Assembly: GCF_014352875.1 (NCBI RefSeq)
Contig: NZ_CP060695.1
Location: 3,379,501-3,443,500 of the forward strand
Direction of reading: 5' to 3'
DNA: 64,000 bases
From: Polaribacter pectinis
GTDB lineage: Bacteria > Bacteroidota > Bacteroidia > Flavobacteriales > Flavobacteriaceae
Position 1 is the stretch's first letter, and every line of letters begins with the position of its first letter. This document shows positions 1 through 64,000 of this stretch, piece by piece. The notes under the pieces are model-generated. The model was not told the origin of the DNA, searched no databases, and saw only the letters and a list, made by a program, of their open reading frames with translations. Made by a program: the position numbers and the translations under genes.

Positions 1-1
1 A

Positions 2-427
2 ACTATTTTAACTTTAGAAGATGTAAAAGAAATAGTAAAAGAAAGTAATCATTCTGCTACCAATTTTAAAGACGACCCAAAAGATGTTGGCGAACGTAAC
101 TCTTTAACTTTAGAAGAAGAATTACAAGATACAATTCCTGTAGATGTTATGGCAAATTTATTTGAGCCAGCAAAACCAAAATCTTTAAATGATAGATTAT
201 CTGGCAACATTCAAATTGGTTTAAATGACAGAATTACTTTTGTAAAGAATTTGTTTGAAGGAAGTCAAGAAGATTTTAACAGAGTAGTTTCTCAATTAAA
301 TACTTTAAAGACAGAAAAGGAAGCGAAAAAATTTGTCAATAAAATGGTGAAACCAGATTATAATTGGACAAAACACGAAGAATTAGAAGCACGTTTTATG
401 GAAATAATAGAACGTAAATTCGCTTAA
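2..427 (+). CDS. conserved hypothetical protein (5' truncated)
   Basis: The reading frame is open from base 2, so the gene starts outside the window and at least 141 C-terminal residues are visible. An internal ATG at 149 exists, but the frame is coding upstream of it. The visible part has an acidic linker rich in Glu, Asp, Asn and Thr. A compact, helix-rich C-terminal domain of about 80 residues follows, containing NDRITFVKNLF near its start and ending in EIIERKFA. No catalytic motif is recognisable. The pattern resembles a conserved flavobacterial family of unknown function (from memory, not checked). It is followed by a 108-base gap before the glycosyltransferase. Confidence 0.7.
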   Translation, partial: TILTLEDVKEIVKESNHSATNFKDDPKDVGERNSLTLEEELQDTIPVDVMANLFEPAKPKSLNDRLSGNIQIGLNDRITFVKNLFEGSQEDFNRVVSQLNTLKTEKEAKKFVNKMVKPDYNWTKHEELEARFMEIIERKFA

Positions 428-471
428 AAAGATTCAAAATTTTGAGTTTAAAATTCAAAGTTGAGCAAGTT

Positions 472-504
472 TGTCATTTCGACTTTATAGAGAAATCTTT
501 TATA
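472..504. repeat. possible copy of a flavobacterial interspersed intergenic repeat
   Basis: The gap between the first two genes contains TGTCATTTCGAC followed shortly by GAGAAATCTTTT. The arms ATTTC and GAAAT are inverted around an 11-base spacer. TGTCATTTCGAC...GAGAAATC elements recur in intergenic DNA of many flavobacterial genomes as I remember them. Only this one copy was noticed in the window, so the call rests on recognition and not on repetition here. Confidence 0.4.
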
Positions 505-535
505 CAATTATACATCTAAACAATTACACAGAAAC

Positions 536-1519
536 TTGAAACCTGTTTTAATTCATACACATTTTCACAAACGCAGAACTGGAGTTACCAGAAGTATCGA
601 AAATGTTTTTCCTTTTTTTTCTGATGAATATGAAGCTTATATTTATGGAAATACTGCAAAAGGAACCAATATCTCTTTTTCGGAATTAAAGAAAATATTG
701 TTTTCGAAGAGAGAAGTTGTGGTGCATTGTCATAGAAATAACGAAATTATTCGAATGCTTATTTTTAGAGCTTTGGGTGCAAAATTTAAGTTGATTGCTA
801 CACGTCATGCAGAATCTAAACCATCTAATCTTACTCTAAAATTATTAAAAAGTGCAGACAAAGTTGTTACGCTTATAAAATCGATGAGCGATAATTTAGG
901 TATTAAAAATACCATTGTTGGTCATGGAGTAAATGTTTCCGAATTTATTCCGAAGGAAAATATTTCGTTAGATAATATTCAACAAGAAAATATCATTTTG
1001 TGCGCAGGAAGAGTTAGAAAAGCAAAAGGACAAGTTGTTTTATTAGAAGCTTCCAAAATTTTAAAAGAACACAAAAATTGGGCGTTGGTAATTGTTGGTA
1101 AAGTTGATAAACCAGACTTTTTATCAGAATTAAAAGCAATTGCAAAAAAATATTCCATAGAAAATCAAGTTTATTTTATTGATGAAACTGCAGATATTGT
1201 TTCTTATTACCAAGCATCAAAAATTGTGGTTGTACCCAGTTTTTCTGAAGGATTTTCTTTAGTAACTGCAGAAGCTATGTCTTGTGGTTGTTCAGTAATT
1301 GCCACTAAAAATGTGGGTGTGCATTCTCAGTTAATTCAAGATAAAAAAGATGGTTATTTATTTGAAGCTGGAGATATATTTGAATTAGAAACTATTTTGC
1401 AACAAAAAATAAAAGCAGAATTACCATTATTAGGAAATCAAGCAAGAGAAACGATTCTTAAAAATTGGAGTGCAAAAAAAGAAGCAGAAAATTTAATAAA
1501 GGTTTATAAATCAAATTAA
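536..1519 (+). CDS. glycosyltransferase family 4 protein
   Basis: The 327-aa protein has the GT-B plan of GT4 enzymes, which move a sugar from a nucleotide-sugar donor to a lipid or polysaccharide acceptor in the cytoplasm. The C-terminal half carries CAGRVRKAKGQ (start of the donor domain) and the retaining-GT signature PSFSEGFSLVTAEAMSCG, with the paired glutamates at about E238 and E246. The N-terminal acceptor domain is His-rich (HTHFHKR). The start is TTG at 536, directly before the conserved beta strand KPVLIHTHFH, and no ATG lies nearby. No signal peptide is seen. The acceptor cannot be told, but a role in lipopolysaccharide core or exopolysaccharide synthesis is likely. Confidence 0.86.
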   Translation: MKPVLIHTHFHKRRTGVTRSIENVFPFFSDEYEAYIYGNTAKGTNISFSELKKILFSKREVVVHCHRNNEIIRMLIFRALGAKFKLIATRHAESKPSNLTLKLLKSADKVVTLIKSMSDNLGIKNTIVGHGVNVSEFIPKENISLDNIQQENIILCAGRVRKAKGQVVLLEASKILKEHKNWALVIVGKVDKPDFLSELKAIAKKYSIENQVYFIDETADIVSYYQASKIVVVPSFSEGFSLVTAEAMSCGCSVIATKNVGVHSQLIQDKKDGYLFEAGDIFELETILQQKIKAELPLLGNQARETILKNWSAKKEAENLIKVYKSN

Positions 1520-1544
1520 TCTATAACTTAAAATTTTAAAAAAA

Positions 1545-2018
1545 ATGAAAAAAGTACTTTTAGCAATCTTACTTTCAGTAATAACATTCTCGTCAGTAAA
1601 TGCACAAAAAATTGAAATGAAAAAAGTATTTGGCGGTTATACGTTTTCTCAAAATGATAAAACAATAACATTAAACCAAATGCAGGAAATTGTAAAAGAT
1701 AATCAAGAAGCTTTTGATTTGGTGAAATCAGCAAAATCTAACCAAACTTGGGGTATGGTTTTAGGCGGAATTGGTGGTGGATTAATAGGTTATCCAATAG
1801 GAACAGCTATTGGAGGAGGAGATCCAGAATGGGCTTTAGCTGGAGTAGGTGTAGCGTTTATTGTTGCTACAATTCCAATTGTAAAAGGGTTTAATAGAAA
1901 AACAAAAAAAGCAGTGGAATTATACAATGCAGATCAGCCCACAGCAAGTTCAAATTTTCAACCACAATTTAATTTGAATCTAAAAGGAATGTCCATGGGA
2001 ATTTCTATGACGTTTTAA
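1545..2018 (+). CDS. small secreted/membrane protein of unknown function
   Basis: A 157-aa protein begins with a clear signal peptide (MKKVLLAILL...VNAQ, cleavage near residue 20). A middle segment of about 50 residues contains the Gly-rich hydrophobic stretch GGIGGGLIGYPIGTAIGGG and then a second hydrophobic segment (VGVAFIVATIPIV). This is a glycine-zipper-like hairpin as found in envelope proteins. The C-terminus is polar and ends in a short amphipathic strand (LNLKGMSMGISMTF), which may be a single beta strand. I do not recognise a named family. It lies 25 bases after the glycosyltransferase and is followed by a terminator. Confidence 0.8.
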   Translation: MKKVLLAILLSVITFSSVNAQKIEMKKVFGGYTFSQNDKTITLNQMQEIVKDNQEAFDLVKSAKSNQTWGMVLGGIGGGLIGYPIGTAIGGGDPEWALAGVGVAFIVATIPIVKGFNRKTKKAVELYNADQPTASSNFQPQFNLNLKGMSMGISMTF

Positions 2019-2040
2019 AAATCATTTATTAGAAATATAA

Positions 2041-2078
2041 AATCCTCAAAAATTAATTTTTTTTGAGGATTTTTTTTA
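2041..2078 (+). terminator. intrinsic terminator after the secreted protein gene
   Basis: The inverted arms ATCCTCAAAA (2042-2051) and TTTTGAGGAT (2061-2070) are followed by an uninterrupted T run. The hairpin lies 23 bases past the stop at 2018 and separates this gene from the convergent ArsC-like gene. Confidence 0.85.
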
Positions 2079-2097
2079 TGTGAATTAGTAACAAAAA

Positions 2098-2445
2098 CTA
2101 CCCAATTTTTTCCCTTAGTTCCGCAACAACTTTTTTACTATTTCCAATAAAAATTTCATTATCAACAATAAAAACAGGTCTTTTTAAGAATGTGTATTCA
2201 TCTAAAATAAACTGTCTGTAATCTGCTTCCGATAAATTTTGGTTTTTCAAATCCATAGATTTGTACAATTTTGCACGTTTGTTAAACAAGTCTTCATAAC
2301 TTCCAGAAAGTTTGTGCATTTCTTCTAATTGAGCAACGTTTACTGGGTTTGCTTTTATTTCTTGACGTTCAAAACCATCTGTATTTACTTCTTTTAGAAT
2401 TCTTCTACAGGTATCACAAGTTTGCAAAAAATAGACTTTCTTCAT
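2098..2445 (-). CDS. ArsC/Spx-family thioredoxin-fold protein
   Basis: The 115-aa protein matches the arsenate reductase (ArsC)/Spx family in length and layout. It has an N-terminal beta strand followed by the redox motif C10-DT-C13, a LNKRAKLYKS-like segment (here LFNKRAKLYKSMDLK), and the C-terminal KRPVFIVDN motif that forms the substrate side of the fold. True arsenate reductases of this fold need Cys in a C-x5-R loop, whereas Spx/MgsR members carry CxxC as here, so a redox or regulatory role is at least as likely as arsenate reduction. It is a single-gene unit, divergent from dinB and convergent with 1545-2018. Confidence 0.82.
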   Translation of the reverse strand: MKKVYFLQTCDTCRRILKEVNTDGFERQEIKANPVNVAQLEEMHKLSGSYEDLFNKRAKLYKSMDLKNQNLSEADYRQFILDEYTFLKRPVFIVDNEIFIGNSKKVVAELREKIG

Positions 2446-2487
2446 TATTTATATCATTATATTTACAGTCCAAAATTAACAATAAAA

Positions 2488-2943
2488 ATGAAGAAACAAT
2501 TCCATATTTTAAGAAAATCGAGAGCTTTAACTTTAAAAACAATTGAAGGCTTAACGTTAGAGCAATTAAATAAAATACCTGAAGGTTTTAAAAATAACAT
2601 TGCTTGGAATATTGCACATTTAGTAGTTACACAACAATTATTACATTATAAATTATCTGGCTTAAACTGTTTATGCCCAGATGAATTAATTGAAACACAT
2701 AGAAAAGGAACTTTTCCAACAAAAGATTTTACACAAGAAGAATTTGATGAAGTTTTAGACCTTTTTGCAGGTTTACCAGATACTTTAGAAGAAGATTATG
2801 AAGCTGGTATTTTTAAGGAATATCAAGAATATCCTACAAGTACAGGTGTAGATATAGATTCTATGGACATGGCTATTCCTTTTAATAATTTTCATGAAGG
2901 TTTACATGTAGGAATTATTTTTTCAATTAAAAAGTTTATATAA
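2488..2943 (+). CDS. DinB family protein
   Basis: I place the start at the ATG at 2488 (151 aa, MKKQFHILRKSR). A longer frame back to 2422 would run into the divergent ArsC-like gene and has no family similarity. DinB proteins are four-helix bundles with a metal held by three histidines. Here these are visible as H44 (NIAHL) and the C-terminal pair H136 and H140 (HEGLH). Family members include bacillithiol- or mycothiol-dependent transferases and DNA-damage-induced proteins, and the substrate cannot be read from the sequence. A TATATTTA element at 2458-2465 may serve as its promoter. The gene ends 6 bases before the antiporter gene and is probably co-transcribed with it. Confidence 0.85.
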   Translation: MKKQFHILRKSRALTLKTIEGLTLEQLNKIPEGFKNNIAWNIAHLVVTQQLLHYKLSGLNCLCPDELIETHRKGTFPTKDFTQEEFDEVLDLFAGLPDTLEEDYEAGIFKEYQEYPTSTGVDIDSMDMAIPFNNFHEGLHVGIIFSIKKFI

Positions 2944-2949
2944 TTTTCT

Positions 2950-4206
2950 ATGGATTATTTTCTAATTGCCACTGTTTTAATAGTGCTTTCTGCTGTTTTC
3001 GGTTATATAAATACCAAATTTTTAAAGCTACCAACCACAATTGGTTTAATGCTGATAACCATTGTTTTTACACTGGCTGTTTTTGTGTTAAGCTATTTTG
3101 ATGATACTTTATTAATCAAAGAAAGAGAATTGATTACAAGTATCGATTTTAAAACAGTTTTATTAGATGTAATGTTGAGTTTTCTATTGTTCGCAGGTGC
3201 TTTGCATACTAATTTTCAGCAATTAAAAATTCAAAGAAAACCTGTTTTAATTTTCGCGACTCTTGGAACTTTAATTTCCACTTTTTTAGCAGGATTTTTC
3301 GTTTTTTATGTATTAAAAATGCTTCATTTAGATGTCGATTTTATCTATTGCTTATTATTTGGGGCATTAATTTCGCCAACAGATCCAATAGCCGTTTTAG
3401 GAATTATGAAAAAAGTAGGTGCACCTAAAAATTTGGAAACCAAAATTGTTGGAGAATCGCTTTTTAATGATGGAGTAGGAGTTGTTATTTTTTTAACAAT
3501 CTATCAAATTGCAAAAGGAGGAACAGAAATTTCTGTAGGTCATATAGCAGAATTATTTTTTGTTGAAGTTGCAGGAGGAATTATTTTAGGGTTGTTAATT
3601 GGTTGGATAACTTATAGATTATTAAAAAGTATAGACGAATATGATACTGAAGTAATTATAACATTAGCTGCAGTTATGGGTGGAACTTTAATTGCACAAA
3701 AATTACATGTTTCTGCACCTTTAGCAATGGTAACAGCTGGTTTAATTGTAGGTACAGATACTGTAAGGAAATCTTCTATGAGTGCAATTACAGAACAATA
3801 TGTAGATAAGTTTTGGGAGTTGTTAGACGTACTTTTAAACACCATTCTTTTTGTAATGATTGGAATGGAAATTTTAGTTTTAACTTTTGATGCAACCTAT
3901 ATTTTAGCAGGTTTTATTATAATTCCTGTGTTGCTTTTAGCAAGATATATTTCTTTATTATTACCGATAAAAATCTACGCAAAGAAATTAGATTTTGTTC
4001 CAAAAACGAATTTAATTATGACTTGGGGAGGTTTACGTGGTGGAATTTCAATTGCATTAGCGTTAAGTCTTACAAGTGATATGGAACGTGATTTGTTTTT
4101 AGTAATTACTTATATTGTTGTTGTGTTTTCAATTTTAATACAAGGGTTAACAGTTGGTAAATTGATAAAGAAATATGCAAAAGAAACAGAAGTTGCTTCT
4201 CATTAA
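2950..4206 (+). CDS. Na+/H+ antiporter, CPA1 (NhaP) family
   Basis: A 418-aa inner-membrane protein with about 12 hydrophobic segments. It carries the CPA1 hallmarks: [10 protein letters not shown] in the core helix that holds the ion-binding Asp, [11 protein letters not shown] (the ND pair typical of electroneutral exchangers), and [15 protein letters not shown] near the C-terminus. It exchanges cytoplasmic Na+ (or Li+/K+) for protons, which fits a marine organism. There is no long cytoplasmic C-terminal tail, unlike many NhaP proteins. It follows dinB by 6 bases and precedes the PLP enzyme by 14 bases, suggesting a three-gene transcript. Confidence 0.93.
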
Positions 4207-4220
4207 ATAAATTCTATAGA

Positions 4221-5369
4221 ATGAAGTTTAATACCAAAACAATTCACGGAGGTCAAAAACCAGAAGAAAAAACTGGGGCTGTTGTGCCACCCATATTTCA
4301 AACTTCTACGTTTGCACAATTTAATGCTGGCGAGAATCAAGAATATAATTATTCCAGAGGTTCAAACCCTACAAGAACTGCATTGGAAAAAAGTTTAGCT
4401 TCTTTAGAAAATGGAACACATGGTTTTGCTTTTTCCTCTGGTTTAGCTGCAATCGATTGTGTTTTAAGAACACTAAAACCGGGTGACGAGATTATTGCTG
4501 CAATCGATTTGTATGGTGGAACCTACAGATTGTTTACTAAACTATTCGAAAAATACGGATTGGAATTTATATACGTAAATATGGATTCTGAAAAGGATAT
4601 TTTAAACTCAATTTCAGAAAACACAAAATTAGTTTGGTTAGAAACACCAACAAATCCGTTATTAAAAATAGTAGATATTGAAGCAATTTGTGTTGCAGTT
4701 AAAAATGTAAACTCTGATATTTTAATTGGAGTAGATAATACATTTGCAACGCCATATTTACAACAACCTTTAAATTTAGGAGCAGATATTGTAATGCATT
4801 CTGCAACAAAATATTTAGGAGGACATTCAGATTTAATAATGGGCGCTTTAATTGTAAAAGATGCAAAATTAGCAGAAGAAATTCATTTTATACAATTTGC
4901 AGCAGGTGCAATTGCAGGTCCAATGGATTCTTTTTTAGCATTAAGAGGCATAAAAACTTTGCATATTAGAATGCAGCGTCATTGTGAAAATGCGATTGAG
5001 GTTGCTAAATTTTTAAAAAATCATCCAAAAGTTGGTGATGTTTATTTTCCTGGATTAAAAGAGCACCCAAATCATGAAATAGCCAAAAAGCAAATGAAGA
5101 ATTTTGGAGGAGTTGTTTCTTTTAGCTTAAAAGATGATAGCAGCCAAGCAACTTTTAAATTTTTAAAAAGCATAAAATTTTTTACGTTAGCTGAATCTTT
5201 AGGAGGTGTAGAAAGTATGGTGAATCATTCAGCAACCATGTCTCATGCATCAATGCCAAAAGAAGAGCGTCTAAAAATAGGAGTTACAGATGCTGTAATT
5301 CGCTTAAGTATTGGTATTGAAGATGTAGAAGATTTGTTAGCAGATTTAGAATCTGCTTTAAATTTTTAG
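4221..5369 (+). CDS. metB: PLP-dependent trans-sulfuration enzyme (cystathionine gamma-synthase/lyase family)
   Basis: The 382 aa match the usual length of the Cys/Met metabolism PLP family. Visible family features are the N-terminal YSRGSNPTRTALE active-site strand, FSSGLAA (phosphate loop), VDNTFATPY with the cofactor-binding Asp, the Schiff-base lysine K197 in HSATKYLGGHSD, and LAESLGGVESMVNHSATMSH, which binds the substrate carboxylate. It acts in the cytoplasm between homoserine and cysteine/methionine. Sequence alone does not separate gamma-synthase from gamma-lyase or O-acetylhomoserine sulfhydrylase, so the symbol is provisional. It is the last gene before a strong terminator. Confidence 0.87.
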   Translation: MKFNTKTIHGGQKPEEKTGAVVPPIFQTSTFAQFNAGENQEYNYSRGSNPTRTALEKSLASLENGTHGFAFSSGLAAIDCVLRTLKPGDEIIAAIDLYGGTYRLFTKLFEKYGLEFIYVNMDSEKDILNSISENTKLVWLETPTNPLLKIVDIEAICVAVKNVNSDILIGVDNTFATPYLQQPLNLGADIVMHSATKYLGGHSDLIMGALIVKDAKLAEEIHFIQFAAGAIAGPMDSFLALRGIKTLHIRMQRHCENAIEVAKFLKNHPKVGDVYFPGLKEHPNHEIAKKQMKNFGGVVSFSLKDDSSQATFKFLKSIKFFTLAESLGGVESMVNHSATMSHASMPKEERLKIGVTDAVIRLSIGIEDVEDLLADLESALNF

Positions 5370-5389
5370 AGCTAAAACTTAAACAAATA

Positions 5390-5421
5390 AAAAAAGAGAG
5401 CAAAATTGCTCTCTTTTTTTT
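5390..5421 (+). terminator. intrinsic terminator (bidirectional)
   Basis: AGAGAGCAA and TTGCTCTCT form a perfect 9-bp stem with a 2-base loop (5395-5414), flanked by an A run on the left and eight T on the right. It can therefore stop transcription from the PLP enzyme gene and also from the convergent barrel gene. Confidence 0.9.
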
Positions 5422-5464
5422 ACATGAATAATTAGGGGTTATTCAATAATTTTCGGGGGGATTT

Positions 5465-6256
5465 TTAATAAAATAAAGGAGAACTAAAGTTAAGATGATA
5501 TACTACACCAAGTTGAATATTTAGTAACCACTCATTATTTTTGTTTTCGAAAACTTCTGCTTGTAAACCATCAATTTCATCAGAAAAGAAATATTGATAG
5601 TTAAATTGTAATGCTAAATCTAGTTTTTCTGTTATCTTATATCTAGTACCCAAGCCAATTGTTACAGAAAAAACTTCTCCAGAACCTAACGAAAGGGCAT
5701 TTTCTAAAGTGTATTTAGTGGGAAGAATAGATATGTCTTCTTGCCAATCACCTAAATCTGATTTTAAGCTATTGTTGTAAAAAGCATATTTGAGTCCGAA
5801 TGTAAAAAATGGATTGAAAGGAGTATCTGAATACGGATAAACAAATTCTTCTAAAGGATTTAGAAAATATTCTAGATTTACACCAATATTTAACATTCTA
5901 ACAGTTCCCTTCATGGCTCTTAATTGTTCTCCTCCATATGTTTGTTTTTGAGCCCAATATCCATGATGTTGTAATTTTGTATTGCTTAAATAGTGCAATT
6001 CAGTTTTTACCATTAAATGGTTATGCATAACGTTGTTAGGATCCCATCTTAAAGTTCTATTGTAAAAACTTAAATAATGGGCGACAGAGAAAGACAAGCC
6101 ATTGTTATTCCATTCGCTTGCAAAATTGCCTCTTTGGCCGTAATCTGTTTGTAAACTAGTGGTGCCAACAAATGCTCCGATATCGTGAGTGTAATGTTGC
6201 GCCTTAATTTCTAGAATAAAAACAATTACAAAAATAATTGTTATAGGGGTTTTCAA
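5465..6256 (-). CDS. outer-membrane beta-barrel protein, THC0290_0291-like
   Basis: The 263-aa protein starts with a signal peptide (MKTPITIIFVIVFILEIKAQ). Alternating amphipathic strands rich in Tyr, Phe, Trp and Asn follow and end near the C-terminus (LGVVYHLNF), as in small outer-membrane barrels. The early motif HDIGAFVGTTSLQTDYGQRG resembles the flavobacterial THC0290_0291 family, a conserved barrel of unknown role. The start is TTG at 6256, chosen because it immediately precedes the signal peptide and no ATG is close. It stands 65 bases downstream of the Ig-like lipoprotein gene on the same strand. Confidence 0.78.
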   Translation of the reverse strand: MKTPITIIFVIVFILEIKAQHYTHDIGAFVGTTSLQTDYGQRGNFASEWNNNGLSFSVAHYLSFYNRTLRWDPNNVMHNHLMVKTELHYLSNTKLQHHGYWAQKQTYGGEQLRAMKGTVRMLNIGVNLEYFLNPLEEFVYPYSDTPFNPFFTFGLKYAFYNNSLKSDLGDWQEDISILPTKYTLENALSLGSGEVFSVTIGLGTRYKITEKLDLALQFNYQYFFSDEIDGLQAEVFENKNNEWLLNIQLGVVYHLNFSSPLFY

Positions 6257-6321
6257 GATTTAGGGGTCTTAAAGTAAGTTTCAAATATATAGTAAATTTA
6301 TCTGAACTACAAAATTTACTA

Positions 6322-7935
6322 CTATTTATTAATTGTAAAAGTGTTATTTATAAAATAATTTGCTCTTACTTCTAATTCTTCATTATAATAAATAATCTCT
6401 TCTGGAAGTTGTTTAAGCAGGTAGTTTCCTGTATCCCATTTATTATTTTTATTGGTATCAATAATTGCTCTAATATAATATGTTTTTGGCTGTAGAAGAT
6501 CAAAGATCAAGGTTTCAGACTTTGTTATAAATCTACGTTCTACTAATTTGTTTTTATCTTTCCCTTCAACTAATTCAATAATTATAGGATTAGAATTATC
6601 ATTAATAATGTTTAAGGTTATTTTACCATAATCTTCTAACTCTCTTGTTTTTAAATTATATTTTAGAGTATCGTTTGGTTGTTTAAAAATATCCTTAAAA
6701 GCATCAGGTAAGATCGTTACAGAATAACTTTGCTTTTGTTTTTTATCAAAAAGAACAGCTATTTTATTTTCTTTAGAAGACAAATAACTAGAAAAAGGAA
6801 CTGCAATAGTGTCTTTATCTGTAATTGATATTTTACTAGTATCTAATTCTATAATTGGGTTGTTTGTTTTTAAAAACAATGTGTCTCTTAAGTGTAAAGT
6901 ATTACTTATTGTAGAGTTTATAGTTAATGAATCTATTTTTTTCTTTCGAAGATTTACTGTAATTGTATCTAAAAAATTAGCATTAGAAACGATAAAATTT
7001 AAAGAGTCTGCTTCAAAAGGTGTAAACCAATAGTTTAAAGTATCTTTATTAATTTCAAATTTAGAAATACTTTTAAAGTCTTTAGGTACGTCAGATTGAA
7101 TTTTAATATTAAGATTTTCTATTTCTCCTTCATAACCAAAAACAATTTTACCTTTAGATATTTCTTTTCCACGTCTAAACTTATAAGGTTGTAATTCATT
7201 AAAAATTACAATTGGTTTCTCTATAATACTATCTTTTGGTAAGGATATGGTATCGTTATAAAAACCTATTTTATCTGTTTTGGGATTAAAAATATAATCG
7301 CTAGAAGTTTCCTTTAAAGCAATCATTAAGTACTTTCCTTTTTTAAGGTTAGAAAAGTTGAAATTTGTTGTGTCTAAAGTATTGGCAACGTAATTTGGTT
7401 TCTTTTTGTAAATGATGGAATCTGTAAAAGCACTATCTATTCTATATAATAAAACATTAATGTTTTTAGGAGTTTCGTTTAAATAAGCGTCTTTAATTTT
7501 ACCCGAAGTAATTAAAGAATCTATATAATTTCCTGTAGAAAAAACATACTTAAAAGCCTCTAATTTATTATTCTCATTATTATCTTCTATAGCATTACCA
7601 AAATTAAAAATGTAGGTTGTATTTTTAGTTAAAGTATCTAGAATTTTTATTTTAATAGTTTTGCTAGCTGTGCCTTGTGGGGTAATTAAAGCAGGGTTTT
7701 TTAATGGAGGAGAAACAATTAGCTGTTTGTTTAAATCCTTTAGCTTTACGTATTCGTCAAACTCAATTTCTATTTCCTTTTTATTGAAATTTGTAGTTTC
7801 GTAAGGTGGGTTGGAAGTAACAAACAAAGGAGCATCTTCATCTTTTGGACCTCCTTCAGGTCTTCCTGTTCTTGCACAATTAGATACAAGAATTAATAAA
7901 AATGTAATATAAAAAAGTTTAGAAAGATGTTTCAC
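6322..7935 (-). CDS. Ig-like domain lipoprotein (Bacteroidota)
   Basis: The 537-aa protein has a lipoprotein signal with lipidation cysteine C20 (LILVSNC), followed by the Pro/Gly-rich linker ARTGRPEGGPKDEDAP typical of a Bacteroidota lipoprotein family. The next 100 residues form a bacterial Ig-like (Big_5) fold (IEIEFDEYVKLKDLN...TYIFNFGNAI...FSTG). The rest is beta-rich and ends in a segment resembling a carboxypeptidase regulatory-like strand set (YYIRAIIDTNKNNKWDTG). It probably sits on the outer membrane. Its function is unknown. The start is GTG at 7935. It is followed by the barrel at 5465-6256 on the same strand. Confidence 0.8.
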   Translation of the reverse strand: MKHLSKLFYITFLLILVSNCARTGRPEGGPKDEDAPLFVTSNPPYETTNFNKKEIEIEFDEYVKLKDLNKQLIVSPPLKNPALITPQGTASKTIKIKILDTLTKNTTYIFNFGNAIEDNNENNKLEAFKYVFSTGNYIDSLITSGKIKDAYLNETPKNINVLLYRIDSAFTDSIIYKKKPNYVANTLDTTNFNFSNLKKGKYLMIALKETSSDYIFNPKTDKIGFYNDTISLPKDSIIEKPIVIFNELQPYKFRRGKEISKGKIVFGYEGEIENLNIKIQSDVPKDFKSISKFEINKDTLNYWFTPFEADSLNFIVSNANFLDTITVNLRKKKIDSLTINSTISNTLHLRDTLFLKTNNPIIELDTSKISITDKDTIAVPFSSYLSSKENKIAVLFDKKQKQSYSVTILPDAFKDIFKQPNDTLKYNLKTRELEDYGKITLNIINDNSNPIIIELVEGKDKNKLVERRFITKSETLIFDLLQPKTYYIRAIIDTNKNNKWDTGNYLLKQLPEEIIYYNEELEVRANYFINNTFTINK

Positions 7936-7992
7936 AAATGTAAAATTTACTACAAATTAACAATTAATTTTTCATTTAAAAAATGATAAAAA

Positions 7993-8679
7993 CTATTCTG
8001 TGTAAGCCATAGTTATGATACTTACTTTAATGCCTTTTGTTTTTTGTAATTCTTTAATACAAGCCTCTAAAGTTGCGCCTGTTGTTATAACGTCATCAAT
8101 CAATAAAACGTGTTTGTTTGTAAAAATTGAAGTATTTTTTAACATAAACTTGGTATCTAAGTTATTAAATCGCTCAAAACGAGCTTTAAAAGTTTGTGTT
8201 TTAGATGTAGAAATTCTTATTAAAATATTTTCAATAAAAGTAATTTTTAAGTGTTTACTTAAATATTCACCAAACTTTGTAACTTGATTATAGCCTCTTT
8301 GTCTCATTTTTTTAGGATGTAATGGAACAGGAATTATAAAATCTACGTCAGACAATTGTCGATTTTCTTTTAAAATCTCTCCCAGCCAGTTACCAAAAAA
8401 TACACCAACGTCTTCATTTCCTTTGTATTTAAGCTCATGTATTATTTTTTTTGTGATTCCTTTCTTACGATAATAAAGTAAAGAGTTTGCTTTTTCAATA
8501 GAAACTCTACCGTAAAAAATTTCATAGACTTTATTCTTTTTATAATCAACAAAGTTTGTTAAAGGCAAGTCATGTCTACAGAAAGTACAAATTACAGTTT
8601 CGTTTTCTGTTAGATTGTTTTCGCAATTAGCACATAATTTGGGGTAAAATAAATGAAAAAAGTCTTTTAAAAATTGCAT
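7993..8679 (-). CDS. comF: ComF family phosphoribosyltransferase-like protein
   Basis: The 228-aa protein has an N-terminal double zinc ribbon with C16/C19 and C31/C34, then a type I phosphoribosyltransferase fold. The latter contains the ISTSKTQTFKARFERFNNL segment and the PRPP-binding loop LLIDDVITTGATLEA near residue 195. ComF proteins are linked to DNA uptake and single-strand DNA handling in naturally competent bacteria, and the exact reaction is unsettled. The gene is divergent from the methyltransferase at 8731 and lies 57 bases upstream of the Ig-like lipoprotein on the same strand. Confidence 0.9.
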   Translation of the reverse strand: MQFLKDFFHLFYPKLCANCENNLTENETVICTFCRHDLPLTNFVDYKKNKVYEIFYGRVSIEKANSLLYYRKKGITKKIIHELKYKGNEDVGVFFGNWLGEILKENRQLSDVDFIIPVPLHPKKMRQRGYNQVTKFGEYLSKHLKITFIENILIRISTSKTQTFKARFERFNNLDTKFMLKNTSIFTNKHVLLIDDVITTGATLEACIKELQKTKGIKVSIITMAYTE

Positions 8680-8730
8680 CTTTACCTAGCTTTTTTTTAG
8701 AAAGATAATTAATAAAATATAAATTTATAA

Positions 8731-9294
8731 TTGACGAGCAGAATAAAATTTTTTAAGGAAGCAGTAAAAAATTTAAAAAATGTAGGAACTGTAACACCAA
8801 GTTCTCGCTTTTTAGCAAACAGAATGCTTAAAGAAATAGATTTTTCTAAAGTTGAGGTTTTGGTAGAATTGGGTCCAGGAAACGGAGCAATTACAAAGAA
8901 AATTTTAAAGAAGTTACCACCAAATGCAACTTTAATTTGTTTTGAAATAAACACTAATTTTTATAATCAATTATTAGCATTAAAAAACTCTCAACTAATT
9001 GTTGTTGAGTCATCTGCATCAAATATAAAGGAAGTACTAAATCGATTAGGTTTTTTTAAAACAAATCATATTATTTCTAGTTTACCATTAACTATTTTAC
9101 CAGAAGAAGTTTCTTCAGAAATCTTAAATAAATCTTACCAAGTATTAGAAAATGAAGGTACTTATGTTCAATTTCAATATAGCTTAACCTATTTTAGAAA
9201 ACTAAAAGCTGTTTTTAATGAATCTATTTCTTTAGAATTCGAGCCATTAAATATTCCACCAGCTTTTGTTTATCGTTGTAAAAAAGTCATGTAA
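8731..9294 (+). CDS. class I SAM-dependent methyltransferase, phospholipid N-methyltransferase-like
   Basis: The 187-aa protein begins with RIKFFKEAVKNLKNVGTVTPSSR, the lead-in typical of PmtA/KsgA-related methyltransferases. The SAM-binding motif I follows as VELGPGNGAITKKIL, and SSLPLTILP is the catalytic-loop equivalent of the NPPY/NLPF motif. The C-terminus LNIPPAFVYRCKK matches the small phospholipid N-methyltransferase group, which methylates phosphatidylethanolamine at the inner membrane. A distant rRNA-dimethylase-like activity cannot be ruled out. The TTG start at 8731 is taken because no ATG or GTG lies before motif I. It ends 45 bases before glyS. Confidence 0.8.
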   Translation: MTSRIKFFKEAVKNLKNVGTVTPSSRFLANRMLKEIDFSKVEVLVELGPGNGAITKKILKKLPPNATLICFEINTNFYNQLLALKNSQLIVVESSASNIKEVLNRLGFFKTNHIISSLPLTILPEEVSSEILNKSYQVLENEGTYVQFQYSLTYFRKLKAVFNESISLEFEPLNIPPAFVYRCKKVM

Positions 9295-9301
9295 GTTTTT
9301 C

Positions 9302-9331
9302 TTGAAAAATCTCTGCAAACGTTTATCTTTG
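9302..9331 (+). promoter_or_regulatory. Bacteroidota-type promoter of glyS
   Basis: TTG at 9302-9304 and TATCTTTG at 9324-9331 are separated by 19 bases and match the consensus TTG-N19-TAnnTTTG. The glyS ATG begins only 9 bases after the end of the -7 element, so the transcript must be leaderless or almost so. Confidence 0.82.
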
Positions 9332-9339
9332 CGCCCATT

Positions 9340-10881
9340 ATGGCAAAACAAGAAGATCAATTTAAAAAAGTATTATCGCACGCAAAAGAATATGGTTATG
9401 TATTTCAGTCTTCTGAAATTTATGACGGTTTAAGTGCGGTTTACGACTACGCTCAAAATGGAGTTGAGCTAAAGAAAAATATTAGAGACTATTGGTGGAA
9501 AGCAATGGTGCAAATGCACGAAAACATTGTTGGTATAGATGCTGCAATTTTAATGCACCCAACAACATGGAAAGCTTCTGGTCACGTAGACGCTTTTAAT
9601 GATCCTTTAATTGATAATAAAGATTCTAAAAAACGATACAGAGCAGATGTTTTAGTTGAAGATTTTAGAGAGAAAATTTCTGAAAAAATTCAGAAAGATG
9701 TAGATAAAGGAAAAAAACGTTTTGGAGATTCTTTTAATGAAGAAGAGTTTAGAGCAACAAACCCAAATGTTTTACGTCGTCAAAAACAAATAGATGAAAT
9801 TACTTTAGAGCTTACAAGAGTTCAAGAAGAAAATGATTTAGTTGGTTTTAGACAACTAATTATAGATTTAGGAATTAATTGTCCTGTTTCAGGCTCTAAA
9901 AATTGGACAGAGGTTAAGCAGTTTAACTTAATGTTTGGTACACAAATTGGTGCTTCAGCAGAAAATTCTACACAAGTTTATTTACGTCCAGAAACAGCAC
10001 AAGGTATTTTTGTAAACTTTTTAAATGTTCAAAAAACGGGTAGAATGAAAATTCCTTTTGGAATTGCCCAAACTGGTAAAGCTTTTAGAAATGAGATTGT
10101 TGCAAGACAGTTTATTTTTAGAATGCGTGAGTTTGAACAAATGGAAATGCAATTTTTTGTTAAACCAGGAACCCAAAAAGAATGGTATGAAAACTGGAAA
10201 GAAACAAGAATGAAATGGCATTTATCTTTAGGAATGGGAGCAGAGAATTATCGTTTTCATGATCATGATAAATTGGCACATTACGCAGATGCAGCTGCAG
10301 ATATTGAGTTTAATTTCCCTTTCGGATTTAAAGAATTAGAAGGAATACACTCAAGAACAGATTTCGATTTAAAAGCGCATGAGAAATTTTCTGGTAAGAA
10401 ATTACAGTATTTCGATCATGAAGAAAATAAAAATTATGTTCCATATGTAGTAGAAACTTCTATTGGTTTAGACAGAATGTTTTTAGCAGTTTTTTCTAAT
10501 TCTTTACAAGAAGAAGAACTAGAAAACGGAACAACAAGAACTGTTTTAAAGCTGCCAGCAGTTTTAGCACCTTTTAAAGCAGCCATTTTTCCTTTAGTAA
10601 AAAAAGATGGTTTGCCAGAAGTTGCCAAAGAAATTATGGAAGACTTAAAATGGGATTTTAATGTTTTTTATGATGAAAAAGACGCTGTAGGTAAACGTTA
10701 TAGAAGACAAGATGCTGCAGGAACTCCGTTTTGTATTACCGTAGATCATGATACTTTAGAAGATAAATGTGTTACTATAAGACACAGAGATACTATGGAG
10801 CAAAAGAGAGTTGCAATTTCTGATTTAAAAGAGATTATAAAAGCAGAAGTTTCTGTAAAAACTTGGTTGCAGAAAATATAA
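9340..10881 (+). CDS. glyS: glycyl-tRNA synthetase (dimeric, class II)
   Basis: The 513-aa protein is the single-chain eukaryote/Gram-positive-like glycyl-tRNA synthetase, which charges tRNA-Gly with glycine in the cytoplasm. Visible features are the N-terminal GYVFQSSEIYDGLSAVYDYA, class II motif 2 around FRNEIVARQFIFRMREFEQME, motif 3 around ETSIGLDRMFLAVF, and the C-terminal anticodon-binding domain from about residue 400 (LAPFKAAIFPL...VTIRHRD). The ATG at 9340 gives the typical N-terminus MAKQEDQFKKVLSHAKEYG. It is expressed from its own promoter and closed by a shared terminator. Confidence 0.97.
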   Translation: MAKQEDQFKKVLSHAKEYGYVFQSSEIYDGLSAVYDYAQNGVELKKNIRDYWWKAMVQMHENIVGIDAAILMHPTTWKASGHVDAFNDPLIDNKDSKKRYRADVLVEDFREKISEKIQKDVDKGKKRFGDSFNEEEFRATNPNVLRRQKQIDEITLELTRVQEENDLVGFRQLIIDLGINCPVSGSKNWTEVKQFNLMFGTQIGASAENSTQVYLRPETAQGIFVNFLNVQKTGRMKIPFGIAQTGKAFRNEIVARQFIFRMREFEQMEMQFFVKPGTQKEWYENWKETRMKWHLSLGMGAENYRFHDHDKLAHYADAAADIEFNFPFGFKELEGIHSRTDFDLKAHEKFSGKKLQYFDHEENKNYVPYVVETSIGLDRMFLAVFSNSLQEEELENGTTRTVLKLPAVLAPFKAAIFPLVKKDGLPEVAKEIMEDLKWDFNVFYDEKDAVGKRYRRQDAAGTPFCITVDHDTLEDKCVTIRHRDTMEQKRVAISDLKEIIKAEVSVKTWLQKI

Positions 10882-10900
10882 TATTTAATTATTTATAAAT

Positions 10901-10936
10901 AAAAAACCTCAGCAATTGATGAGGTTTTTTATTTTT
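10901..10936. terminator. bidirectional intrinsic terminator
   Basis: AAAAAACCTC (10901-10910) and GAGGTTTTTT (10921-10930) form a perfect stem with A and T tracts on opposite sides. It lies between the convergent genes glyS and the barrel gene 10952-11449 and can serve both. Confidence 0.88.
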
Positions 10937-10951
10937 TATAAAAGTTTTTTG

Positions 10952-11449
10952 TTAAAATCTCCAACCAACATTTAAACCAACTCTTGGAACAATAATTGGC
11001 GAATCTGAACCAAATAGATTTCTACCAAGACCAGCATATAAATCTACAATTAAACCTCCGCTAGAAATATATTTTGTACCTACAGCTACACCTAAAGCAC
11101 CATCTGTATATTTTAAATCATATACACCAGAATCTTCTACAGATTCAGTTTTACCAGAGTTTATACCAACAAAACCTTCTCCAAAAAAGTTCCATTTTTC
11201 ATTAGTTGTAAAGTAATGACGATAATAAGGAGTAATCATCATGTTTTCATTATATCTAAAAGTAGCACTTTGCTTTTCTAAATTATAAAGGGCAGAAATA
11301 CCAAAAGAAGATTCTTCAGAAATATAGTTTTCATAAGAAAATTCTAAACTTTTAATAACTAAAGCATTTGCAATATCTAACTTTATTTCTTGTTGAGAAT
11401 AAGTTATTGAACTTGTTAATAAGACTAATATTAAAGCTAATTTTTTCAT
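10952..11449 (-). CDS. small outer-membrane beta-barrel protein (paralogue A)
   Basis: The 165-aa protein has a signal peptide (MKKLALILVLLTSSITYSQQ). Strands of about ten residues follow, with aromatic girdles, ending in VPRVGLNVGWRF with a C-terminal Phe as in BAM-assembled barrels. The pattern LEFSYENYISEESSFGIS and TPYYRHYF is shared with the neighbouring gene 11523-12071 (WLDVSYEYLINEESSAGIG, TPFYRRYF), so the two are tandem paralogues. The family resembles DUF3575-like barrels of Bacteroidota, and no function is known. A TAAGTTTG element 48 bases upstream suggests its own promoter. Confidence 0.83.
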   Translation of the reverse strand: MKKLALILVLLTSSITYSQQEIKLDIANALVIKSLEFSYENYISEESSFGISALYNLEKQSATFRYNENMMITPYYRHYFTTNEKWNFFGEGFVGINSGKTESVEDSGVYDLKYTDGALGVAVGTKYISSGGLIVDLYAGLGRNLFGSDSPIIVPRVGLNVGWRF

Positions 11450-11496
11450 GGATTTGTTTTTTTGTACAACGTTTTTTTGAAGTAAAAATTATAATG

Positions 11497-11526
11497 CAAA
11501 CTTACTAAAATTATGATACTTCTTAA
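11497..11526 (-). promoter_or_regulatory. candidate promoter of the barrel gene 10952-11449
   Basis: On the minus strand, TAAGTTTG (plus-strand 11497-11504) matches TAnnTTTG, with TTA in place of TTG 19 bases further upstream (11524-11526). The predicted leader is about 45 bases. The -33 half is weak. Confidence 0.5.
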
Positions 11527-12071
11527 AACCTATAACCAATAGAAACACCACCTCTGCCAACAGCAGCAATAGAGTTGTCGTCACCACCTAAATTTCTTCC
11601 TAAACCTAAATATATTTCAGTTGTAAAGCCTCTTTTAGATATAAATTTACCTCCGACAGAAATTCCAACAGCAAATTCAGTTTTATTTTCCGAGTTTGTG
11701 GTCATATTATTTCCATTAAAAAAAGAATCGAAATCGCGTTCATATGTATGTAGCATTCCAAAACCTTCAACAAAAAAACCTCTTGCAAATTTGCTAGAAA
11801 AATACCTTCTGTAAAAAGGTGTTAAAGAAAATTTTCTGTAATTATCTATATCGTTTCCGTTGTCAAAACCTGTTAAAATACCTATTCCTGCAGATGACTC
11901 TTCATTTATTAAGTATTCATAAGAAACATCTAACCATTCAAAAGCAAGTAAACCTAAAACATTAATTTTTACTTCATGTTTTTTGTTAATGTCTTGTGGG
12001 TATTCTTCTTTTTCTTGAGCAACTGAAATTGTTGTAATAAATAATAGAATAAGTAGTGTAATGTTTCTCAT
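11523..12071 (-). CDS. small outer-membrane beta-barrel protein (paralogue B)
   Basis: The 182-aa protein has a signal peptide (MRNITLLILLFITTISVAQ). An acidic/basic linker (EKEEYPQDINKKHEVK) precedes a barrel of about eight strands ending in GGVSIGYRF. It shares strand motifs in the same order with the downstream neighbour 10952-11449, including EESSAGIGIL, LTPFYRRYF and EIYLGLGRNLGG. The two differ mainly in an inserted loop near residue 115 (DSFFNGNNMTTNS). Tandem duplication is the simplest explanation. The function is unknown, and surface adhesion or envelope stability are only guesses. Confidence 0.83.
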   Translation of the reverse strand: MRNITLLILLFITTISVAQEKEEYPQDINKKHEVKINVLGLLAFEWLDVSYEYLINEESSAGIGILTGFDNGNDIDNYRKFSLTPFYRRYFSSKFARGFFVEGFGMLHTYERDFDSFFNGNNMTTNSENKTEFAVGISVGGKFISKRGFTTEIYLGLGRNLGGDDNSIAAVGRGGVSIGYRF

Positions 12072-12150
12072 GGTATATTTTTTAAAGTTGTAATATTAAT
12101 AGTATAGACGTTTAAAACCTAATAAGGTTGCGTTAAATTTATATAATTAT

Positions 12151-15100
12151 TTAAAATATTGCTTTTAATTGAACACTTCCGGTATGAATTGTTTTAGAAT
12201 TTTCGCTTTTTCTTCCTAAATAATTAAGATTTAAGTTTAAGAAAGAGTTTATTTTTTGATTGAATAAAAGGCTCCAAGTATAATTTTTTCCTGCTTGTAA
12301 ACCTTCTAACATTTGGTATGCAACAGGTGTGTTTACATTTCCGGTAAAATTATTTAAAAACACATTTATATTTGCAGAAATTTGGTTCTTTTTACTGTTA
12401 ATGTAAAAATATTCTAGTCCAAATTTTTGCTGATTTAACTCCTCGAAATCTTGTAACCTATTTAGTTTGTTTTTGTAATGATAAAAAGCTGTTAAACGAT
12501 TATTTTCATTATATAAAAAACTAATTTTTGGTTGAATTTCTTTTGCGTCGATAGTATAATTTCTGTTGTTAAAATTTTCTGTATCTAAATTGTTTTCAGA
12601 AAGTTTACCCATTATATCTAATACCCAAAAGGTTGCAAATTTATGAGCAAAATCTACTTGATGTAATTGTATGGTATTTTCTTGACTACCAATAAAATAC
12701 TGCTGTTTATTTTTTGAGCTACCATAAGTGTAAGTTGTGCTATATTTCTGTAGATTTTTATTAAAATATAAACTATTTCTAAAACTAAAGTTTAGGTTTA
12801 TTAACTTGTTTTCATCAAAATCAAAAGGATTAAAATTAAATGAATTTCCTATTCTTTCTTGCTCATTTTCTACAATTAAAAAACTTTGATTATAGAAATG
12901 TGAAAGCATTTTTTTAATTCCTTTTTTAGTATTCCATTTGTTAAGATTTATTGCAATTGTTTGGTTAAATTTTGCACGTTGGGTAGATTGAAAACGCAAA
13001 TTAGGCTTTGGAACTCGCAGATATTCTGCCTGATCTTGAAATTGTGCAACTTCAAATTCATCAAAATCTTGAATTCCGTCATTGTTGTAATCAATCCAAG
13101 TATAATACCCAAAACCAGGTTCTGTTTTTACATATACATATTCTTGTCTTGCAATATTTCCAGAGGATGTTTCATAAACGGTTCCTAAATTTACAAAATC
13201 GTTAAAAAGCCTTTTATTAAAAACAACTTTAGAGTTTAAAGATTTTTCATTTTCAGAAAAACTATTTTCTGTAACTCTATAATTTGCATATAAACTTAAG
13301 TTTGTTAATTTGTTCTGTATCAATTTACTGTTTACGTAAAATGTTTTTCGGTTATTAATTTCTGTAAATTGATTCGATTTTATACTGTCGTTATTTCTAT
13401 AATTAAAACCAATTTTCGCAAAAACTTTGGTAGAATCTCCTAAACCAAAATAGGTTTCAAATTCCTTAAATCTATGACTTGTATTTATATACTCTTGTGT
13501 GGTTTTATTTTTTCTAGCATTGGTTTCTAAATTGATAAATGCACCTAACCAATTTTTTGTAAAACTATGTTCTGCTTTTGCTTTTGCTTTAAAAAATGAG
13601 TTGTCTTCTTGTGTAGATGTGTTTCCTAAAAAGCTTCCATCTACAAAAAATGTAGTATTGCTTAATTTTATTTTAGATTGAAGTTCGTGTTTGTTTCCAT
13701 TAAAATTATCGATATAATTTAGATTGTTATATCTATATAATACAAAATCGTTTTTCTTGTTAGTTAATGAAAGTTCAGATTGAAAGAAATTTTTTGTAGC
13801 GTTGTTTGTTAAAATATTCCAATCTCTATTAAATTCAATTGGTTCCCAACCTTGTTCTGTATTAAAATTTTTCTGAACAAATTCATGAGAAATAGCGCTT
13901 TTTAATTGCCATTTTTTATCAATTAAAATTTGTTGCCAACCGATTTTTGCAGCTATTGCTGTGTTTTTTGTATCATCTAAACTAGAAAATAAATTAGCAT
14001 CATTGTTACTCACTGCAATTTCTGAATTGAATTGCGATTTTTCTGACGATTTATAATCAGATTTTAAAACAAAAACTTGAGACTTTGTTGGTGGAATTAA
14101 ACGAACAATTGGTTTGTAGTTTCCTAAATTTACACCTACATATTTAAAAATATTTCCAATTGCTGTACTTTTATTAATAATATAATCTCCATTATTTGTA
14201 CCAACGTTAGTAAAGTTTACGGTATATAATTCATCATTTTGGTTTGTAGAGTATTCAAAAGTTTCAACGCTTCCGTTTACAATTTTTTTATAGAGAATTT
14301 TGTTTTCATTAAAAGTGTCTAAATAAGCACTTTCTGCAATCATTAAATCAGTATTATTACCTGCATTTGCTAAAATTTGTTTTTGTTCGTCTGTTAAACT
14401 TTGTTGTAATGGCTGGTTTTTTGCGTCATTTTCCGAATAAAAATAACCACTAATATTAAGGTTTTCACTTTTATAAGCAGCTTCTTCGTAGGTAACAAAA
14501 CGTGTGTAATTTCTGTCTGAATATTGAAAATCTATGGCAATTCTCATGTCGTTTGTAATAGGGAAAGTGGTATTAAATTCTATTTCGCCTAAATTATAAT
14601 CTATTGTGTAATCTTTATCTTCACCACGTTCTATTTGAATTCCGTTTATAAAAACAACTTCACTACCAGCAATAATTACTATTGCAGCTTCATTATTTGC
14701 GCCAAAAATTTTATATGGACCTTGGTTACCTTCGCGACCTGTAACGTAATATGTACTAAATTTTCCTCTAACAACTGCACCAGATGCGACTACTTTTAAA
14801 TTTTTATTAATTTTAGCTTCTACTTGTAAACCTGCTACTTGTTTGTTAAAAGTCATAAAATAACTTTCATGGTTTTTTAGTGAAATATCACCAGCTTTTA
14901 CGCGCCAGTTATCTGTAAACATTTCAATAAATATTCTATCGAAATCTGTAATGTTTTGCGAGTATCCGTTTTCTTGTAGCGGTATATTTGTGTCAAAAAT
15001 ATTAGCTCTTAAAGTTACGTTTCTAGATAATTTTCCAGAAATTTCTAAATCTAAAGCCGAGTTTGTTACTGCATTTTGGTTGTTACCAGAAGTAATTCCT

Positions 15101-15528
15101 CTTGTTATAAAACCCTTGGTTTGTAGACCTTCGAAAAGTTTAATTTCTGAAGCTTTGTTATTACTGCTTATACTATATAATTGACCTGTACTTGTTTCGT
15201 TAGGCAGAATTAATTTCTCATCAAAAGGACTATATGTTTTTGTTATAAATTCTGGAAACCTAAAATATTCTACAGTAATTTCTTTATATATTTTAGAGTT
15301 GATGATTAGAACAGCCTTGCTAAAATCAATTTTATATTCTGATGAAGCAATGGTTTTTAGAAACGTATTTTTAACAGTAAATTTTTGTGGATTTATAGCA
15401 ACAGAATCTAATTGTAGGGTATCTTTTTCGATTAAAAATTTCTTGCTTCTAAAATCTTTAGATATTGTTTGTGCTTGGATGGAAAACCCAATAAAGATGA
15501 ATAAAAAAAAGAGAATTCTTTGAACCAT
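12151..15528 (-). CDS. large outer-membrane protein of unknown function
   Basis: The 1125-aa protein starts with a signal peptide (cleaved after SIQAQ near residue 19) and is beta-rich throughout. Residues up to about 130 look like a periplasmic domain. From GFITRGITSGNNQNAVTNSALDLEISG onward come long alternating strands typical of a large barrel. Within it, at about residues 285-335, is IIAGSEVVFINGIQIERGEDKDY followed by TIDYNLGEIEFN, a compact repeat-like module. An acidic DYNNDGIQDFDEFE segment (near residue 835) looks like a dockerin/EF-hand-type calcium loop. The C-terminus (SVQLKAIF) ends in Phe. No TonB plug or SusC features were seen, so transport of nutrients is not indicated. Confidence 0.78.
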   Translation of the reverse strand: MVQRILFFLFIFIGFSIQAQTISKDFRSKKFLIEKDTLQLDSVAINPQKFTVKNTFLKTIASSEYKIDFSKAVLIINSKIYKEITVEYFRFPEFITKTYSPFDEKLILPNETSTGQLYSISSNNKASEIKLFEGLQTKGFITRGITSGNNQNAVTNSALDLEISGKLSRNVTLRANIFDTNIPLQENGYSQNITDFDRIFIEMFTDNWRVKAGDISLKNHESYFMTFNKQVAGLQVEAKINKNLKVVASGAVVRGKFSTYYVTGREGNQGPYKIFGANNEAAIVIIAGSEVVFINGIQIERGEDKDYTIDYNLGEIEFNTTFPITNDMRIAIDFQYSDRNYTRFVTYEEAAYKSENLNISGYFYSENDAKNQPLQQSLTDEQKQILANAGNNTDLMIAESAYLDTFNENKILYKKIVNGSVETFEYSTNQNDELYTVNFTNVGTNNGDYIINKSTAIGNIFKYVGVNLGNYKPIVRLIPPTKSQVFVLKSDYKSSEKSQFNSEIAVSNNDANLFSSLDDTKNTAIAAKIGWQQILIDKKWQLKSAISHEFVQKNFNTEQGWEPIEFNRDWNILTNNATKNFFQSELSLTNKKNDFVLYRYNNLNYIDNFNGNKHELQSKIKLSNTTFFVDGSFLGNTSTQEDNSFFKAKAKAEHSFTKNWLGAFINLETNARKNKTTQEYINTSHRFKEFETYFGLGDSTKVFAKIGFNYRNNDSIKSNQFTEINNRKTFYVNSKLIQNKLTNLSLYANYRVTENSFSENEKSLNSKVVFNKRLFNDFVNLGTVYETSSGNIARQEYVYVKTEPGFGYYTWIDYNNDGIQDFDEFEVAQFQDQAEYLRVPKPNLRFQSTQRAKFNQTIAINLNKWNTKKGIKKMLSHFYNQSFLIVENEQERIGNSFNFNPFDFDENKLINLNFSFRNSLYFNKNLQKYSTTYTYGSSKNKQQYFIGSQENTIQLHQVDFAHKFATFWVLDIMGKLSENNLDTENFNNRNYTIDAKEIQPKISFLYNENNRLTAFYHYKNKLNRLQDFEELNQQKFGLEYFYINSKKNQISANINVFLNNFTGNVNTPVAYQMLEGLQAGKNYTWSLLFNQKINSFLNLNLNYLGRKSENSKTIHTGSVQLKAIF

Positions 15529-15585
15529 AAAAAACGATACAATCTTAACGTAAAAATATGTTTTTTAATGTTTGAAAATAAAATT

Positions 15586-16071
15586 TTAAAAAAGCGACTG
15601 CTGTTTTACAGGGTTTTCGTGCGCTAACAACCATTTTTTACGCCAAATTCCGCCAGCATAACCAGTTAAAGAACCATCAGAACCAATAACTCTATGACAT
15701 GGAATAACAATCCATAAAGGGTTTTTACCATTTGCTGAAGCAACAGCTCTTATAGCCTTTACGTCTCCTAAAGCTTTACTTTGTTCTAAATAACTTCTTG
15801 TTTTTCCGTAAGGTATTTCCAGTAAGGCTTTCCATACTTTTTTCTGGAAATTTGTTCCTTTAGGGTTTACAGTTAAATTAAAACTAGCTCTTTGGTTATT
15901 AAAGTATTCGTCTAATTGCGTAACACATTCTTGCAAACATTCTGGTGTTTTTTTATGAATGAGTTCATCGGAAATTTCATCATTATTTAAGACAGAAATA
16001 GATTGTATTCCGTTTGTGTCGCCAACAATTTTTGCGATTCCAATTGGTGTTTTATGATAGGTTGTGTTCAA
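15586..16071 (-). CDS. ogt: methylated-DNA-[protein]-cysteine S-methyltransferase
   Basis: The 161-aa protein removes O6-alkyl groups from guanine by transferring them to its own cysteine. The active-site motif IPCHRVIG with C125 is intact. The helix-turn-helix segment KVWKALLEIPYGKTRSY and the asparagine-hinge region AVASANGKNP precede it, and the C-terminal GYAGGIWRKKWLL completes the family pattern. The length is that of Ogt, without an AdaA domain. The start is TTG at 16071. It follows the barrel gene 16078-16776 by only 6 bases, so the two share a transcript with tatD. Confidence 0.95.
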   Translation of the reverse strand: MNTTYHKTPIGIAKIVGDTNGIQSISVLNNDEISDELIHKKTPECLQECVTQLDEYFNNQRASFNLTVNPKGTNFQKKVWKALLEIPYGKTRSYLEQSKALGDVKAIRAVASANGKNPLWIVIPCHRVIGSDGSLTGYAGGIWRKKWLLAHENPVKQQSLF

Positions 16072-16077
16072 GGTTAG

Positions 16078-16776
16078 TTAATGATTTTTAAACATAGATC
16101 CTTCTATTCCAATATTTAAGCCCATATTTATTGAGTTACCTTTAAATGATGATTTGCCAATACTATTACTTACAAAAATTTTTGCTCTCAAATAAAAACT
16201 ACTTCGCTCATAATAACCAATAAAATTGGGTTTGTTACTGGTTCTTTTATTACTTTTTAAATCAAAATTTAGCCCAAATGCCACGTTGTTAATAAATGCA
16301 CTTTCATCTGAATTATCATTGGAAACCTCAACAAATCCAAATCCTCCATAACCTATAAAAGGCAATAATCTAAATCGATTTGTTTCATAAACGGTATAGC
16401 CTAAAGCTATATTTCCGTTGTTAATCATACTTCTTTTTCCAGTATTTAAATAAAAGTTATCAATTATTAAATCCTGTTTTAGTTTACTGCTTGAAAACAA
16501 CATATTAAATCCAATGAATATTTTTTTGTAAAAAAAATCAAGACCAACATTAAGGCCTAAAGTATTGTCAAATGTTTTATCAAATTCTTTTCCATAAGTT
16601 GAAAAAAGAGCTCCAAAATTAAAACCTAAATTGAATTTCTCTGTTTTAAAGTCTTTGTTTTTATTTGAATTATTATTAACAGTATTGCCATTTCTAATTA
16701 ATAAATCCCTATTGTTTTGAGAAAATGAGTTAATTGAAATAATAATTAAAAATAAAAAAGATATAATTTTTTTCAT
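16078..16776 (-). CDS. outer-membrane beta-barrel protein, unknown family
   Basis: I start the gene at the ATG at 16776, which begins the signal peptide MKKIISFLFLIIISINSFSQ. A TTG codon one position upstream would only add a methionine. About 230 residues follow, with an Asn/Lys-rich linker (residues 21-45) and then amphipathic strands such as FNLGFNFGALFSTYG and GLNVGLDFFYKKIFIGFNML, consistent with an outer-membrane barrel of eight to ten strands. No named family is recognised. It lies 3 bases after tatD, and an operon tatD-barrel-ogt is likely. Confidence 0.76.
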   Translation of the reverse strand: MKKIISFLFLIIISINSFSQNNRDLLIRNGNTVNNNSNKNKDFKTEKFNLGFNFGALFSTYGKEFDKTFDNTLGLNVGLDFFYKKIFIGFNMLFSSSKLKQDLIIDNFYLNTGKRSMINNGNIALGYTVYETNRFRLLPFIGYGGFGFVEVSNDNSDESAFINNVAFGLNFDLKSNKRTSNKPNFIGYYERSSFYLRAKIFVSNSIGKSSFKGNSINMGLNIGIEGSMFKNH

Positions 16777-16779
16777 CAA

Positions 16780-17544
16780 TTAAACATTAAATACGTCTTT
16801 AGAATTCTGAGTTGTAATTTCCGAAATTTCTTTAAAAGAAAGTTTATAAATATCTATTAATTTATCAATAACATTGGTAATGTATGCACTTTCATTTCTT
16901 TTTCCTCGGTAAGGGGTTGGTGCTAAATAAGGTGCATCTGTCTCTAAAACAATATGTTTTATATCTATTTTATTTAAGAATTTATCAATCTTACCATTTT
17001 TAAAAGTAGCAACACCACCAATTCCTAATTTCATATTGTAAGAAATTGCTTTTTCTGCTTGCTCTTTTGTTCCTGTAAAACAATGGAAAATACCTCTTAA
17101 ATCATCTCCTTTTTCAGTTTCTAAAACTTCAAAAATTTCATCAAAAGCATCTCTACAATGAATTACAATTGGTAGTTTCTTTTCCTTTGCCCATTTTATT
17201 TGGGTTCTAAAAGCTTCTTGTTGTTGCGCTAAAAAAGATTTGTCCCAATATAAATCGATACCAATTTCGCCAATTGCAAAGAACTCTTTTTTGTCTATCC
17301 ATTCACGAACATGTGCCAATTCATCTAAATAATTTTCTTTTACAGAAGTAGGGTGTAAGCCCATCATTAAATACACGTCATAAGGGTAATCTTTTTCTAA
17401 TTGCAACATTTTGTCTGTGTAAGAAGAGTCTATTGCAGGAATAAAAAATCGAGAAACACCTGCTTCTTTTGCACGTAAAATCATTTCATTTTGGTCTTCA
17501 TCAAACTGACTAGAATATAAATGGGTGTGAGTATCTGTAATCAT
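16780..17544 (-). CDS. tatD: TatD family metal-dependent hydrolase
   Basis: The 254-aa protein is a TIM-barrel phosphodiesterase/DNase of the TatD family, usually linked to DNA repair or RNA/DNA 3' processing. Metal ligands are visible in the N-terminal DTHTHL motif, the conserved GEIGID strand (Glu), the HCRDAF and FHCFTG histidines, and the C-terminal ETDAPYLAP aspartate. The ATG at 17544 gives the standard N-terminus MITDTHTHLYS. It is the first gene of a minus-strand set of three, with a TAGTTTTG element upstream, and is divergent from the DEAD-box gene. Confidence 0.95.
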   Translation of the reverse strand: MITDTHTHLYSSQFDEDQNEMILRAKEAGVSRFFIPAIDSSYTDKMLQLEKDYPYDVYLMMGLHPTSVKENYLDELAHVREWIDKKEFFAIGEIGIDLYWDKSFLAQQQEAFRTQIKWAKEKKLPIVIHCRDAFDEIFEVLETEKGDDLRGIFHCFTGTKEQAEKAISYNMKLGIGGVATFKNGKIDKFLNKIDIKHIVLETDAPYLAPTPYRGKRNESAYITNVIDKLIDIYKLSFKEISEITTQNSKDVFNV

Positions 17545-17566
17545 TATTTTTTTAGATAATTTTCAG

Positions 17567-17574
17567 CAAAACTA
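17567..17574 (-). promoter_or_regulatory. candidate -7 element of the tatD promoter
   Basis: TAGTTTTG on the minus strand matches TAnnTTTG and lies 23 bases before the tatD start. No good TTG is found at the expected spacing. It is back to back with the promoter of the helicase gene at 17601-17630. Confidence 0.5.
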
Positions 17575-17600
17575 CAAATTAATCTACTGTTGAACTCCTG

Positions 17601-17630
17601 TTGTAAAACATTTTATAAAACGTACCTTTG
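17601..17630 (+). promoter_or_regulatory. Bacteroidota-type promoter of the DEAD-box-type helicase gene
   Basis: TTG (17601-17603), a 19-base spacer and TACCTTTG (17623-17630) form a full consensus promoter. Because it lies inside the upstream in-frame extension of the helicase reading frame, it rules out a start at 17590 and supports the ATG at 17647. Confidence 0.85.
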
Positions 17631-17646
17631 CAGAAAATTTAGTAAG

Positions 17647-18996
17647 ATGACTTTTGAAGAATTAGATTTATCAAATCAACTACAATATGCAATTGACGAT
17701 TTAGGTTTTAACGCACCAACGCCAATTCAGCAACAAGCATTTTCTGTAGTAAGATCTGGTAAAGATGTTGTGGGAATTGCGCAAACAGGAACAGGTAAAA
17801 CATTTGCGTACATGTTACCAATTTTACGCGATTTAAAATACTCTACCCAAAAACATCCTAGAGTGTTGGTTTTGGTACCAACTCGTGAACTAGTTTTACA
17901 AGTGGTAGATGAAATAGAAAAGCTAGCAAAATATATTAATGTTCGTGTTTTAGGAGTTTATGGTGGTGCTAATATCAACACTCAAAAACAAGCTATTTTA
18001 CAAGGACAAGATATTATTGTAGCAACTCCAGGACGTTTGTATGATTTAGGGTTAAGCAATGCTTTAAAGTTGAAGTCTATCCAGAAATTAGTAATTGATG
18101 AAGTAGATGTAATGCTAGATTTAGGATTCCGTTTTCAGTTGATGAATATTTTTGATATTCTTCCAGAAAGAAGACAAAACGTTTTGTTTTCGGCAACAAT
18201 GACAGAAGATGTAGATGCTTTAATTTACGATTTCTTTAAAAAACCAGAAAAAATTTCGGTTGCAGTAAGCGGAACTCCTCTTGATAATATTGAACAAGTG
18301 TCTTATAATGTACCAAACTTTTTTACGAAAGTAAATTTGTTGAATCATTTTTTAGAAGACAAGCAAGAGTTTAATAAAGTACTAGTCTTTGTGTCTTTTA
18401 AAAGAACTGCAGACATGCTTTTTAAAGAATTAGAAGAAGTTTTTGGTAGCGAAACCTGTGTAATACATTCTAATAAAACCCAGAATTACAGAATTCGTTC
18501 TATAAGACAGTTTGATGAAGGAAATAATAGGATTTTAGTTGCTACAGATGTAATGGCACGTGGTTTAGATTTTGATAATGTTTCTCATGTTATTAATTTT
18601 GATACACCAGATTTTCCGGAAAATTACATGCATAGAATTGGTAGAACTGGTCGTGCAGAAAAAGCAGGGAAAACTATTTTATTTTCAACAGAAAAAGAAC
18701 AAGAAGGAAAACTAGAAATAGAAGCTTTAATGAATTATAAAATTCCGGTTTTAGAACTTCCAGAAACTGTAGAAATTTCTAAATTATTAACAGAGGATGA
18801 GCGTCCTAAAGAAGATGCAGATCAATCTAAAAATAGAACTGGACTAGAATATGTTCCTGGTCCAGCGTTTCATGAAAAGAGTGAAAAGAACAGCAAAACC
18901 AACCAAGGTGGTTCTTACAGAAGAGAAATTGCTAAAAAATATAAGAAGCCAAAAACTCGTGGCGACAAAAATTATAATAAACGAAATAAGAAATAA
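17647..18996 (+). CDS. DEAD-box-family ATP-dependent RNA helicase with DEVD motif II
   Basis: The protein has 449 aa when started at the ATG at 17647 (MTFEELDLSNQLQ), directly after the promoter. Motifs appear in order: Q motif (PTPIQQQAF), I (AQTGTGKT), Ia (PTRELVLQ), GG, Ib (TPGR), II (DEVD, D151-D154, instead of DEAD), III (SAT), IV (VLVFVSF), V (ATDVMARGLDF) and VI (HRIGRTGR). A basic, disordered tail rich in Lys, Arg and Asn (from about 395) would add RNA affinity. It unwinds short RNA duplexes in ribosome assembly, decay or cold adaptation. The next gene starts 2 bases later. Confidence 0.94.
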   Translation: MTFEELDLSNQLQYAIDDLGFNAPTPIQQQAFSVVRSGKDVVGIAQTGTGKTFAYMLPILRDLKYSTQKHPRVLVLVPTRELVLQVVDEIEKLAKYINVRVLGVYGGANINTQKQAILQGQDIIVATPGRLYDLGLSNALKLKSIQKLVIDEVDVMLDLGFRFQLMNIFDILPERRQNVLFSATMTEDVDALIYDFFKKPEKISVAVSGTPLDNIEQVSYNVPNFFTKVNLLNHFLEDKQEFNKVLVFVSFKRTADMLFKELEEVFGSETCVIHSNKTQNYRIRSIRQFDEGNNRILVATDVMARGLDFDNVSHVINFDTPDFPENYMHRIGRTGRAEKAGKTILFSTEKEQEGKLEIEALMNYKIPVLELPETVEISKLLTEDERPKEDADQSKNRTGLEYVPGPAFHEKSEKNSKTNQGGSYRREIAKKYKKPKTRGDKNYNKRNKK

Positions 18997-18998
18997 TA

Positions 18999-19364
18999 AT
19001 GCAGGTTTTAACAGCGCAAGAATTGCATAATTTAGCAATGAATATTGTTGGTAAGAAACTTATAAAAATGGGTTATGAATTTCAGGCTATTAATAGCCAG
19101 TTAAAAAGACACCCGCAATTTGTGTTGTTTAAAAAAGGAGAACCTACCATTTTTGTTTTGGTAAAAGCAACTAACAATATACAAAATCCTGAAGAATATG
19201 ATGTTCTGTGGATGGAGACTTTTAAAAATCATGCAAAAAAACAAAATGCTAAAGTTTGGTTTGCTGGAGTGGGAATTGCAAACGCAGAAAGTGTAGAAAA
19301 TCCTGTCTTTAAAGATCAGCCTTATTATGTGGCTTTTGAGAATTTTATAAAAATATTAGAATAA
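18999..19364 (+). CDS. conserved hypothetical protein, co-transcribed with the helicase
   Basis: This 121-aa soluble protein lacks a signal peptide. It has a mixed alpha/beta pattern: a helix (LTAQELHNLAMNIVGKKLIKMGYEF), then strands (HPQFVLFKKGEPTIFVLVKA), a helix containing VLWMETFKNHAKKQNAKVWFAGVGI, and a final strand PYYVAFENF. The layout (QFVLFK...FVLVKA...VWFAGVGI) recalls restriction-endonuclease-like or Holliday-junction-type small folds, but no catalytic set can be assigned. I recall databases calling this family NqrF by transfer. Nothing in the sequence (no FAD, 2Fe-2S or NADH motif) supports that. It begins 2 bases after the helicase stop. Confidence 0.83.
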   Translation: MQVLTAQELHNLAMNIVGKKLIKMGYEFQAINSQLKRHPQFVLFKKGEPTIFVLVKATNNIQNPEEYDVLWMETFKNHAKKQNAKVWFAGVGIANAESVENPVFKDQPYYVAFENFIKILE

Positions 19365-19365
19365 T

Positions 19366-19402
19366 AAAAAAACCTGAAAATTTACTTTTCAGGTTTTTTT
19401 TT
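19366..19402. terminator. bidirectional intrinsic terminator
   Basis: AACCTGAAAA (19371-19380) and TTTTCAGGTT (19386-19395) form a perfect 10-bp stem with a 5-base loop and flanking A and T tracts. It ends the helicase operon and the convergent UspA gene. Confidence 0.9.
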
Positions 19403-19406
19403 ACAT

Positions 19407-20234
19407 TTAAACTTTAATTGTTAACATGGGTTTTAAAGCACTTTTAGATAAGTTCTTTGTAACACTTGCAGAAAATAAATGAGATAATCCACTTCTACCA
19501 TGTGTACTTAAAGCAATAATGTCTGCATTTACATCTCTAGAAAAATTTAAAATTCCATTTTCTACAGAAGTATCATTGTATATATTTATAGAATGTTTTG
19601 GTAGTTCATATTTATTTATAAAATCTTTTACTTTTTCTGTGGCATCATGTGTACTTTCAAAATGTGAAGGAGTATTAACTTTTAATAAATGTACTTTACT
19701 ACCAAATTGATGAGCGAAATCTAGAAACTTGCCAAATACTTCTCTATTATCATTTTTAAAACTAGAAGCAAAAACTAAATTTTTTAATTTAAATTTTTTA
19801 TGATCCTTTTTAACCACAATAACTGGTATTGCAGAGGTTCTAACTACTTTTTCTGTATTAGAGCCAATTAAAATTTCTTCAAATTCAGAATGTCCTTTAG
19901 AACCCATAATTATTAAATCTGCATCAATTTTTTCTGCATATTTTTTAATACCTTCAAAAGGTGTATTTAATTTTATAAAATATTCTACGTGAATGTCTTC
20001 GCTAAAAATCTTATCTTTAAATTGAAGTACTTTTTCTCTAACCTTTCTTAAATACAACATACTTTCTGGAATGCTAAATTTACTTCCTGCACCCATATCT
20101 ATTACTCCTTTTGGGAGTTCTATCATATGAATAAGGTAAACAATAGCATTTGTCTTTTTTGCAATTCTTGCAGCCATTTTTGAAGCGTATTCAGATGGTT
20201 TAGAAAAATCGATTGGAACTAAAATCTTCTTCAT
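19407..20234 (-). CDS. universal stress protein with two UspA domains
   Basis: The 275-aa protein contains two UspA domains in tandem. The first (residues 1-140) starts with KKILVPIDFSKPSEYA and ends with the ATP-binding-type loop IIMGSKGHSEFEEILIGSNTEKVVR. The second (about 147-275) ends with the degenerate loop ALSTHGRSGLSHLFSASVTKNL. In the first, GxKG(H)-(9)-GS fits the nucleotide-binding motif G2xG9GS/T, whereas the second is looser. Such proteins help survival under starvation, low oxygen or redox stress. The gene is monocistronic and upstream of, but divergent from, the rimP operon. Confidence 0.93.
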   Translation of the reverse strand: MKKILVPIDFSKPSEYASKMAARIAKKTNAIVYLIHMIELPKGVIDMGAGSKFSIPESMLYLRKVREKVLQFKDKIFSEDIHVEYFIKLNTPFEGIKKYAEKIDADLIIMGSKGHSEFEEILIGSNTEKVVRTSAIPVIVVKKDHKKFKLKNLVFASSFKNDNREVFGKFLDFAHQFGSKVHLLKVNTPSHFESTHDATEKVKDFINKYELPKHSINIYNDTSVENGILNFSRDVNADIIALSTHGRSGLSHLFSASVTKNLSKSALKPMLTIKV

Positions 20235-20303
20235 TGGTTAAAAGTTTAAAGTTAAAAAAAAGGGATATTTAAAGTTACAAAATTTTTTTGAATAAAACTC
20301 TGT

Positions 20304-20333
20304 TTGTTAAATCATAAACAATTCGTATATTTG
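20304..20333 (+). promoter_or_regulatory. Bacteroidota-type promoter of rimP-nusA-infB
   Basis: TTG (20304-20306), 19 bases, then TATATTTG (20326-20333) give a full consensus promoter. It leaves a leader of about 70 bases before rimP, which contains the hairpin at 20364-20380. Confidence 0.85.
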
Positions 20334-20363
20334 CACCGAAAATCACAATAAATGATAAATGAA

Positions 20364-20395
20364 GGGGACTAAAAGTCCCCTATTTTTATATTTTA
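20364..20395 (+). promoter_or_regulatory. terminator-like hairpin in the rimP-nusA-infB leader
   Basis: GGGGACT and AGTCCCC form a perfect 7-bp GC-rich stem with a 3-base loop (20364-20380), followed directly by TATTTTTATATTTTATTTTA. It lies between the promoter and the rimP start at 20410. This is the layout of an attenuator acting on the operon that encodes NusA, itself a termination factor. The alternative is a simple mRNA-stabilising stem. Confidence 0.6.
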
Positions 20396-20409
20396 TTTTA
20401 AGATTTAAA

Positions 20410-20871
20410 ATGGACCAAAAAAAGGTAAAAGATTTAATTGACGAGGCTTTAGCAGAGAATGAATCTTTGTATTTAGTAGATTTAGTAATCTCTGAAAACA
20501 ATAAAATTCAAGTTACTGTAGATGGAGATAATGGAGTCCCTTTAAGTGAGTGTATTAGAATTAGTAGAAGTGTTGATAGTAATTTCGACAGAGAAGAAGA
20601 AGATTTTTCATTAGAAGTTTCTACACCAGACATTTCACATCCACTAAAATTAAAGAGACAGTATATTAAAAACATCAACAGAATCTTAAAAGTAAAAACT
20701 GCTACAGAAGAACTAGAAGGAACTTTAGTTGAAGCAGATGAAGATAAAATTGTTTTGCGTTGGAAAGCGAGAGAACCAAAACCAGTAGGTAAAGGGAAAG
20801 TTACTGTAGAAAAAACAGTTACTGTAGAGTATAAGGATATTAAAGAAGCAAAAGTGAAAATTGTATTTTAA
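20410..20871 (+). CDS. rimP: ribosome maturation factor RimP
   Basis: The 153-aa protein assists late 30S subunit maturation. The N-terminal domain shows LYLVDLVISENNKIQVTVDGDNGVPLSECIRISR, the hallmark RimP segment. FSLEVSTPDISHPLKLKRQYIKNINR follows, where the usual V(S)SPG motif appears as STPDI, and then the Sm-like C-terminal domain. The ATG at 20410 is chosen over an in-frame ATG at 20359, because that frame passes through the leader hairpin and encodes a hydrophobic stretch not seen in RimP. It heads the conserved rimP-nusA-infB operon and stops 12 bases before nusA. Confidence 0.95.
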   Translation: MDQKKVKDLIDEALAENESLYLVDLVISENNKIQVTVDGDNGVPLSECIRISRSVDSNFDREEEDFSLEVSTPDISHPLKLKRQYIKNINRILKVKTATEELEGTLVEADEDKIVLRWKAREPKPVGKGKVTVEKTVTVEYKDIKEAKVKIVF

Positions 20872-20883
20872 GCAAAAGATGTA

Positions 20884-22140
20884 ATGGAAAATATAGCATT
20901 AATTGATTCGTTTTCAGAATTTAAAGATAATAAGAGTATAGACAGAGTAACATTAATGTCTATTTTAGAAGAAGTATTTAGAGCTGCCTTAAAACGTAAG
21001 TTTGGATCTGATGATAATTTTGATATTATTATAAACCCAGACAAAGGAGATTTAGAAATTTGGAGAAATAGAGTTGTTGTTGCAGATGGTTTTTCTGAAG
21101 ATGATAATGAAGAAATTGAACTTGCAGAAGCAAGATTAATTGAACCAGATTTCGAAATTGGTGAAGATGTTTCTGAAGAAGTAAAATTAATAGATTTAGG
21201 AAGAAGAGCTATTTTAGCATTACGTCAAAACTTAATATCTAAAATTTACGAACACGATAGTACAAACATCTTTAAGCATTTTAAAGATTTAGAAGGAGAG
21301 TTATATAGTGCAGAAGTGCATCATATTCGTCATAACGCAATTATTTTGTTAGATGATGAAGGAAATGAGATTGTTTTACCAAAAAGTGAACAAATTCGTT
21401 CAGACTTCTTTAGAAAAGGAGATAATGTAAGAGGTGTTATAAAAACAGTAGAATTAAGAGGAAATAAACCAGCTATTATATTGTCTAGAACAGCTCCAGC
21501 ATTTTTAAATAAATTATTCGAGCAAGAAATTCCAGAAGTTTTCGACGGTTTAATTACTGTAGAAGGAGTTGCAAGAATACCAGGAGAAAAAGCAAAAGTA
21601 GCGGTAGATTCTTATGATGATAGAATAGATCCTGTTGGAGCTTGTGTTGGTGTTAAAGGTTCTAGAATTCATGGTATAGTTCGTGAGTTAGGTAATGAAA
21701 ACATAGACGTTATCAATTACACTAAAAATGAGCAGTTGTTTATTTCAAGAGCATTAAGTCCTGCAAAAGTGACTTCAATGGAAATTGAAATGTATGAAGA
21801 AGAAAGAAATGGTAAAAAAGGACGTGTAAGTGTGCTTTTAAAACCAGAAGAAGTTTCTAAAGCAATTGGTAGAGGTGGTGTTAATATTCGTTTAGCGAGT
21901 GAGTTAACAGGTTACGAAATTGATGTTAAGAGAGAAGGTTTAGAAGAGGAAGATGTAGAATTAACAGAATTTGTAGATGAAATTGAAGACTGGGTAATAG
22001 CAGAATTCAAGAAAATTGGTTTAGATACAGCAAGAAGCGTACTAGAAACTAGTGTTGCAGAATTGGTAAAAAGAACCGATTTAGAAGAAGAAACAATTAT
22101 GGATGTTCAAAGAATTCTTAAAGAAGAGTTTGAAGAATAA
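20884..22140 (+). CDS. nusA: transcription termination/antitermination factor NusA
   Basis: The 418-aa protein has the NusA order: an RNA-polymerase-binding N-terminal domain (residues 1-130), an S1 RNA-binding domain (about 135-200, containing GELYSAEVHHIRHNAIILL), then two KH domains with the GxxG-type loops GVKGSRIHGI and IGRGGVNIRLA. The C-terminal acidic repeats present in gammaproteobacteria are absent, as in other Bacteroidota. The tail is a short helix set ending in KEEFEE. It binds the elongation complex and promotes pausing and hairpin termination. It sits between rimP and infB. Confidence 0.97.
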   Translation: MENIALIDSFSEFKDNKSIDRVTLMSILEEVFRAALKRKFGSDDNFDIIINPDKGDLEIWRNRVVVADGFSEDDNEEIELAEARLIEPDFEIGEDVSEEVKLIDLGRRAILALRQNLISKIYEHDSTNIFKHFKDLEGELYSAEVHHIRHNAIILLDDEGNEIVLPKSEQIRSDFFRKGDNVRGVIKTVELRGNKPAIILSRTAPAFLNKLFEQEIPEVFDGLITVEGVARIPGEKAKVAVDSYDDRIDPVGACVGVKGSRIHGIVRELGNENIDVINYTKNEQLFISRALSPAKVTSMEIEMYEEERNGKKGRVSVLLKPEEVSKAIGRGGVNIRLASELTGYEIDVKREGLEEEDVELTEFVDEIEDWVIAEFKKIGLDTARSVLETSVAELVKRTDLEEETIMDVQRILKEEFEE

Positions 22141-22204
22141 TCAAAATTAAAGAGTAAACGTAAAAAAAGTATATTTTTACAAATTAAAGGCTAAAAAATA
22201 ATAT

Positions 22205-25030
22205 ATGTCTGAAGGCAAAACAACGAGGCTTAATAAAGTTTTAAGAGAATTAAATATTTCTCTTGATAGAGCAGTAGAATATTTAGCAGATAAAGGTCAT
22301 GAAATTGAATCAAGACCAACTACTAAAATTTCTGGTGATGTTTATCAAGTGTTACTAGATGGCTTCCAAACAGATGCTAGTAAAAAAGCTGCGTCTAAAG
22401 AAGTTGGCGAAGAAAAACGTAAGGAGAAAGAGGCAATTCGTTTAGAAATTGAAGCTAAGTTAGAGAAGAAAAGAGAAGAAGAGGTTAAGAAAGAGGAAGT
22501 CTTAAAAGCCAAAGCAGATAAATTAGCATTTAAAACTGTTGGTAAGATAGATATTGACAATGTTGGTAAAAAAGCAGCTCCAAAGAAAGAAGAGGTTAAG
22601 GAAGATGTAAAAGAAGAAGCGCCTAAAAAAGAAGTTGTTGCAGAGCCTAAAGCAGAAAAACCAGCTGAAGAAAAAACAACAGTTAAGGAAACAAAAGAAA
22701 TAAAGGTAGAGAAGCCTAAAGTTCAAGAAAAAGTTTCTGAAGTAGAAAAAGAAGCTTCTAAAATTGAGAAAAAGGTAGAAGGTAAAAAAGAATCTACTAA
22801 AGCAGAAGAAAAGACTGAAGAGGTTACTGCAGAAAATGCAGAAGCTATAAAAACGCAGTATAAAAAGTTAGATGGTCCAAACTTTACAGGTAAGAAAATT
22901 GATTTAAAACAATTTGAAAAACCTAAAAAGAAAAAGCCAGAAGCTAAAAAAGATGCAGCTTCAGATCCTAGAAAAAAACGTAAGCGTATTAGTAAACCAG
23001 GTACACCTGGTGGAAATGCGCCAAGACCAAGAGGAACTGGGCCAAGAGGAAATAATAGTCCTAATAGACCTGGAAATAGAGGTGGTAGAGGAAATACAAG
23101 ACCTGCTGCAGTTAAAAAAGAAGAGCCTACAGAAGCAGAGATTCAAAAGCAAGTAAGAGAAACTCTTGAGAAATTGCAAGGAAAATCTTCTAGAGGTAAA
23201 GGAGCAAAATATCGTAGAAATAAAAGAGATGCTCATAGAGAACATACAGAAGCAGAGTTAGAGGCACAGGCATTAGGTAACAAGATTTTAAAAGTAACAG
23301 AATTTGTTACAGTAAGTGAAGTTGCAACAATGATGGAAGTTCCTGTAACTAATATTATTTCTGCATGTATGTCTTTAGGAATGATGGTAACAATGAATCA
23401 GCGTTTAGATGCAGAAACATTAGTTATTGTTGCAGAAGAATTTAATCATAAAGTAGAGTTTGTTGGAGCCGAAGTAGAGGAATCTATTGAAGAGGTAGAA
23501 GATAAACCAGAAGATTTAGAAACTCGTGCACCAATTATTACGGTAATGGGTCACGTAGATCATGGTAAAACTTCATTATTAGATTATATTAGAAAGGCAA
23601 ATGTTATTGATGGTGAAAGTGGAGGAATTACGCAACATATTGGAGCGTATTCTGTAAATGTAGGTGATCAAAAAATTGCATTTTTAGATACTCCTGGTCA
23701 CGAAGCCTTTACGGCAATGCGTGCACGTGGAGCGCAAGTAACGGATTTAGTAATTATTGTAGTTGCTGCAGATGATGATGTAATGCCACAGACTAAGGAG
23801 GCAATTTCTCACGCACAAGCTGCTGGAGTTCCTATTATATTTGCAATTAATAAGATAGATAAACCAAATGCAAATCCAGATAATGTAAAAACTCAATTAT
23901 CTTCAATGAATTTATTAATTGAAGAATGGGGTGGTACTATACAATCGCAAGATATTTCTGCAAAAACAGGAGAAGGAGTTCCTGAACTGTTGGAAAAAGT
24001 TTTATTAGAAGCTGAAATATTAGAATTGAAGGCTAATCCTAATAAAAACGCAGTTGGTGCAGTGGTAGAGGCTTTATTAGATAAAGGTAGAGGATATGTT
24101 TCTACTATTTTAGTACAAGCAGGTACATTAAAAATTGGAGATTACATTTTAGCTGGTAAACATAGTGGTAAAGTAAGAGCAATGTTCGATGATAAGGGTA
24201 ACAACTTACAACAAGCAAAACCATCAACACCAGTATCTATTTTAGGTTTAGACGGAGCGCCACAAGCAGGTGATAAGTTTATTGTTTTTGATGATGAAAG
24301 AGAAGCAAAACAAATTGCATCTAAACGTTCTCAATTACAACGTGAGCAATCTGTAAGAACTCAAAAAACATTAACGTTAGATGAAATTGGACGTAGAATT
24401 GCGTTAGGAGACTTTAAAGAATTAAACATTATCTTAAAAGGAGATGTAGATGGTTCTGTAGAGGCATTAACAAATTCATTCCAAAAATTATCGACAGAAG
24501 AAATTCAAGTAAATATTTTACATAAAGGTGTTGGAGCCATTACAGAAAGTGATGTTTTATTAGCAACAGCTTCAGATGCAATTATTGTTGGATTCAACGT
24601 TCGTCCGCAAGGAAACGCCAGAGTAATAGCAGATAAAGAAGAAGTAGATATTAGAACATATTCTATTATTTATGATGCAATTAACGATCTTAAAGATGCA
24701 ATGGAAGGAATGTTATCTCCTGAAATGAAAGAAGAAGTTACTGGTAATGTAGAAATAAGAGAAATTTATAAAATATCTAAAGTTGGAAACATTGCAGGTT
24801 GTATGGTAATGTCTGGTAAAATCTTTAGAGATTCTCAAATTAGAATTATTAGAGACGGAATTGTAGTTCATGACGGAACTCTTACAGCATTAAAGCGATT
24901 TAAAGATGATGTTAGAGAAGTTGCTAAAGGATATGATTGTGGTATTCAAATTAAGAATTACAATGATATAGCTGAAGGTGATGTGATTGAAGCTTACAAA
25001 GAAGTAGCAGTTAAAAAGAAGTTGAAATAA
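22205..25030 (+). CDS. infB: translation initiation factor IF-2
   Basis: The 941-aa GTPase delivers initiator tRNA to the 30S subunit. The N-terminal 60 residues form an IF2-N domain ([25 protein letters not shown]). A 300-residue low-complexity linker follows, first Lys/Glu-rich and then Gly/Arg/Pro-rich ([17 protein letters not shown]), and then a second IF2-N domain near 350-400. The G domain has G1 GHVDHGKT (449-456), G3 DTPGHE, G4 NKID and G5 SAKTG. Domains II, III and IV follow to the end. The start ATG at 22205 lies 64 bases after nusA. A strong terminator follows. Confidence 0.98.
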
Positions 25031-25050
25031 ACTAAATTTTAAATAAAGTA

Positions 25051-25088
25051 AAAGCCGAAATTCTTATGAATTTCGGCTTTTTTATTTT
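25051..25088. terminator. bidirectional intrinsic terminator after infB
   Basis: AAAGCCGAAATT (25051-25062) and AATTTCGGCTTT (25069-25080) form a perfect 12-bp stem with a 6-base loop, followed by TTTATTTTT. It ends the rimP-nusA-infB transcript and can also end the convergent SPOR gene. Confidence 0.92.
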
Positions 25089-25140
25089 TCTACTATTGAA
25101 CTTATTTACTTGTAGTTTACCCGCTTTTAAAGGCTCAAAA

Positions 25141-25509
25141 CTATTTTCCCATTGGAATCACAATAATTCCAGAGAATTTTTCTTTAAAAATCACTAATGA
25201 TTTATCAGCTTCTAACTTTGTTTTGTAGTTTCCAACTTGAACCTTCCAATATGGTTGGTCATATTCTAAAATGTTATATGTTCCAGGAAATTCAATTCTA
25301 AATTTATTTCGCAAACTTTTAGCTTTTGTTTCATTACCGTAGTAAATTTGTATTCTGTATCCAAATCCAAATTCTTTGTTGTAAGCCCTTTTTTTTGCAA
25401 TCAATTCTTTTACTTGTTTGCTACTATTTGTGTTATTTTGAGCAGAAATACCTTGAATACTTATAAAAGCAGAGATAAAAAGAGTAGCTAAAAGCCGTTT
25501 ATTTTTCAT
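25141..25509 (-). CDS. SPOR domain protein, secreted
   Basis: The 122-aa protein has a signal peptide (MKNKRLLATLFISAFISIQGISAQ). A short Asn/Ser/Lys linker precedes a single SPOR fold of about 75 residues. The fold shows the two characteristic repeats: YRIQIYYGNETKAKSLRNKFR and YWKVQVGNYKTKLEADKSLVIF. SPOR domains bind denuded glycan strands of peptidoglycan, typically at the division site. With no other domain and a cleavable signal, this is a free periplasmic SPOR protein. It stands alone and is divergent from the ACIII operon. Confidence 0.9.
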   Translation of the reverse strand: MKNKRLLATLFISAFISIQGISAQNNTNSSKQVKELIAKKRAYNKEFGFGYRIQIYYGNETKAKSLRNKFRIEFPGTYNILEYDQPYWKVQVGNYKTKLEADKSLVIFKEKFSGIIVIPMGK

Positions 25510-25610
25510 ATTAAATTTGTTTCTACAAAAATAACGACTTGTTATAGAATAAATTGAATAAAATTGTTATTTAGAATTATTATAAATTAAATTTAACATT
25601 CTTTTAGCTT

Positions 25611-25640
25611 TTCAGATTTTAGCAATAAGTAGTACTTTTG
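25611..25640 (+). promoter_or_regulatory. candidate promoter of the ACIII-aa3 operon
   Basis: TACTTTTG (25633-25640) fits TAnnTTTG, with TTC (25611-25613) in place of TTG at the exact 19-base spacing. The predicted leader is about 60 bases. No FNR-like operator of the kind found at the cbb3 promoters is present. Confidence 0.6.
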
Positions 25641-25647
25641 TCAAACT

Positions 25648-25670
25648 GTTCGGAAAATATGTTTTTGAAC
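25648..25670 (+). promoter_or_regulatory. hairpin at the 5' end of the ACIII operon mRNA
   Basis: GTTCGGAAA and TTTTTGAAC can pair in nine positions (two of them G-U) around a 5-base loop. The stem would begin within a few bases of the predicted transcription start and has no T run after it, so mRNA stabilisation is more likely than termination. Confidence 0.45.
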
Positions 25671-25707
25671 GAATTTATACACATTACTAAAATAATAGTT
25701 TGTAAAT

Positions 25708-27009
25708 ATGAAAAGTGTAGCACTACACAATAGACTAACCACACTGCTTTTAAGGAGTTTTACGGTATTTTTGTTTTTCGCATTTAGCTTATCTTCTTAT
25801 TCTCAAGATATAGATGAGGCTCGTCAGAAAGAAGGAAAAAAACTATTTAAATCTTTGTGTGCTTCTTGTCACAAGTTAGATAAGAAATTAGTAGGTCCAG
25901 CTTTAGGGAAAGTAGAAGAGCGTAGAGAACACGCTTGGTTACAGTCTTGGATTAAAAATAACGCAGAGTTAAGGGCTTCTGGAGATAGAGATGCAATTGA
26001 AATCTTTGATGAGTACAAGGGTTCGCCTATGACAGCTTTTCCACAGTTAACAGATAAAAATATCGATGATATTTTATACTATACAACTGTTGGTGAAATT
26101 AAAAAGGTTGTTGATAATGCAAATCAAAATGAAGCTACTGTTTCTTCAGGAGGAGCGCCAGAATGGCTTATCTATTTGTTAACAGCTGCTATAGTAGTTG
26201 CTTTCTTGATGATTGCTAGTTTATTAAAGCAAGTTAGTGAGTTAAAAGGGAATAACAACCCAGAAACACAATCTAACTTAAAAAGAGATTTACAGGAACT
26301 TTGGGTTGGTGTAAAGAATAATACTTTTCTAAAAGTAATGTCAACAATATTTTTACTTTTAGTAGGTGCTTACTTTGTGTTCGGAACTTTGTTTAAAGTA
26401 GGTGTTGATGAAGGATATATGCCGCTTCAAGAAATAGCATTTTCTCATAAAATTCATGCAGGTGATAATAAGATAGATTGTCAGTATTGTCATTCATCAG
26501 CAAAGCATAGTAAAACATCTGGTATTCCATCAGCAAATGTTTGTATGAATTGTCATAAAAATATTTCTGAAGTTGCAGAGGATACTAAAATTGAATGGGA
26601 TGGTTTAACTTATGGTAAAGCAGAGTTAGATAAAGAAATTGCGAAAGTTTATAATGCTGTTGGTTGGGATGCAGATAACTTAGAGTATACTGGTGAAACA
26701 AAACCTATTAAATGGGTAAGAGTTCATAATCTTCCAGATTTCGTATACTTTAATCATTCACAACACGTAACTGTTGCAGGATTAAAATGTCAAAAATGTC
26801 ACGGACCTGTAGAGGAAATGGATGAGATGCATCAATATTCTCCATTAACAATGGGTTGGTGTATAGATTGTCATAAAGAAACTAAAGTGGATTTAAAAGG
26901 TAATGAGTATTACAAGAAAATCCATGAAGAGTTGGCAAAGAAATTCAATGTTGAGCAAGTTACAATTGCACAGCTTGGAGGGAAAGAATGTGGTAAATGT
27001 CACTATTAA
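25708..27009 (+). CDS. actA: ACIII subunit ActA: multiheme c-type cytochrome with extra N-terminal monoheme domain
   Basis: This 433-aa exported membrane protein belongs to Alternative Complex III, which oxidises menaquinol and passes electrons toward cytochrome oxidase. After a signal segment comes a monoheme class I cytochrome domain with C51-ASCH and a distal Met region (GSPMTAFPQL). Two hydrophobic segments follow (near 153-172 and 210-230), then a pentaheme domain with CxxCH at about 258, 279, 361, 385 and 428, the last almost at the C-terminus. That makes six heme sites. ActA is normally described as pentaheme, so the N-terminal cytochrome is an added domain. It is the first gene of the actABCDEF-cox operon. 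Confidence 0.93.
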   Translation: MKSVALHNRLTTLLLRSFTVFLFFAFSLSSYSQDIDEARQKEGKKLFKSLCASCHKLDKKLVGPALGKVEERREHAWLQSWIKNNAELRASGDRDAIEIFDEYKGSPMTAFPQLTDKNIDDILYYTTVGEIKKVVDNANQNEATVSSGGAPEWLIYLLTAAIVVAFLMIASLLKQVSELKGNNNPETQSNLKRDLQELWVGVKNNTFLKVMSTIFLLLVGAYFVFGTLFKVGVDEGYMPLQEIAFSHKIHAGDNKIDCQYCHSSAKHSKTSGIPSANVCMNCHKNISEVAEDTKIEWDGLTYGKAELDKEIAKVYNAVGWDADNLEYTGETKPIKWVRVHNLPDFVYFNHSQHVTVAGLKCQKCHGPVEEMDEMHQYSPLTMGWCIDCHKETKVDLKGNEYYKKIHEELAKKFNVEQVTIAQLGGKECGKCHY

Positions 27010-27082
27010 TTAAAGAAGAAAGATAGTTTGGTTTTGGTGTAATAACTAAAACAAATAACTAACAACTAATAACTAAATATAA

Positions 27083-30000
27083 ATGGCTTCAAACAAAAAA
27101 TACTGGCAAAGTGTTGAGGAACTTAAAGGAAGTTCTATTGTTGAAACGTTAAGTAAAAATGAATTTGTAGAAGAAATTCCTACGGATGATTTTTTAGGTG
27201 ATAAAGAAACTTTAGAAAATTCTTCTACATCACGTAGAGATTTCTTAAAATACGTTGGCTTTACAACAGCTGCGGCTTCTTTAGCTGCCTGTGAAGGTCC
27301 AGTTAGAAAGGCTATACCTTATGTTGTAAAACCAGATGATGTGACTATTGGAGTTGCAGATTGGTATGCAACATCTATGGCAGATGGATACGATTTTGCA
27401 AATGTGTTAGTAAAAACACGTGAAGGTCGTCCAATTCAAATAATGCCAAATAAAGATGCAAACGGAACAACAAGTGCTAGGGTACAAGCTTCAGTGTTAT
27501 CTTTATATGATGAAACTTTACGTTTAAAAGAGCCAACTAAAAGTGGAGAAACAATTTCTTGGGCAGATGCAGATAAAGAAATTGGAGCTAAATTAAACGA
27601 ATTAAAAGAAGCTAATAAGTCTGTTGTTTTATTAACAGGAACAATGGCAAGCCCGTCTACAAGTAAAATTGTTGAAGAGTTTATTACAGCTTATCCAAAT
27701 ACAAAACATGTTGTTTATGATGCGGTTTCAGAATCTGGTGCTGTAGATGCTTTTATGGCAATGTATGGTAAACGTGCTTTACCAAACTACCATTTAGATA
27801 AAGCAAAAACAATTGTTTCTTTTGGTGCGGATTTTCTTGGAGATTTTCATGGAGGATTCGAAAAAGCATATATCAATGGAAGAAAGCCGCAAACAGGTAA
27901 AATGTCTTACCATGTGCAGTTAGAGAGTAATATGTCTTTAACTGGTGCTAATTCTGACAAAAGAGTAGTTGTAAAACCATCTGACCAAGTATATGGTTTG
28001 TTGAATTTGTACAACGCTATTACAGGTGCTAATGTTACCTCTAAAGCAACTCCTGCTGATAAAGTTATTAAACAATTAGCTTCAGATTTAAAGAAAGCTG
28101 GTTCTAAAGGTGTTGTTCTTACAGGGTTAAATGATAAAAATGCACAATTAATTGCTTTAGCAATTAATAAAGCATTAAATAGTGAAATTATTGATACAAC
28201 TAATACATTAAATATCCGTCAAGGAAATGATGCAGAGGTTGCTCAATTAGTTTCAGATATGAAAGCTGGTAAAGTTGCAGGAATTCTTTCTTACAATGTT
28301 GATCCAATTTATTCATTGTCAAATTCATCAGATTTTTCTGAAGGACTAAAAAAAGTAGAAATATCGGTAGCATTATCTACAGAGAATAATGAAACAGTAA
28401 ATGCTTCACATTTTGCATTACCAACTCCACATTTCTTGGAGTCTTGGGGAGATGCACAATTTGATTCAGTTACTTATGGTTTAGTACAACCAACTATTCA
28501 ACCACTATTTAATACTCGTCAAGTTCAAGATACGTTGTTAAAATGGTCTGGAAATGCAACTAAATATTACGATTATTTAAAAGCTTTTGCTACAACTAAC
28601 GTTTTAGGTGGAAGTTCTTGGAATACAGCTTTACATAATGGATTCTTTACTTCAACAGCTTCATTAGAAGAAGAAGTTTTCGAATCTACTGTTGTAATTT
28701 CTGATGTAGCTTCAAAATTATCAAGTGCTGCAAATAAAGCATCTGGTTTTGAATTAAATTTTTATACCAAAGCAGGTTTAGGTGATGGTAAACAGGCAAA
28801 CAATCCTTGGTTACAAGAGTTCCCAGATCCTATCACAAGAGCTTCTTGGGATAATTACCTAACAATGTCTATTGCTGATGCTAAAGAATTAGGTTTCGAT
28901 AATCCTGTAAAAGATAATGGTGCTATCAATGGAGATTATGCTAAAGTATCTGTAAATGGTGCAGAAGTAATAGTTCCTGTTATGGTGCAGCCAGGTCAGG
29001 CAAAAGGTTCTGTAGGTTTAGCGTTAGGTTATGGTAAAACTTTTGGCTTAAAAGAAGAAATGAATGTAGGTGTTAATGCTTATCCTTTATATAAAGGAGG
29101 TAATAACATTCAATATAATGTGTCAATAGAAAAAGTATCTGGAACTCATAAATTTGCTTGTACACAAGTACAAAAAACAATTGCTGGGCGTCATGATATT
29201 TTAAAAGTAGCTTCTTTAAAAGACTACAATACTGTTGCACCTAAAGATCATAAAAATGGTTGGAATAAACCTTCTTATGTTTCTTATGATCATCAAGAAG
29301 TCGAAGCTAATACCATTGATTTATGGGATGAGCATAACAGGGAAATTGGTCATCACTTTAATTTATCTATAGATTTAACATCTTGTACTGGTTGTGGAGC
29401 TTGTGTTATAGCATGTCATGCTGAAAACAACGTTCCAGTAGTAGGTAAAAATGAAGTTAGAGTTGGTAGAGATATGCACTGGTTGCGTATTGATAGATAT
29501 TATTCTTCTGAAGTAGAAACTAGAGAAGAAGCAAAAGAATTAGGGTTAAGTAGAGGTGAAATGTATGAAGCATTAGAAACTGAAGCAGAAAATCCTGAAG
29601 TTACTTTTCAGCCGATGATGTGTCAGCACTGTAATCACGCTCCTTGTGAGACTGTGTGTCCAGTTGCAGCAACATCTCATGGTCGTCAAGGACAAAACCA
29701 AATGGCATACAACAGATGTGTTGGTACAAGGTATTGTGCAAATAACTGTCCATATAGAGTTCGTCGTTTTAACTGGTTTCAATACTCAAATAATAATGAG
29801 TTTGATTTCAATATGAATAATGAATATGGTAAAATGGTTTTAAACCCAGATGTTGTAGTTCGTTCTAGAGGAGTTATGGAAAAGTGTTCTATGTGTATTC
29901 AAATGACACAAGCAACAATTCTAAAAGCTAAAAAAGAAGGAAGAGCTGTAAATACTGATGAGTTCGAAACTGCTTGTTCATCTGCATGTACAACAGGAGC

Positions 30001-30145
30001 TATGGTATTTGGTGATGTAAACAATAAAGAAGACGAAGTAGCTGCATTAGCAGAAGATAAAAGAGCATATAATGTTTTAGATTATCTTCAAACGAAGCCA
30101 AATGTAATCTATCAAGTGAAGATAAAAAACACAAACGAAGCGTAA
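27083..30145 (+). CDS. actB: ACIII subunit ActB: iron-sulfur/molybdopterin-family subunit
   Basis: The 1020-aa protein combines a molybdopterin-oxidoreductase-like domain (about residues 75-740) with a ferredoxin-type domain. A Tat signal (SRRDFLK at 50-56) leads to the lipobox SLAAC with C70, so it is exported folded and probably lipid-anchored. The C-terminal part has four cluster-binding sets: CTGCGACVIAC, CQHCNHAPCETVC, CVGTRYCANNCP, and CSMC with CSSAC. In the published Flavobacterium johnsoniae complex the molybdenum cofactor is absent and the clusters carry the electrons. The same is assumed here. The unusually long 49-residue lead before the Tat motif is typical of ActB. Confidence 0.95.
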   Translation: MASNKKYWQSVEELKGSSIVETLSKNEFVEEIPTDDFLGDKETLENSSTSRRDFLKYVGFTTAAASLAACEGPVRKAIPYVVKPDDVTIGVADWYATSMADGYDFANVLVKTREGRPIQIMPNKDANGTTSARVQASVLSLYDETLRLKEPTKSGETISWADADKEIGAKLNELKEANKSVVLLTGTMASPSTSKIVEEFITAYPNTKHVVYDAVSESGAVDAFMAMYGKRALPNYHLDKAKTIVSFGADFLGDFHGGFEKAYINGRKPQTGKMSYHVQLESNMSLTGANSDKRVVVKPSDQVYGLLNLYNAITGANVTSKATPADKVIKQLASDLKKAGSKGVVLTGLNDKNAQLIALAINKALNSEIIDTTNTLNIRQGNDAEVAQLVSDMKAGKVAGILSYNVDPIYSLSNSSDFSEGLKKVEISVALSTENNETVNASHFALPTPHFLESWGDAQFDSVTYGLVQPTIQPLFNTRQVQDTLLKWSGNATKYYDYLKAFATTNVLGGSSWNTALHNGFFTSTASLEEEVFESTVVISDVASKLSSAANKASGFELNFYTKAGLGDGKQANNPWLQEFPDPITRASWDNYLTMSIADAKELGFDNPVKDNGAINGDYAKVSVNGAEVIVPVMVQPGQAKGSVGLALGYGKTFGLKEEMNVGVNAYPLYKGGNNIQYNVSIEKVSGTHKFACTQVQKTIAGRHDILKVASLKDYNTVAPKDHKNGWNKPSYVSYDHQEVEANTIDLWDEHNREIGHHFNLSIDLTSCTGCGACVIACHAENNVPVVGKNEVRVGRDMHWLRIDRYYSSEVETREEAKELGLSRGEMYEALETEAENPEVTFQPMMCQHCNHAPCETVCPVAATSHGRQGQNQMAYNRCVGTRYCANNCPYRVRRFNWFQYSNNNEFDFNMNNEYGKMVLNPDVVVRSRGVMEKCSMCIQMTQATILKAKKEGRAVNTDEFETACSSACTTGAMVFGDVNNKEDEVAALAEDKRAYNVLDYLQTKPNVIYQVKIKNTNEA

Positions 30146-30167
30146 TTAAAATTTAAGATATAAAAAT

Positions 30168-31631
30168 ATGTCTCATTACGAAGCACCCATAAGGGAACCT
30201 TTAGTATTAGGTGATAAAACATATCACGATATTACCGAAGACATTGCAAAACCTATAGAAGGTAAAGCAAATAAGAATTGGTACATGGCATTTTACATTT
30301 CTTTAGCAGCAATGCTATGGGGGTTTGGATGTATCTTTTACACAGTAGGAACTGGTATTGGAGTTTGGGGATTGAGCAAGAACATTGGATGGGCTTGGGA
30401 TATTACTAACTTTGTATGGTGGGTAGGTATTGGTCATGCAGGAACATTAATTTCTGCTGTACTTTTATTATTCCGTCAAAAATGGAGAATGGCAATTAAC
30501 CGTTCTGCAGAAGCAATGACAATTTTTGCTGTTTTTCAAGCTGGATTGTTTCCAATCATTCACATGGGGCGTCCTTGGAACGGATATTGGGTTTTACCAA
30601 TTCCTAACCAGTTTGGATCACTTTGGGTAAACTTTAACTCACCATTATTATGGGATGTATTTGCAATCTCAACATATTTATCTGTATCATTAGTTTTCTG
30701 GTGGACAGGTTTATTACCAGATTTTGCAATGATTCGTGATAGAGCTGTAAAACCTTTTCAAAAGAAAATTTACGCTTTATTATCATTTGGTTGGTCTGGT
30801 AGAGCAAAAGATTGGCAACGTTTCGAAGAAGTATCTTTGGTACTTGCAGGTTTAGCAACACCATTAGTACTTTCTGTACATACAATTGTATCTATGGACT
30901 TTGCAACATCAATCAACCCAGGTTGGCACTCAACAATTTTCCCACCTTATTTCGTAGCTGGAGCTATCTTTTCTGGATTTGCAATGGTACAAACGTTATT
31001 AGGTATTATGAGAAAAGTTACTAATATGGAAGATTATATTACACGTTTGCACGTAGAATATATGAATATTGTAATTATTTTAACTGGTGGAATTGTAGCT
31101 GTAGCTTATGCAACTGAATTTTTTATAGCTTGGTATACAGGTTCTCCTTATGAGTACTACACATATTTATCTGTAGGTGCTGCAACAGGTCCTTATGCTT
31201 GGGCATTCTACTCTTTATTATTCTTTAACATCTTAACTCCACAGTTATTATGGTTCAAGAAAATTAGAAGAAGTTTTATATGGTCATTTATCATTTCAAT
31301 ATTTATTAATATTGGTATGTGGTTTGAACGTTTCGATATCATTGCAATTGTATTAAGTAAAGGTCATTTACCATCAACATGGTGGCGTTTTGAGCCAACT
31401 TTTGTAGATGTTGGTATCTTTATTGGAACAATTGGGTTCTTCTTTGTATTATTCTTATTATATGCAAGAACATTCCCAGTAATCGCGCAAGCGGAAGTAA
31501 AAACAATATTAAAATCTTCTGGTGAATTTTACAAGAAGAGAAGAGAACAAGGAATTCCTACAAAACCTGCGATTGTTGTAGCAAAAGCAGCTGTAAAAAA
31601 GGAAGATTCTGATAACAATTTAAACGAATAA
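30168..31631 (+). CDS. actC: ACIII subunit ActC: NrfD-like quinol-binding membrane protein
   Basis: A 487-aa inner-membrane protein of the NrfD/PsrC family with about ten transmembrane helices. Landmarks include WWVGIGHAGTLISA, the acidic/His-rich loops around FPIIHMGRPWNGYW, and a cytoplasmic C-terminal Lys-rich tail. In ACIII, ActC holds the menaquinol oxidation site next to the ActB iron-sulfur chain. It follows actB by 22 bases and overlaps no gene. The paralogue ActF (32749-34188) has the same fold but is longer at its N-terminus. Confidence 0.95.
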   Translation: MSHYEAPIREPLVLGDKTYHDITEDIAKPIEGKANKNWYMAFYISLAAMLWGFGCIFYTVGTGIGVWGLSKNIGWAWDITNFVWWVGIGHAGTLISAVLLLFRQKWRMAINRSAEAMTIFAVFQAGLFPIIHMGRPWNGYWVLPIPNQFGSLWVNFNSPLLWDVFAISTYLSVSLVFWWTGLLPDFAMIRDRAVKPFQKKIYALLSFGWSGRAKDWQRFEEVSLVLAGLATPLVLSVHTIVSMDFATSINPGWHSTIFPPYFVAGAIFSGFAMVQTLLGIMRKVTNMEDYITRLHVEYMNIVIILTGGIVAVAYATEFFIAWYTGSPYEYYTYLSVGAATGPYAWAFYSLLFFNILTPQLLWFKKIRRSFIWSFIISIFINIGMWFERFDIIAIVLSKGHLPSTWWRFEPTFVDVGIFIGTIGFFFVLFLLYARTFPVIAQAEVKTILKSSGEFYKKRREQGIPTKPAIVVAKAAVKKEDSDNNLNE

Positions 31632-31633
31632 TT

Positions 31634-32161
31634 ATGGAATCATCAAAAGTTATTCATGCGTTTTATACTGATGACGAAATTTTGTTAGATGCAGTGAAAG
31701 TTGTAAAAGCAAAACATCATCATATTGAAGAAGTATTTTGTCCATTCCCAGTACATGGTTTAGACAAAGCTATGGGGTTGGCTCCAACAAGATTAGCTAT
31801 TACAGCTTTCTTTTACGGAATCACAGGTTTGTCTGTTGCTATTTGGATGACAAATTACATGATGATTCAAGATTGGCCTCAAGATATTGGAGGTAAACCA
31901 AGTTTTTCTTGGGTTGCTAATATGCCAGCATTTGTACCAATTATGTTTGAATTAACAGTGTTTTTTGCAGCTCACTTAATGGTAATTACTTTTTATATGA
32001 GAAGTAGAATTTGGCCATTTAAAGAGGCAGAGAATCCTGATCCAAGAACTACAGATGATCATTTTTTAATGGAAATACCTGTACATAACAATGAAGCAGA
32101 ATTAACAGCTTTATTAGCAACTACAGGAGCTGTAGAAATTAATATAGTAGACAAGCACTAA
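31634..32161 (+). CDS. actD: ACIII subunit ActD (DUF3341)
   Basis: The 175-aa protein has an N-terminal soluble domain (VIHAFYTDDEILLDAVKVVKAK). Two transmembrane helices follow, around residues 58-78 and 98-122, as in DUF3341 proteins. It packs between ActC and ActF on the membrane and carries no cofactor motif. The start is 2 bases after the actC stop, which implies translational coupling. Confidence 0.94.
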   Translation: MESSKVIHAFYTDDEILLDAVKVVKAKHHHIEEVFCPFPVHGLDKAMGLAPTRLAITAFFYGITGLSVAIWMTNYMMIQDWPQDIGGKPSFSWVANMPAFVPIMFELTVFFAAHLMVITFYMRSRIWPFKEAENPDPRTTDDHFLMEIPVHNNEAELTALLATTGAVEINIVDKH

Positions 32162-32168
32162 TAGATAG

Positions 32169-32723
32169 ATGATAATGAAGAATTTTAGATTAATTATCGC
32201 TTTACTAGTTGTTGCAAGTTTTATTTCTTGTAACAATAGAAGAACACCTAGCCTTCAATATATGCCTGATATGTATGTATCTGTACCATATAATCCAAAT
32301 GGAGCAGAAGGTTTAAATGGGAATCCAGTAAATTCGGAGCCAGTTGCAGGAACAATTGCACGTGGAGGCCATGCTAGTTATGATATTCCTAATACTAATG
32401 AAGGATATGAAAAAGCAAAAGCCGAATTAACAAATCCTATTGAAGCTTCTGAAGAAAATTTAGAGAACGGAAAAAAAATGTACGATATTTATTGTGCAAC
32501 TTGTCATGGAACTAAAGGTGATGGAAATGGGGTTTTATCTCAAAGAGAGAAATTTTCTGGGATTCCTAACTATAAAGATAGAGATATAAACGCAGGTAGT
32601 ATTTATCATGTAATCATGCACGGTAAAAACTTAATGGGTTCACATGCATCTCAATTAACGTATAAAGAGCGTTGGCAAATAGTACAATACGTAGAACAAT
32701 TACGTATAGAATTAGCAAAATAA
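32169..32723 (+). CDS. actE: ACIII subunit ActE: monoheme cytochrome c lipoprotein
   Basis: The 184-aa protein has a lipoprotein signal with lipidation cysteine near residue 21 (ASFISCNNRR), so it is anchored on the periplasmic side. The single heme site CATCHGTKGDGNG sits near residue 111, and a distal Met is available in the GKNLMGSH segment. An alternative ATG lies 6 bases downstream of the first one and either could be used. It accepts electrons from ActA and hands them to the oxidase, which is encoded three genes downstream. Confidence 0.93.
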   Translation: MIMKNFRLIIALLVVASFISCNNRRTPSLQYMPDMYVSVPYNPNGAEGLNGNPVNSEPVAGTIARGGHASYDIPNTNEGYEKAKAELTNPIEASEENLENGKKMYDIYCATCHGTKGDGNGVLSQREKFSGIPNYKDRDINAGSIYHVIMHGKNLMGSHASQLTYKERWQIVQYVEQLRIELAK

Positions 32724-32748
32724 TTACAAAAAGAAGAATACGAAAGAT

Positions 32749-34188
32749 ATGTATCAATTCTCAGGTAAATTAAAAACATTCTCATTAGCACTAATTATTT
32801 TAGGAGCTTTGGGTATTGCATATAGTTTTTATTCAGCACCTAAAACTGTTGAAGAAGCTAAAGAAATTATAGCACATCAAGTGTCATCACATGGAAACAC
32901 TCATGGTGATTCTCATGATGAAGTTTCAAAAGAAGATCACAAAAGTGATGCTGTATTTGATTCTCATGGTGTTAAAAAAGAAGCACATGCTTCTTCAGGT
33001 GATCATGCAGAGCATCATGACGCAAAACATGATGAGCATGTTTTTCATCAATTGCAAAATAAACCTTGGGCTGCATTTTATGTAGCATTATTTTTCTTTT
33101 TAGGAGTTACATTATTGGTATTAGCCTTTTATGCATCGCAAAGAGTAGCACAATCTGGTTGGTCTGTTGTTTTGTTTAGAGTAATGGAAGCAATAACAGC
33201 TAATTTAGTGCCAACATCTGTAATAATGTTATTTGTAGTAATTGCTTCGGTAATGCACATTAATCACCTTTTTCCTTGGATGGCAGAAGGAGTTTTCGAC
33301 CCAACAAGTGCAAATTATGATCCTATTATAGAAGGTAAAGCTTGGTGGATGAATATTCCAGGTTGGACAATTAGAAGTATAATCTATTTAGTAATATGGA
33401 ATGCTTACAGATGGTTTATCCGTAGAAATTCTATTAAAGAGGATACTGCAAATGATGGTGGTAAAACATATAAATTAAATTACAATGTATCTGTAGGATT
33501 TATTTTCCTATTTATGATTACAGAATCTATGATGTCTTGGGATTGGATTATGGGATTAGATCCTCACTGGTTCTCTACATTATTTGGTTGGTATGTTCTA
33601 GCAAGTTTACTAGTAAGTGCTTTAACAGCAATTGCTTTTGTTACAATATACTTACGTTCTAAAGGAGCTTTACCAGGAGTAAACGATAGTCATATTCATG
33701 ATTTAGCTAAATTCATGTTTGGTTTTTCTGTATTTTGGACTTATTTATGGTTTGCTCAATTTATGTTAATCTGGTATGCAGACATTCCGGAAGAAACAAC
33801 TTACTTTGTAGCAAGATTTAATGAATATAAATTACCATTTTTAGCTATGGTAGGTATGAATTTTGTATTCCCAATATTGTTATTATTAAATAGCGACTTT
33901 AAGAGTATTCCTTGGTTTGTTGTAATTGGAGGTATTGTTATTCTTGCAGGACACTATATAGATATTTTTGTAATGGTTATGCCTGCAACAGTTGGTGCAC
34001 AATGGTCTTTCGGTATTGCAGAATTAAGTGCCTTGTTATTCTTTTTAGGAATCTTTATTTATGCTACATTTAGTGCATTCGCTAAAGCAAATCCTATACC
34101 ACAAGGAAATCCATTTTTAGAAGAAAGTGAACACTTTCACTATTATAATATTGAACACAGAGGAGAAGGATCATCAGATCATCATTAA
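32749..34188 (+). CDS. actF: ACIII subunit ActF: NrfD-like membrane protein
   Basis: The 479-aa inner-membrane protein is the second NrfD-type subunit, with about ten transmembrane helices. It differs from ActC in a His/Glu/Asp-rich periplasmic segment between the first and second helices (about residues 45-100: HGNTHGDSHDE, HAEHHDAKHDEH) that could bind metal. The core motifs MITESMMSWDWIMGLDPHW and YLWFAQFMLIWYADIPEE are characteristic of the quinol:cytochrome c oxidoreductase subunit of ACIII. The C-terminus is again His-rich (SSDHH). ActF is not thought to bind quinol in the known structure but may help translocate protons. Confidence 0.94.
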   Translation: MYQFSGKLKTFSLALIILGALGIAYSFYSAPKTVEEAKEIIAHQVSSHGNTHGDSHDEVSKEDHKSDAVFDSHGVKKEAHASSGDHAEHHDAKHDEHVFHQLQNKPWAAFYVALFFFLGVTLLVLAFYASQRVAQSGWSVVLFRVMEAITANLVPTSVIMLFVVIASVMHINHLFPWMAEGVFDPTSANYDPIIEGKAWWMNIPGWTIRSIIYLVIWNAYRWFIRRNSIKEDTANDGGKTYKLNYNVSVGFIFLFMITESMMSWDWIMGLDPHWFSTLFGWYVLASLLVSALTAIAFVTIYLRSKGALPGVNDSHIHDLAKFMFGFSVFWTYLWFAQFMLIWYADIPEETTYFVARFNEYKLPFLAMVGMNFVFPILLLLNSDFKSIPWFVVIGGIVILAGHYIDIFVMVMPATVGAQWSFGIAELSALLFFLGIFIYATFSAFAKANPIPQGNPFLEESEHFHYYNIEHRGEGSSDHH

Positions 34189-34225
34189 TAATAATTTGAA
34201 CTAAAATAATTAAGACGAGATAACT

Positions 34226-35233
34226 ATGCTAGCTCTATTTTATATTTTTATAGCTGTTGCAATCGGAGTAAGTTTCTGGCAAATAACCAGGATTTTAAAC
34301 TTAAGAGGCGTAATCGCCACGGATAAAGACAACGCAAAGCAGGGTACAAATGCTATATATTTTATGGTATTCTTATACGCAATGATGATTTACTGTTTAA
34401 TTTTCATGAATGTAATTATGTTACCAGAATCTGCTTCTATTGAAGGAGAACATGATGACAATTTATTTGATATTACATTTTGGTTGATTGGTATTGTTCA
34501 GTTTATTATGCAGTTTTTAATCTTTTACTTCACATTTAAATATAGAGGTAAGGAAGGTAAAAAAGCTAAATTTTATGCAGATAGCCACAAACTTGAATTA
34601 ATCTGGACAGTAACTCCAGCTGTTGTTCTTGTGTTCTTAATTGGATATGGTTTATGGCAATGGAATGACATTATGGATTTATCTGATGAAAAAGATGCAG
34701 TTGTAATTGAAGTATATTCTCAACAATTTAGATGGGATGCACGTTATGCAGGAGAAGATAATGCTTTAGGTTTAGGAAACGTAAACTATATTAAAGGTAT
34801 TAACACGATGGGTGTTGATATGACTGATAAAAATTCTGCTGACGATAAACAAGTAACAGAATTGTATTTGCCAAAAGGAAGAAAAATACATTTTAAATTC
34901 CGTTCTCAAGATGTTTTACATTCAGCTTATATGCCCCATTTTAGAGCTCAAATGAATTGTGTTCCTGGTATGGTTACAGAATTTGGTTTTACACCAAAAT
35001 ACACTACCGAAGAAATGAGACAACAACCTGAAGTTATTAAAAAAACAAAAGGAATTAACAAAATAAGACAAGCTAAAGGAGAAGATCCTTACGTGTTTGA
35101 TTATTTGTTATTATGTAATAAAATTTGTGGAGCTTCTCATTACAACATGCAAATGAAAATTACTGTTGTAGAACAAGAAGAGTACGACAAATGGATTGCA
35201 GAGCAACCAACATTAGCATCAGTTATTAAATAA
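34226..35233 (+). CDS. coxB: cytochrome c oxidase subunit II (CuA)
   Basis: The 335-aa subunit has three hydrophobic segments near the N-terminus (one more than usual) followed by a periplasmic cupredoxin domain. The CuA ligands are complete: an upstream His (VLHSAYMPHF) and C297-x3-C301-x3-H305-x2-M308 (CNKICGASHYNM). This identifies a cytochrome-c-oxidising aa3-type enzyme and not a quinol oxidase. There is no fused cytochrome c domain, consistent with direct electron entry from ActA/ActE. It is encoded 37 bases after actF in the same operon. Confidence 0.95.
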   Translation: MLALFYIFIAVAIGVSFWQITRILNLRGVIATDKDNAKQGTNAIYFMVFLYAMMIYCLIFMNVIMLPESASIEGEHDDNLFDITFWLIGIVQFIMQFLIFYFTFKYRGKEGKKAKFYADSHKLELIWTVTPAVVLVFLIGYGLWQWNDIMDLSDEKDAVVIEVYSQQFRWDARYAGEDNALGLGNVNYIKGINTMGVDMTDKNSADDKQVTELYLPKGRKIHFKFRSQDVLHSAYMPHFRAQMNCVPGMVTEFGFTPKYTTEEMRQQPEVIKKTKGINKIRQAKGEDPYVFDYLLLCNKICGASHYNMQMKITVVEQEEYDKWIAEQPTLASVIK

Positions 35234-35263
35234 TTAAATTAAGATACTACAAATAAATAGATT

Positions 35264-37045
35264 ATGTCAGATCATCATCATAAAGAAACATTTGTAACAA
35301 AATATATTTTTAGTCAAGATCATAAAATGATCTCTAAACAATTCCTAGTAACAGGTATGTTTATGGGTATTATTGGTGTATTTATGTCTATGTTATTTCG
35401 TATGCAAATTGCATGGCCAGAAAAATCGTTTTCAATTATTGAAGCATTTTTAGGCCCTCATCAAACAGATGGAGTAATGAATCCAGATATGTATTTAGCA
35501 TTGGTAACAATTCATGGTACTATCATGGTCTTCTTTGTACTTACGGCAGGTTTAAGTGGTACATTTTCTAACTTATTAATTCCATTGCAAATTGGAGCAA
35601 GAGACATGGCTTCTGGTTTTTTAAATATGGTTTCTTATTGGTTATTCTTTTTATCAAGTATAATCATGGTGATTTCATTATTTGTTGAAGCAGGACCAGC
35701 ATCTGCAGGTTGGACAATCTATCCACCTTTAAGTGCATTACCACAAGCAATTCCAGGTTCTGGTGCAGGTATGACTTTATGGTTGGTATCTATGGCTATA
35801 TTTATTGCATCTTCATTAATTGGTTCTTTAAACTATATTGTAACAATATTTAACTTAAGAACAAAAGGAATGAAAATGACAAGATTGCCATTAACTATGT
35901 GGGCATTCTTTATTACTGCAATTATTGGTGTTGTTTCTTTCCCTGTATTATTATCAGCAGCTTTATTGTTAATTTTTGATAGAAGCTTTGGAACATCATT
36001 TTACTTATCAGATATCTTTATTTCTGGTGAAGTATTACACTACCAAGGTGGATCACCAGTATTGTTTGAACACTTATTTTGGTTTTTAGGACATCCAGAA
36101 GTATATATTGTATTATTACCTGCTTTAGGAATAACATCAGAAATTATATCTACTCACTCTAGAAAACCGATTTTTGGTTATAGAGCAATGATTGGTTCTA
36201 TTATGGCAATTGCATTTTTATCTACAATTGTTTGGGGACATCATATGTTTATTTCTGGTATGAATCCATTTTTAGGTTCAGTATTTACATTTACAACCCT
36301 ATTAATTGCAATTCCATCTGCAGTAAAAGCATTTAATTATATTACTACTTTATGGAAAGGAAACTTACAGTTGAATCCTGCAATGTTATTCTCTATCGGT
36401 TTAGTTTCTACATTCGTAACAGGAGGTTTAACAGGTTTGGTATTAGGAGATTCTGCTTTAGATATTAATATTCATGATACATACTTTGTAGTAGCGCATT
36501 TCCATTTAGTAATGGGTGTTTCCGCTATATTTGGAATGTTTGCTGGTGTATATCACTGGTTTCCTAAAATGTATGGTAGAATGATGAATAAAACTTTAGG
36601 TTATTGGCACTTTTGGTTAAGCATAATTTGTGCTTATGGAGTTTTCTGGCCAATGCACTTTATTGGATTAGCAGGTTTACCAAGAAGATATTATTCTAAT
36701 ACTGCATTTCCTATGTTTGATGACTTATCTGATATCAATGTAGTAATTACAATTTTTGCATTGGTTGGTGGTTTTGCTCAAATATTTTTTATAGCAAACT
36801 TTTTCATCTCTATGTACAGAGGTCAAAAAGCAACACAAAACCCTTGGAACTCTAATACATTAGAATGGACTACACCAGTAGAACATATTCACGGTAACTG
36901 GCCAGGTAAAATTCCTGAAGTTCACAGATGGGCTTATGACTATAGTAAGCGTGTAGATCCTAAAGATGATGATAGCGATTATTTACATGGTAAAGACTTT
37001 GTTTTACAAACAACACCTTTACTAGAAGGTGAAGATCCATCATAA
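35264..37045 (+). CDS. coxA: cytochrome c oxidase subunit I (aa3-type)
   Basis: The 593-aa catalytic subunit has 12 transmembrane helices. Ligands are seen for the low-spin heme (ATIHGTIMVFF-type HxxxMxFF in helix II), CuB with the cross-linked Tyr (GHPEVYIVLLP), the CuB His pair (WGHHMFISGM) and the heme a3 His in helix X (HDTYFVVAHFHLVMG, containing both heme histidines). It reduces oxygen to water and pumps protons at the inner membrane. Subunits III and IV are not in this window, so they must lie elsewhere. It closes the ACIII operon at the terminator 37069-37098. Confidence 0.96.
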   Translation: MSDHHHKETFVTKYIFSQDHKMISKQFLVTGMFMGIIGVFMSMLFRMQIAWPEKSFSIIEAFLGPHQTDGVMNPDMYLALVTIHGTIMVFFVLTAGLSGTFSNLLIPLQIGARDMASGFLNMVSYWLFFLSSIIMVISLFVEAGPASAGWTIYPPLSALPQAIPGSGAGMTLWLVSMAIFIASSLIGSLNYIVTIFNLRTKGMKMTRLPLTMWAFFITAIIGVVSFPVLLSAALLLIFDRSFGTSFYLSDIFISGEVLHYQGGSPVLFEHLFWFLGHPEVYIVLLPALGITSEIISTHSRKPIFGYRAMIGSIMAIAFLSTIVWGHHMFISGMNPFLGSVFTFTTLLIAIPSAVKAFNYITTLWKGNLQLNPAMLFSIGLVSTFVTGGLTGLVLGDSALDINIHDTYFVVAHFHLVMGVSAIFGMFAGVYHWFPKMYGRMMNKTLGYWHFWLSIICAYGVFWPMHFIGLAGLPRRYYSNTAFPMFDDLSDINVVITIFALVGGFAQIFFIANFFISMYRGQKATQNPWNSNTLEWTTPVEHIHGNWPGKIPEVHRWAYDYSKRVDPKDDDSDYLHGKDFVLQTTPLLEGEDPS

Positions 37046-37068
37046 AATAAAATTATATAATAATAAAA

Positions 37069-37098
37069 AGCCTTTCCATTTTTCGGAAAGGTTTTTTT
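37069..37098 (+). terminator. intrinsic terminator of the ACIII-aa3 operon
   Basis: CCTTTCC (37071-37077) and GGAAAGG (37085-37091) form a perfect 7-bp stem with a 7-base loop, followed by TTTTTTT. It ends the 11.3-kb transcript that starts near 25640. Confidence 0.9.
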
Positions 37099-37140
37099 GT
37101 TATGTAACAAATCTTACAGAAAATGTCCTATAAAAACTAT

Positions 37141-37148
37141 TATCTTTG
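37141..37148 (+). promoter_or_regulatory. -7 element immediately before ruvB
   Basis: TATCTTTG is a perfect TAnnTTTG. Only 5 bases separate its last G from the ruvB ATG at 37154, so any transcript from it would be leaderless. No TTG occurs at the usual 19-base spacing. Confidence 0.6.
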
Positions 37149-37153
37149 TATTT

Positions 37154-38176
37154 ATGAACGAAAACTTAAATCCTGAAAACACCAATTTATCAAATGAAGA
37201 TTTAGACGTTGAAAAAAAATTGCGTCCACTTTCCTTCGATGATTTTACAGGTCAAGATCAAGCAATTGATAATCTAAAAGTTTTTGTAGAAGCTGCAAAT
37301 CAAAGAGATGAAGCTTTAGATCATACATTGTTTCACGGGCCTCCAGGTTTAGGGAAAACAACACTTGCGCATATTTTAGCAAACGAATTACAAGTTGGTA
37401 TAAAAGTAACATCAGGACCCGTTTTAGATAAGCCTGGAGATTTAGCAGGTTTGCTTACTAACCTAGATGAAAGAGATGTGCTTTTTATTGATGAAATTCA
37501 CAGATTAAGTCCAATTGTTGAAGAGTATTTGTATTCTGCTATGGAAGATTACAAAATTGATATTATGATTGAATCTGGTCCAAATGCTAGAACAGTTCAA
37601 ATCAATTTAGAACCATTTACTTTAATTGGTGCAACAACTCGTTCAGGATTGTTAACTGCGCCAATGAGAGCAAGATTTGGAATTAGTAGTAGATTACATT
37701 ATTACAAAACCGATTTATTAACAACAATTATTCAAAGAAGTGCACATATTTTAGGAGTACCAATTTCTATGGAAGCAGCCATTGAAATTGCTGGTAGAAG
37801 TAGAGGAACACCAAGAATTGCAAATGCATTATTACGTAGAGTTAGAGATTTTGCACAGATTAAAGGAGATGGAAATATTACCATAGAAATTGCTCAATAC
37901 GCTTTAAAGGCATTGAATGTGGATGCTCACGGTTTAGATGAAATGGATAATAAGATTCTTAAAACCATTATCGATAAATTTAAAGGTGGCCCAGTTGGTT
38001 TAAGTACAATTGCGACTGCTGTTAGTGAAAATACAGAAACCATTGAAGAAGTTTATGAACCCTTTTTAATTCAACAAGGTTTTATAATGAGAACTCCAAG
38101 AGGAAGAGAAGTTACAGAATTAGCATACACCCATCTAGGTAGAACAAAAGGAAGAAATCAAGGAGAGTTATTTTAA
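37154..38176 (+). CDS. ruvB: Holliday junction branch migration helicase RuvB
   Basis: The 340-aa AAA+ ATPase drives branch migration with RuvA. Walker A (GPPGLGKTT), Walker B (VLFIDEIH), sensor I region (IGATTRSG), arginine finger segment (RARFGI) and sensor II ([17 protein letters not shown]) are all present. The C-terminal winged-helix domain ends in [12 protein letters not shown]. The start is placed at the ATG at 37154 ([13 protein letters not shown]). The longer frame from 37097 overlaps the previous terminator and the promoter and should be ignored. The SulP gene begins 3 bases after the stop. Confidence 0.97.
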
Positions 38177-38179
38177 TTG

Positions 38180-39907
38180 ATGAACATAAAAAAAGTCATA
38201 CCAATTTTAGAGTGGTTACCAAACTACAATACCTCTTTATTTAAAGGAGATTTAGTAGCGGGAATCACTGTTGGTATTATTTTAATTCCACAAGGAATTG
38301 CTTATGCTCTTATTGCAGGTTTGCCACCAATTTACGGATTATATTGTGCTTTGGTTCCACAATTAATGTATGCAATATTTGGTTCTTCTAGACAAGTGGC
38401 AATTGGCCCAGTTGCAATGGATTCTTTAATTGTTGCTACAGGAGTTTCTACTTTAGCACTAGCTGGTTCAGAAAGTTACATATCCATTGCTATTCTATTA
38501 GCTTTAATGGTAGGTACTATTCAATTCATATTAGGAGTTTTCAGTTTAGGTTTTATTGTTAATTTCTTATCAAAACCCGTAATAACAGGCTTCACATCTG
38601 CGGTTGCATTAATTATTGGTTTAAACCAGTTTAGAAACTTATTAGGAGTAGACTTTATACAAAGCGATCAAATACAAGTCATTTTAGAAGATATATGGTT
38701 GCAAATTTTAGATTTTAATAACCATACAACAAAAATAGGTTTGATTTCTGTTGTAGTAATAATCATTTTTAGAAAGATAAATAAAAAAATTCCGAATGCA
38801 TTAATCGTGGTTGTTTTTGGGATTGTTATTATGAAATATTTTGGAAAATCTTTTGCTGATGTTGCTATAGTTAAAGATATTCCTTCAGGTTTACCAAAAT
38901 TTGGAGTTCCAGATTTAGATTTTGACCAAATGAGAGAATTGTTACCAATTGCATTAACATTGGTTATGGTAGGTTATTTAGAAACTATTTCAATTGGTAA
39001 ATCGCTAGAAGCAAAACAAGATGAATACAGAATAAGGCCAAACCAAGAATTAATTGCTTTGGGTCTGGCAAATATGGTTGGTTCATTATTTAAAGCATAT
39101 CCATCTACATCTAGTTTTTCACGTTCTGCCATTAACCAAGAAAGTGGAGCAAGAACAGGAATGGCAGCTTTAATTTCTGTTGTAATGGTAGTAATTACTC
39201 TATTGTTTCTAACACCATTATTTTACCATTTACCAAAAACAGTTTTAGCAGCTATAATTATTGTGGCAGTTTTTGGGTTAATTAACTTTAAAGAAGCAGC
39301 TTTTTTATGGAAAGCAAATATTTTAGATTTCTGGTTAATGTTGGCTACTTTCATATCTACATTAGTATTTGGTATTGAATACGGAATTATAGTTGGTGTT
39401 GGTTTGTCTTTAATCATTTTAATTTTTAGAACTTCTAGACCCTATGTTACTGAATTAGGTAAAGTACCAAACTCTAATTTTTATAGAAATAAAAACAGAT
39501 TCGAAGAAGTTATTATAGATGATGACATTTTAGTATTTAGGTTCGATGCTCAATTATTTTATGCGAATTCAAGTTATTTTAGAGATAATTTAGATGAAAT
39601 GGCATCAAAAAAAGGAACGGCATTAAAATTGATAGTTATAGATGCAGAAAGTATCAATAGAGTAGATAGTACAGGGTTAGAAATGCTTAAGGAACGTGTA
39701 AAGTATTATCAGAAAAAAGGAGTAACTTTTTATTTTGCGGGTGTTAAAGGCCCTGTAAGAGATGATCTTTTTAGATGCGGAATATTAGATATTATAAATA
39801 TCAATCATTTTTTTATGAGAGCAAACCAAGCAGTAAAGTTTTACAAAACAGGAGATAGAAAACACCAAGAAAAATACGCAAAGTATATTCATCAAGCATA
39901 TAAATAA
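38180..39907 (+). CDS. SulP family anion transporter with STAS domain
   Basis: The 575-aa inner-membrane protein has a SulP core of about 12-14 helices, starting with the signature GDLVAGITVGIILIPQGIAYALIAGLPPIYGLY. The mid segment YPSTSSFSRSAINQESGARTG is the anion-site hairpin. A cytoplasmic STAS domain (about 440-560) contains IDAESINRVDSTGLEML. Family members carry sulfate, bicarbonate, chloride or dicarboxylates, and the substrate is not readable here. The ATG at 38180 is preferred to an adjoining TTG. It is probably co-transcribed with ruvB, which may be incidental. Functionally it may pair with the sulfur genes just downstream. Confidence 0.93.
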   Translation: MNIKKVIPILEWLPNYNTSLFKGDLVAGITVGIILIPQGIAYALIAGLPPIYGLYCALVPQLMYAIFGSSRQVAIGPVAMDSLIVATGVSTLALAGSESYISIAILLALMVGTIQFILGVFSLGFIVNFLSKPVITGFTSAVALIIGLNQFRNLLGVDFIQSDQIQVILEDIWLQILDFNNHTTKIGLISVVVIIIFRKINKKIPNALIVVVFGIVIMKYFGKSFADVAIVKDIPSGLPKFGVPDLDFDQMRELLPIALTLVMVGYLETISIGKSLEAKQDEYRIRPNQELIALGLANMVGSLFKAYPSTSSFSRSAINQESGARTGMAALISVVMVVITLLFLTPLFYHLPKTVLAAIIIVAVFGLINFKEAAFLWKANILDFWLMLATFISTLVFGIEYGIIVGVGLSLIILIFRTSRPYVTELGKVPNSNFYRNKNRFEEVIIDDDILVFRFDAQLFYANSSYFRDNLDEMASKKGTALKLIVIDAESINRVDSTGLEMLKERVKYYQKKGVTFYFAGVKGPVRDDLFRCGILDIININHFFMRANQAVKFYKTGDRKHQEKYAKYIHQAYK

Positions 39908-39920
39908 TTAAGAATGAAAC

Positions 39921-39963
39921 TGACAAATATCATTTTAAAAACAGAGGTTTTAATGTTATTTTG
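39921..39963 (+). promoter_or_regulatory. FNR-like operator and -7 element upstream of the persulfide dioxygenase
   Basis: TGACAAATATCA (39921-39932) has FNR-like half sites TGAC and ATCA separated by 4 bases. It is followed by the -7-like TTATTTTG (39956-39963, one mismatch to TAnnTTTG). The operator centre (39926.5) is 36.5 bases from the final G, the same distance as at the other two sites (44112 and 48286). Confidence 0.65.
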
Positions 39964-39990
39964 AAGTTGGTTAGAAGACAAAAATATAGA

Positions 39991-41397
39991 ATGATAATAG
40001 AACAAATTTATACAGGTTGCTTAGCTCAAGGAGCTTATTATATAGAAAGTAATGGCGAAGTTGCAATTATAGATCCATTAAGAGAAGTACAAGATTATAT
40101 CGATAGAGCAGAAAATAACAATGCGAAAATTAAATATATTTTCGAAACACATTTTCATGCAGATTTTGTGAGTGGACATGTTACGTTAGCAGAAAAAACA
40201 GGCGCAAAAATAGTCTATGGACCAACAGCAAAAACTAGCTTCGATGCAATAATAGCAGAAGATAATCAAGTTTTTAAAGTTGGCGATATTACGATAACAC
40301 TTTTACATACTCCAGGTCATACAATGGAAAGCTCTTGTTACTTGTTAAAAGATGAAAACGGAAAAGATCACGCTCTTTTTAGCGGAGATACTTTATTTTT
40401 AGGAGACGTTGGTAGACCAGATTTAGCACAAAAAGGAGATATTACAGAAAAAGATTTGGCAGGTTTTTTATTTGATAGTTTAAGAAATAAAGTAATGCCT
40501 TTGGCAGATGATGTAATTGTATATCCAGCTCATGGAGCAGGTTCTGCTTGTGGTAAAAATTTAAGCAAAGAAACTGTAGGTACAATTGGCAATCAAAAAG
40601 AAACCAATTATGCATTAAGAGCAGACATGACAAAAGAGGAATTTGTAAAAGAAGTTACAGATGGTTTATTACCACCACCAGCTTATTTCCCTTTAAATGT
40701 TCAAATGAATAAAGAAGGTTATCAAGATATAGAAGATGTTATCAAAAATAGTGCAAAACCATTATCTGTTAATGATTTTGAAATTATAGCAAATGAAACT
40801 GATGCTATTATTTTAGATGTAAGACATCAATCAGAATTTATAAAAGGTTTTATTCCACAATCTATTTTTATTGGAGTCGATGGAGGTTTTGCACCTTGGG
40901 TTGGCGCTTTAATAAAAGATACAAAACAACCAATTTTGTTAGTTTCGGAAAATGGTAGAGAAGAAGAAGTAATTACTAGACTTTCTAGAGTTGGTTTCGA
41001 TAATGTTCTAGGTTATTTAGAAGGAAGTTTCGACTCATGGAAAAAAAACGATAAAGAATACGATACTTTAGAATCTGTTTCTGTAGATGTTTTAGAAGAA
41101 AAAATTAAAGAAAAAGCATTAGTTTTCGATGTAAGAAAACCAGGTGAATATGCAAGCGAACATATAAAAGTAGCAGAAAGTACGCCATTAGATTTCTTAA
41201 ATAAACATATTTCTGATTTTCCAAAGAAGCAAGAATTTTATGTGCATTGTGCGGGAGGTTATCGTTCTGTAATTGCAGCATCTATTTTAAAGGCTAGAGG
41301 ATTTCATAATGTTATAGATGTTGCAGGAGGTTATGCAGCAATTAGAAATACAAATATCGAGAGAACAGATGCAGTTTGTCCATCAACCTTAAAATAG
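39991..41397 (+). CDS. persulfide dioxygenase-like MBL-fold protein with two rhodanese domains
   Basis: The ATG at 39991 (MIIEQIYTGCLAQG) is used, giving 468 aa. The upstream TTG at 39961 lies on the -7 element. Residues 1-235 are an ETHE1-type metallo-beta-lactamase fold with H54-F-H56-A-D58, LLHTPGHTMESSCYL, FSGDTLFLGDVGRPDL and VYPAHGAGSACGKN, as expected for a mononuclear iron persulfide dioxygenase. A first rhodanese domain (about 260-350) has no cysteine at its active-site loop (VSENGREE) and is inactive. The second (about 365-460) has the intact loop C420-AGGYRS. The predicted role is oxidation of glutathione- or protein-bound persulfide to sulfite, with sulfur transfer by the last domain. 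Confidence 0.9.
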   Translation: MIIEQIYTGCLAQGAYYIESNGEVAIIDPLREVQDYIDRAENNNAKIKYIFETHFHADFVSGHVTLAEKTGAKIVYGPTAKTSFDAIIAEDNQVFKVGDITITLLHTPGHTMESSCYLLKDENGKDHALFSGDTLFLGDVGRPDLAQKGDITEKDLAGFLFDSLRNKVMPLADDVIVYPAHGAGSACGKNLSKETVGTIGNQKETNYALRADMTKEEFVKEVTDGLLPPPAYFPLNVQMNKEGYQDIEDVIKNSAKPLSVNDFEIIANETDAIILDVRHQSEFIKGFIPQSIFIGVDGGFAPWVGALIKDTKQPILLVSENGREEEVITRLSRVGFDNVLGYLEGSFDSWKKNDKEYDTLESVSVDVLEEKIKEKALVFDVRKPGEYASEHIKVAESTPLDFLNKHISDFPKKQEFYVHCAGGYRSVIAASILKARGFHNVIDVAGGYAAIRNTNIERTDAVCPSTLK

Positions 41398-41398
41398 T

Positions 41399-41764
41399 AT
41401 GAGAAAATTTCTATACGTCTTTGTTATAAGTTTCTTTTTTATAAATTGTGATAAAAACCAAACTTTAGAAACAATAACAACAGCGGAATTAAAAACACTA
41501 TTAAGCAAAAAGAAAATTCAATTAATAGATGTTAGAACACCACAAGAAATAAAAGAAGGTTTTATCGCAACAGCCATATTTGCCAATTATTTTGAAGATG
41601 ATTTTGCTGAAAAAGCAATACGTAAATTAGATAAAGATAAACCAGTTTATTTGATTTGTAGAAGTGGTAATAGAAGTGAAAAAGCTGCCTTAATATTAAA
41701 AGAAAAAGGGTATAATGTAATAAATGTTTCTGGCGGATACAACCAATGGAAAAAAGAAAATTAA
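41399..41764 (+). CDS. rhodanese-like lipoprotein
   Basis: The 121-aa protein starts with a lipoprotein signal (MRKFLYVFVISFFFINC, lipidation at C17). It contains one rhodanese domain with the active-site loop C87-RSGNRS and the C-terminal GGYNQWKK typical of single-domain sulfurtransferases. It would act in the periplasm on sulfane sulfur released outside the cytoplasm. It begins 1 base after the persulfide dioxygenase stop and ends just before the HMA gene, forming a compact three-gene sulfur operon. Confidence 0.9.
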   Translation: MRKFLYVFVISFFFINCDKNQTLETITTAELKTLLSKKKIQLIDVRTPQEIKEGFIATAIFANYFEDDFAEKAIRKLDKDKPVYLICRSGNRSEKAALILKEKGYNVINVSGGYNQWKKEN

Positions 41765-41769
41765 TTAAA

Positions 41770-42036
41770 ATGAAAACAGATATACAAATAGAAAATTTAA
41801 AATGTGGTGGTTGTGCAGCAACTATTAAAAAGGGGTTATTAAGTTTAGAAAACGTAAGTGAAGTAGAAATAGATATTGAGAATTCAATTGTTTCTGTAAC
41901 TTCAACTGATAGTTCTACAGAACAAATAAAAGAAAAACTTTCTAAATTAGGTTACCCAGAAGTTGGAGATAAAAATACAATTGTTCACAAAGCAAAATCT
42001 TTTGTAAGTTGTGCAGTTGGTAGAATTGATTCTTAA
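41770..42036 (+). CDS. HMA-domain protein (metal- or persulfide-binding CxxC)
   Basis: The 88-aa protein is a single heavy-metal-associated domain: beta-alpha-beta-beta-alpha-beta with C12-GGC15 in the loop where copper chaperones have CxxC (ENLKCGGCAATI). The C-terminus carries one more Cys (SFVSCAVG). I choose the ATG at 41770, after the rhodanese stop, over the overlapping one at 41746. Position in the sulfur operon suggests either copper handling under sulfide stress or a sulfane-sulfur carrier. The former is the family norm. Confidence 0.86.
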   Translation: MKTDIQIENLKCGGCAATIKKGLLSLENVSEVEIDIENSIVSVTSTDSSTEQIKEKLSKLGYPEVGDKNTIVHKAKSFVSCAVGRIDS

Positions 42037-42060
42037 TTTTTTTTAAGATATAACTATTTA

Positions 42061-42090
42061 AAGCGAACATTTTATGTTCGCTTTTTTTAT
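42061..42090 (+). terminator. intrinsic terminator of the sulfur operon
   Basis: AAGCGAACAT (42061-42070) and ATGTTCGCTT (42074-42083) form a perfect 10-bp stem with a 3-base loop and a T run after it. It is 24 bases after the HMA stop and before the hflX promoter. Confidence 0.92.
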
Positions 42091-42135
42091 AAATTCAAAT
42101 TAGAAAATTTGATATTATTAAAACAAATTTGTTCG

Positions 42136-42143
42136 TACTTTTG
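42136..42143 (+). promoter_or_regulatory. -7 element immediately before hflX
   Basis: TACTTTTG is a perfect TAnnTTTG. Its G at 42143 is 7 bases before the hflX ATG at 42150, so the transcript would be leaderless or nearly so. The nearest TTG (42109-42111) is 24 bases upstream, longer than the usual spacer. Confidence 0.55.
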
Positions 42144-42149
42144 TATTCT

Positions 42150-43358
42150 ATGATAGATTCAAAAGAAGCCATTTCAGAAAAAGCCGTTTTAATCGGTATA
42201 ATTACTCAAAATCAAGATGAAACTCAATCTGAAGAATTTTTAGATGAGTTAGAATTCTTAACAACAACTGCAGGTGGAGTTGCTGTAAAACGTTTTACCC
42301 AAAAGTTAGAAAGACCAAACCCTAAAACATTTTTAGGAACAGGAAAATTAGAAGAGGTAAAACAGTTTATAGAAACCAAAAATATTGGTACCGCTATTTT
42401 TGATGATGAATTATCGCCAGCGCAATTAAGAAATATCGAAAAGATTCTTGATTGTAAAATCTTGGATAGAACCAATCTAATACTTGATATTTTTGCACAA
42501 AGAGCACAATCTAGTTCTGCAAAAACACAAGTAGAATTAGCCCAACATCAATATTTATTGCCACGTTTAACCCGACTTTGGACGCACCTTGACAAGCAAA
42601 AAGGGGGAATTGGAATGCGTGGACCTGGAGAAACAGAAATTGAAACGGATAGGCGTATTATTAACGATAGAATCGTGCTTCTAAAAAAGAAGTTGCTTAC
42701 TATTGATAAACAAATGGCAACCCAACGTAAAAATCGTGGGAAAATAGTTCGTGTCGCTTTAGTTGGTTATACAAACGTTGGTAAATCTACGTTGATGAAC
42801 GTAATAAGTAAAAGTGATGTTTTTGCTGAAAACAAACTCTTTGCTACATTAGATACAACCGTTAGAAAAGTGGTTATTAAGAACATTCCTTTTTTAATGA
42901 CAGACACAGTTGGTTTTATTAGAAAACTACCAACTCAATTGGTAGAATCTTTTAAATCTACATTAGATGAGGTTCGTGAAGCAGATTTATTATTACATGT
43001 TGTAGATATTTCTCACCCAAATTTTGAAGATCATATTGCATCTGTAAATACCATTTTAGATGATATTAAATGTGCAGACAAGCCTACATTAATGGTTTTT
43101 AATAAGATTGATGCTTATTCTCATGAAACAATCGATGAAGATGATTTAGTTTCAGAAAAGACAAAAGAACATTATACATTACAAGATTGGAAAAAAACTT
43201 GGATGAACGATAAAGAGGTTTCATCTATATTTATTTCTGCCTTAAACAAAGAGAATTTAGAAGATTTTAAAGAAGAAGTGTACGAAGAAGTAAAGAAAAT
43301 TCACATTCAGCGTTTTCCTTACAACGATTTTTTATATTATGAATATAAAGAAGAATAG
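42150..43358 (+). CDS. hflX: ribosome-associated GTPase HflX
   Basis: The 402-aa GTPase rescues stalled or stressed ribosomes by splitting 70S particles. The HflX N-terminal domain is shown by RPNPKTFLGTGKLEE and DDELSPAQLRNIEK, followed by the coiled linker GGIGMRGPGETEIETDRR. The G domain contains VALVGYTNVGKST (G1), DTVGFIRKLPTQLVESFKST (G3 region) and NKID (G4). The start is the ATG at 42150, next to the -7 element, rather than the TTG at 42129 that would overlap the promoter. It is a single-gene unit, and the regulator gene that follows is convergent. Confidence 0.96.
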   Translation: MIDSKEAISEKAVLIGIITQNQDETQSEEFLDELEFLTTTAGGVAVKRFTQKLERPNPKTFLGTGKLEEVKQFIETKNIGTAIFDDELSPAQLRNIEKILDCKILDRTNLILDIFAQRAQSSSAKTQVELAQHQYLLPRLTRLWTHLDKQKGGIGMRGPGETEIETDRRIINDRIVLLKKKLLTIDKQMATQRKNRGKIVRVALVGYTNVGKSTLMNVISKSDVFAENKLFATLDTTVRKVVIKNIPFLMTDTVGFIRKLPTQLVESFKSTLDEVREADLLLHVVDISHPNFEDHIASVNTILDDIKCADKPTLMVFNKIDAYSHETIDEDDLVSEKTKEHYTLQDWKKTWMNDKEVSSIFISALNKENLEDFKEEVYEEVKKIHIQRFPYNDFLYYEYKEE

Positions 43359-43383
43359 TAATAATTAGAAAACTTTTTAAGCT

Positions 43384-44070
43384 TTAAAAGCCTTGTGCAA
43401 TTTTTTCTAAAGCTGATTCATCTAAAATTTTGATTTCTTTCCCACGAAATTCAATAATTTGTTTCTTCTTTAATTCAGACAATAAACGAATTGCAGATTC
43501 AGTTGCAGTTCCAATAATATTAGCGATGTCTTCTCTAGAAAGCTGAACATCTATTATACCATCTTCGTTAAGATCAAACCTTTCTTTTAGGTTTATAAGA
43601 GTTTCTGCTAAACGTTGTTTTACGGTTTTTTGAGCCATATCTACAATAACATTATCTGCAGATTTAAGCATGCTAGCCATATTTTTTAAAACTGCCATTG
43701 TAAAGTCAGGGTTTTTTTCTAAATCTTTAATTATTTCTTCTTTTGGAACAAAACAAATCTCCATATCACTTAAAGCAACAGCTTTTAAGTTTGCAACTTC
43801 ATCAGAAACTAAACTTCTTTCACCTAATATATCGCCTCTTTTTACTAAACTAATAATTTGATTTCTTCCATTCTCGCTCATTTTTGAGACTTTACAAACA
43901 CCGTTTTTTATACAGAAGACACCATTTAAATGCTCACCTTCTTCAAAAATAGATTCTCCTTTTTTAATAACCAAAGAAGTTTTACAAGCAGAAATACGCA
44001 ATAGTTCATCTTTAGAAAGATGTTTTAAAGTGTTAAATTGACGAACAATACACTGTTCACATTTGCTCAT
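43384..44070 (-). CDS. Crp/Fnr family transcription regulator (FNR-like)
   Basis: The 228-aa regulator has an N-terminal C4-x2-C7 pair, a cyclic-nucleotide-binding-like barrel (about 20-130), a dimerisation helix and a winged helix with recognition segment ATESAIRLLSELKK (E191, I194, R195). FNR uses E-x2-S-R there, so the Ser is replaced by Ile. C106 in DMEICFVP aligns by eye with FNR C122, while C29 lies later than the third FNR cysteine, leaving an atypical cluster set. It lies divergent from ccoI and 4.3 kb from ccoS-ccoNO. FNR-like operators precede both. It is a candidate for the oxygen-responsive activator of this region. Confidence 0.88.
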   Translation of the reverse strand: MSKCEQCIVRQFNTLKHLSKDELLRISACKTSLVIKKGESIFEEGEHLNGVFCIKNGVCKVSKMSENGRNQIISLVKRGDILGERSLVSDEVANLKAVALSDMEICFVPKEEIIKDLEKNPDFTMAVLKNMASMLKSADNVIVDMAQKTVKQRLAETLINLKERFDLNEDGIIDVQLSREDIANIIGTATESAIRLLSELKKKQIIEFRGKEIKILDESALEKIAQGF

Positions 44071-44090
44071 AATAGTTAGAAATAGTTAGT
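44071..44090. repeat. tandem 10-base repeat in the regulator's leader
   Basis: AATAGTTAGA is followed directly by AATAGTTAGT, a direct repeat with one mismatch. It occupies the first 20 bases upstream of the regulator's ATG, where ribosome binding would occur. Confidence 0.6.
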
Positions 44091-44094
44091 AACT

Positions 44095-44102
44095 CAAATA
44101 TA
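44095..44102 (-). promoter_or_regulatory. -7 element of the Crp/Fnr regulator gene
   Basis: TATATTTG on the minus strand is a perfect TAnnTTTG, 24 bases before the regulator start. The FNR-like operator at 44112-44123 has its centre 22.5 bases from the element's G, which would put a bound regulator over the region contacted by polymerase and suggests autorepression. Confidence 0.6.
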
Positions 44103-44111
44103 TTAAAAAAC

Positions 44112-44154
44112 TGACAATTATCATGTTTTAAATTGCTTTCTTAACGGAAATTTG
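44112..44154 (+). promoter_or_regulatory. FNR-like operator and -7 element upstream of ccoI
   Basis: TGACAATTATCA (44112-44123) is followed by GAAATTTG (44147-44154), one mismatch from TAnnTTTG. The operator centre is 36.5 bases from the final G. The reverse complement of the operator is identical over 12 bases to the operator at 48286-48297. No TTG -33 box is present at the normal position, as expected if an activator replaces it. Confidence 0.7.
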
Positions 44155-44174
44155 CAATAGGCAAAAGAGTAAAT

Positions 44175-46550
44175 ATGAAATCTACACAATGTTACCACTG
44201 TGGCGATTCTTGTGATGACAATAGCATTAAATTTGATGAAAAAAACTTCTGTTGTAATGGTTGTAAGACTGTTTATGAGATTTTTTCGGAGAACGATTTA
44301 ACTTGTTACTACAATTTTCAAGACAATCCAGGAGCAATTCCCGCTGAAATTCAGGGGAAATATGACTTCTTGGACAACAAAGAAATTGCGGAAAAGTTAT
44401 TAGATTTTTCAGATGGTAATCTTCACATTACAACATTATATATTCCACACATACATTGTAGTTCTTGTATTTGGGTTTTAGAGAATTTACATAAATTAAA
44501 TGAGAAAATATCTTCTTCTCAAGTAGATTTTCCAAAAAAAACAGTTAGAATCACTTATAATTCAGAAACAACTTCTCTTAAAGAAATTGTACTCTTATTA
44601 AGTTCAATTGGCTATGAACCATATATTAGTTTAGAAGATTACGAAGCTGGAAAAAAAGCAGTAGATAGAAGCTTAACTTATAAGTTAGGAATTGCAGGTT
44701 TTGCGTTTGGAAACGTAATGTTTCTCTCATTTCCAGAATATTTTCAGGTGGATGGTTTTTGGATAGAAAAATATAAAAATATCTTTAGATGGTTAATGTT
44801 TTTCTTTTCTTTACCAGTAGTTTTTTATGCAGGGAAAGACTATTTTATTTCAGCTTATAAAGGTTTACGCTCTAAGATTTTAAATATTGATGTTCCTATT
44901 GCACTTGGAATATCTGTGTTATTTATAAGAAGTTCTGTAGAAATTATTTTCGATTTAGGAACCGGTTTTTTTGACAGTTTAACAGGTTTGGTTTTCTTTT
45001 TATTATTAGGGAAATTTTTTCAGCAGAAAACGTATAATTTTTTGTCTTTCGAACGAGATTATAAATCTTATTTTCCAATTGCAGTTACTAGAATTTCATC
45101 CAAAGGAAAAGAAGAAAATGTACAAATTTATGACATTGAAAAAGGAAACAGATTATTAATTAGAAACCAAGAATTAATTCCTGTAGATGGAATTTTAATC
45201 AATGGAAATGCAGAAATAGATTACAGTTTTGTTACTGGTGAAGCAAATGCAGTCCATAAAAAATCTGGAGATAAACTATTTGCAGGAGGAAAACAATTAT
45301 CTGGAGTGATAGAAATGGAAGTTTTGTCTTCTGTCTCGCAAAGTTATTTAACTCAATTGTGGAGTAACGATGTTTTTCAGAAAGACAACAAATCTCCTTT
45401 TAAAACTATTACAGATAACATCAGTAAAAACTTTACTATTGCTGTTTTGTTAATTGCATTTCTTTCTACTGCTTATTGGTTGTTTTTTGATGCCAGTAAA
45501 GCTTTAAATGTTTTTACAGCTGTTTTAATTATTGCTTGTCCTTGTGCAATTGCTTTGGCTGCACCTTTCACTTTGGGAAATATGCTACGTATTTTTGGAA
45601 AACAGAAATTCTATTTAAAAAACGCCACTGTAATTGAGCAATTAGCAAAAATAGATACACTAATTTTCGATAAAACAGGAACCTTAACTACCAACAAAGA
45701 AAGTAAAATTAACTATGAGGGTATTGCCTTAAATCAGCAAGAAAAAAGCATTTTAAAAAGTGCTTTAAGGGCTTCAAATCATCCTTTAAGCAGAACTTTG
45801 TATACTACTTTTAATGAGGTTGAAAACCTTGCTATTACTGATTATAATGAAGTTGTAGGGAAAGGAATTGCTGCAAATTATCAAGAAAATATCATAAAAT
45901 TAGGATCTGCATTTTTTGTAAATAATAATAACGAAAAAGTAACTTTAGACACTGCTGTTCACGTAAGTTTTAATGATGAGTACAAAGGGAAATTCATTTT
46001 TAAAAATGCGTATAGAAAAGGTGTGAAGGCATTGTTTTCATCTTTAGAGAAAACTTATAATTTATCAGTTGTTTCAGGAGATAATGAAGGAGAAAAAACA
46101 TATTTACAAGAAAATTTACCTGAAGGAACGAATTTGTTATTCAATCAAAAACCCGAAGATAAATTAGAGGTTGTTGCGAAACTTCAAAAAGAAAATAAAA
46201 AAGTGGCCATGATTGGCGATGGTTTAAATGATGCTGGTGCTTTGGCACAAAGTGATGTTGGTATAGCTTTATCAGAAAATATAAACGTTTTTTCTCCTGC
46301 TTGTGATGGAATTTTAGATGCAGAAAAATTTAATAAAATAGGAACTTATATAAACGCATCTAAAAAGGCAATCAAAATTATAAAATATTGTTTTATTCTC
46401 TCTTTATGCTATAATGTAGTTGGATTGTATTTTGCAGTTACAGGACAATTAATGCCAGTTATTGCAGCGATTTTAATGCCATTAAGTTCTATAAGTATTG
46501 TCGTTTTTACAACGATTTCAACAAATATACTAGGTAATAAAATAAAATAA
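44175..46550 (+). CDS. ccoI: Cu+ exporting P-type ATPase CcoI for cbb3 oxidase assembly
   Basis: The 791-aa P1B ATPase has an N-terminal cysteine-rich metal-binding domain (CYHCGDSC, FCCNGC), then an HMA domain in which the usual CxxC is CSSCIW, as in CcoI/FixI. Membrane segments surround the CPC ion motif (C455-P-C457, followed by AIALAAPF). The phosphorylation site is D499-KTGT and the hinge motif is MIGDGLNDAGAL. It moves copper toward the periplasm for the CuB site of cbb3 oxidase. It starts 104 bases from the divergent regulator and is followed after 5 bases by the cupin gene. Confidence 0.94.
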   Translation: MKSTQCYHCGDSCDDNSIKFDEKNFCCNGCKTVYEIFSENDLTCYYNFQDNPGAIPAEIQGKYDFLDNKEIAEKLLDFSDGNLHITTLYIPHIHCSSCIWVLENLHKLNEKISSSQVDFPKKTVRITYNSETTSLKEIVLLLSSIGYEPYISLEDYEAGKKAVDRSLTYKLGIAGFAFGNVMFLSFPEYFQVDGFWIEKYKNIFRWLMFFFSLPVVFYAGKDYFISAYKGLRSKILNIDVPIALGISVLFIRSSVEIIFDLGTGFFDSLTGLVFFLLLGKFFQQKTYNFLSFERDYKSYFPIAVTRISSKGKEENVQIYDIEKGNRLLIRNQELIPVDGILINGNAEIDYSFVTGEANAVHKKSGDKLFAGGKQLSGVIEMEVLSSVSQSYLTQLWSNDVFQKDNKSPFKTITDNISKNFTIAVLLIAFLSTAYWLFFDASKALNVFTAVLIIACPCAIALAAPFTLGNMLRIFGKQKFYLKNATVIEQLAKIDTLIFDKTGTLTTNKESKINYEGIALNQQEKSILKSALRASNHPLSRTLYTTFNEVENLAITDYNEVVGKGIAANYQENIIKLGSAFFVNNNNEKVTLDTAVHVSFNDEYKGKFIFKNAYRKGVKALFSSLEKTYNLSVVSGDNEGEKTYLQENLPEGTNLLFNQKPEDKLEVVAKLQKENKKVAMIGDGLNDAGALAQSDVGIALSENINVFSPACDGILDAEKFNKIGTYINASKKAIKIIKYCFILSLCYNVVGLYFAVTGQLMPVIAAILMPLSSISIVVFTTISTNILGNKIK

Positions 46551-46555
46551 AGTTT

Positions 46556-46891
46556 ATGAATATAGCCTCTTTTTTAGAAGATATAAAGTACAGTGAAGAT
46601 AAGCCAGCATTGTCTCTTTTGTTAGATACAGATTTCTCTAAAGAAATAAGAATTGTTTTTAAGAAAGGGCAAACGATGGAAGATCACCAAGCACCATTTG
46701 CAATAATTGTACATATTGTTGAAGGAATTATCGATTTTGGAGTAGATGGAGAGGTAAGAAGATTAACTTCTGGGCATATTCTCTCTTTAAAACCACATGA
46801 GATTCATAATTTAACAGCAGTTGAAAACAGTATTGTGCGTTTGTCTTTATCGAAAACCGACAGTGTAAAACGCGTTAAAGAAGTATTATAG
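46556..46891 (+). CDS. small cupin-domain protein in the ccoI-hemN operon
   Basis: The 111-aa single-domain cupin has motif 1-like residues around GQTMEDHQAPFAIIVHIVEG. The usual second histidine is replaced, and only the pattern HQAPF...H remains. Motif 2 is SGHILSLKPHEIHNLTA. It therefore has enough His/Asp residues for one metal, but not the standard HxH(x)4E set. The function is unknown. Its position between the copper pump and HemN, separated by only 5 and 2 bases, links it to cbb3 or heme synthesis under low oxygen. A heme-, iron- or redox-sensing role is possible but not shown. Confidence 0.82.
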   Translation: MNIASFLEDIKYSEDKPALSLLLDTDFSKEIRIVFKKGQTMEDHQAPFAIIVHIVEGIIDFGVDGEVRRLTSGHILSLKPHEIHNLTAVENSIVRLSLSKTDSVKRVKEVL

Positions 46892-46893
46892 TT

Positions 46894-48258
46894 ATGAAAA
46901 AATCACTAATTCAGAAATACAATATTCCAGGACCAAGATATACCAGTTATCCAACAGTTCCTTATTGGAATAAAGAAGGAATAGACAAACAAGATTGGAT
47001 TGCTTCTTTTCAAAAATCGTTTATAGAGAGCAATTATTCAGAAGGAATTAGCATTTATATTCATTTGCCTTTTTGCGAGAGTTTGTGTACGTTTTGTGCC
47101 TGTCATAAACACATTACAAAACGTCATGAAGTGGAAGAAGAATATATAGAAACTGTTTTAAAAGAATGGAAATTATATGTTGCTTTAGTAGATGAAAAAC
47201 CAATTATTAAAGAGTTACATTTAGGAGGAGGAACACCTACTTTTTTCTCCAAAGAAAACTTAAAATATTTAATGGATGGTATTTTTTCAATTGCTGAAAA
47301 ACATCCAGATCACGAGTTTAGTTTTGAAGGTCATCCAAATAATACAACCAAAGAACAATTACAAACATTGTTCGATTGTGGGTTTACTAGAGTTAGTTTT
47401 GGAGTGCAAGATTATAATGAAAAAGTACAAAAATCGATTCATAGAATTCAGCCTTTTGAAGCTGTAGAACAAGTAACAAAATGGTCAAGAGAAATTGGCT
47501 ACGATTCTGTGAGTCACGATTTAATTTTTGGCTTGCCATTTCAAACGAAGGAAGCTGTAATTCATACCATTAATAAAACGAAAGAATTACAACCAGATAG
47601 AATTTCATTTTACAGTTATGCTCATGTTCCTTGGGTAAAAGGAGTAGGTCAAAGAGGTTTTAATGAAGACGATTTACCAAAGAATGACGAAAAAAGAGAG
47701 TTATACGAAATCGGAAAAGAATTGTTCGCAGAATTAGGCTACGAAGAAATAGGAATGGATCATTTTGCGTTAAAGACAGATAGTTTGTATGAAGCAACTA
47801 TCAACAAAACAATCCATAGAAATTTTATGGGGTATACAGCTAACAAAACTTTATTAATGGTCGGTTTGGGTATGTCTGCAATTTCTGATTCTTGGTACGC
47901 ATTTGCGCAGAATGTAAAGACAGTTAAGGAATATCAAAAATTAGTAAATGAAGGTGAAATTCCAATTTTTAGAGGACATTTATTATCCGAAGAAGATAGA
48001 ATTATGAGAAAACATATTTTAAATATGATGTGTAATTTCACTACTTCTTGGGAAGCAGACCATATGAAAATAAAGAATGTAGAAAAACATTTAAAGTTGT
48101 TAGAAGAAATGGAGAAAGATGGTTTGGTTGAGGTTTATGAGAATTCGCTTTCAATTCCAGAAAAAGCAAGACCTTATGTTCGTAACATTTGTATGGCTTT
48201 CGATCTTCATTTATTAGAAAACAAACCAAAAACACAATTATTTTCGATGACTATTTAG
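46894..48258 (+). CDS. hemN: oxygen-independent coproporphyrinogen III oxidase
   Basis: The 454-aa radical SAM enzyme converts coproporphyrinogen III to protoporphyrinogen IX without oxygen. The radical SAM motif C61-x3-C65-x2-C68 (CESLCTFC), with an extra C70, is followed by GGGTPTF and the HemN-typical EGHPNN segment, then SFGVQDYNEKVQKSIHRIQP. YTANKTLLMVGLGMSAIS in the C-terminal half is also HemN-like, unlike HemW. It is placed behind ccoI and before ccoS-ccoNO, so low-oxygen heme supply and cbb3 biogenesis are controlled together. Confidence 0.95.
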   Translation: MKKSLIQKYNIPGPRYTSYPTVPYWNKEGIDKQDWIASFQKSFIESNYSEGISIYIHLPFCESLCTFCACHKHITKRHEVEEEYIETVLKEWKLYVALVDEKPIIKELHLGGGTPTFFSKENLKYLMDGIFSIAEKHPDHEFSFEGHPNNTTKEQLQTLFDCGFTRVSFGVQDYNEKVQKSIHRIQPFEAVEQVTKWSREIGYDSVSHDLIFGLPFQTKEAVIHTINKTKELQPDRISFYSYAHVPWVKGVGQRGFNEDDLPKNDEKRELYEIGKELFAELGYEEIGMDHFALKTDSLYEATINKTIHRNFMGYTANKTLLMVGLGMSAISDSWYAFAQNVKTVKEYQKLVNEGEIPIFRGHLLSEEDRIMRKHILNMMCNFTTSWEADHMKIKNVEKHLKLLEEMEKDGLVEVYENSLSIPEKARPYVRNICMAFDLHLLENKPKTQLFSMTI

Positions 48259-48285
48259 ATTTTTTTAACAAAAAATTAGGAAATA

Positions 48286-48328
48286 TGATAATTGTCATAT
48301 TTTGAATAACAAATCAATATTATTTTTG
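48286..48328 (+). promoter_or_regulatory. FNR-like operator and promoter of ccoS-ccoNOQP
   Basis: TGATAATTGTCA (48286-48297), extended to ATGATAATTGTCAT, lies upstream of a perfect -7 element TATTTTTG (48321-48328). The centre-to-G distance is 36.5 bases, as at the sites near 39926 and 44117. The ccoS ATG is 24 bases downstream. Confidence 0.75.
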
Positions 48329-48351
48329 ATGTATTAATTATCAGGCAAGAT

Positions 48352-48528
48352 ATGAGCGTAATATACCTACTACTTTCACTAAGTATTTTAGTGGCAATTG
48401 TATTCTTTATCGCATTTATTTATTCAGTAAAACAAGGGCAGTATGATGATTCATATACGCCATCTGTTCGTATGCTATTTGATGATGAACTTGTAAAAGA
48501 AAAACCAAAAAAATTAACTAAAGATTAA
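48352..48528 (+). CDS. ccoS: cbb3 oxidase assembly protein CcoS
   Basis: This 58-aa protein is too short for most gene finders. It starts with one hydrophobic helix (MSVIYLLLSLSILVAIVFFIAF), followed by IYSVKQGQYDD and a charged tail ending in KPKKLTKD. The motif W/YSVKxGQYDD after the helix is the CcoS signature. CcoS is needed for loading heme and copper into the oxidase. It is the first gene after the FNR-like promoter and ends 10 bases before ccoNO. Confidence 0.9.
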   Translation: MSVIYLLLSLSILVAIVFFIAFIYSVKQGQYDDSYTPSVRMLFDDELVKEKPKKLTKD

Positions 48529-48538
48529 ATATTAAATT

Positions 48539-50734
48539 ATGGAAATGCAACAATTTTATTACGATAATAAAATCGTAAAAAAATTCATCTACGCAACCCT
48601 ATTATGGGGAATTGTGGGGTTCTCTGTGGGGTTATTATTGGCAACAATGTTTTTATTCCCGAATTTAACAGACGGGATTTCGTGGTTAAGTTTTGGGCGT
48701 TTAAGACCACTACATACCAATGCAGTTATTTTTGCCTTTGTAGGTAATGCAATTTATGCGGGTGTTTATTATTCGCTTCAAAGATTGCTAAAAGCTAGAA
48801 TGGCAAGTAACTTTTTAAGTAATTTTAACTTTTGGGGTTGGCAAGCAATTATTGTTGCAGCCGCAATAACACTGCCATTAGGATATACATCTTCTAAAGA
48901 ATATGCAGAATTAGAATGGCCAATTGATATTGCCATTGCTTTAGTTTGGGTTGCCTTTGGAGCTAATATGATTTGGACAATTCTTCAAAGAAGACAACGT
49001 CATTTGTATGTTGCAATTTGGTTCTATTTAGGAACATTTGTAACTGTTGCAGTTTTACATATATTTAATAGTTTAGCATTACCAGTTGGTTTCTTAAAAT
49101 CATATTCTGTTTACGCAGGAGTTCAAGATGCACTGGTACAATGGTGGTATGGACATAATGCCGTAGCATTTTTCTTAACAACACCATTTTTAGGGTTAAT
49201 GTATTATTTTGTACCAAAAGCAGCAAACAGACCTGTATATTCTTACAGACTTTCTATTGTTCATTTTTGGTCTTTAATCTTTATTTACATCTGGGCTGGA
49301 CCTCACCATTTATTATACACATCTTTACCAGAATGGGCACAAAATCTAGGAGTTGCCTTTTCTGTAATGCTTTTAGCACCTTCTTGGGGAGGAATGATAA
49401 ATGGATTATTAACTTTACGTGGAGCTTGGGATAAAGTTAGAACAGATCCTGTTTTAAAGTTTATGGTTGTAGCCATTACCGGTTATGGTATGGCAACTTT
49501 TGAAGGCCCATTATTATCTTTAAAAAATGTAAATGCAATTGCGCATTTTAGTGACTGGATTATTGCACACGTTCATGTTGGAGCATTGGCTTGGAACGGG
49601 TTTTTAGCTTTTGGTATGTTATATTGGATGATACCAAGATTATTTAAAACAAAATTATATTCTATAGCATTAGCAAACGTCCATTTCTGGATAGGAACAT
49701 TAGGAATCATTTTATATGCATTACCAATGTATGTTGCAGGTTTTGTTCAAGCTTCTATGTGGAAACAATTTAACCCAGACGGTTCTTTAACCTATGGAAA
49801 TTTCTTGGAAACAGTAAATGAAATTATTCCAATGTATTGGATGCGTGCAATTGGGGGTAGTTTATACATCCTTGGTGCATTTGTAATGTTATACAATGTA
49901 ATAAGAACTGTAAGATCAGGAAGTGCAGTTACAGATGAATTAGCAGAAGCTCCGGCTTTAACAAAAGTTTCTAAATATAGAACCAAAGGAGAAGGATGGC
50001 ATACTTGGTTAGAAAGAAAACCTGTTAAATTAACAGTTTATGCAACCATTGCTATTTTAATAGGGGGAGCAGTACAAATTATACCTACAATATTAGTGAA
50101 ATCTAACATACCAACAATTAGTAGCGTAAAGCCTTATACACCTTTAGAGTTAGAAGGTAGAGATCTTTACATTAGAGAAGGTTGTGTGGGTTGTCACTCT
50201 CAAATGGTAAGACCATTTAGAAGTGAAGTAGAACGTTATGGAGAGTATTCTAAAGCAGGAGAATTTGTTTACGATCATCCTTTTTTATGGGGAAGTAAAC
50301 GTACTGGACCAGATTTGCATAGAGTTGGTCAAAAATATAACGATAGTTGGCACTTAAATCACATGTATGATCCGCAAAGTACGTCACCTGGTTCAATTAT
50401 GCCGTCATACAAATGGTTAGTTTCAAGTGAATTGGATAAGTCTTCAACTGAAGATAAGATGGAGGTTATGGTTTCTTTAGGTGTTCCATATACGGAGGAA
50501 GAAATTGCAAACGCACAACAACACATGTTAGAGCAAGGAACCAAAATTGAAGAAAACCTTTATGGAGACCCAGATTTTGCTAAAACTTATGATGCTGATA
50601 AAAAGTATGCAGAAGAAAATGGTGAAGCTTTTATAGAAATGAAGAACAGAGAAATTGTAGCACTTATAGCATACATTCAACGTTTGGGAACAGATATTAA
50701 AGTAAAAGACGAACAGAAAACCGCTAAAAATTAG
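48539..50734 (+). CDS. ccoN: cbb3 cytochrome c oxidase subunits I and II fused (CcoN-CcoO)
   Basis: The 731-aa protein joins the catalytic subunit to the monoheme cytochrome subunit. Residues 1-490 are CcoN with 12 or more helices and conserved histidines (LRPLHTNAVIF, WWYGHNAVAFFLT, GPHHLLYT, FSDWIIAHVHVGALAWNG). After a further helix (residues 500-520) the CcoO domain begins (TPLELEGRDLYIREGC), with C549-VGC-H553 followed by QMVRPF and a C-terminal amphipathic segment. Fusion of these two subunits is known in Bacteroidota. It reduces oxygen with high affinity. It is translated right after ccoS and before ccoQ. Confidence 0.96.
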   Translation: MEMQQFYYDNKIVKKFIYATLLWGIVGFSVGLLLATMFLFPNLTDGISWLSFGRLRPLHTNAVIFAFVGNAIYAGVYYSLQRLLKARMASNFLSNFNFWGWQAIIVAAAITLPLGYTSSKEYAELEWPIDIAIALVWVAFGANMIWTILQRRQRHLYVAIWFYLGTFVTVAVLHIFNSLALPVGFLKSYSVYAGVQDALVQWWYGHNAVAFFLTTPFLGLMYYFVPKAANRPVYSYRLSIVHFWSLIFIYIWAGPHHLLYTSLPEWAQNLGVAFSVMLLAPSWGGMINGLLTLRGAWDKVRTDPVLKFMVVAITGYGMATFEGPLLSLKNVNAIAHFSDWIIAHVHVGALAWNGFLAFGMLYWMIPRLFKTKLYSIALANVHFWIGTLGIILYALPMYVAGFVQASMWKQFNPDGSLTYGNFLETVNEIIPMYWMRAIGGSLYILGAFVMLYNVIRTVRSGSAVTDELAEAPALTKVSKYRTKGEGWHTWLERKPVKLTVYATIAILIGGAVQIIPTILVKSNIPTISSVKPYTPLELEGRDLYIREGCVGCHSQMVRPFRSEVERYGEYSKAGEFVYDHPFLWGSKRTGPDLHRVGQKYNDSWHLNHMYDPQSTSPGSIMPSYKWLVSSELDKSSTEDKMEVMVSLGVPYTEEEIANAQQHMLEQGTKIEENLYGDPDFAKTYDADKKYAEENGEAFIEMKNREIVALIAYIQRLGTDIKVKDEQKTAKN

Positions 50735-50739
50735 AAACC

Positions 50740-50907
50740 ATGTTTAAGTTTATAAAAGGGCATTTAGAAAGTATTACAGGAATAGAAATTTATCCAATGA
50801 TATCACTACTTATATTTTTTACTTTTTTTGTAATTCTATTTTGGTGGGTTTTTACAGCAAAAAAAGAATATATAAATAAGGTAAGTAGTTTACCATTAGA
50901 TCACTAA
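50740..50907 (+). CDS. ccoQ: small cbb3 subunit CcoQ-like
   Basis: A 55-aa frame from the ATG at 50740 encodes one transmembrane helix (ISLLIFFTFFVILFWWVF). It is flanked by KFIKGHLESITGIEIYP and the charged segment TAKKEYINKVSSLPLDH. Size, single helix, position between ccoNO and ccoP and the WWVFTAKKEYI motif agree with CcoQ/FixQ-like subunits, which stabilise the oxidase. It is separated from ccoNO by 5 bases and from ccoP by 11. Confidence 0.85.
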   Translation: MFKFIKGHLESITGIEIYPMISLLIFFTFFVILFWWVFTAKKEYINKVSSLPLDH

Positions 50908-50918
50908 AAACAATAAAA

Positions 50919-51776
50919 ATGAAAAGATCTTTTCAATCCACAGTATATATAATTTTTGTAATTGTTACGTTTATAGCACTTGCAAAATCGTTTATGGTGT
51001 ACGAAAACCCATTTAATCTTTACGAGAACCCATTAGTTTGGCTGGCTTTAATAGGCTTTATTTTAGTTCTTGTTTTAAAGGAAGTTGTAAATACTTTAGC
51101 TGTTAAAAGAGCAACAGAGTTACAAAATGAAAAAGATGGTATTGTACCTGAAGCTTCAAATGTTTGGATTCAAAAACTATTAAAATCTTGGACAAAAGCC
51201 AAAGGAATAGAACAAGAAGAAGAAATAGTTTTAGACCACAATTACGATGGTATAAAAGAGTTAGATAATTCGTTACCACCTTGGTGGGTTTATATGTTTT
51301 ATGCTACTATAATTTTTGCAGTTGTTTATTTAGTAAGATTCGAAGTTTTAGATGGAGATAATCAAATTGTTGAGTATGATAAAGCCGTAGCAGAAGCAAA
51401 GGCAGAATTAAATAAATATAGAGCAACCGCAACAGATTTAATTACATCTGATAATGTTGTATTATTAACAGATGCAAAAGATTTAGGTAGAGGTAAAGCA
51501 ATATTTAATTTAAACTGTGCATCTTGTCATTTAGGTGATGGAGGTGGTTCTATTGGACCTAATTTAACAGATGAATATTGGATTTTAGGTGGTGGAATTA
51601 AGAACGTATTTAATACTATCCACAATGGAGGTAGAGATGGAAAAGGAATGATAGCTTGGGATAAAACCTTAAAATCTGCAGATATTGCAAAAGTAGCTAG
51701 TTATGTAATCTCTTTACAAGGCACAACACCAGCAGTGGCAAAAGCTCCTCAAGGAGAAAAATGGAGTGCTGAATAA
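50919..51776 (+). CDS. ccoP: cbb3 oxidase subunit III CcoP with a single heme site
   Basis: The 285-aa subunit has two N-terminal helices (near 5-25 and 36-55), a CcoP-typical segment HNYDGIKELDNSLPPWWVYMFYATIIFA with a third helix, and one cytochrome c domain. Its only heme motif is C200-ASCH, followed by GDGGGSIGPNLTDEYW. The distal ligand is probably Met in GMIAWDKTL. Classical CcoP has two CxxCH sites, so this enzyme has two c hemes in total (one in CcoO, one in CcoP) instead of three. It passes electrons into CcoN. Confidence 0.94.
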   Translation: MKRSFQSTVYIIFVIVTFIALAKSFMVYENPFNLYENPLVWLALIGFILVLVLKEVVNTLAVKRATELQNEKDGIVPEASNVWIQKLLKSWTKAKGIEQEEEIVLDHNYDGIKELDNSLPPWWVYMFYATIIFAVVYLVRFEVLDGDNQIVEYDKAVAEAKAELNKYRATATDLITSDNVVLLTDAKDLGRGKAIFNLNCASCHLGDGGGSIGPNLTDEYWILGGGIKNVFNTIHNGGRDGKGMIAWDKTLKSADIAKVASYVISLQGTTPAVAKAPQGEKWSAE

Positions 51777-51807
51777 TATAAACATAAGTTAAATTTCAGT
51801 TTAATTG

Positions 51808-53232
51808 ATGATGGAAACACCCAAAGACGAACAATTTAGGGATAGTATTGGTACTATAGATAAAGAAGGAAAACGTTCTTGGGTTTTTCCAAAAAAACCA
51901 AGTGGACCCTTTTATAAATACAGAAGTTATGTAAGTTATTTCTTATTAGCTTTTTTACTTTCTGCACCATTTATAAAAATTAACGGAAATCAGTTTTTAC
52001 TTTTTAATGTATTAGAACGTAAGTTTAATATTTTTGGATTCCCTTTCTGGCCGCAAGACTTTCATTTGTTAGTAATTTCAATGATTGTTGGTGTCGTTTT
52101 TGTAATCTTATTTACCGTAATTTTTGGTCGAATTTTCTGTGGTTGGATTTGTCCACAAACCATTTTTTTGGAAATGGTTTTCAGAAAAATAGAATATTGG
52201 ATAGATGGAGATAGGGGAAAACAAATCCGTTTAGACAAGCAACCTTGGAATGCCGAAAAAATTAGAAAAAGACTTTTAAAATGGTTTATTTTCTTTGTTA
52301 TATCTTTCATTATTGCTAATGTATTTTTGGCGTATTTAATTGGCGGAGATACTTTAATTAGCTACATCACTGGCAATCCTTTAGATAATATTAATACACT
52401 TATTTCATTAACAATTTTTACGTGTGTTTTCTATTTTATATTCGCTTGGTTTAGAGAGCAGGTTTGTATTATTGCTTGCCCTTATGGACGCTTACAAGGT
52501 GTTTTATTAGACAATAAAACCATTAATGTTGCTTATGATCATAAACGTGGAGAAAGGGAAACTGGGAGAGCAAAGTTCAAGAAAAATGAAGATAGAGAAG
52601 CTCTTGGAAAAGGAGATTGTATAGATTGTAAACAATGTGTTGTTGTGTGTCCAACTGGTATAGATATTAGAAATGGTACACAATTAGAATGTGTAAATTG
52701 TACAGCTTGTATAGATGAATGCGACCATATAATGGAAAGTATTAATTTACCAAAGGGATTAATTAGGTACGCAAGCGAAGACAATATTGTAAAGAAAAAA
52801 CCTTTTGAATTTTCTGCAAGAATAAAAGGATATTCTGCTGTTTTATTAATTTTAATTGGTGTTTTAGTAGGAATGTTATTTTTAAGAAATGATGTTGAAG
52901 CAAGGATTTTAAGATTGCCAGGACAATTATATGAGCACAAAGAAAACAACATAATTAGCAACGTTTATACCTATAAAGTTATTAATAAAACAACTAAAAA
53001 TATAGAAGATGTTAGCTATAAATTATTGTCTCACAAAGGAACAATAAAGTTAGTATCAAATCATAATTTTCAAATTCCTAAACAAGGTTTAGCAGAAGGA
53101 ACTCTATTTATAGAACTAAATGCATCAGCATTAAAAAGTGATAAAGACAAAATTGAAATTGGTGTTTTTAGTGGAGATAAATTAATTGAAACAACCATAA
53201 CCAATTTTTTAGGACCTAGAAGTTATAAGTAA
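51808..53232 (+). CDS. ccoG: cytochrome c oxidase accessory protein CcoG (FixG/RdxA)
   Basis: The 474-aa membrane-bound ferredoxin-type protein has several helices in its N-terminal half, including one with GRIFCGWICPQTIFLEMVF. A two-cluster domain follows near residues 265-315 (CIDCKQCVVVCPTG, then CVNCTACIDECD), then another helix and an Ig-like C-terminal domain. It reduces Cu2+ to Cu+ for CcoI-mediated delivery to CuB. Translation likely starts at the ATG at 51808 or the next ATG, because the preceding TTG adds nothing. It follows ccoP by 31 bases. Confidence 0.94.
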   Translation: MMETPKDEQFRDSIGTIDKEGKRSWVFPKKPSGPFYKYRSYVSYFLLAFLLSAPFIKINGNQFLLFNVLERKFNIFGFPFWPQDFHLLVISMIVGVVFVILFTVIFGRIFCGWICPQTIFLEMVFRKIEYWIDGDRGKQIRLDKQPWNAEKIRKRLLKWFIFFVISFIIANVFLAYLIGGDTLISYITGNPLDNINTLISLTIFTCVFYFIFAWFREQVCIIACPYGRLQGVLLDNKTINVAYDHKRGERETGRAKFKKNEDREALGKGDCIDCKQCVVVCPTGIDIRNGTQLECVNCTACIDECDHIMESINLPKGLIRYASEDNIVKKKPFEFSARIKGYSAVLLILIGVLVGMLFLRNDVEARILRLPGQLYEHKENNIISNVYTYKVINKTTKNIEDVSYKLLSHKGTIKLVSNHNFQIPKQGLAEGTLFIELNASALKSDKDKIEIGVFSGDKLIETTITNFLGPRSYK

Positions 53233-53308
53233 AGTTTAATACTATTTAACAGTTGGCAAAAATAAAAACTTTTTGACACTGCTTTTTGATAGATAAAAAA
53301 AAGATGAA

Positions 53309-53755
53309 ATGAAATTTAACTGGGGAACTGGAATTGTAATTGCTATTATATGTTTTATGGGCTTTATCTTATACATGGTAATTACTATGAGTACAGATAA
53401 ATCATATAGTTATGATTTGGTTACCGAAAAATATTATCAAAAAGAATTAAAATTTCAAGATGAAATTAATGCTGAAAAAAACGCATTAACCTTAAAAGAA
53501 AAGGTACAAATTTCTACAACTGAATTAGGATTAAAAATTGAATTTCCTTCAGAATTTATACCAAAAGATATCAAAGGAAAAGTGTTCCTATACAGACCAT
53601 CTAATAAACAATTAGATTTTGAGATTCCTATTTCAATATCTAATACATATTTGCTCGTGCCTGAGAAACGTTTGTTAGGTGGTCGTTGGAACATTACCGT
53701 TCTTTGGAACTATAAAAATAAAGATTATTTATTTAAAAAAGAATTAGTTTACTAA
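53309..53755 (+). CDS. ccoH: FixH/CcoH family protein
   Basis: The 148-aa protein has one N-terminal helix (GIVIAIICFMGFILYMVITM) and a periplasmic Ig-like domain. It carries the FixH-type segment SYDLVTEKYYQKELKFQDEINAE and the final strand GGRWNITVLWNYKNKDYLF. CcoH binds the oxidase and helps assemble the CcoN-CcoO core. The following gene starts inside its stop codon (TAATG, 1-base overlap), implying translational coupling. Confidence 0.92.
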   Translation: MKFNWGTGIVIAIICFMGFILYMVITMSTDKSYSYDLVTEKYYQKELKFQDEINAEKNALTLKEKVQISTTELGLKIEFPSEFIPKDIKGKVFLYRPSNKQLDFEIPISISNTYLLVPEKRLLGGRWNITVLWNYKNKDYLFKKELVY

Positions 53756-54453
53756 TGTTTCTAACGGCACTAATATTTGGTTTATTGGGAAGTTTCCATT
53801 GTGTGGGAATGTGCGGTCCAATTGCTTTTATGTTGCCAATTGATAGAAAAAATAAAACCAAAGGCTTTTTTCAAATTTTAAGTTATCATTTAGGAAGATT
53901 GATAACTTACAGCTTAATAGGCTTGCTTTTTGGACTTTTAGGAAAAAGTTTTTATTTCTTCGGATTTCAACAGCAACTCTCTATAATTGTTGGGGTTTCT
54001 ATGATTTTAGTAATTATTTTTCCAAAGATTTTCTCTAAAATAAATTTCTCAAAAAATATAAATACCCTAATTTTTAAAGTTAAAAATGCCTTGGGAAAAG
54101 AACTGAAGAAAAAAGGAAATGATACTTTTTTTACAATTGGTTTTTTAAACGGATTTTTACCTTGCGGTCTAGTTTATATGGCAGTTTTTGGAGCATTAAC
54201 AACAACCAATGCTCTATCTGGTAGTTTATACATGTTCTTATTTGGTTTGGGTACAATTCCGTTAATGACATCTGTCGTGTATTTAGGGAATTTTACAAAA
54301 GGAACATTAAGAAAAAGAATACAAAAAGCAATACCTATTGTAGTTGTTTTTATTGGTGTTTTATTTGTTTTAAGAGGTTTAGGGTTGGGAATACCTTATG
54401 TTTCTCCAAGTCCAGTTTTAGATGTGGTTTCTTCTACAAATGCTTGTCATTAA
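53755..54453 (+). CDS. TauE/SafE-like membrane protein of the cbb3 cluster
   Basis: The 232-aa protein has six hydrophobic segments. The first carries FHCVGMCGPIAFML, a conserved cysteine motif (CxxxC followed by GP) seen in the UreH/TauE/SafE family members placed next to cbb3 genes. A middle segment repeats it as NGFLPCGLVYMA. This two-fold arrangement resembles the CcdA/DsbD membrane core, which moves electrons across the membrane. Transport of copper or redox support for cytochrome c maturation are likely roles, and sulfite export is unlikely here. The C-terminus is Cys/His-ending (STNACH). Confidence 0.85.
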   Translation: MFLTALIFGLLGSFHCVGMCGPIAFMLPIDRKNKTKGFFQILSYHLGRLITYSLIGLLFGLLGKSFYFFGFQQQLSIIVGVSMILVIIFPKIFSKINFSKNINTLIFKVKNALGKELKKKGNDTFFTIGFLNGFLPCGLVYMAVFGALTTTNALSGSLYMFLFGLGTIPLMTSVVYLGNFTKGTLRKRIQKAIPIVVVFIGVLFVLRGLGLGIPYVSPSPVLDVVSSTNACH

Positions 54454-54581
54454 GTTTTAAAATTTAATTAATTCTTTATAAATTTATTTAATAAGTGTAA
54501 AAAGCAATAAATGTTTAAAAAAAAAGTTAAATAACAATGTTAAAACTTTAAGTTGTAAAGTATTTATTCTTTTAAAAACAA

Positions 54582-54589
54582 TATATTTG
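54582..54589 (+). promoter_or_regulatory. -7 element of the PorP/SprF gene promoter
   Basis: TATATTTG is a perfect TAnnTTTG, 25 bases before the ATG at 54615. No good -33 box lies at 19 bases. The 161-base gap before the gene contains no other feature that I can support. Confidence 0.5.
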
Positions 54590-54614
54590 AGAACTTAAAA
54601 ATAATCTAGCTTTA

Positions 54615-55598
54615 ATGAAGTTAATTTACGTACGTTTTTGTTTTTTATGTTTGGCTTTTTTTTCATTAAAAAATAGCGGTCAAGAAACCTTGCCAATTTA
54701 TACAGATTATTTATCTGACAATGTATATTTAGTTCATCCTTCTGCTGCAGGTATTGGTAATTCTAGCAAATTACGTTTAACTGCAAGACAACAATGGGCA
54801 GGTATTGCAGATGCACCAGCTTTACAAACGTTAAGTTTTCATACAAAATTTGGTGAGTATTCTAATGCTGGATATGGATTTGTTTTATTTAACGATAAAA
54901 ACGGATTTCATTCTCAAAAAGGTTTACAAGGAACATATGCATATCATTTACCATTGAGTGATGGTAGAATGTTTGAGCAATTGTCTTTTGGTTTGGCATT
55001 TACATATGTACAAAACCAATCAGATCAAACAACTTTTCAAGGAGATCCTTCAGTAGCTCAAATAGTGCAAAGTACAAGTTACTACAATGCAGATTTTAGT
55101 GTGGCTTATCACAGAGGAGGTTTATCTTCTTATTTTACAGTTAAAAATTTATTGTTAACAGCAAAAAATAATTTAAATGTTCAAGAACCACTAGATTTAA
55201 GAAATTATATTTTTTCTGCTGGTTATTATTATGGTGTTGATAATTTTGTGCAATTAGAGCCTTCGATAATGGTACAGTTTAGAGAAAGTACAGGACAAAG
55301 AATTGCCGATTTTAATATTAAAGCATACAAAACTATTTCTCAAACACAGTTTTGGGCAGCTTTATCTTATAGAAGAAGTTTCGATTCTAATACGATTGAA
55401 AATTCACAATTCATTTCGCCAATTATTGGGGTAAACTATAATAATTTTATGTTTTCTTACACCTATACAAATCAAATGAATGATGTTGTATTAACCAGTT
55501 CTGGTTTTCATCAAATTACATTAGGTCTTAATTTGTGGACAAGAGAACAGAGAGGAGCCGCTTGTCCGAATATTAATGCAGCTTTTGGAGGTTTCTAA
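54615..55598 (+). CDS. PorP/SprF family type IX secretion-associated outer-membrane protein
   Basis: The 327-aa protein has a signal peptide (MKLIYVRFCFLCLAFFSLKNSGQ), followed by the PorP/SprF opening (LPIYTDYLSDNVYLVHPSAAGIGNSSKLRLTARQQWAGI). Repeated barrel strands follow, including FGEYSNAGYGFVLFNDKNG and a C-terminal GFHQITLGLNLW. In Bacteroidota such proteins anchor surface structures secreted through the type IX system. SprF, for example, is tied to the gliding adhesin SprB. No large SprB-like partner is adjacent, so the partner is unknown. The gene overlaps murI by four bases at its end (convergent). Confidence 0.9.
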   Translation: MKLIYVRFCFLCLAFFSLKNSGQETLPIYTDYLSDNVYLVHPSAAGIGNSSKLRLTARQQWAGIADAPALQTLSFHTKFGEYSNAGYGFVLFNDKNGFHSQKGLQGTYAYHLPLSDGRMFEQLSFGLAFTYVQNQSDQTTFQGDPSVAQIVQSTSYYNADFSVAYHRGGLSSYFTVKNLLLTAKNNLNVQEPLDLRNYIFSAGYYYGVDNFVQLEPSIMVQFRESTGQRIADFNIKAYKTISQTQFWAALSYRRSFDSNTIENSQFISPIIGVNYNNFMFSYTYTNQMNDVVLTSSGFHQITLGLNLWTREQRGAACPNINAAFGGF

Positions 55599-56389
55599 AA
55601 ATATTTTTCAGCTATTTTTACATTTACATTCTTACTAGAAACAAGAAGTTCTAACACACTTTTATCTTTATTAATGTACAACTGATGTTTTCCACTAGAA
55701 ACACTTTTATTTAAAAGATTATTGGCTTCTAATATGTTTTTAGTTTGTTTAGCAACTGCTTGTCCAGAATCTATAATCTGTAACTTGTTACCAACAATTT
55801 CTTTAATTTGAGGAATTAAATATGGGTAATGTGTACAACCTAAAACCAAAGAATCTACTTTTTCTGCCATCATTGGTTGTAAATATGAGGTTAGTAGATT
55901 TGTCATTTTTTTTGAATGCAATTTTCCTCCTTCAATTAACTCAACCAAACCCTTACCAATAGTTTCTTTTACAATAATTTCTTTATTAATAGTACTAGAT
56001 GTCTTTTCAAATAGTTCGCTGTTTAAAGTACCTTTAGTAGCTAAAATTCCTATAGTATTTGTTTTTGTTTGAAGTGCAGCAGGTTTAATAGCAGGCTCAA
56101 TTCCAATAAAAGGAACAGTATATTTATTCCTTAAAATTTTTATTGCATTTGTAGTGGCAGTATTACAGGCAACAACAATTAGTTTGCAATTTTGTTGTAA
56201 GAGAAATTCTGTATTTTTTATTGATAAATCAATGATTTCTTGCGCGCTTTTTTCTCCATAAGGAGCGTTTTTACTATCAGAAAGGTAGATTGTGTTTTCT
56301 GATGGTAAAAGTGCAGTAATTTCTTTCCAAATAGATGTTCCTCCAACACCAGAGTCGAAAATACCAATAGGAAAGTTGTTTGATTTCAT
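55595..56389 (-). CDS. murI: glutamate racemase
   Basis: The 264-aa cytoplasmic enzyme makes D-glutamate for peptidoglycan. Both catalytic cysteine motifs are present: ACNTATTNA (near residue 73) and GCTHYPYL (near 182), together with the N-terminal FDSGVGG substrate strand. The length is standard. The ATG at 56389 is only 12 bases downstream of the terminator of the OmpH operon, leaving no room for a separate promoter between the two. Either read-through or an overlapping start drives it. The C-terminus meets the PorP/SprF gene from the opposite strand. Confidence 0.96.
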   Translation of the reverse strand: MKSNNFPIGIFDSGVGGTSIWKEITALLPSENTIYLSDSKNAPYGEKSAQEIIDLSIKNTEFLLQQNCKLIVVACNTATTNAIKILRNKYTVPFIGIEPAIKPAALQTKTNTIGILATKGTLNSELFEKTSSTINKEIIVKETIGKGLVELIEGGKLHSKKMTNLLTSYLQPMMAEKVDSLVLGCTHYPYLIPQIKEIVGNKLQIIDSGQAVAKQTKNILEANNLLNKSVSSGKHQLYINKDKSVLELLVSSKNVNVKIAEKYF

Positions 56390-56400
56390 AAATGTAAAAA

Positions 56401-56429
56401 TAAAAAAACCTACTTTAAAAAGTAGGTTT
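56401..56429 (-). terminator. intrinsic terminator of the nadK-to-ompH operon
   Basis: AAACCTACTT (56406-56415) and AAGTAGGTTT (56420-56429) form a perfect 10-bp stem with a 4-base loop, ending in a T run on the minus strand (TAAAAAAA at 56401 on plus). It lies between ompH and murI. Confidence 0.85.
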
Positions 56430-56456
56430 TAGATATATTATTAAGAAAGTGTTTTT

Positions 56457-56963
56457 TTAGAAACCTAATTTTGCTTTTACAGCATTAAAGATATCTTCAC
56501 CCTTACTTACTAAAAGTCCTTTTCCTTTAGAAGCATCTAATACATACAAAATACCTTTAGCAGCAGCAACTTCGTCAATAGCTTTTTGAGCTTTTTCGAT
56601 AATTGGACCTAACTTATCATTTTGTTGTTTTTGCATATCTTGATAAGCAAATTGTCTTGCTTGCTCATATTTAGCTCCTTCTTGTTGTAATTCTACAGCT
56701 CTTTGATCATTTGTTTCTTTAGTCTGACCTTCAGATTCTGCAATATACTTCTTTCTTTTAGCATCTAATTTTTTAGCGATTCCTTCAATTTCATCTTGGT
56801 AAGTTTTACCTAACTTTTCAATGTCTAATTTTAGCGCTTTTGTTTGTGGCATTTCTGCTACTAATTTTTCAAAGTCTATATGACCTACTTTTTGTGCATT
56901 TGCAACACCAGCTACTCCTAAAGTAAATACAGCAATTAATAGTAACGTTTTTAAATTTTTCAT
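56457..56963 (-). CDS. OmpH/Skp-family periplasmic chaperone (second copy)
   Basis: The 168-aa protein begins with a signal peptide (MKNLKTLLLIAVFTLGVAGVANAQ). It then has the OmpH pattern KVGHIDFEKLVAEMPQTKALK and a long charged helical region with EGIAKKLDAKRKKYIAES...QRAVELQQEGAKYEQARQ (coiled-coil arms). The final small domain is GPIIEKAQKAIDEVAAAKGILYVLDAS. Skp-like trimers carry unfolded outer-membrane proteins across the periplasm. The gene directly follows a longer OmpH gene and the barrel insertase bamA, so the three serve outer-membrane protein assembly. Confidence 0.92.
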   Translation of the reverse strand: MKNLKTLLLIAVFTLGVAGVANAQKVGHIDFEKLVAEMPQTKALKLDIEKLGKTYQDEIEGIAKKLDAKRKKYIAESEGQTKETNDQRAVELQQEGAKYEQARQFAYQDMQKQQNDKLGPIIEKAQKAIDEVAAAKGILYVLDASKGKGLLVSKGEDIFNAVKAKLGF

Positions 56964-56975
56964 TCTTGTTTTAAT

Positions 56976-57770
56976 TTAATTATTATTCTTGTCTTCTTTG
57001 TTATTTTTTTCTTGTTCTTTCTTTTTTCTAGCAGCTTCTTTCTTTTCTCTTAATAATCTTCTTTTTTCTTCTCTTTTTTTAGCTAACTCTTCTCTTCTTT
57101 CTTGTATTGCTTTCTTCTTGGCCTCGTTATCTGCAATTTTTTTCTCTTTTGCGTCTTTTCTATTGTCTAGAACTTCTTTCTGTTTTGCAGTTAGTTCTTT
57201 GTTAGGCGCAGCTTTCTTTTCGTTTTGTTTTTCTTTTTTTTCGTCAATTAATCTTGTTCTGTCTATGGTAGATAAAACGAGGTCGCTAATATCGTATTTT
57301 TTATTGGAAAATAACATGACTAAATCACTAGATTTATCAAAAACAAAGTCATATTTTTTTCTTTTTGCAATACCCTGTATTGCATTGTAAACTTGGTCTT
57401 GTATTGGCTTTACTAATTGCTTTCTAACTAAAAACAAATCTCCTTTTGGACCAAAGTATAAAGATTCTAATCTTCTTAACTCTTCTTGTTTTAATGCAAT
57501 TTCTTCTTCTTTTTCATCGATTAAATCTTTAGTAAGAATTGCTTTTTCGTTTGCCAAGTCAGATTTAAGAACTTCAATATGTCTTGCTTGCTCATCTAAT
57601 TTTTTTCTCCATTTAGCAACTTTTGCATCTAGAGTGTTTTGAGCTTCTAAATATTCTGGAACATTTTCTAGAATGTATTCCATGTCTATATAGGCAATAA
57701 TTTGATTTCTTTGCGACCAAGAGAATGTAACGCTAAATAAAAGAACGATTAATAAAAATACTTTTTTCAT
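56976..57770 (-). CDS. OmpH/Skp-family periplasmic chaperone with charged C-terminal extension
   Basis: The start is set at the ATG at 57770 (MKKVFLLIVLLFSVTFSWSQ signal), giving 264 aa. The longer frame beginning at 57872 overlaps the bamA end and is not a signal peptide. OmpH features are IIAYIDMEYILENVPEYLEAQ, a coiled-coil arm region and KYDFVFDKSSDLVMLFSNKKYDIS. After residue about 185 an extra 80-residue tail rich in Lys, Arg and Glu is added (KKRE, RRLLREKKEAARKKKEQ), absent from typical Skp. The tail is predicted to be a highly charged coiled coil or disordered segment. Confidence 0.9.
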   Translation of the reverse strand: MKKVFLLIVLLFSVTFSWSQRNQIIAYIDMEYILENVPEYLEAQNTLDAKVAKWRKKLDEQARHIEVLKSDLANEKAILTKDLIDEKEEEIALKQEELRRLESLYFGPKGDLFLVRKQLVKPIQDQVYNAIQGIAKRKKYDFVFDKSSDLVMLFSNKKYDISDLVLSTIDRTRLIDEKKEKQNEKKAAPNKELTAKQKEVLDNRKDAKEKKIADNEAKKKAIQERREELAKKREEKRRLLREKKEAARKKKEQEKNNKEDKNNN

Positions 57771-57835
57771 TTCTATAATGTGTTTAGAAAAAACCGTGCC
57801 AAAAAAACTTTTGACATTACAAATGTACAGTTTTC

Positions 57836-60361
57836 CTAGAATTGTCTTCCGATAATAAAATGTGTTTGCCATCCAGATTTAACATTTTGTCCTGGTAAAG
57901 GATCAAAACCGTGAGCAAAATCGATTCCTAATAAACCAAATGCTGGCATAAATATACGTACACCTAAACCTGCTGAACGTTTTAATTCAAACGGATTAAA
58001 TGTGCTAAAATTGTCATAAGAATTACCAGCTTCTAAAAAACCTAATGTATAAATAGAAGCAGATGGAGAATCTGTAATAGAATAACGTAATTCTAATTGA
58101 AATTTATTAAAAATTGTACCACCTTCTATAGAAGAAATTCTATTGTTTTCATATCCTCTTAAACCTATGGTTTCTCTACCATCTAATTGAAATTGTGCAA
58201 TTCCATCTCCACCAACAAAATAACGTTCTACTGGTGGCGCACCTAGTTCTTTGTTATAAGATCCTAAATAACCTAATTCAGCATTAGACATTAATACTAA
58301 TTTATCGGTAAATGAAGTGTACCATTTTCCTTTAGCACTAAATTTATAGTATTCTAACCATTTGTATTTATCTTCTGGAGGCAACCCAGAATAGTCTTTT
58401 TTATTTACTAATGAATAAGGGAATGTTGCTTTTGCACCAAAAGAAAATTCTGAACCATAAGTTGGAAAAATTAAACTTGGCCCTGCAGAGTTTCTACTAA
58501 TTGTTGCGTTGTAAGATAAATTATTTAATGTTCCATTATCTATTCTAACACCACCTAAACCAAAGCTATAATTTTTTACAACTAAAGCTTGATAGCTAAT
58601 TGTTTGAGATAATTGAAAGAAATCATCTGGCCATTTTAGACGTTGTCCTAAACCTAAAGATGCTCCAACAATATTTAAATTTTGAGTATCATCTACCTCA
58701 AAAGTATTTCTATCAATACCATATTGATTAGATGAATAAACAGAAAATGATAATGATTTAGGTTTTTTACCACCTAACCATGGTTCTGTAAAAGAAAAAC
58801 TATACGTATTGTAGGTTCTACTAGATTGTAAACGTAAAGATAATTTTTGTCCATCTCCCATAGGTAATGGTTTGTATGCATCTTTATTAAATATATTTCT
58901 AATAGAAAAATTATTAAAAGATAAACCTAGAGTTCCAATAAAAGAACCACCACCATAACCACCTTGTAGTTCAATTTGGCTACCACCTTTTTCTACAACT
59001 GCAAAATTAATATCTGCTGTTTTGTTTTGATAATCTGGTACTACGTCTGGTGAAACATTAGAATCGAAGAAACCTAATTGACCAATTTCTCTAATAGATC
59101 TAATAATAGCGCTTCTACTAAATAAATCTCCTGGTTTTACACGTAGCTCTCTAAAAAGTACATGGTCGTTTGTTTTATCATTTCCAGAAACAGTAACCTT
59201 TTTTATTCTTGCTTTTTCGTCTTCTCTAATTCTAATTTCTACAGTAATAGAATCATTTTTAACTTTGGTTTCTACGGCATTTACTTGCGAAAATAAGAAC
59301 CCATTATCTTGGTATAAAGTAGATATATCTTGAGATGTTGGTGTTCCATCACCTTTAACTCTTTCTTTTAAAACAGCACCATTGTATACATCACCTTTAT
59401 CAATTTTTAAATATTGATTTAATTGTTCATCTGTATATTCTTTATTACCAACAAATATTATTTCTGCAAAACGATATTGTCTACCTTCTTCTAAATCTAT
59501 ATTGATATTAATGGTGTTATCATCATTCCAAGACATGTTTTCACTTAAAATACGCGCATCTCTGTAACCAAGTCTGCTGTACTTGTCTAAAATGTTTTCT
59601 AAATCTTCTTGGTAATCTTCTTCAATATATTTTGATGTTTTCCAAAAACGACCTAAAAATTTTTCTTTAGTGTTTTTCATTGCCTTTCTAAGACTTCTTC
59701 CAGAAAGTGCTTTATTACCAGTAAAAATAATGTCTTTAATTTTTATTCTTTTTCCTTTATCAACAAAAATAGACATGTTTACGATGTTAACATCTGAAGT
59801 GTCTTTTTTAACATCTAAATTTACTTTGGTTTTTAAGAAACCTTTGTCTGTGTATTTTTTTGTGATGTAGTTCTTTGTAGTTACAACAAGATTGTCTGTA
59901 ACCATTGCACCAGTTTTTATTTCGGTTTCCTTTTTTAATTCTTTGGCTTTAGATTTTTTAATACCTGTTATTTTAACGTTGTTAAGTTGAGGTAATTCTA
60001 AAACATCAAATTGTAAATAAACGGTGTTACCATCTATTTTAGCTAAATAAACATCTACATTACTAAACTGTTTACTTTCGTACAATTTTTTAATAGCACT
60101 TGTTAATTTATCTCCTGGTAATTTAATTGGTTGCCCGTTTCTTAGACCAGTAAAAACTCTAACAGTTTCTTCACTAAACTTTTTTAAGCCAGTAACAGAA
60201 ATGCTTCCTAAAATATATTCTTTACCTTTTTCGAAAGAAGGATTGTTAGTAGATAATGTATCTTTTTTTACAATTGATAAACTATCTATTTTTGTTTGTG
60301 CTGTTGCACTAAAAGTAAAAAATAGTGCTATAAACACTATTGCAGCAGAAAGTAATTTCAT
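57836..60361 (-). CDS. bamA: outer membrane protein assembly factor BamA
   Basis: The 841-aa protein starts at the ATG at 60361 (MKLLSAAIVFIALFFTFSATAQ signal). An upstream ATG at 60400 would overlap uppS. Five POTRA repeats occupy about residues 45-455 (for example ISVTGLKKFSEETVRVFTGL, GRSLRKAMKNTKEKFLGRFW and VSGNDKTNDHVLFRELRVKPGD). The BamA barrel follows, with the conserved family strands SFSFTEPWLGGKKP and VRIFMPAFGLLGIDFAHGF, ending in C-terminal Phe. It inserts barrels in the outer membrane. It lies in the conserved order uppS-bamA-ompH-ompH. Confidence 0.96.
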   Translation of the reverse strand: MKLLSAAIVFIALFFTFSATAQTKIDSLSIVKKDTLSTNNPSFEKGKEYILGSISVTGLKKFSEETVRVFTGLRNGQPIKLPGDKLTSAIKKLYESKQFSNVDVYLAKIDGNTVYLQFDVLELPQLNNVKITGIKKSKAKELKKETEIKTGAMVTDNLVVTTKNYITKKYTDKGFLKTKVNLDVKKDTSDVNIVNMSIFVDKGKRIKIKDIIFTGNKALSGRSLRKAMKNTKEKFLGRFWKTSKYIEEDYQEDLENILDKYSRLGYRDARILSENMSWNDDNTININIDLEEGRQYRFAEIIFVGNKEYTDEQLNQYLKIDKGDVYNGAVLKERVKGDGTPTSQDISTLYQDNGFLFSQVNAVETKVKNDSITVEIRIREDEKARIKKVTVSGNDKTNDHVLFRELRVKPGDLFSRSAIIRSIREIGQLGFFDSNVSPDVVPDYQNKTADINFAVVEKGGSQIELQGGYGGGSFIGTLGLSFNNFSIRNIFNKDAYKPLPMGDGQKLSLRLQSSRTYNTYSFSFTEPWLGGKKPKSLSFSVYSSNQYGIDRNTFEVDDTQNLNIVGASLGLGQRLKWPDDFFQLSQTISYQALVVKNYSFGLGGVRIDNGTLNNLSYNATISRNSAGPSLIFPTYGSEFSFGAKATFPYSLVNKKDYSGLPPEDKYKWLEYYKFSAKGKWYTSFTDKLVLMSNAELGYLGSYNKELGAPPVERYFVGGDGIAQFQLDGRETIGLRGYENNRISSIEGGTIFNKFQLELRYSITDSPSASIYTLGFLEAGNSYDNFSTFNPFELKRSAGLGVRIFMPAFGLLGIDFAHGFDPLPGQNVKSGWQTHFIIGRQF

Positions 60362-60368
60362 AAAAAAT

Positions 60369-61112
60369 TTATTCTGTAAGTTGTTCGCTTGTTTTTCCAA
60401 ATCTTCGTTCTCTATTCTGATAATCTATGATTGCATCGTAAAAATGCTCTTCTCTAAAATCTGGCCAAAGTATATCTGTAAAATATAATTCGGCATATGC
60501 CATTTGCCATAATAAGAAATTACTAATGCGTTGTTCTCCACTAGTTCTTATCATTAAATCAACATCGGGCAAATTAAATGTATATAAATGGTTATTTATA
60601 GTATTTTCATCAATATTTTCTAAATCAAGCTCTTTATTAACAACTTTTTTAGATATGTTTTTGATTGCATTAACAATTTCTTCTCTTGAGCCGTAACTTA
60701 AAGCGAAGGTTAATACAATATCTGTGTTATTTTTGGTTTCAGAAATAACATCATTTAAAACTCTTTGTGCTTTTTTGGGTAAAGTATCTATTGCTCCAAT
60801 AGAATTAACTTTAACTCCATTTTTCATAAAGTCTGGTAATTCTTTTTTTAATGAATTTATTAATAAACTCATTAAAGCATCTACTTCTAATTTTGGGCGG
60901 TTCCAGTTTTCTGTAGAAAAGGCATACAACGTAATTGCTTCAACATTTACTTGAGAGGCTGCTTTTACAGATTCTCTAACTGCAGTAAGGGCATTTCTAT
61001 GACCAAAAATTCTATTCATTCCTTTACCTTTTGCCCAACGTCCATTACCGTCCATAATAATGGCAACGTGTTTTGGGGTTTTTAGTAAATCGATGCGTAG
61101 TTTTTTATCCAT
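60369..61112 (-). CDS. uppS: di-trans,poly-cis-undecaprenyl-diphosphate synthase
   Basis: The 247-aa cytoplasmic prenyltransferase makes the C55 carrier lipid of cell-wall synthesis. The catalytic Asp is in HVAIIMDGNGRWAKGKG near residue 21. Other conserved parts are TLYAFSTENWNRP, the GSREEIVNAI segment and PDVDLMIRTSGEQRISNFLLWQMAYAEL with its RTSGExR motif. The start is the ATG at 61112 (MDKKLRIDLLK). The upstream frame to 61151 overlaps the preceding gene. It begins 4 bases after DUF6089 ends and stops 7 bases before bamA starts. Confidence 0.97.
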   Translation of the reverse strand: MDKKLRIDLLKTPKHVAIIMDGNGRWAKGKGMNRIFGHRNALTAVRESVKAASQVNVEAITLYAFSTENWNRPKLEVDALMSLLINSLKKELPDFMKNGVKVNSIGAIDTLPKKAQRVLNDVISETKNNTDIVLTFALSYGSREEIVNAIKNISKKVVNKELDLENIDENTINNHLYTFNLPDVDLMIRTSGEQRISNFLLWQMAYAELYFTDILWPDFREEHFYDAIIDYQNRERRFGKTSEQLTE

Positions 61113-61116
61113 ATTT

Positions 61117-61794
61117 TTATAATCCTTCTGTGTAACAAGCTGGTCTACCAAACGTGTAAATTAATGAAACACCTGTAAACATATACCAATCTTTACCATT
61201 TGTACCAAAATCTAAAGATTGAATTCTACTAGTAGAATAATCTAAATCATCTTCAAAAGTGTATCTAAATTTTGCTTCAATAGCAAATGCTAAAGTACCA
61301 TATAATTTAGACTTATAGCCAATTCCTATTGGTATTGCATAAGATGTTTTATTTGTATATTCATAAACTCCAGGACTTGTTTCAGATTTTACAGTTTTAT
61401 AATTAAAAGCTGCAAGTTCTAATAAAATATAAGGTGTCCAACTTTTATCTTCTGATGAAATATCATATTCATAAAAATTAAACTCCATTCCTAAAGCTAG
61501 TTCATTAATAGTATTGTTAAAACTTAACCCTCTATTTTGTTTAAAATCTGTATCAGCATTTTTATCGTCAGCACCAATTGGTAAATAACTATATGTTGCT
61601 CTTAAAGTAATTCTAGGGTTCCAGTTATACTTAAAAAACACAGCTGCAGCAGGTTTGTTTGGATAGATGTAATTAGTTCTACCAATGTCACCAACATAGT
61701 TTGTACCTCCTAAAGAGAGCCCAACTTCATACTCTTGCCCCAAAAATATTGAAGAAAAGCTTACAAATACGATAAATAATATACTGTTTTTCAT
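61117..61794 (-). CDS. DUF6089-like outer-membrane beta-barrel protein
   Basis: The 225-aa protein has a signal peptide (MKNSILFIVFVSFSSIFLGQ) and EYEVGLSLGGTNYVGDIGRTNYIYP, the opening of the DUF6089 family. Barrel strands such as ITLRATYSYLPIGADD, LALGMEFNFYEYD and YAIPIGIGYKSKLYG follow, and the protein ends in FTGVSLIYTFGRPACY. The function is unknown, but this family is regularly encoded between nadK and uppS in Bacteroidota, as here, pointing to a link with envelope biogenesis. Its start is 106 bases after the nadK stop. Confidence 0.87.
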   Translation of the reverse strand: MKNSILFIVFVSFSSIFLGQEYEVGLSLGGTNYVGDIGRTNYIYPNKPAAAVFFKYNWNPRITLRATYSYLPIGADDKNADTDFKQNRGLSFNNTINELALGMEFNFYEYDISSEDKSWTPYILLELAAFNYKTVKSETSPGVYEYTNKTSYAIPIGIGYKSKLYGTLAFAIEAKFRYTFEDDLDYSTSRIQSLDFGTNGKDWYMFTGVSLIYTFGRPACYTEGL

Positions 61795-61900
61795 TCTAAA
61801 AAATAGCGAGCAAATATAGGAATTTCAATTTGCTTTATAAAGTTAATATTCAGTCTTTTTTGAATAACTGCTATTTTGTTCTTTTATTGTTGAAACTGCG

Positions 61901-62800
61901 TTAAAGATTGGTTTCATTTCTTGTGTCTTCTCCCCAGAGTAATTTACTGCGTAAGGTTTGTAAAAAAGATTGATTTTTAGGAATAATACTTTTTACTTTA
62001 AATGCAGCTTTTTTAATGTGAACTTTAGTGTTTTTAGGTACAGTAGCAATTCTTGAATCTAAAGAAATTAGAAAATCTTTTTCTCTAGAATCTACTTCTA
62101 GTTGAATAGCAGTTTCGTCTGAAATAACCATTGATCTTGCGTTTAAATTATGAGGTGCTATAGGTGTAATAACCAGGTTTTTAGAATCTGGCGAAATTAC
62201 TGGTCCGTTACAGCTTAAAGAGTAGCCTGTAGAACCTGTTGGTGTTGCAATTATTAAGCCATCTGCCCAATAATTGGTTAAATATTCGTTATTTAAATTG
62301 GTTCTTACACCAATCATAGATGTTGTATTTTTTCTTGCAATTGTAACTTCGTTTAAAGCAAAATTAAGTTCAGAAAAATCGTGTGTTTTTGGTTCAGTTT
62401 CTATAGATAAAAGAGTTCTTTCTTGTATAGAATACTCACCTTCTAATATAAGTTCTACGCTTTCTTTAATTACATTTTTATTTATAGTTGCCAAGAAACC
62501 TAATCTACCTGTATTAATACCTAAAATAGGTATGTCTAAATTTCTAGTAAAAGTTACAGCTCTTAAAATTGTACCATCTCCACCTACTGTAAACATTATA
62601 TCGAAAGAATCATTTAAGTCTGAAAAATGAGAAAATGTAGGATATTTTTTATCCAAACTATCATCTTTAATTAATAAGTCATAGAATTGTTTTTCTATAA
62701 AAACAACAATATTATTTTCTTGAAGAACCTCCAACAGAATTTTAATTTCTTTTTCTGCGGAAATTGAATATGATTGACCGTAAACTGCTACTTTCTTCAA
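61901..62800 (-). CDS. nadK: NAD kinase
   Basis: The 299-aa enzyme phosphorylates NAD to NADP in the cytoplasm. The GGDGTILRAV motif with catalytic Asp is near residue 75. NEVTIAR, DGLIIATPTGSTGYSLSCNGP (the second NadK signature) and APHNLNARSMV follow in order. The length and the N-terminal strand VAVYGQSY are typical of the family. The gene lies 72 bases after the CBS-domain gene on the same strand, so it may share its transcript. Confidence 0.96.
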   Translation of the reverse strand: MKKVAVYGQSYSISAEKEIKILLEVLQENNIVVFIEKQFYDLLIKDDSLDKKYPTFSHFSDLNDSFDIMFTVGGDGTILRAVTFTRNLDIPILGINTGRLGFLATINKNVIKESVELILEGEYSIQERTLLSIETEPKTHDFSELNFALNEVTIARKNTTSMIGVRTNLNNEYLTNYWADGLIIATPTGSTGYSLSCNGPVISPDSKNLVITPIAPHNLNARSMVISDETAIQLEVDSREKDFLISLDSRIATVPKNTKVHIKKAAFKVKSIIPKNQSFLQTLRSKLLWGEDTRNETNL

Positions 62801-62872
62801 AATTTATGTTTTATTTTAATCTTTTAATTTAGAAAGTTATTGTATTAAAACTTCCAACTTCCAACTCAAGAA

Positions 62873-63532
62873 CTACATTTCTAAATATTTCTGTAAATAA
62901 TCGGATCTATTTTTTAAATCTTCTAAATAAATATCATTCTCGTGAGTAGAAACTATCTTGTAATCATACCTTCTAAAAGTTTGTATAATTTCGTTAATTT
63001 CATTGGTAACAATTTTAAGCGTTACTTGAATAAAATCATTCGATTTAGAAGAAACGTAAACACCCAATAATTTAGCGCCATTTGCTTCCACAATTTGTGC
63101 AACTTCTCCCATAGAATAATCATTTTCTAATTTTTCTACAATTAAAGTTTCGCTTTCTTCAATTAAAAACGGACTTGTAGAAAAGACATCTAAAACATCA
63201 CCCAAATCATAATACCCCATATAATTTCTTTCCTTGTTTAAAACAGGAATAATATTGGTGTCATTATCAGCAAAAATCTTTAACAATTCTAAAACTGTGG
63301 CTTTTTCATCAGCAAAAAAAGAATTCATTAAGTGTGCGTAAGCAACTAATTCTTCATCTTTGTTTTCGATTGTTTGCAAATCATCTTCAGCAAAAGAACC
63401 TAGTAATTTATCATCTTCAATAACAGGAAAATGAGTAATTGGGTAGTTTTTAAAGACTTTTTGCGCATTTTTTACGCTATCTTTTAAACGTAATGCCTTA
63501 ATCTCTTTTAATATGTAATCGTTTATGTTCAT
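62873..63532 (-). CDS. CBS-domain protein
   Basis: The 219-aa soluble protein contains two CBS motifs in tandem (about residues 1-60: VKNAQKVFKNYPITHFPVIEDDKLLGSF, and about 75-120: VLELLKIFADNDTNIIPVLNKERNYMGYY). A regulatory ACT-like C-terminal domain follows (about 145-210), with MGEVAQIVEANGAKLLGVYVSS and QVTLKIVTNEINEIIQTFRRYDYKIV. This CBS-plus-ACT form binds adenine nucleotides or small ligands as a sensor. No enzyme domain is attached. It is divergent from pdxJ, with 60 bases between the starts. Confidence 0.9.
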   Translation of the reverse strand: MNINDYILKEIKALRLKDSVKNAQKVFKNYPITHFPVIEDDKLLGSFAEDDLQTIENKDEELVAYAHLMNSFFADEKATVLELLKIFADNDTNIIPVLNKERNYMGYYDLGDVLDVFSTSPFLIEESETLIVEKLENDYSMGEVAQIVEANGAKLLGVYVSSKSNDFIQVTLKIVTNEINEIIQTFRRYDYKIVSTHENDIYLEDLKNRSDYLQKYLEM

Positions 63533-63592
63533 TCAGTACGAATATAGGATAAAATGATTAAATCAGTTATCTTTACAGCCTAATTTTAGACA

Positions 63593-64000
63593 ATGACAAA
63601 GTTAAGTGTAAATATTAATAAAATAGCAACTTTACGTAATTCTCGTGGAGGAAACGTACCAAATTTATTAAAAGTTGCAACCGATATTCAAGAATTTGGA
63701 GCAGAAGGAATTACGATTCACCCAAGACCAGATGAAAGACACATTCGCTACCAAGATGCAAGAGATTTGGTTTCTGTGGTTAAAACTGAATATAATATTG
63801 AAGGAAATCCAATTAAATCTTTTATAGATTTAGTGTTAGAAACGAAACCAACGCAAGTTACTTTGGTGCCAGATGCAATAGATGCAATTACGTCGAATGC
63901 TGGTTGGGATACAATTACGCATCAATCTTTTTTACAGGAAGTAATTAAGGAATTTCAACAAAACGGAATTAGAACTTCAATTTTTATTGATACAGATGCT
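63593..64000 (+). CDS. pdxJ: pyridoxine 5'-phosphate synthase (3' truncated)
   Basis: The first 136 codons are visible. The N-terminus [23 protein letters not shown], the catalytic region [21 protein letters not shown], and the later strand TQVTLVPD are the standard PdxJ motifs. PdxJ condenses 1-deoxyxylulose 5-phosphate with 3-amino-1-hydroxyacetone phosphate to give pyridoxine phosphate. The ATG at 63593 begins [18 protein letters not shown] element (63569-63576), one mismatch from TAnnTTTG, lies 16 bases before it. Confidence 0.96.

Follow-up and report, generated by a model that had tools for sequence, protein, structure and literature searches.

The window, by which we mean the whole 64-kb stretch of Polaribacter DNA that was analysed, contains a gene for a presumed persulfide dioxygenase (PDO)-rhodanese fusion (39991..41397, + strand), followed directly by genes for a rhodanese-domain protein (41399..41764, +) and a small HMA-domain (CopZ-like) protein (41770..42036, +), both assigned by domain matches. 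The PDO fusion has a metallo-beta-lactamase domain and then two rhodanese-like stretches, which fits the CstB-type build; it matches PDB entries 3tp9 and 3r2u over nearly its full length and scores 61.7 bits with the NCBIfam Blh model, below the cut-off of 625. Further along, a CRP/FNR-family regulator gene (43384..44070, −) is transcribed divergently from a gene for a P-type ATPase with metal-binding N-terminal domains (44175..46550, +), named ccoI by its place. The ATPase exceeds the cut-offs of TIGR01494, PF12156 and PF00403 and falls just under that of the heavy-metal model TIGR01525 (344.6 of 346.25 bits). Next to it are genes for a cupin-like small protein (46556..46891, +; AraC_binding above cut-off, Cupin_2 below) and for an oxygen-independent coproporphyrinogen III oxidase, hemN (46894..48258, +; TIGR00538 above cut-off). 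The cbb3 oxidase operon contains ccoS (48352..48528, +; TIGR00847) and a ccoN-ccoO fusion (48539..50734, +; PRK14485, TIGR00780 and TIGR00781), with the CcoN, CcoO and CcoS models all above cut-off; ccoP-, ccoG- and ccoH-like genes, named by position and appearance, lie downstream.

Three closely related operators precede these units. The PDO operator TGACAAATATCA (39921..39932, +) begins 13 bp past the sulP stop, TGACAATTATCA (44112..44123, +) lies between the regulator gene and ccoI, and TGATAATTGTCA (48286..48297, +) is that of the cco operon. TGACAATTATCA and TGATAATTGTCA are exact reverse complements of each other, and TGACAAATATCA differs from TGACAATTATCA at a single base. The −7-like boxes of PDO (TTATTTTG, 39956..39963, +) and ccoI (GAAATTTG, 44147..44154, +) each have one mismatch to TAnnTTTG, and that of the cco operon (TATTTTTG, 48321..48328, +) is a full match; from the operator centre to the final G of the box (39963, 44154 and 48328) the distance is 36.5 bp in all three promoters. 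None of the three has a TTG at −33, and the cco promoter has one slightly off this position, at about −31 to −29. The original prediction had given the operators with their positions, their reverse-complement and one-base relationships, the shared spacing, a −7-like element after each and the lack of a TTG at the usual −33 site, and all of these hold, though two of the three boxes are imperfect. Class-II activators of the FNR type are positioned at −41.5. The Bacteroidota −7 box extends from −12 to −5 in the available text of PMC9723704, which places the operator centre at −41.5, a class-II position, provided that the box G is at −5. The sequences support the prediction that the PDO, ccoI and cco units are each preceded by one site for a class-II activator of CRP/FNR type.

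Likeness of the three sites by chance in an A+T-rich genome draws some support from the bare TGAYN4RTCA motif, which is found four times in the window against 3.69 expected, no enrichment, and is hardly enriched in the whole genome (169 matches, and 150 for the reversed pattern). Together with TTTG at N26-28, however, the genome has 26 matches against 8 in the control, and 17 against 4 at exactly N27. A scan for the motif at a fixed distance before the box, proposed with the original prediction, was extended to 58 genomes of the GTDB genus, where there are 823 matches with TTTG at N27 against 175 in the control, and 52 of the 58 genomes exceed their own control; the signal is therefore carried by the spacing and not by the motif alone. 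The ccoI/regulator site is present at all 31 genus loci examined (28 at N27, 3 at N28) and at 26 of the 28 loci inspected elsewhere in the family (25 at N27, one at N26), and the cco site at all 30 genus cco loci examined, always at N27 and with TAnnTTTG. Both sites are constant while much of the adjacent sequence varies, and TGACAAATATCA is the sequence seen most often between the regulator gene and ccoI, at 9 of the 31 sites in the genus and 6 of the 26 in the rest of the family. Conservation in close relatives, on which the prediction had been staked, is thus found for ccoI and cco in every genus locus examined and rules out chance for these two sites, and at PDO chance is unlikely since 16 of the 49 upstreams from the genus have the site at the same position. 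Taken over the three sites, we regard coincidence as extremely improbable.

The regulator belongs to the CRP/FNR superfamily, with a sensor domain of the cNMP-binding type and a Crp-type helix-turn-helix (PF00027, PF13545 and PF00325 above cut-off). Of its five AlphaFold2 models the best has a mean pLDDT of 81.8 (76.5 to 49.5 in the others); it matches 2gau and structures of CRP and FNR, and the matches to CRP and FNR are equally good, so that the fold does not discriminate between sensor types. The cluster cysteines of E. coli FNR we take to be C20, C23, C29 and C122; C4, C7 and C106 of the regulator align with three of these and are invariant in 59 orthologues, and the equivalent of the third in the alignment is N13. 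There are three additional cysteines, C29 and C53, invariant in the 59 orthologues, and C59, present in 58. In the recognition helix E191 and R195, which correspond to E181 and R185 of CRP by our own alignment, are kept in all 59. A canonical FNR identity was considered and rejected, as the regulator lacks one of the four cysteines of canonical [4Fe-4S] FNR and scores 94.2 of 228 bits with the NCBIfam Fnr model PRK11161, below cut-off. The operators also differ from the canonical TTGATN4ATCAA: the inner TGAYN4RTCA is conserved, and at the outer pair the cco consensus has A...T. The NCBIfam FixK and FnrL models likewise score below cut-off (64.5 and 77.2 of 300 bits).

The gene at 43384-44070 is likely to encode the activator at the predicted sites, and perhaps it controls its own gene too. 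Spaced sites number 16.7 per genome (control 3.3) in the 42 genomes of the genus that have the regulator and 7.7 (control 2.3) in the 16 that lack it; in the latter group, 66 of the 123 spaced matches fall in three genomes that retain ccoN. Two genomes weigh against this assignment: beside ccoI, G156 has no regulator gene and G175 just a fragment, although cco and its sites are retained in both.

The regulon of three units first proposed is too narrow: all three units have sites, but nirK, nrfHA and pta-ackA in the same genome are also preceded by spaced TGAYN4RTCA sites. An Rrf2-like gene, so named by appearance, is also within the predicted regulon. The predicted target set (cbb3, HemN, NirK, NrfHA and Pta-AckA) fits low oxygen, and in Flavobacterium psychrophilum, according to the available text of PMC9723704, oxygen limitation raises the expression of genes for cbb3 and heme synthesis.

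Across the Flavobacteriaceae the PDO promoter has two classes of operator, TGAYN4RTCA (class A) and GTAACN4GTTAC (class B). Twelve of the 16 class A sites in the genus have TTTG or TTTA at N27, and no PDO class A site with TTTR at N27 arises in 60 letter shuffles of the upstream set. The clade holding most class A sites has 99% support in the PDO tree. Within the Polaribacter clade the class A site is missing in 12 of 30 rows and one further row is B-like, and several genomes without the site still retain the regulator. By hand count, the regulator is present in 15 of 16 Polaribacter-clade genomes with the PDO site (one of which, G163, has a stop within the regulator gene) and in 8 of 14 without it, several of these being incomplete; co-loss of regulator and site was set aside as too weak and confounded by the incomplete genomes. 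Membership of PDO in the predicted regulon is lineage-specific, comprising one Polaribacter clade, within which it is often lost, and scattered cases.

Many other Flavobacteriaceae have class B at the PDO promoter, at the same spacing as class A, and outside the Polaribacter clade about half of the PDO upstreams (39 of 80 named, 15 of 29 family) have neither class. The class B palindrome with TTTG at N25-27 gives 306 matches against 61 in the control, from 149 genomes, and its linkage points to binding by a CRP/FNR-family protein of ~210 aa (the B-regulator); another CRP/FNR-family gene is near the class B PDO in all six flanks read. In this genome the B-regulator gene is beside a cydAB cluster, and two exact GTAACN4GTTAC sites remain by that gene cluster. 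Additional, weaker relatives of the B-regulator occur in some genomes of the genus, whereas in three (G160, G162 and G182), all with class A at PDO, a search up to E 1e-15 gives no match to the B-regulator. Class B is also found upstream of sulP in 14 loci, 7 with TTTR at N26 (260 bp searched). For Tenacibaculum-type loci a promoter ahead of sulP was considered and rejected, as no class A or B site lies within 260 bp of sulP in L202-L213 and L215; in some loci PDO starts a few bases after sulP.

On the PDO tree, which is unrooted, the A and B states require four changes, at least three of them forced by well-supported branches, so that a swap in the direction from B to A is conjectural. PDO gene order differs among genera, so loss and regain are as possible as point conversion. 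Possible intermediate operators are GTGACAAATGTCAC in L055 and GTAATAAATGTTAC in L107. From the lineage difference at constant geometry, PDO appears to have changed its controlling regulator. The link of PDO to the cbb3 regulon in the original prediction thus stands as regards the predicted site, which is real and recurs in the genus, but not as a general feature, since it is lineage-specific and many other genera carry GTAACN4GTTAC there.

From the sites, their spacing, their conservation and the operator difference between lineages, all of which are seen directly, we infer the identity of the binding protein, activation, an oxygen signal and the direction of the operator swap. Our preferred reading, which we consider probable, is that the three sites are class-II operators of the regulator at 43384-44070 for activation at low oxygen, with PDO drawn into the regulon in one Polaribacter clade. 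The regulator dimer would bind TGAYN4RTCA when oxygen is low, replace the −33 element absent from the PDO, ccoI and cco promoters and recruit sigma-A RNA polymerase to the TAnnTTTG-like box. Its targets would be the cbb3 oxidase (ccoS-NO...), HemN and the CcoI-type ATPase, together with genes of nitrite reduction and acetate formation that lie in other parts of this genome. The PDO unit of one Polaribacter clade would have been recruited through this regulator's operator at the place held by GTAACN4GTTAC in most of the other relatives whose site can be recognised, the latter sequence being probably bound by the second CRP/FNR-family regulator. To judge from sequence, one FNR-like protein probably turns on cbb3 oxidase, heme synthesis, nitrite reduction and PDO in marine Polaribacter. 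A single activator for the PDO, ccoI-cupin-hemN and cco units, as originally proposed, is consistent with the predicted class-II site before each, the conserved ccoI and cco sites and the CRP/FNR-family gene divergent from ccoI, but PDO membership is confined to one clade of Polaribacter with a few scattered cases besides, and the predicted regulon is wider. The FNR-like low-oxygen control also proposed agrees with the position of this gene and with the targets, but the regulator is without one canonical FNR cluster cysteine, so oxygen as the signal is a matter of interpretation.

The sites may be real and the signal another one, with the regulator sensing nitric oxide, persulfide/sulfide or thiol redox in the manner of a DNR/NnrR/HcpR-type or thiol-based sensor. 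NirK, NrfHA and the Rrf2-like gene (by appearance) among the predicted targets, together with a persulfide-consuming enzyme, would suit such a signal, as would the missing cluster cysteine and the extra C29, C53 and C59; the alignment of C4, C7 and C106 with three FNR cluster cysteines argues against it, as does the response of cbb3 and heme-synthesis genes to oxygen limitation in a related genus in the available text of PMC9723704, and we think it unlikely, though a serious contender. Less probable still is that a different member of the CRP/FNR family, either the B-regulator or some other paralogue, uses the PDO site, which would leave PDO outside the cbb3 regulon. The class B PDO operator does share the geometry, and the B-regulator persists in this genome, as do weaker relatives in some genus genomes. 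However, the B-regulator gene cluster retains its own two exact class B sites, TGACAAATATCA is the operator most often found at the ccoI/regulator place, and three genomes with class A at PDO give no B-regulator match up to the E value searched. Building on low-oxygen activation by the regulator at 43384-44070, we tentatively propose, at somewhat short of even confidence, that the PDO promoter is a fixed class-II frame with an exchanged operator (HcpR2-like, with sulfur handling and cytochrome bd, in many genera; FNR-like, with cbb3, in Polaribacter) and that the FNR-like regulator senses O2 via rearranged cysteines, C4, C7 and C106 with one or more of C29, C53 and C59.

The open-licence literature searched yielded no description of a comparable CRP/FNR regulon for low oxygen in Bacteroidota. 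As to a PDO-FNR link, the available text of PMC12170894 handles PDO and FNR separately, and that of PMC12856154 names no transcriptional regulator for its pdo gene. A metatranscriptome study, in its available text, places a Flavobacteriales CRP/FNR homologue, not necessarily the regulator here, near MalR, as a carbon sensor (PMC8510549). The present case supplies a candidate regulator with a defined operator and spacing, and it exemplifies a rewired promoter that differs between lineages in the class of its operator but not in where the operator stands. It also makes it testable why an oxygen-consuming persulfide enzyme should be coupled to cbb3 oxidase in one genus while a different regulator is linked to it in related ones.

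Compared with FNR of E. coli and Aliivibrio fischeri, the regulator shares the CRP/FNR fold, three aligned cluster cysteines, a predicted target set suited to low oxygen and, by prediction, the class-II −41.5 position of FNR, but it has N13 for the third cluster cysteine and the extra conserved C29, C53 and C59, and the outer T of TTGAT is not conserved in its operators. The position that we take to be S212 of FNR is isoleucine. The PDO fusion, through its match to 3tp9 and 3r2u, resembles the CstB-type persulfide dioxygenase/sulfurtransferase. As far as the available sources go, known regulators of PDO genes are sulfur-sensing proteins of the ArsR family (BigR, SqrR) or proteins of the Fis family (FisR), BigR controlling persulfide dioxygenases elsewhere (PMC12170894); an activator of CRP/FNR type that also serves cbb3 is not among them. 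The HcpR2 consensus GTAACnnnnGTTAC (Rodionov 2005, PMC1274295, available text) is the palindrome before PDO in many other Flavobacteriaceae; the same text associates this motif with regulators that have lost the Glu equivalent to position 181 of CRP, most HcpR2 having Pro there, and lists hcp only in the regulons of most Bacteroides species. By our own alignment the B-regulator, which may be HcpR2-like, has Val at this position, not Pro, and class B sites stand before PDO and sulP and, in this genome, before the cydAB cluster. A parallel in content is that with FixK/FnrL of Proteobacteria, in which, in the available text of PMC2908626, the cbb3 operon, hemN and cco assembly genes are under one CRP/FNR-type activator whose gene adjoins its cbb3 targets in many alphaproteobacteria; the Polaribacter regulator likewise lies near such targets, but it belongs to another subfamily, would work with Bacteroidota-type sigma-A boxes and has PDO within its predicted regulon.

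Each of three operators of the form TGAYN4RTCA (A sites) in the window lies at an identical distance from a TAnnTTTG-like box: upstream of the persulfide dioxygenase gene (PDO; 39921-39932, final G of the box at 39963), ccoI (44112-44123, G at 44154) and the cco operon (48286-48297, G at 48328). Both the operators and their spacing, as claimed in the original prediction, are exact on checking the sequence. Each operator centre is 36.5 bp 5' of the box G; with the flavobacterial sigma-A box at -12 to -5 (PMC9723704), this would put the centres at -41.5, as in class-II promoters. On its own the motif shows no enrichment in the window (4 matches versus 3.69 expected) and is barely above its reversed-pattern control genome-wide (169 versus 150), but with a TTTG placed 26 to 28 bp away (N26-28) it occurs 26 times in the genome versus 8 for the control. 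The scan of related genomes that the prediction called for, at exactly N27, gives 823 matches versus 175 for the control in 58 genomes of the GTDB genus, which as sampled also includes Tenacibaculum species; 52 of the 58 exceed their own control.

Conservation of the ccoI and cco sites, also expected, is borne out. The ccoI site is present in 31 of 31 genus loci examined (TTTG at N27 in 28 and N28 in three) and in 26 of 28 other family loci, chosen as the best-scoring ones (N27 in 25, N26 in one). At cco, all 30 loci examined carry the site at N27 with TAnnTTTG; ccoN itself was found in 43/58 genus genomes. This conservation of the regulator/ccoI and cco sites is strong evidence of function. 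The CRP/FNR-family regulator gene in the window (43384-44070, minus strand), divergent from ccoI, is present in 42/58 genus and 91/149 family genomes. Genus genomes average 16.7 spaced sites (control 3.3) where the gene is present (42 genomes) and 7.7 (control 2.3) where it is absent (16 genomes). This association is support and not proof, since small or incomplete genomes are numerous among the 16. Three regulator-less genomes with ccoN (G156, G175 and G181) contribute 66 of the 123 matches in the 16. The cco genes and their operators are kept in G156 and G175, where the regulator beside ccoI is absent (locus L347) and reduced to a 57-residue fragment (L348), respectively; no ccoI match was found within the stretch around ccoN in G181. 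We also note a natural loss in genome G163 (L350), in which the regulator and ccoN genes are both interrupted.

The regulator, 86% identical to the P. cellanae copy (the nearest named relatives of this genome are Polaribacter), retains six cysteines across 59 orthologues (C59 in 58). Three of the four cluster cysteines of FNR have aligned counterparts in C4, C7 and C106; the third FNR cysteine corresponds to N13. The protein scores under the Fnr, FnrL and FixK cut-offs. Its best structure model (mean pLDDT 81.8, versus 76.5 to 49.5 for the remaining four) shows a CRP/FNR fold, with 2gau of Porphyromonas gingivalis the closest structure. The regulator may act like FNR, and it is not classed as a canonical FNR.

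HemN, CcoS, a CcoN-CcoO fusion and the CRP/FNR-family regulator were identified by family searches, as was a metal-type P-type ATPase, named CcoI from its gene's place (TIGR01525 is just below cut-off). PDO, 89% identical to the P. septentrionalilitoris copy, has a metallo-beta-lactamase domain and two rhodanese stretches and aligns with 3tp9 and 3r2u across nearly its whole length; its family points to persulfide dioxygenase activity. A rhodanese protein and then a small HMA-domain protein (41770-42036, the last gene of the unit) follow, and the latter suggests that copper connects the unit with the CcoI-type ATPase and cbb3. HMA-protein matches were seen by tblastn in 43/159 PDO loci, the window's own included, some with short flanks.

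Elsewhere in the genome, a single operator flanked by a box on either side, at N27 and at N28, lies between a copper nitrite reductase-cytochrome c fusion and an Rrf2-like gene, and sites precede pta-ackA, a porin-like gene with nrfH and nrfA behind it, and desaturase-like, FAD-reductase-like and CBS-domain-like genes (Rrf2, porin, desaturase, FAD-reductase and CBS-domain names by appearance only). Of the 26 spaced places, 12 overlap a reading frame 70 residues or longer; chance probably accounts for many of these 12. A globin-like gene lies near the nitrite reductase fusion (L341:2673-6385), as does a cupin gene that looks like the one between ccoI and hemN, both by appearance.

PDO is present in 55/58 genus genomes. 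Its predicted place in the cbb3 regulon is supported, by the A site, only for one Polaribacter clade and scattered cases. Of the genus upstreams, 31 of the 49 classed (four more left out, and genome G131 placed in the family set) carry neither an A site nor a GTAACN4GTTAC palindrome (B site). The A motif with TTTR at N27 occurs in 12 (nine TTTG, three TTTA), and with a weaker box at the same place in four more (L091, L094, L100 and L106); the B palindrome with TTTR occurs in two (L134 exact, L107 one mismatch). One batch of 20 genus upstreams had neither site in 19, and the L111 upstream, outside the 49, showed no site by eye. The 29 family upstreams divide into A 1 (L055), B 13 and neither 15, and 80 named upstreams into A 7 (including Polaribacter septentrionalilitoris, Polaribacter marinus, Tenacibaculum haliotis and Cellulophaga fucicola), B 34 and neither 39; B calls tolerate one mismatch and the sets partly overlap. 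Shuffling the letters sixty times per set gave no mean above 0.03. In the named Tenacibaculum loci, T. haliotis excepted, the sulP match stops ~15-30 bp 5' of PDO. In a quick, unrooted tree of 142 different PDO proteins, a 30-row group with 99% support, Polaribacter by its named member, has 17 rows with A, one B-like row and 12 with neither, and the A/B states need four changes, at least three forced by well-supported branches. At PDO the A site thus characterises one Polaribacter clade, within which it has often been lost, plus scattered cases. The L055 A site sits inside GTGACAAATGTCAC, compatible with both classes; this sequence and GTAATAAATGTTAC of L107, at the class-II position of PDO, are possible intermediate operators.

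In Proteobacteria a low-oxygen CRP/FNR regulon of cbb3 and hemN is already known (PMC2908626), cbb3 and heme genes of F. psychrophilum are induced by oxygen limitation (PMC9723704), and persulfide dioxygenase control is known via sulfur sensors such as BigR (PMC12170894). A link between persulfide dioxygenase and an FNR-type regulator was not found in the open-licence literature searched. Persulfide dioxygenase consumes O2 and clears persulfides formed from sulfide, and sulfide poisons heme-copper oxidases. Co-control of PDO and cbb3 could shield the oxidase at an oxic-sulfidic boundary.

The B palindrome has its own candidate regulator. A second CRP/FNR-type gene of ~210 residues is present in all six named PDO flanks examined, at most ~3.2 kb 5' of PDO in five; the six were hand-chosen, two because the regulator query matched there. 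The copy at L225:8430-9062 contains PF00027 and PF13545, and TauE/SafE-like, SQR-like, YeeE-like or cydAB-like genes, by appearance, surround the gene in several flanks. It occurs in 124/149 family genomes (E up to 1e-30) and 47/58 genus genomes (E up to 1e-15; one weakly), including the genome that holds the window (L335:8486-9118, G000:C1:2958485-2959117; 64% identity). There, one B palindrome overlaps its stop codon, 5' of a cytochrome c-thioredoxin-TPMT-cydAB cluster; another lies in front of the gene group that follows. An A-type operator (L335:8178-8189, TTTG at N27) lies 5' of a very short predicted membrane-protein ORF adjoining the gene upstream. Across the 149 genomes the B palindrome with TTTG at N25-27 gives 306 versus 61 control matches, with at least one in 109 genomes. 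Linkage and the recognition helix suggest that this protein binds the B palindrome. It carries GDTCAMTLSCC, whose cysteines are in 28/30 rows (the two odd rows probably misread; locus L331 is outside the rows); no description of a regulator with this motif was found in the literature searched. Possibly it is a dedicated sulfur/redox regulator of Flavobacteriaceae. The B palindrome is the same as the published HcpR2 consensus GTAACnnnnGTTAC, which that work associates with loss of the Glu found at CRP position 181 (PMC1274295). At this position, in our alignment, the B-site regulator has Val in 28/30 rows whereas the window's regulator has Glu in 59/59, so that the operator difference is accompanied by a protein difference.
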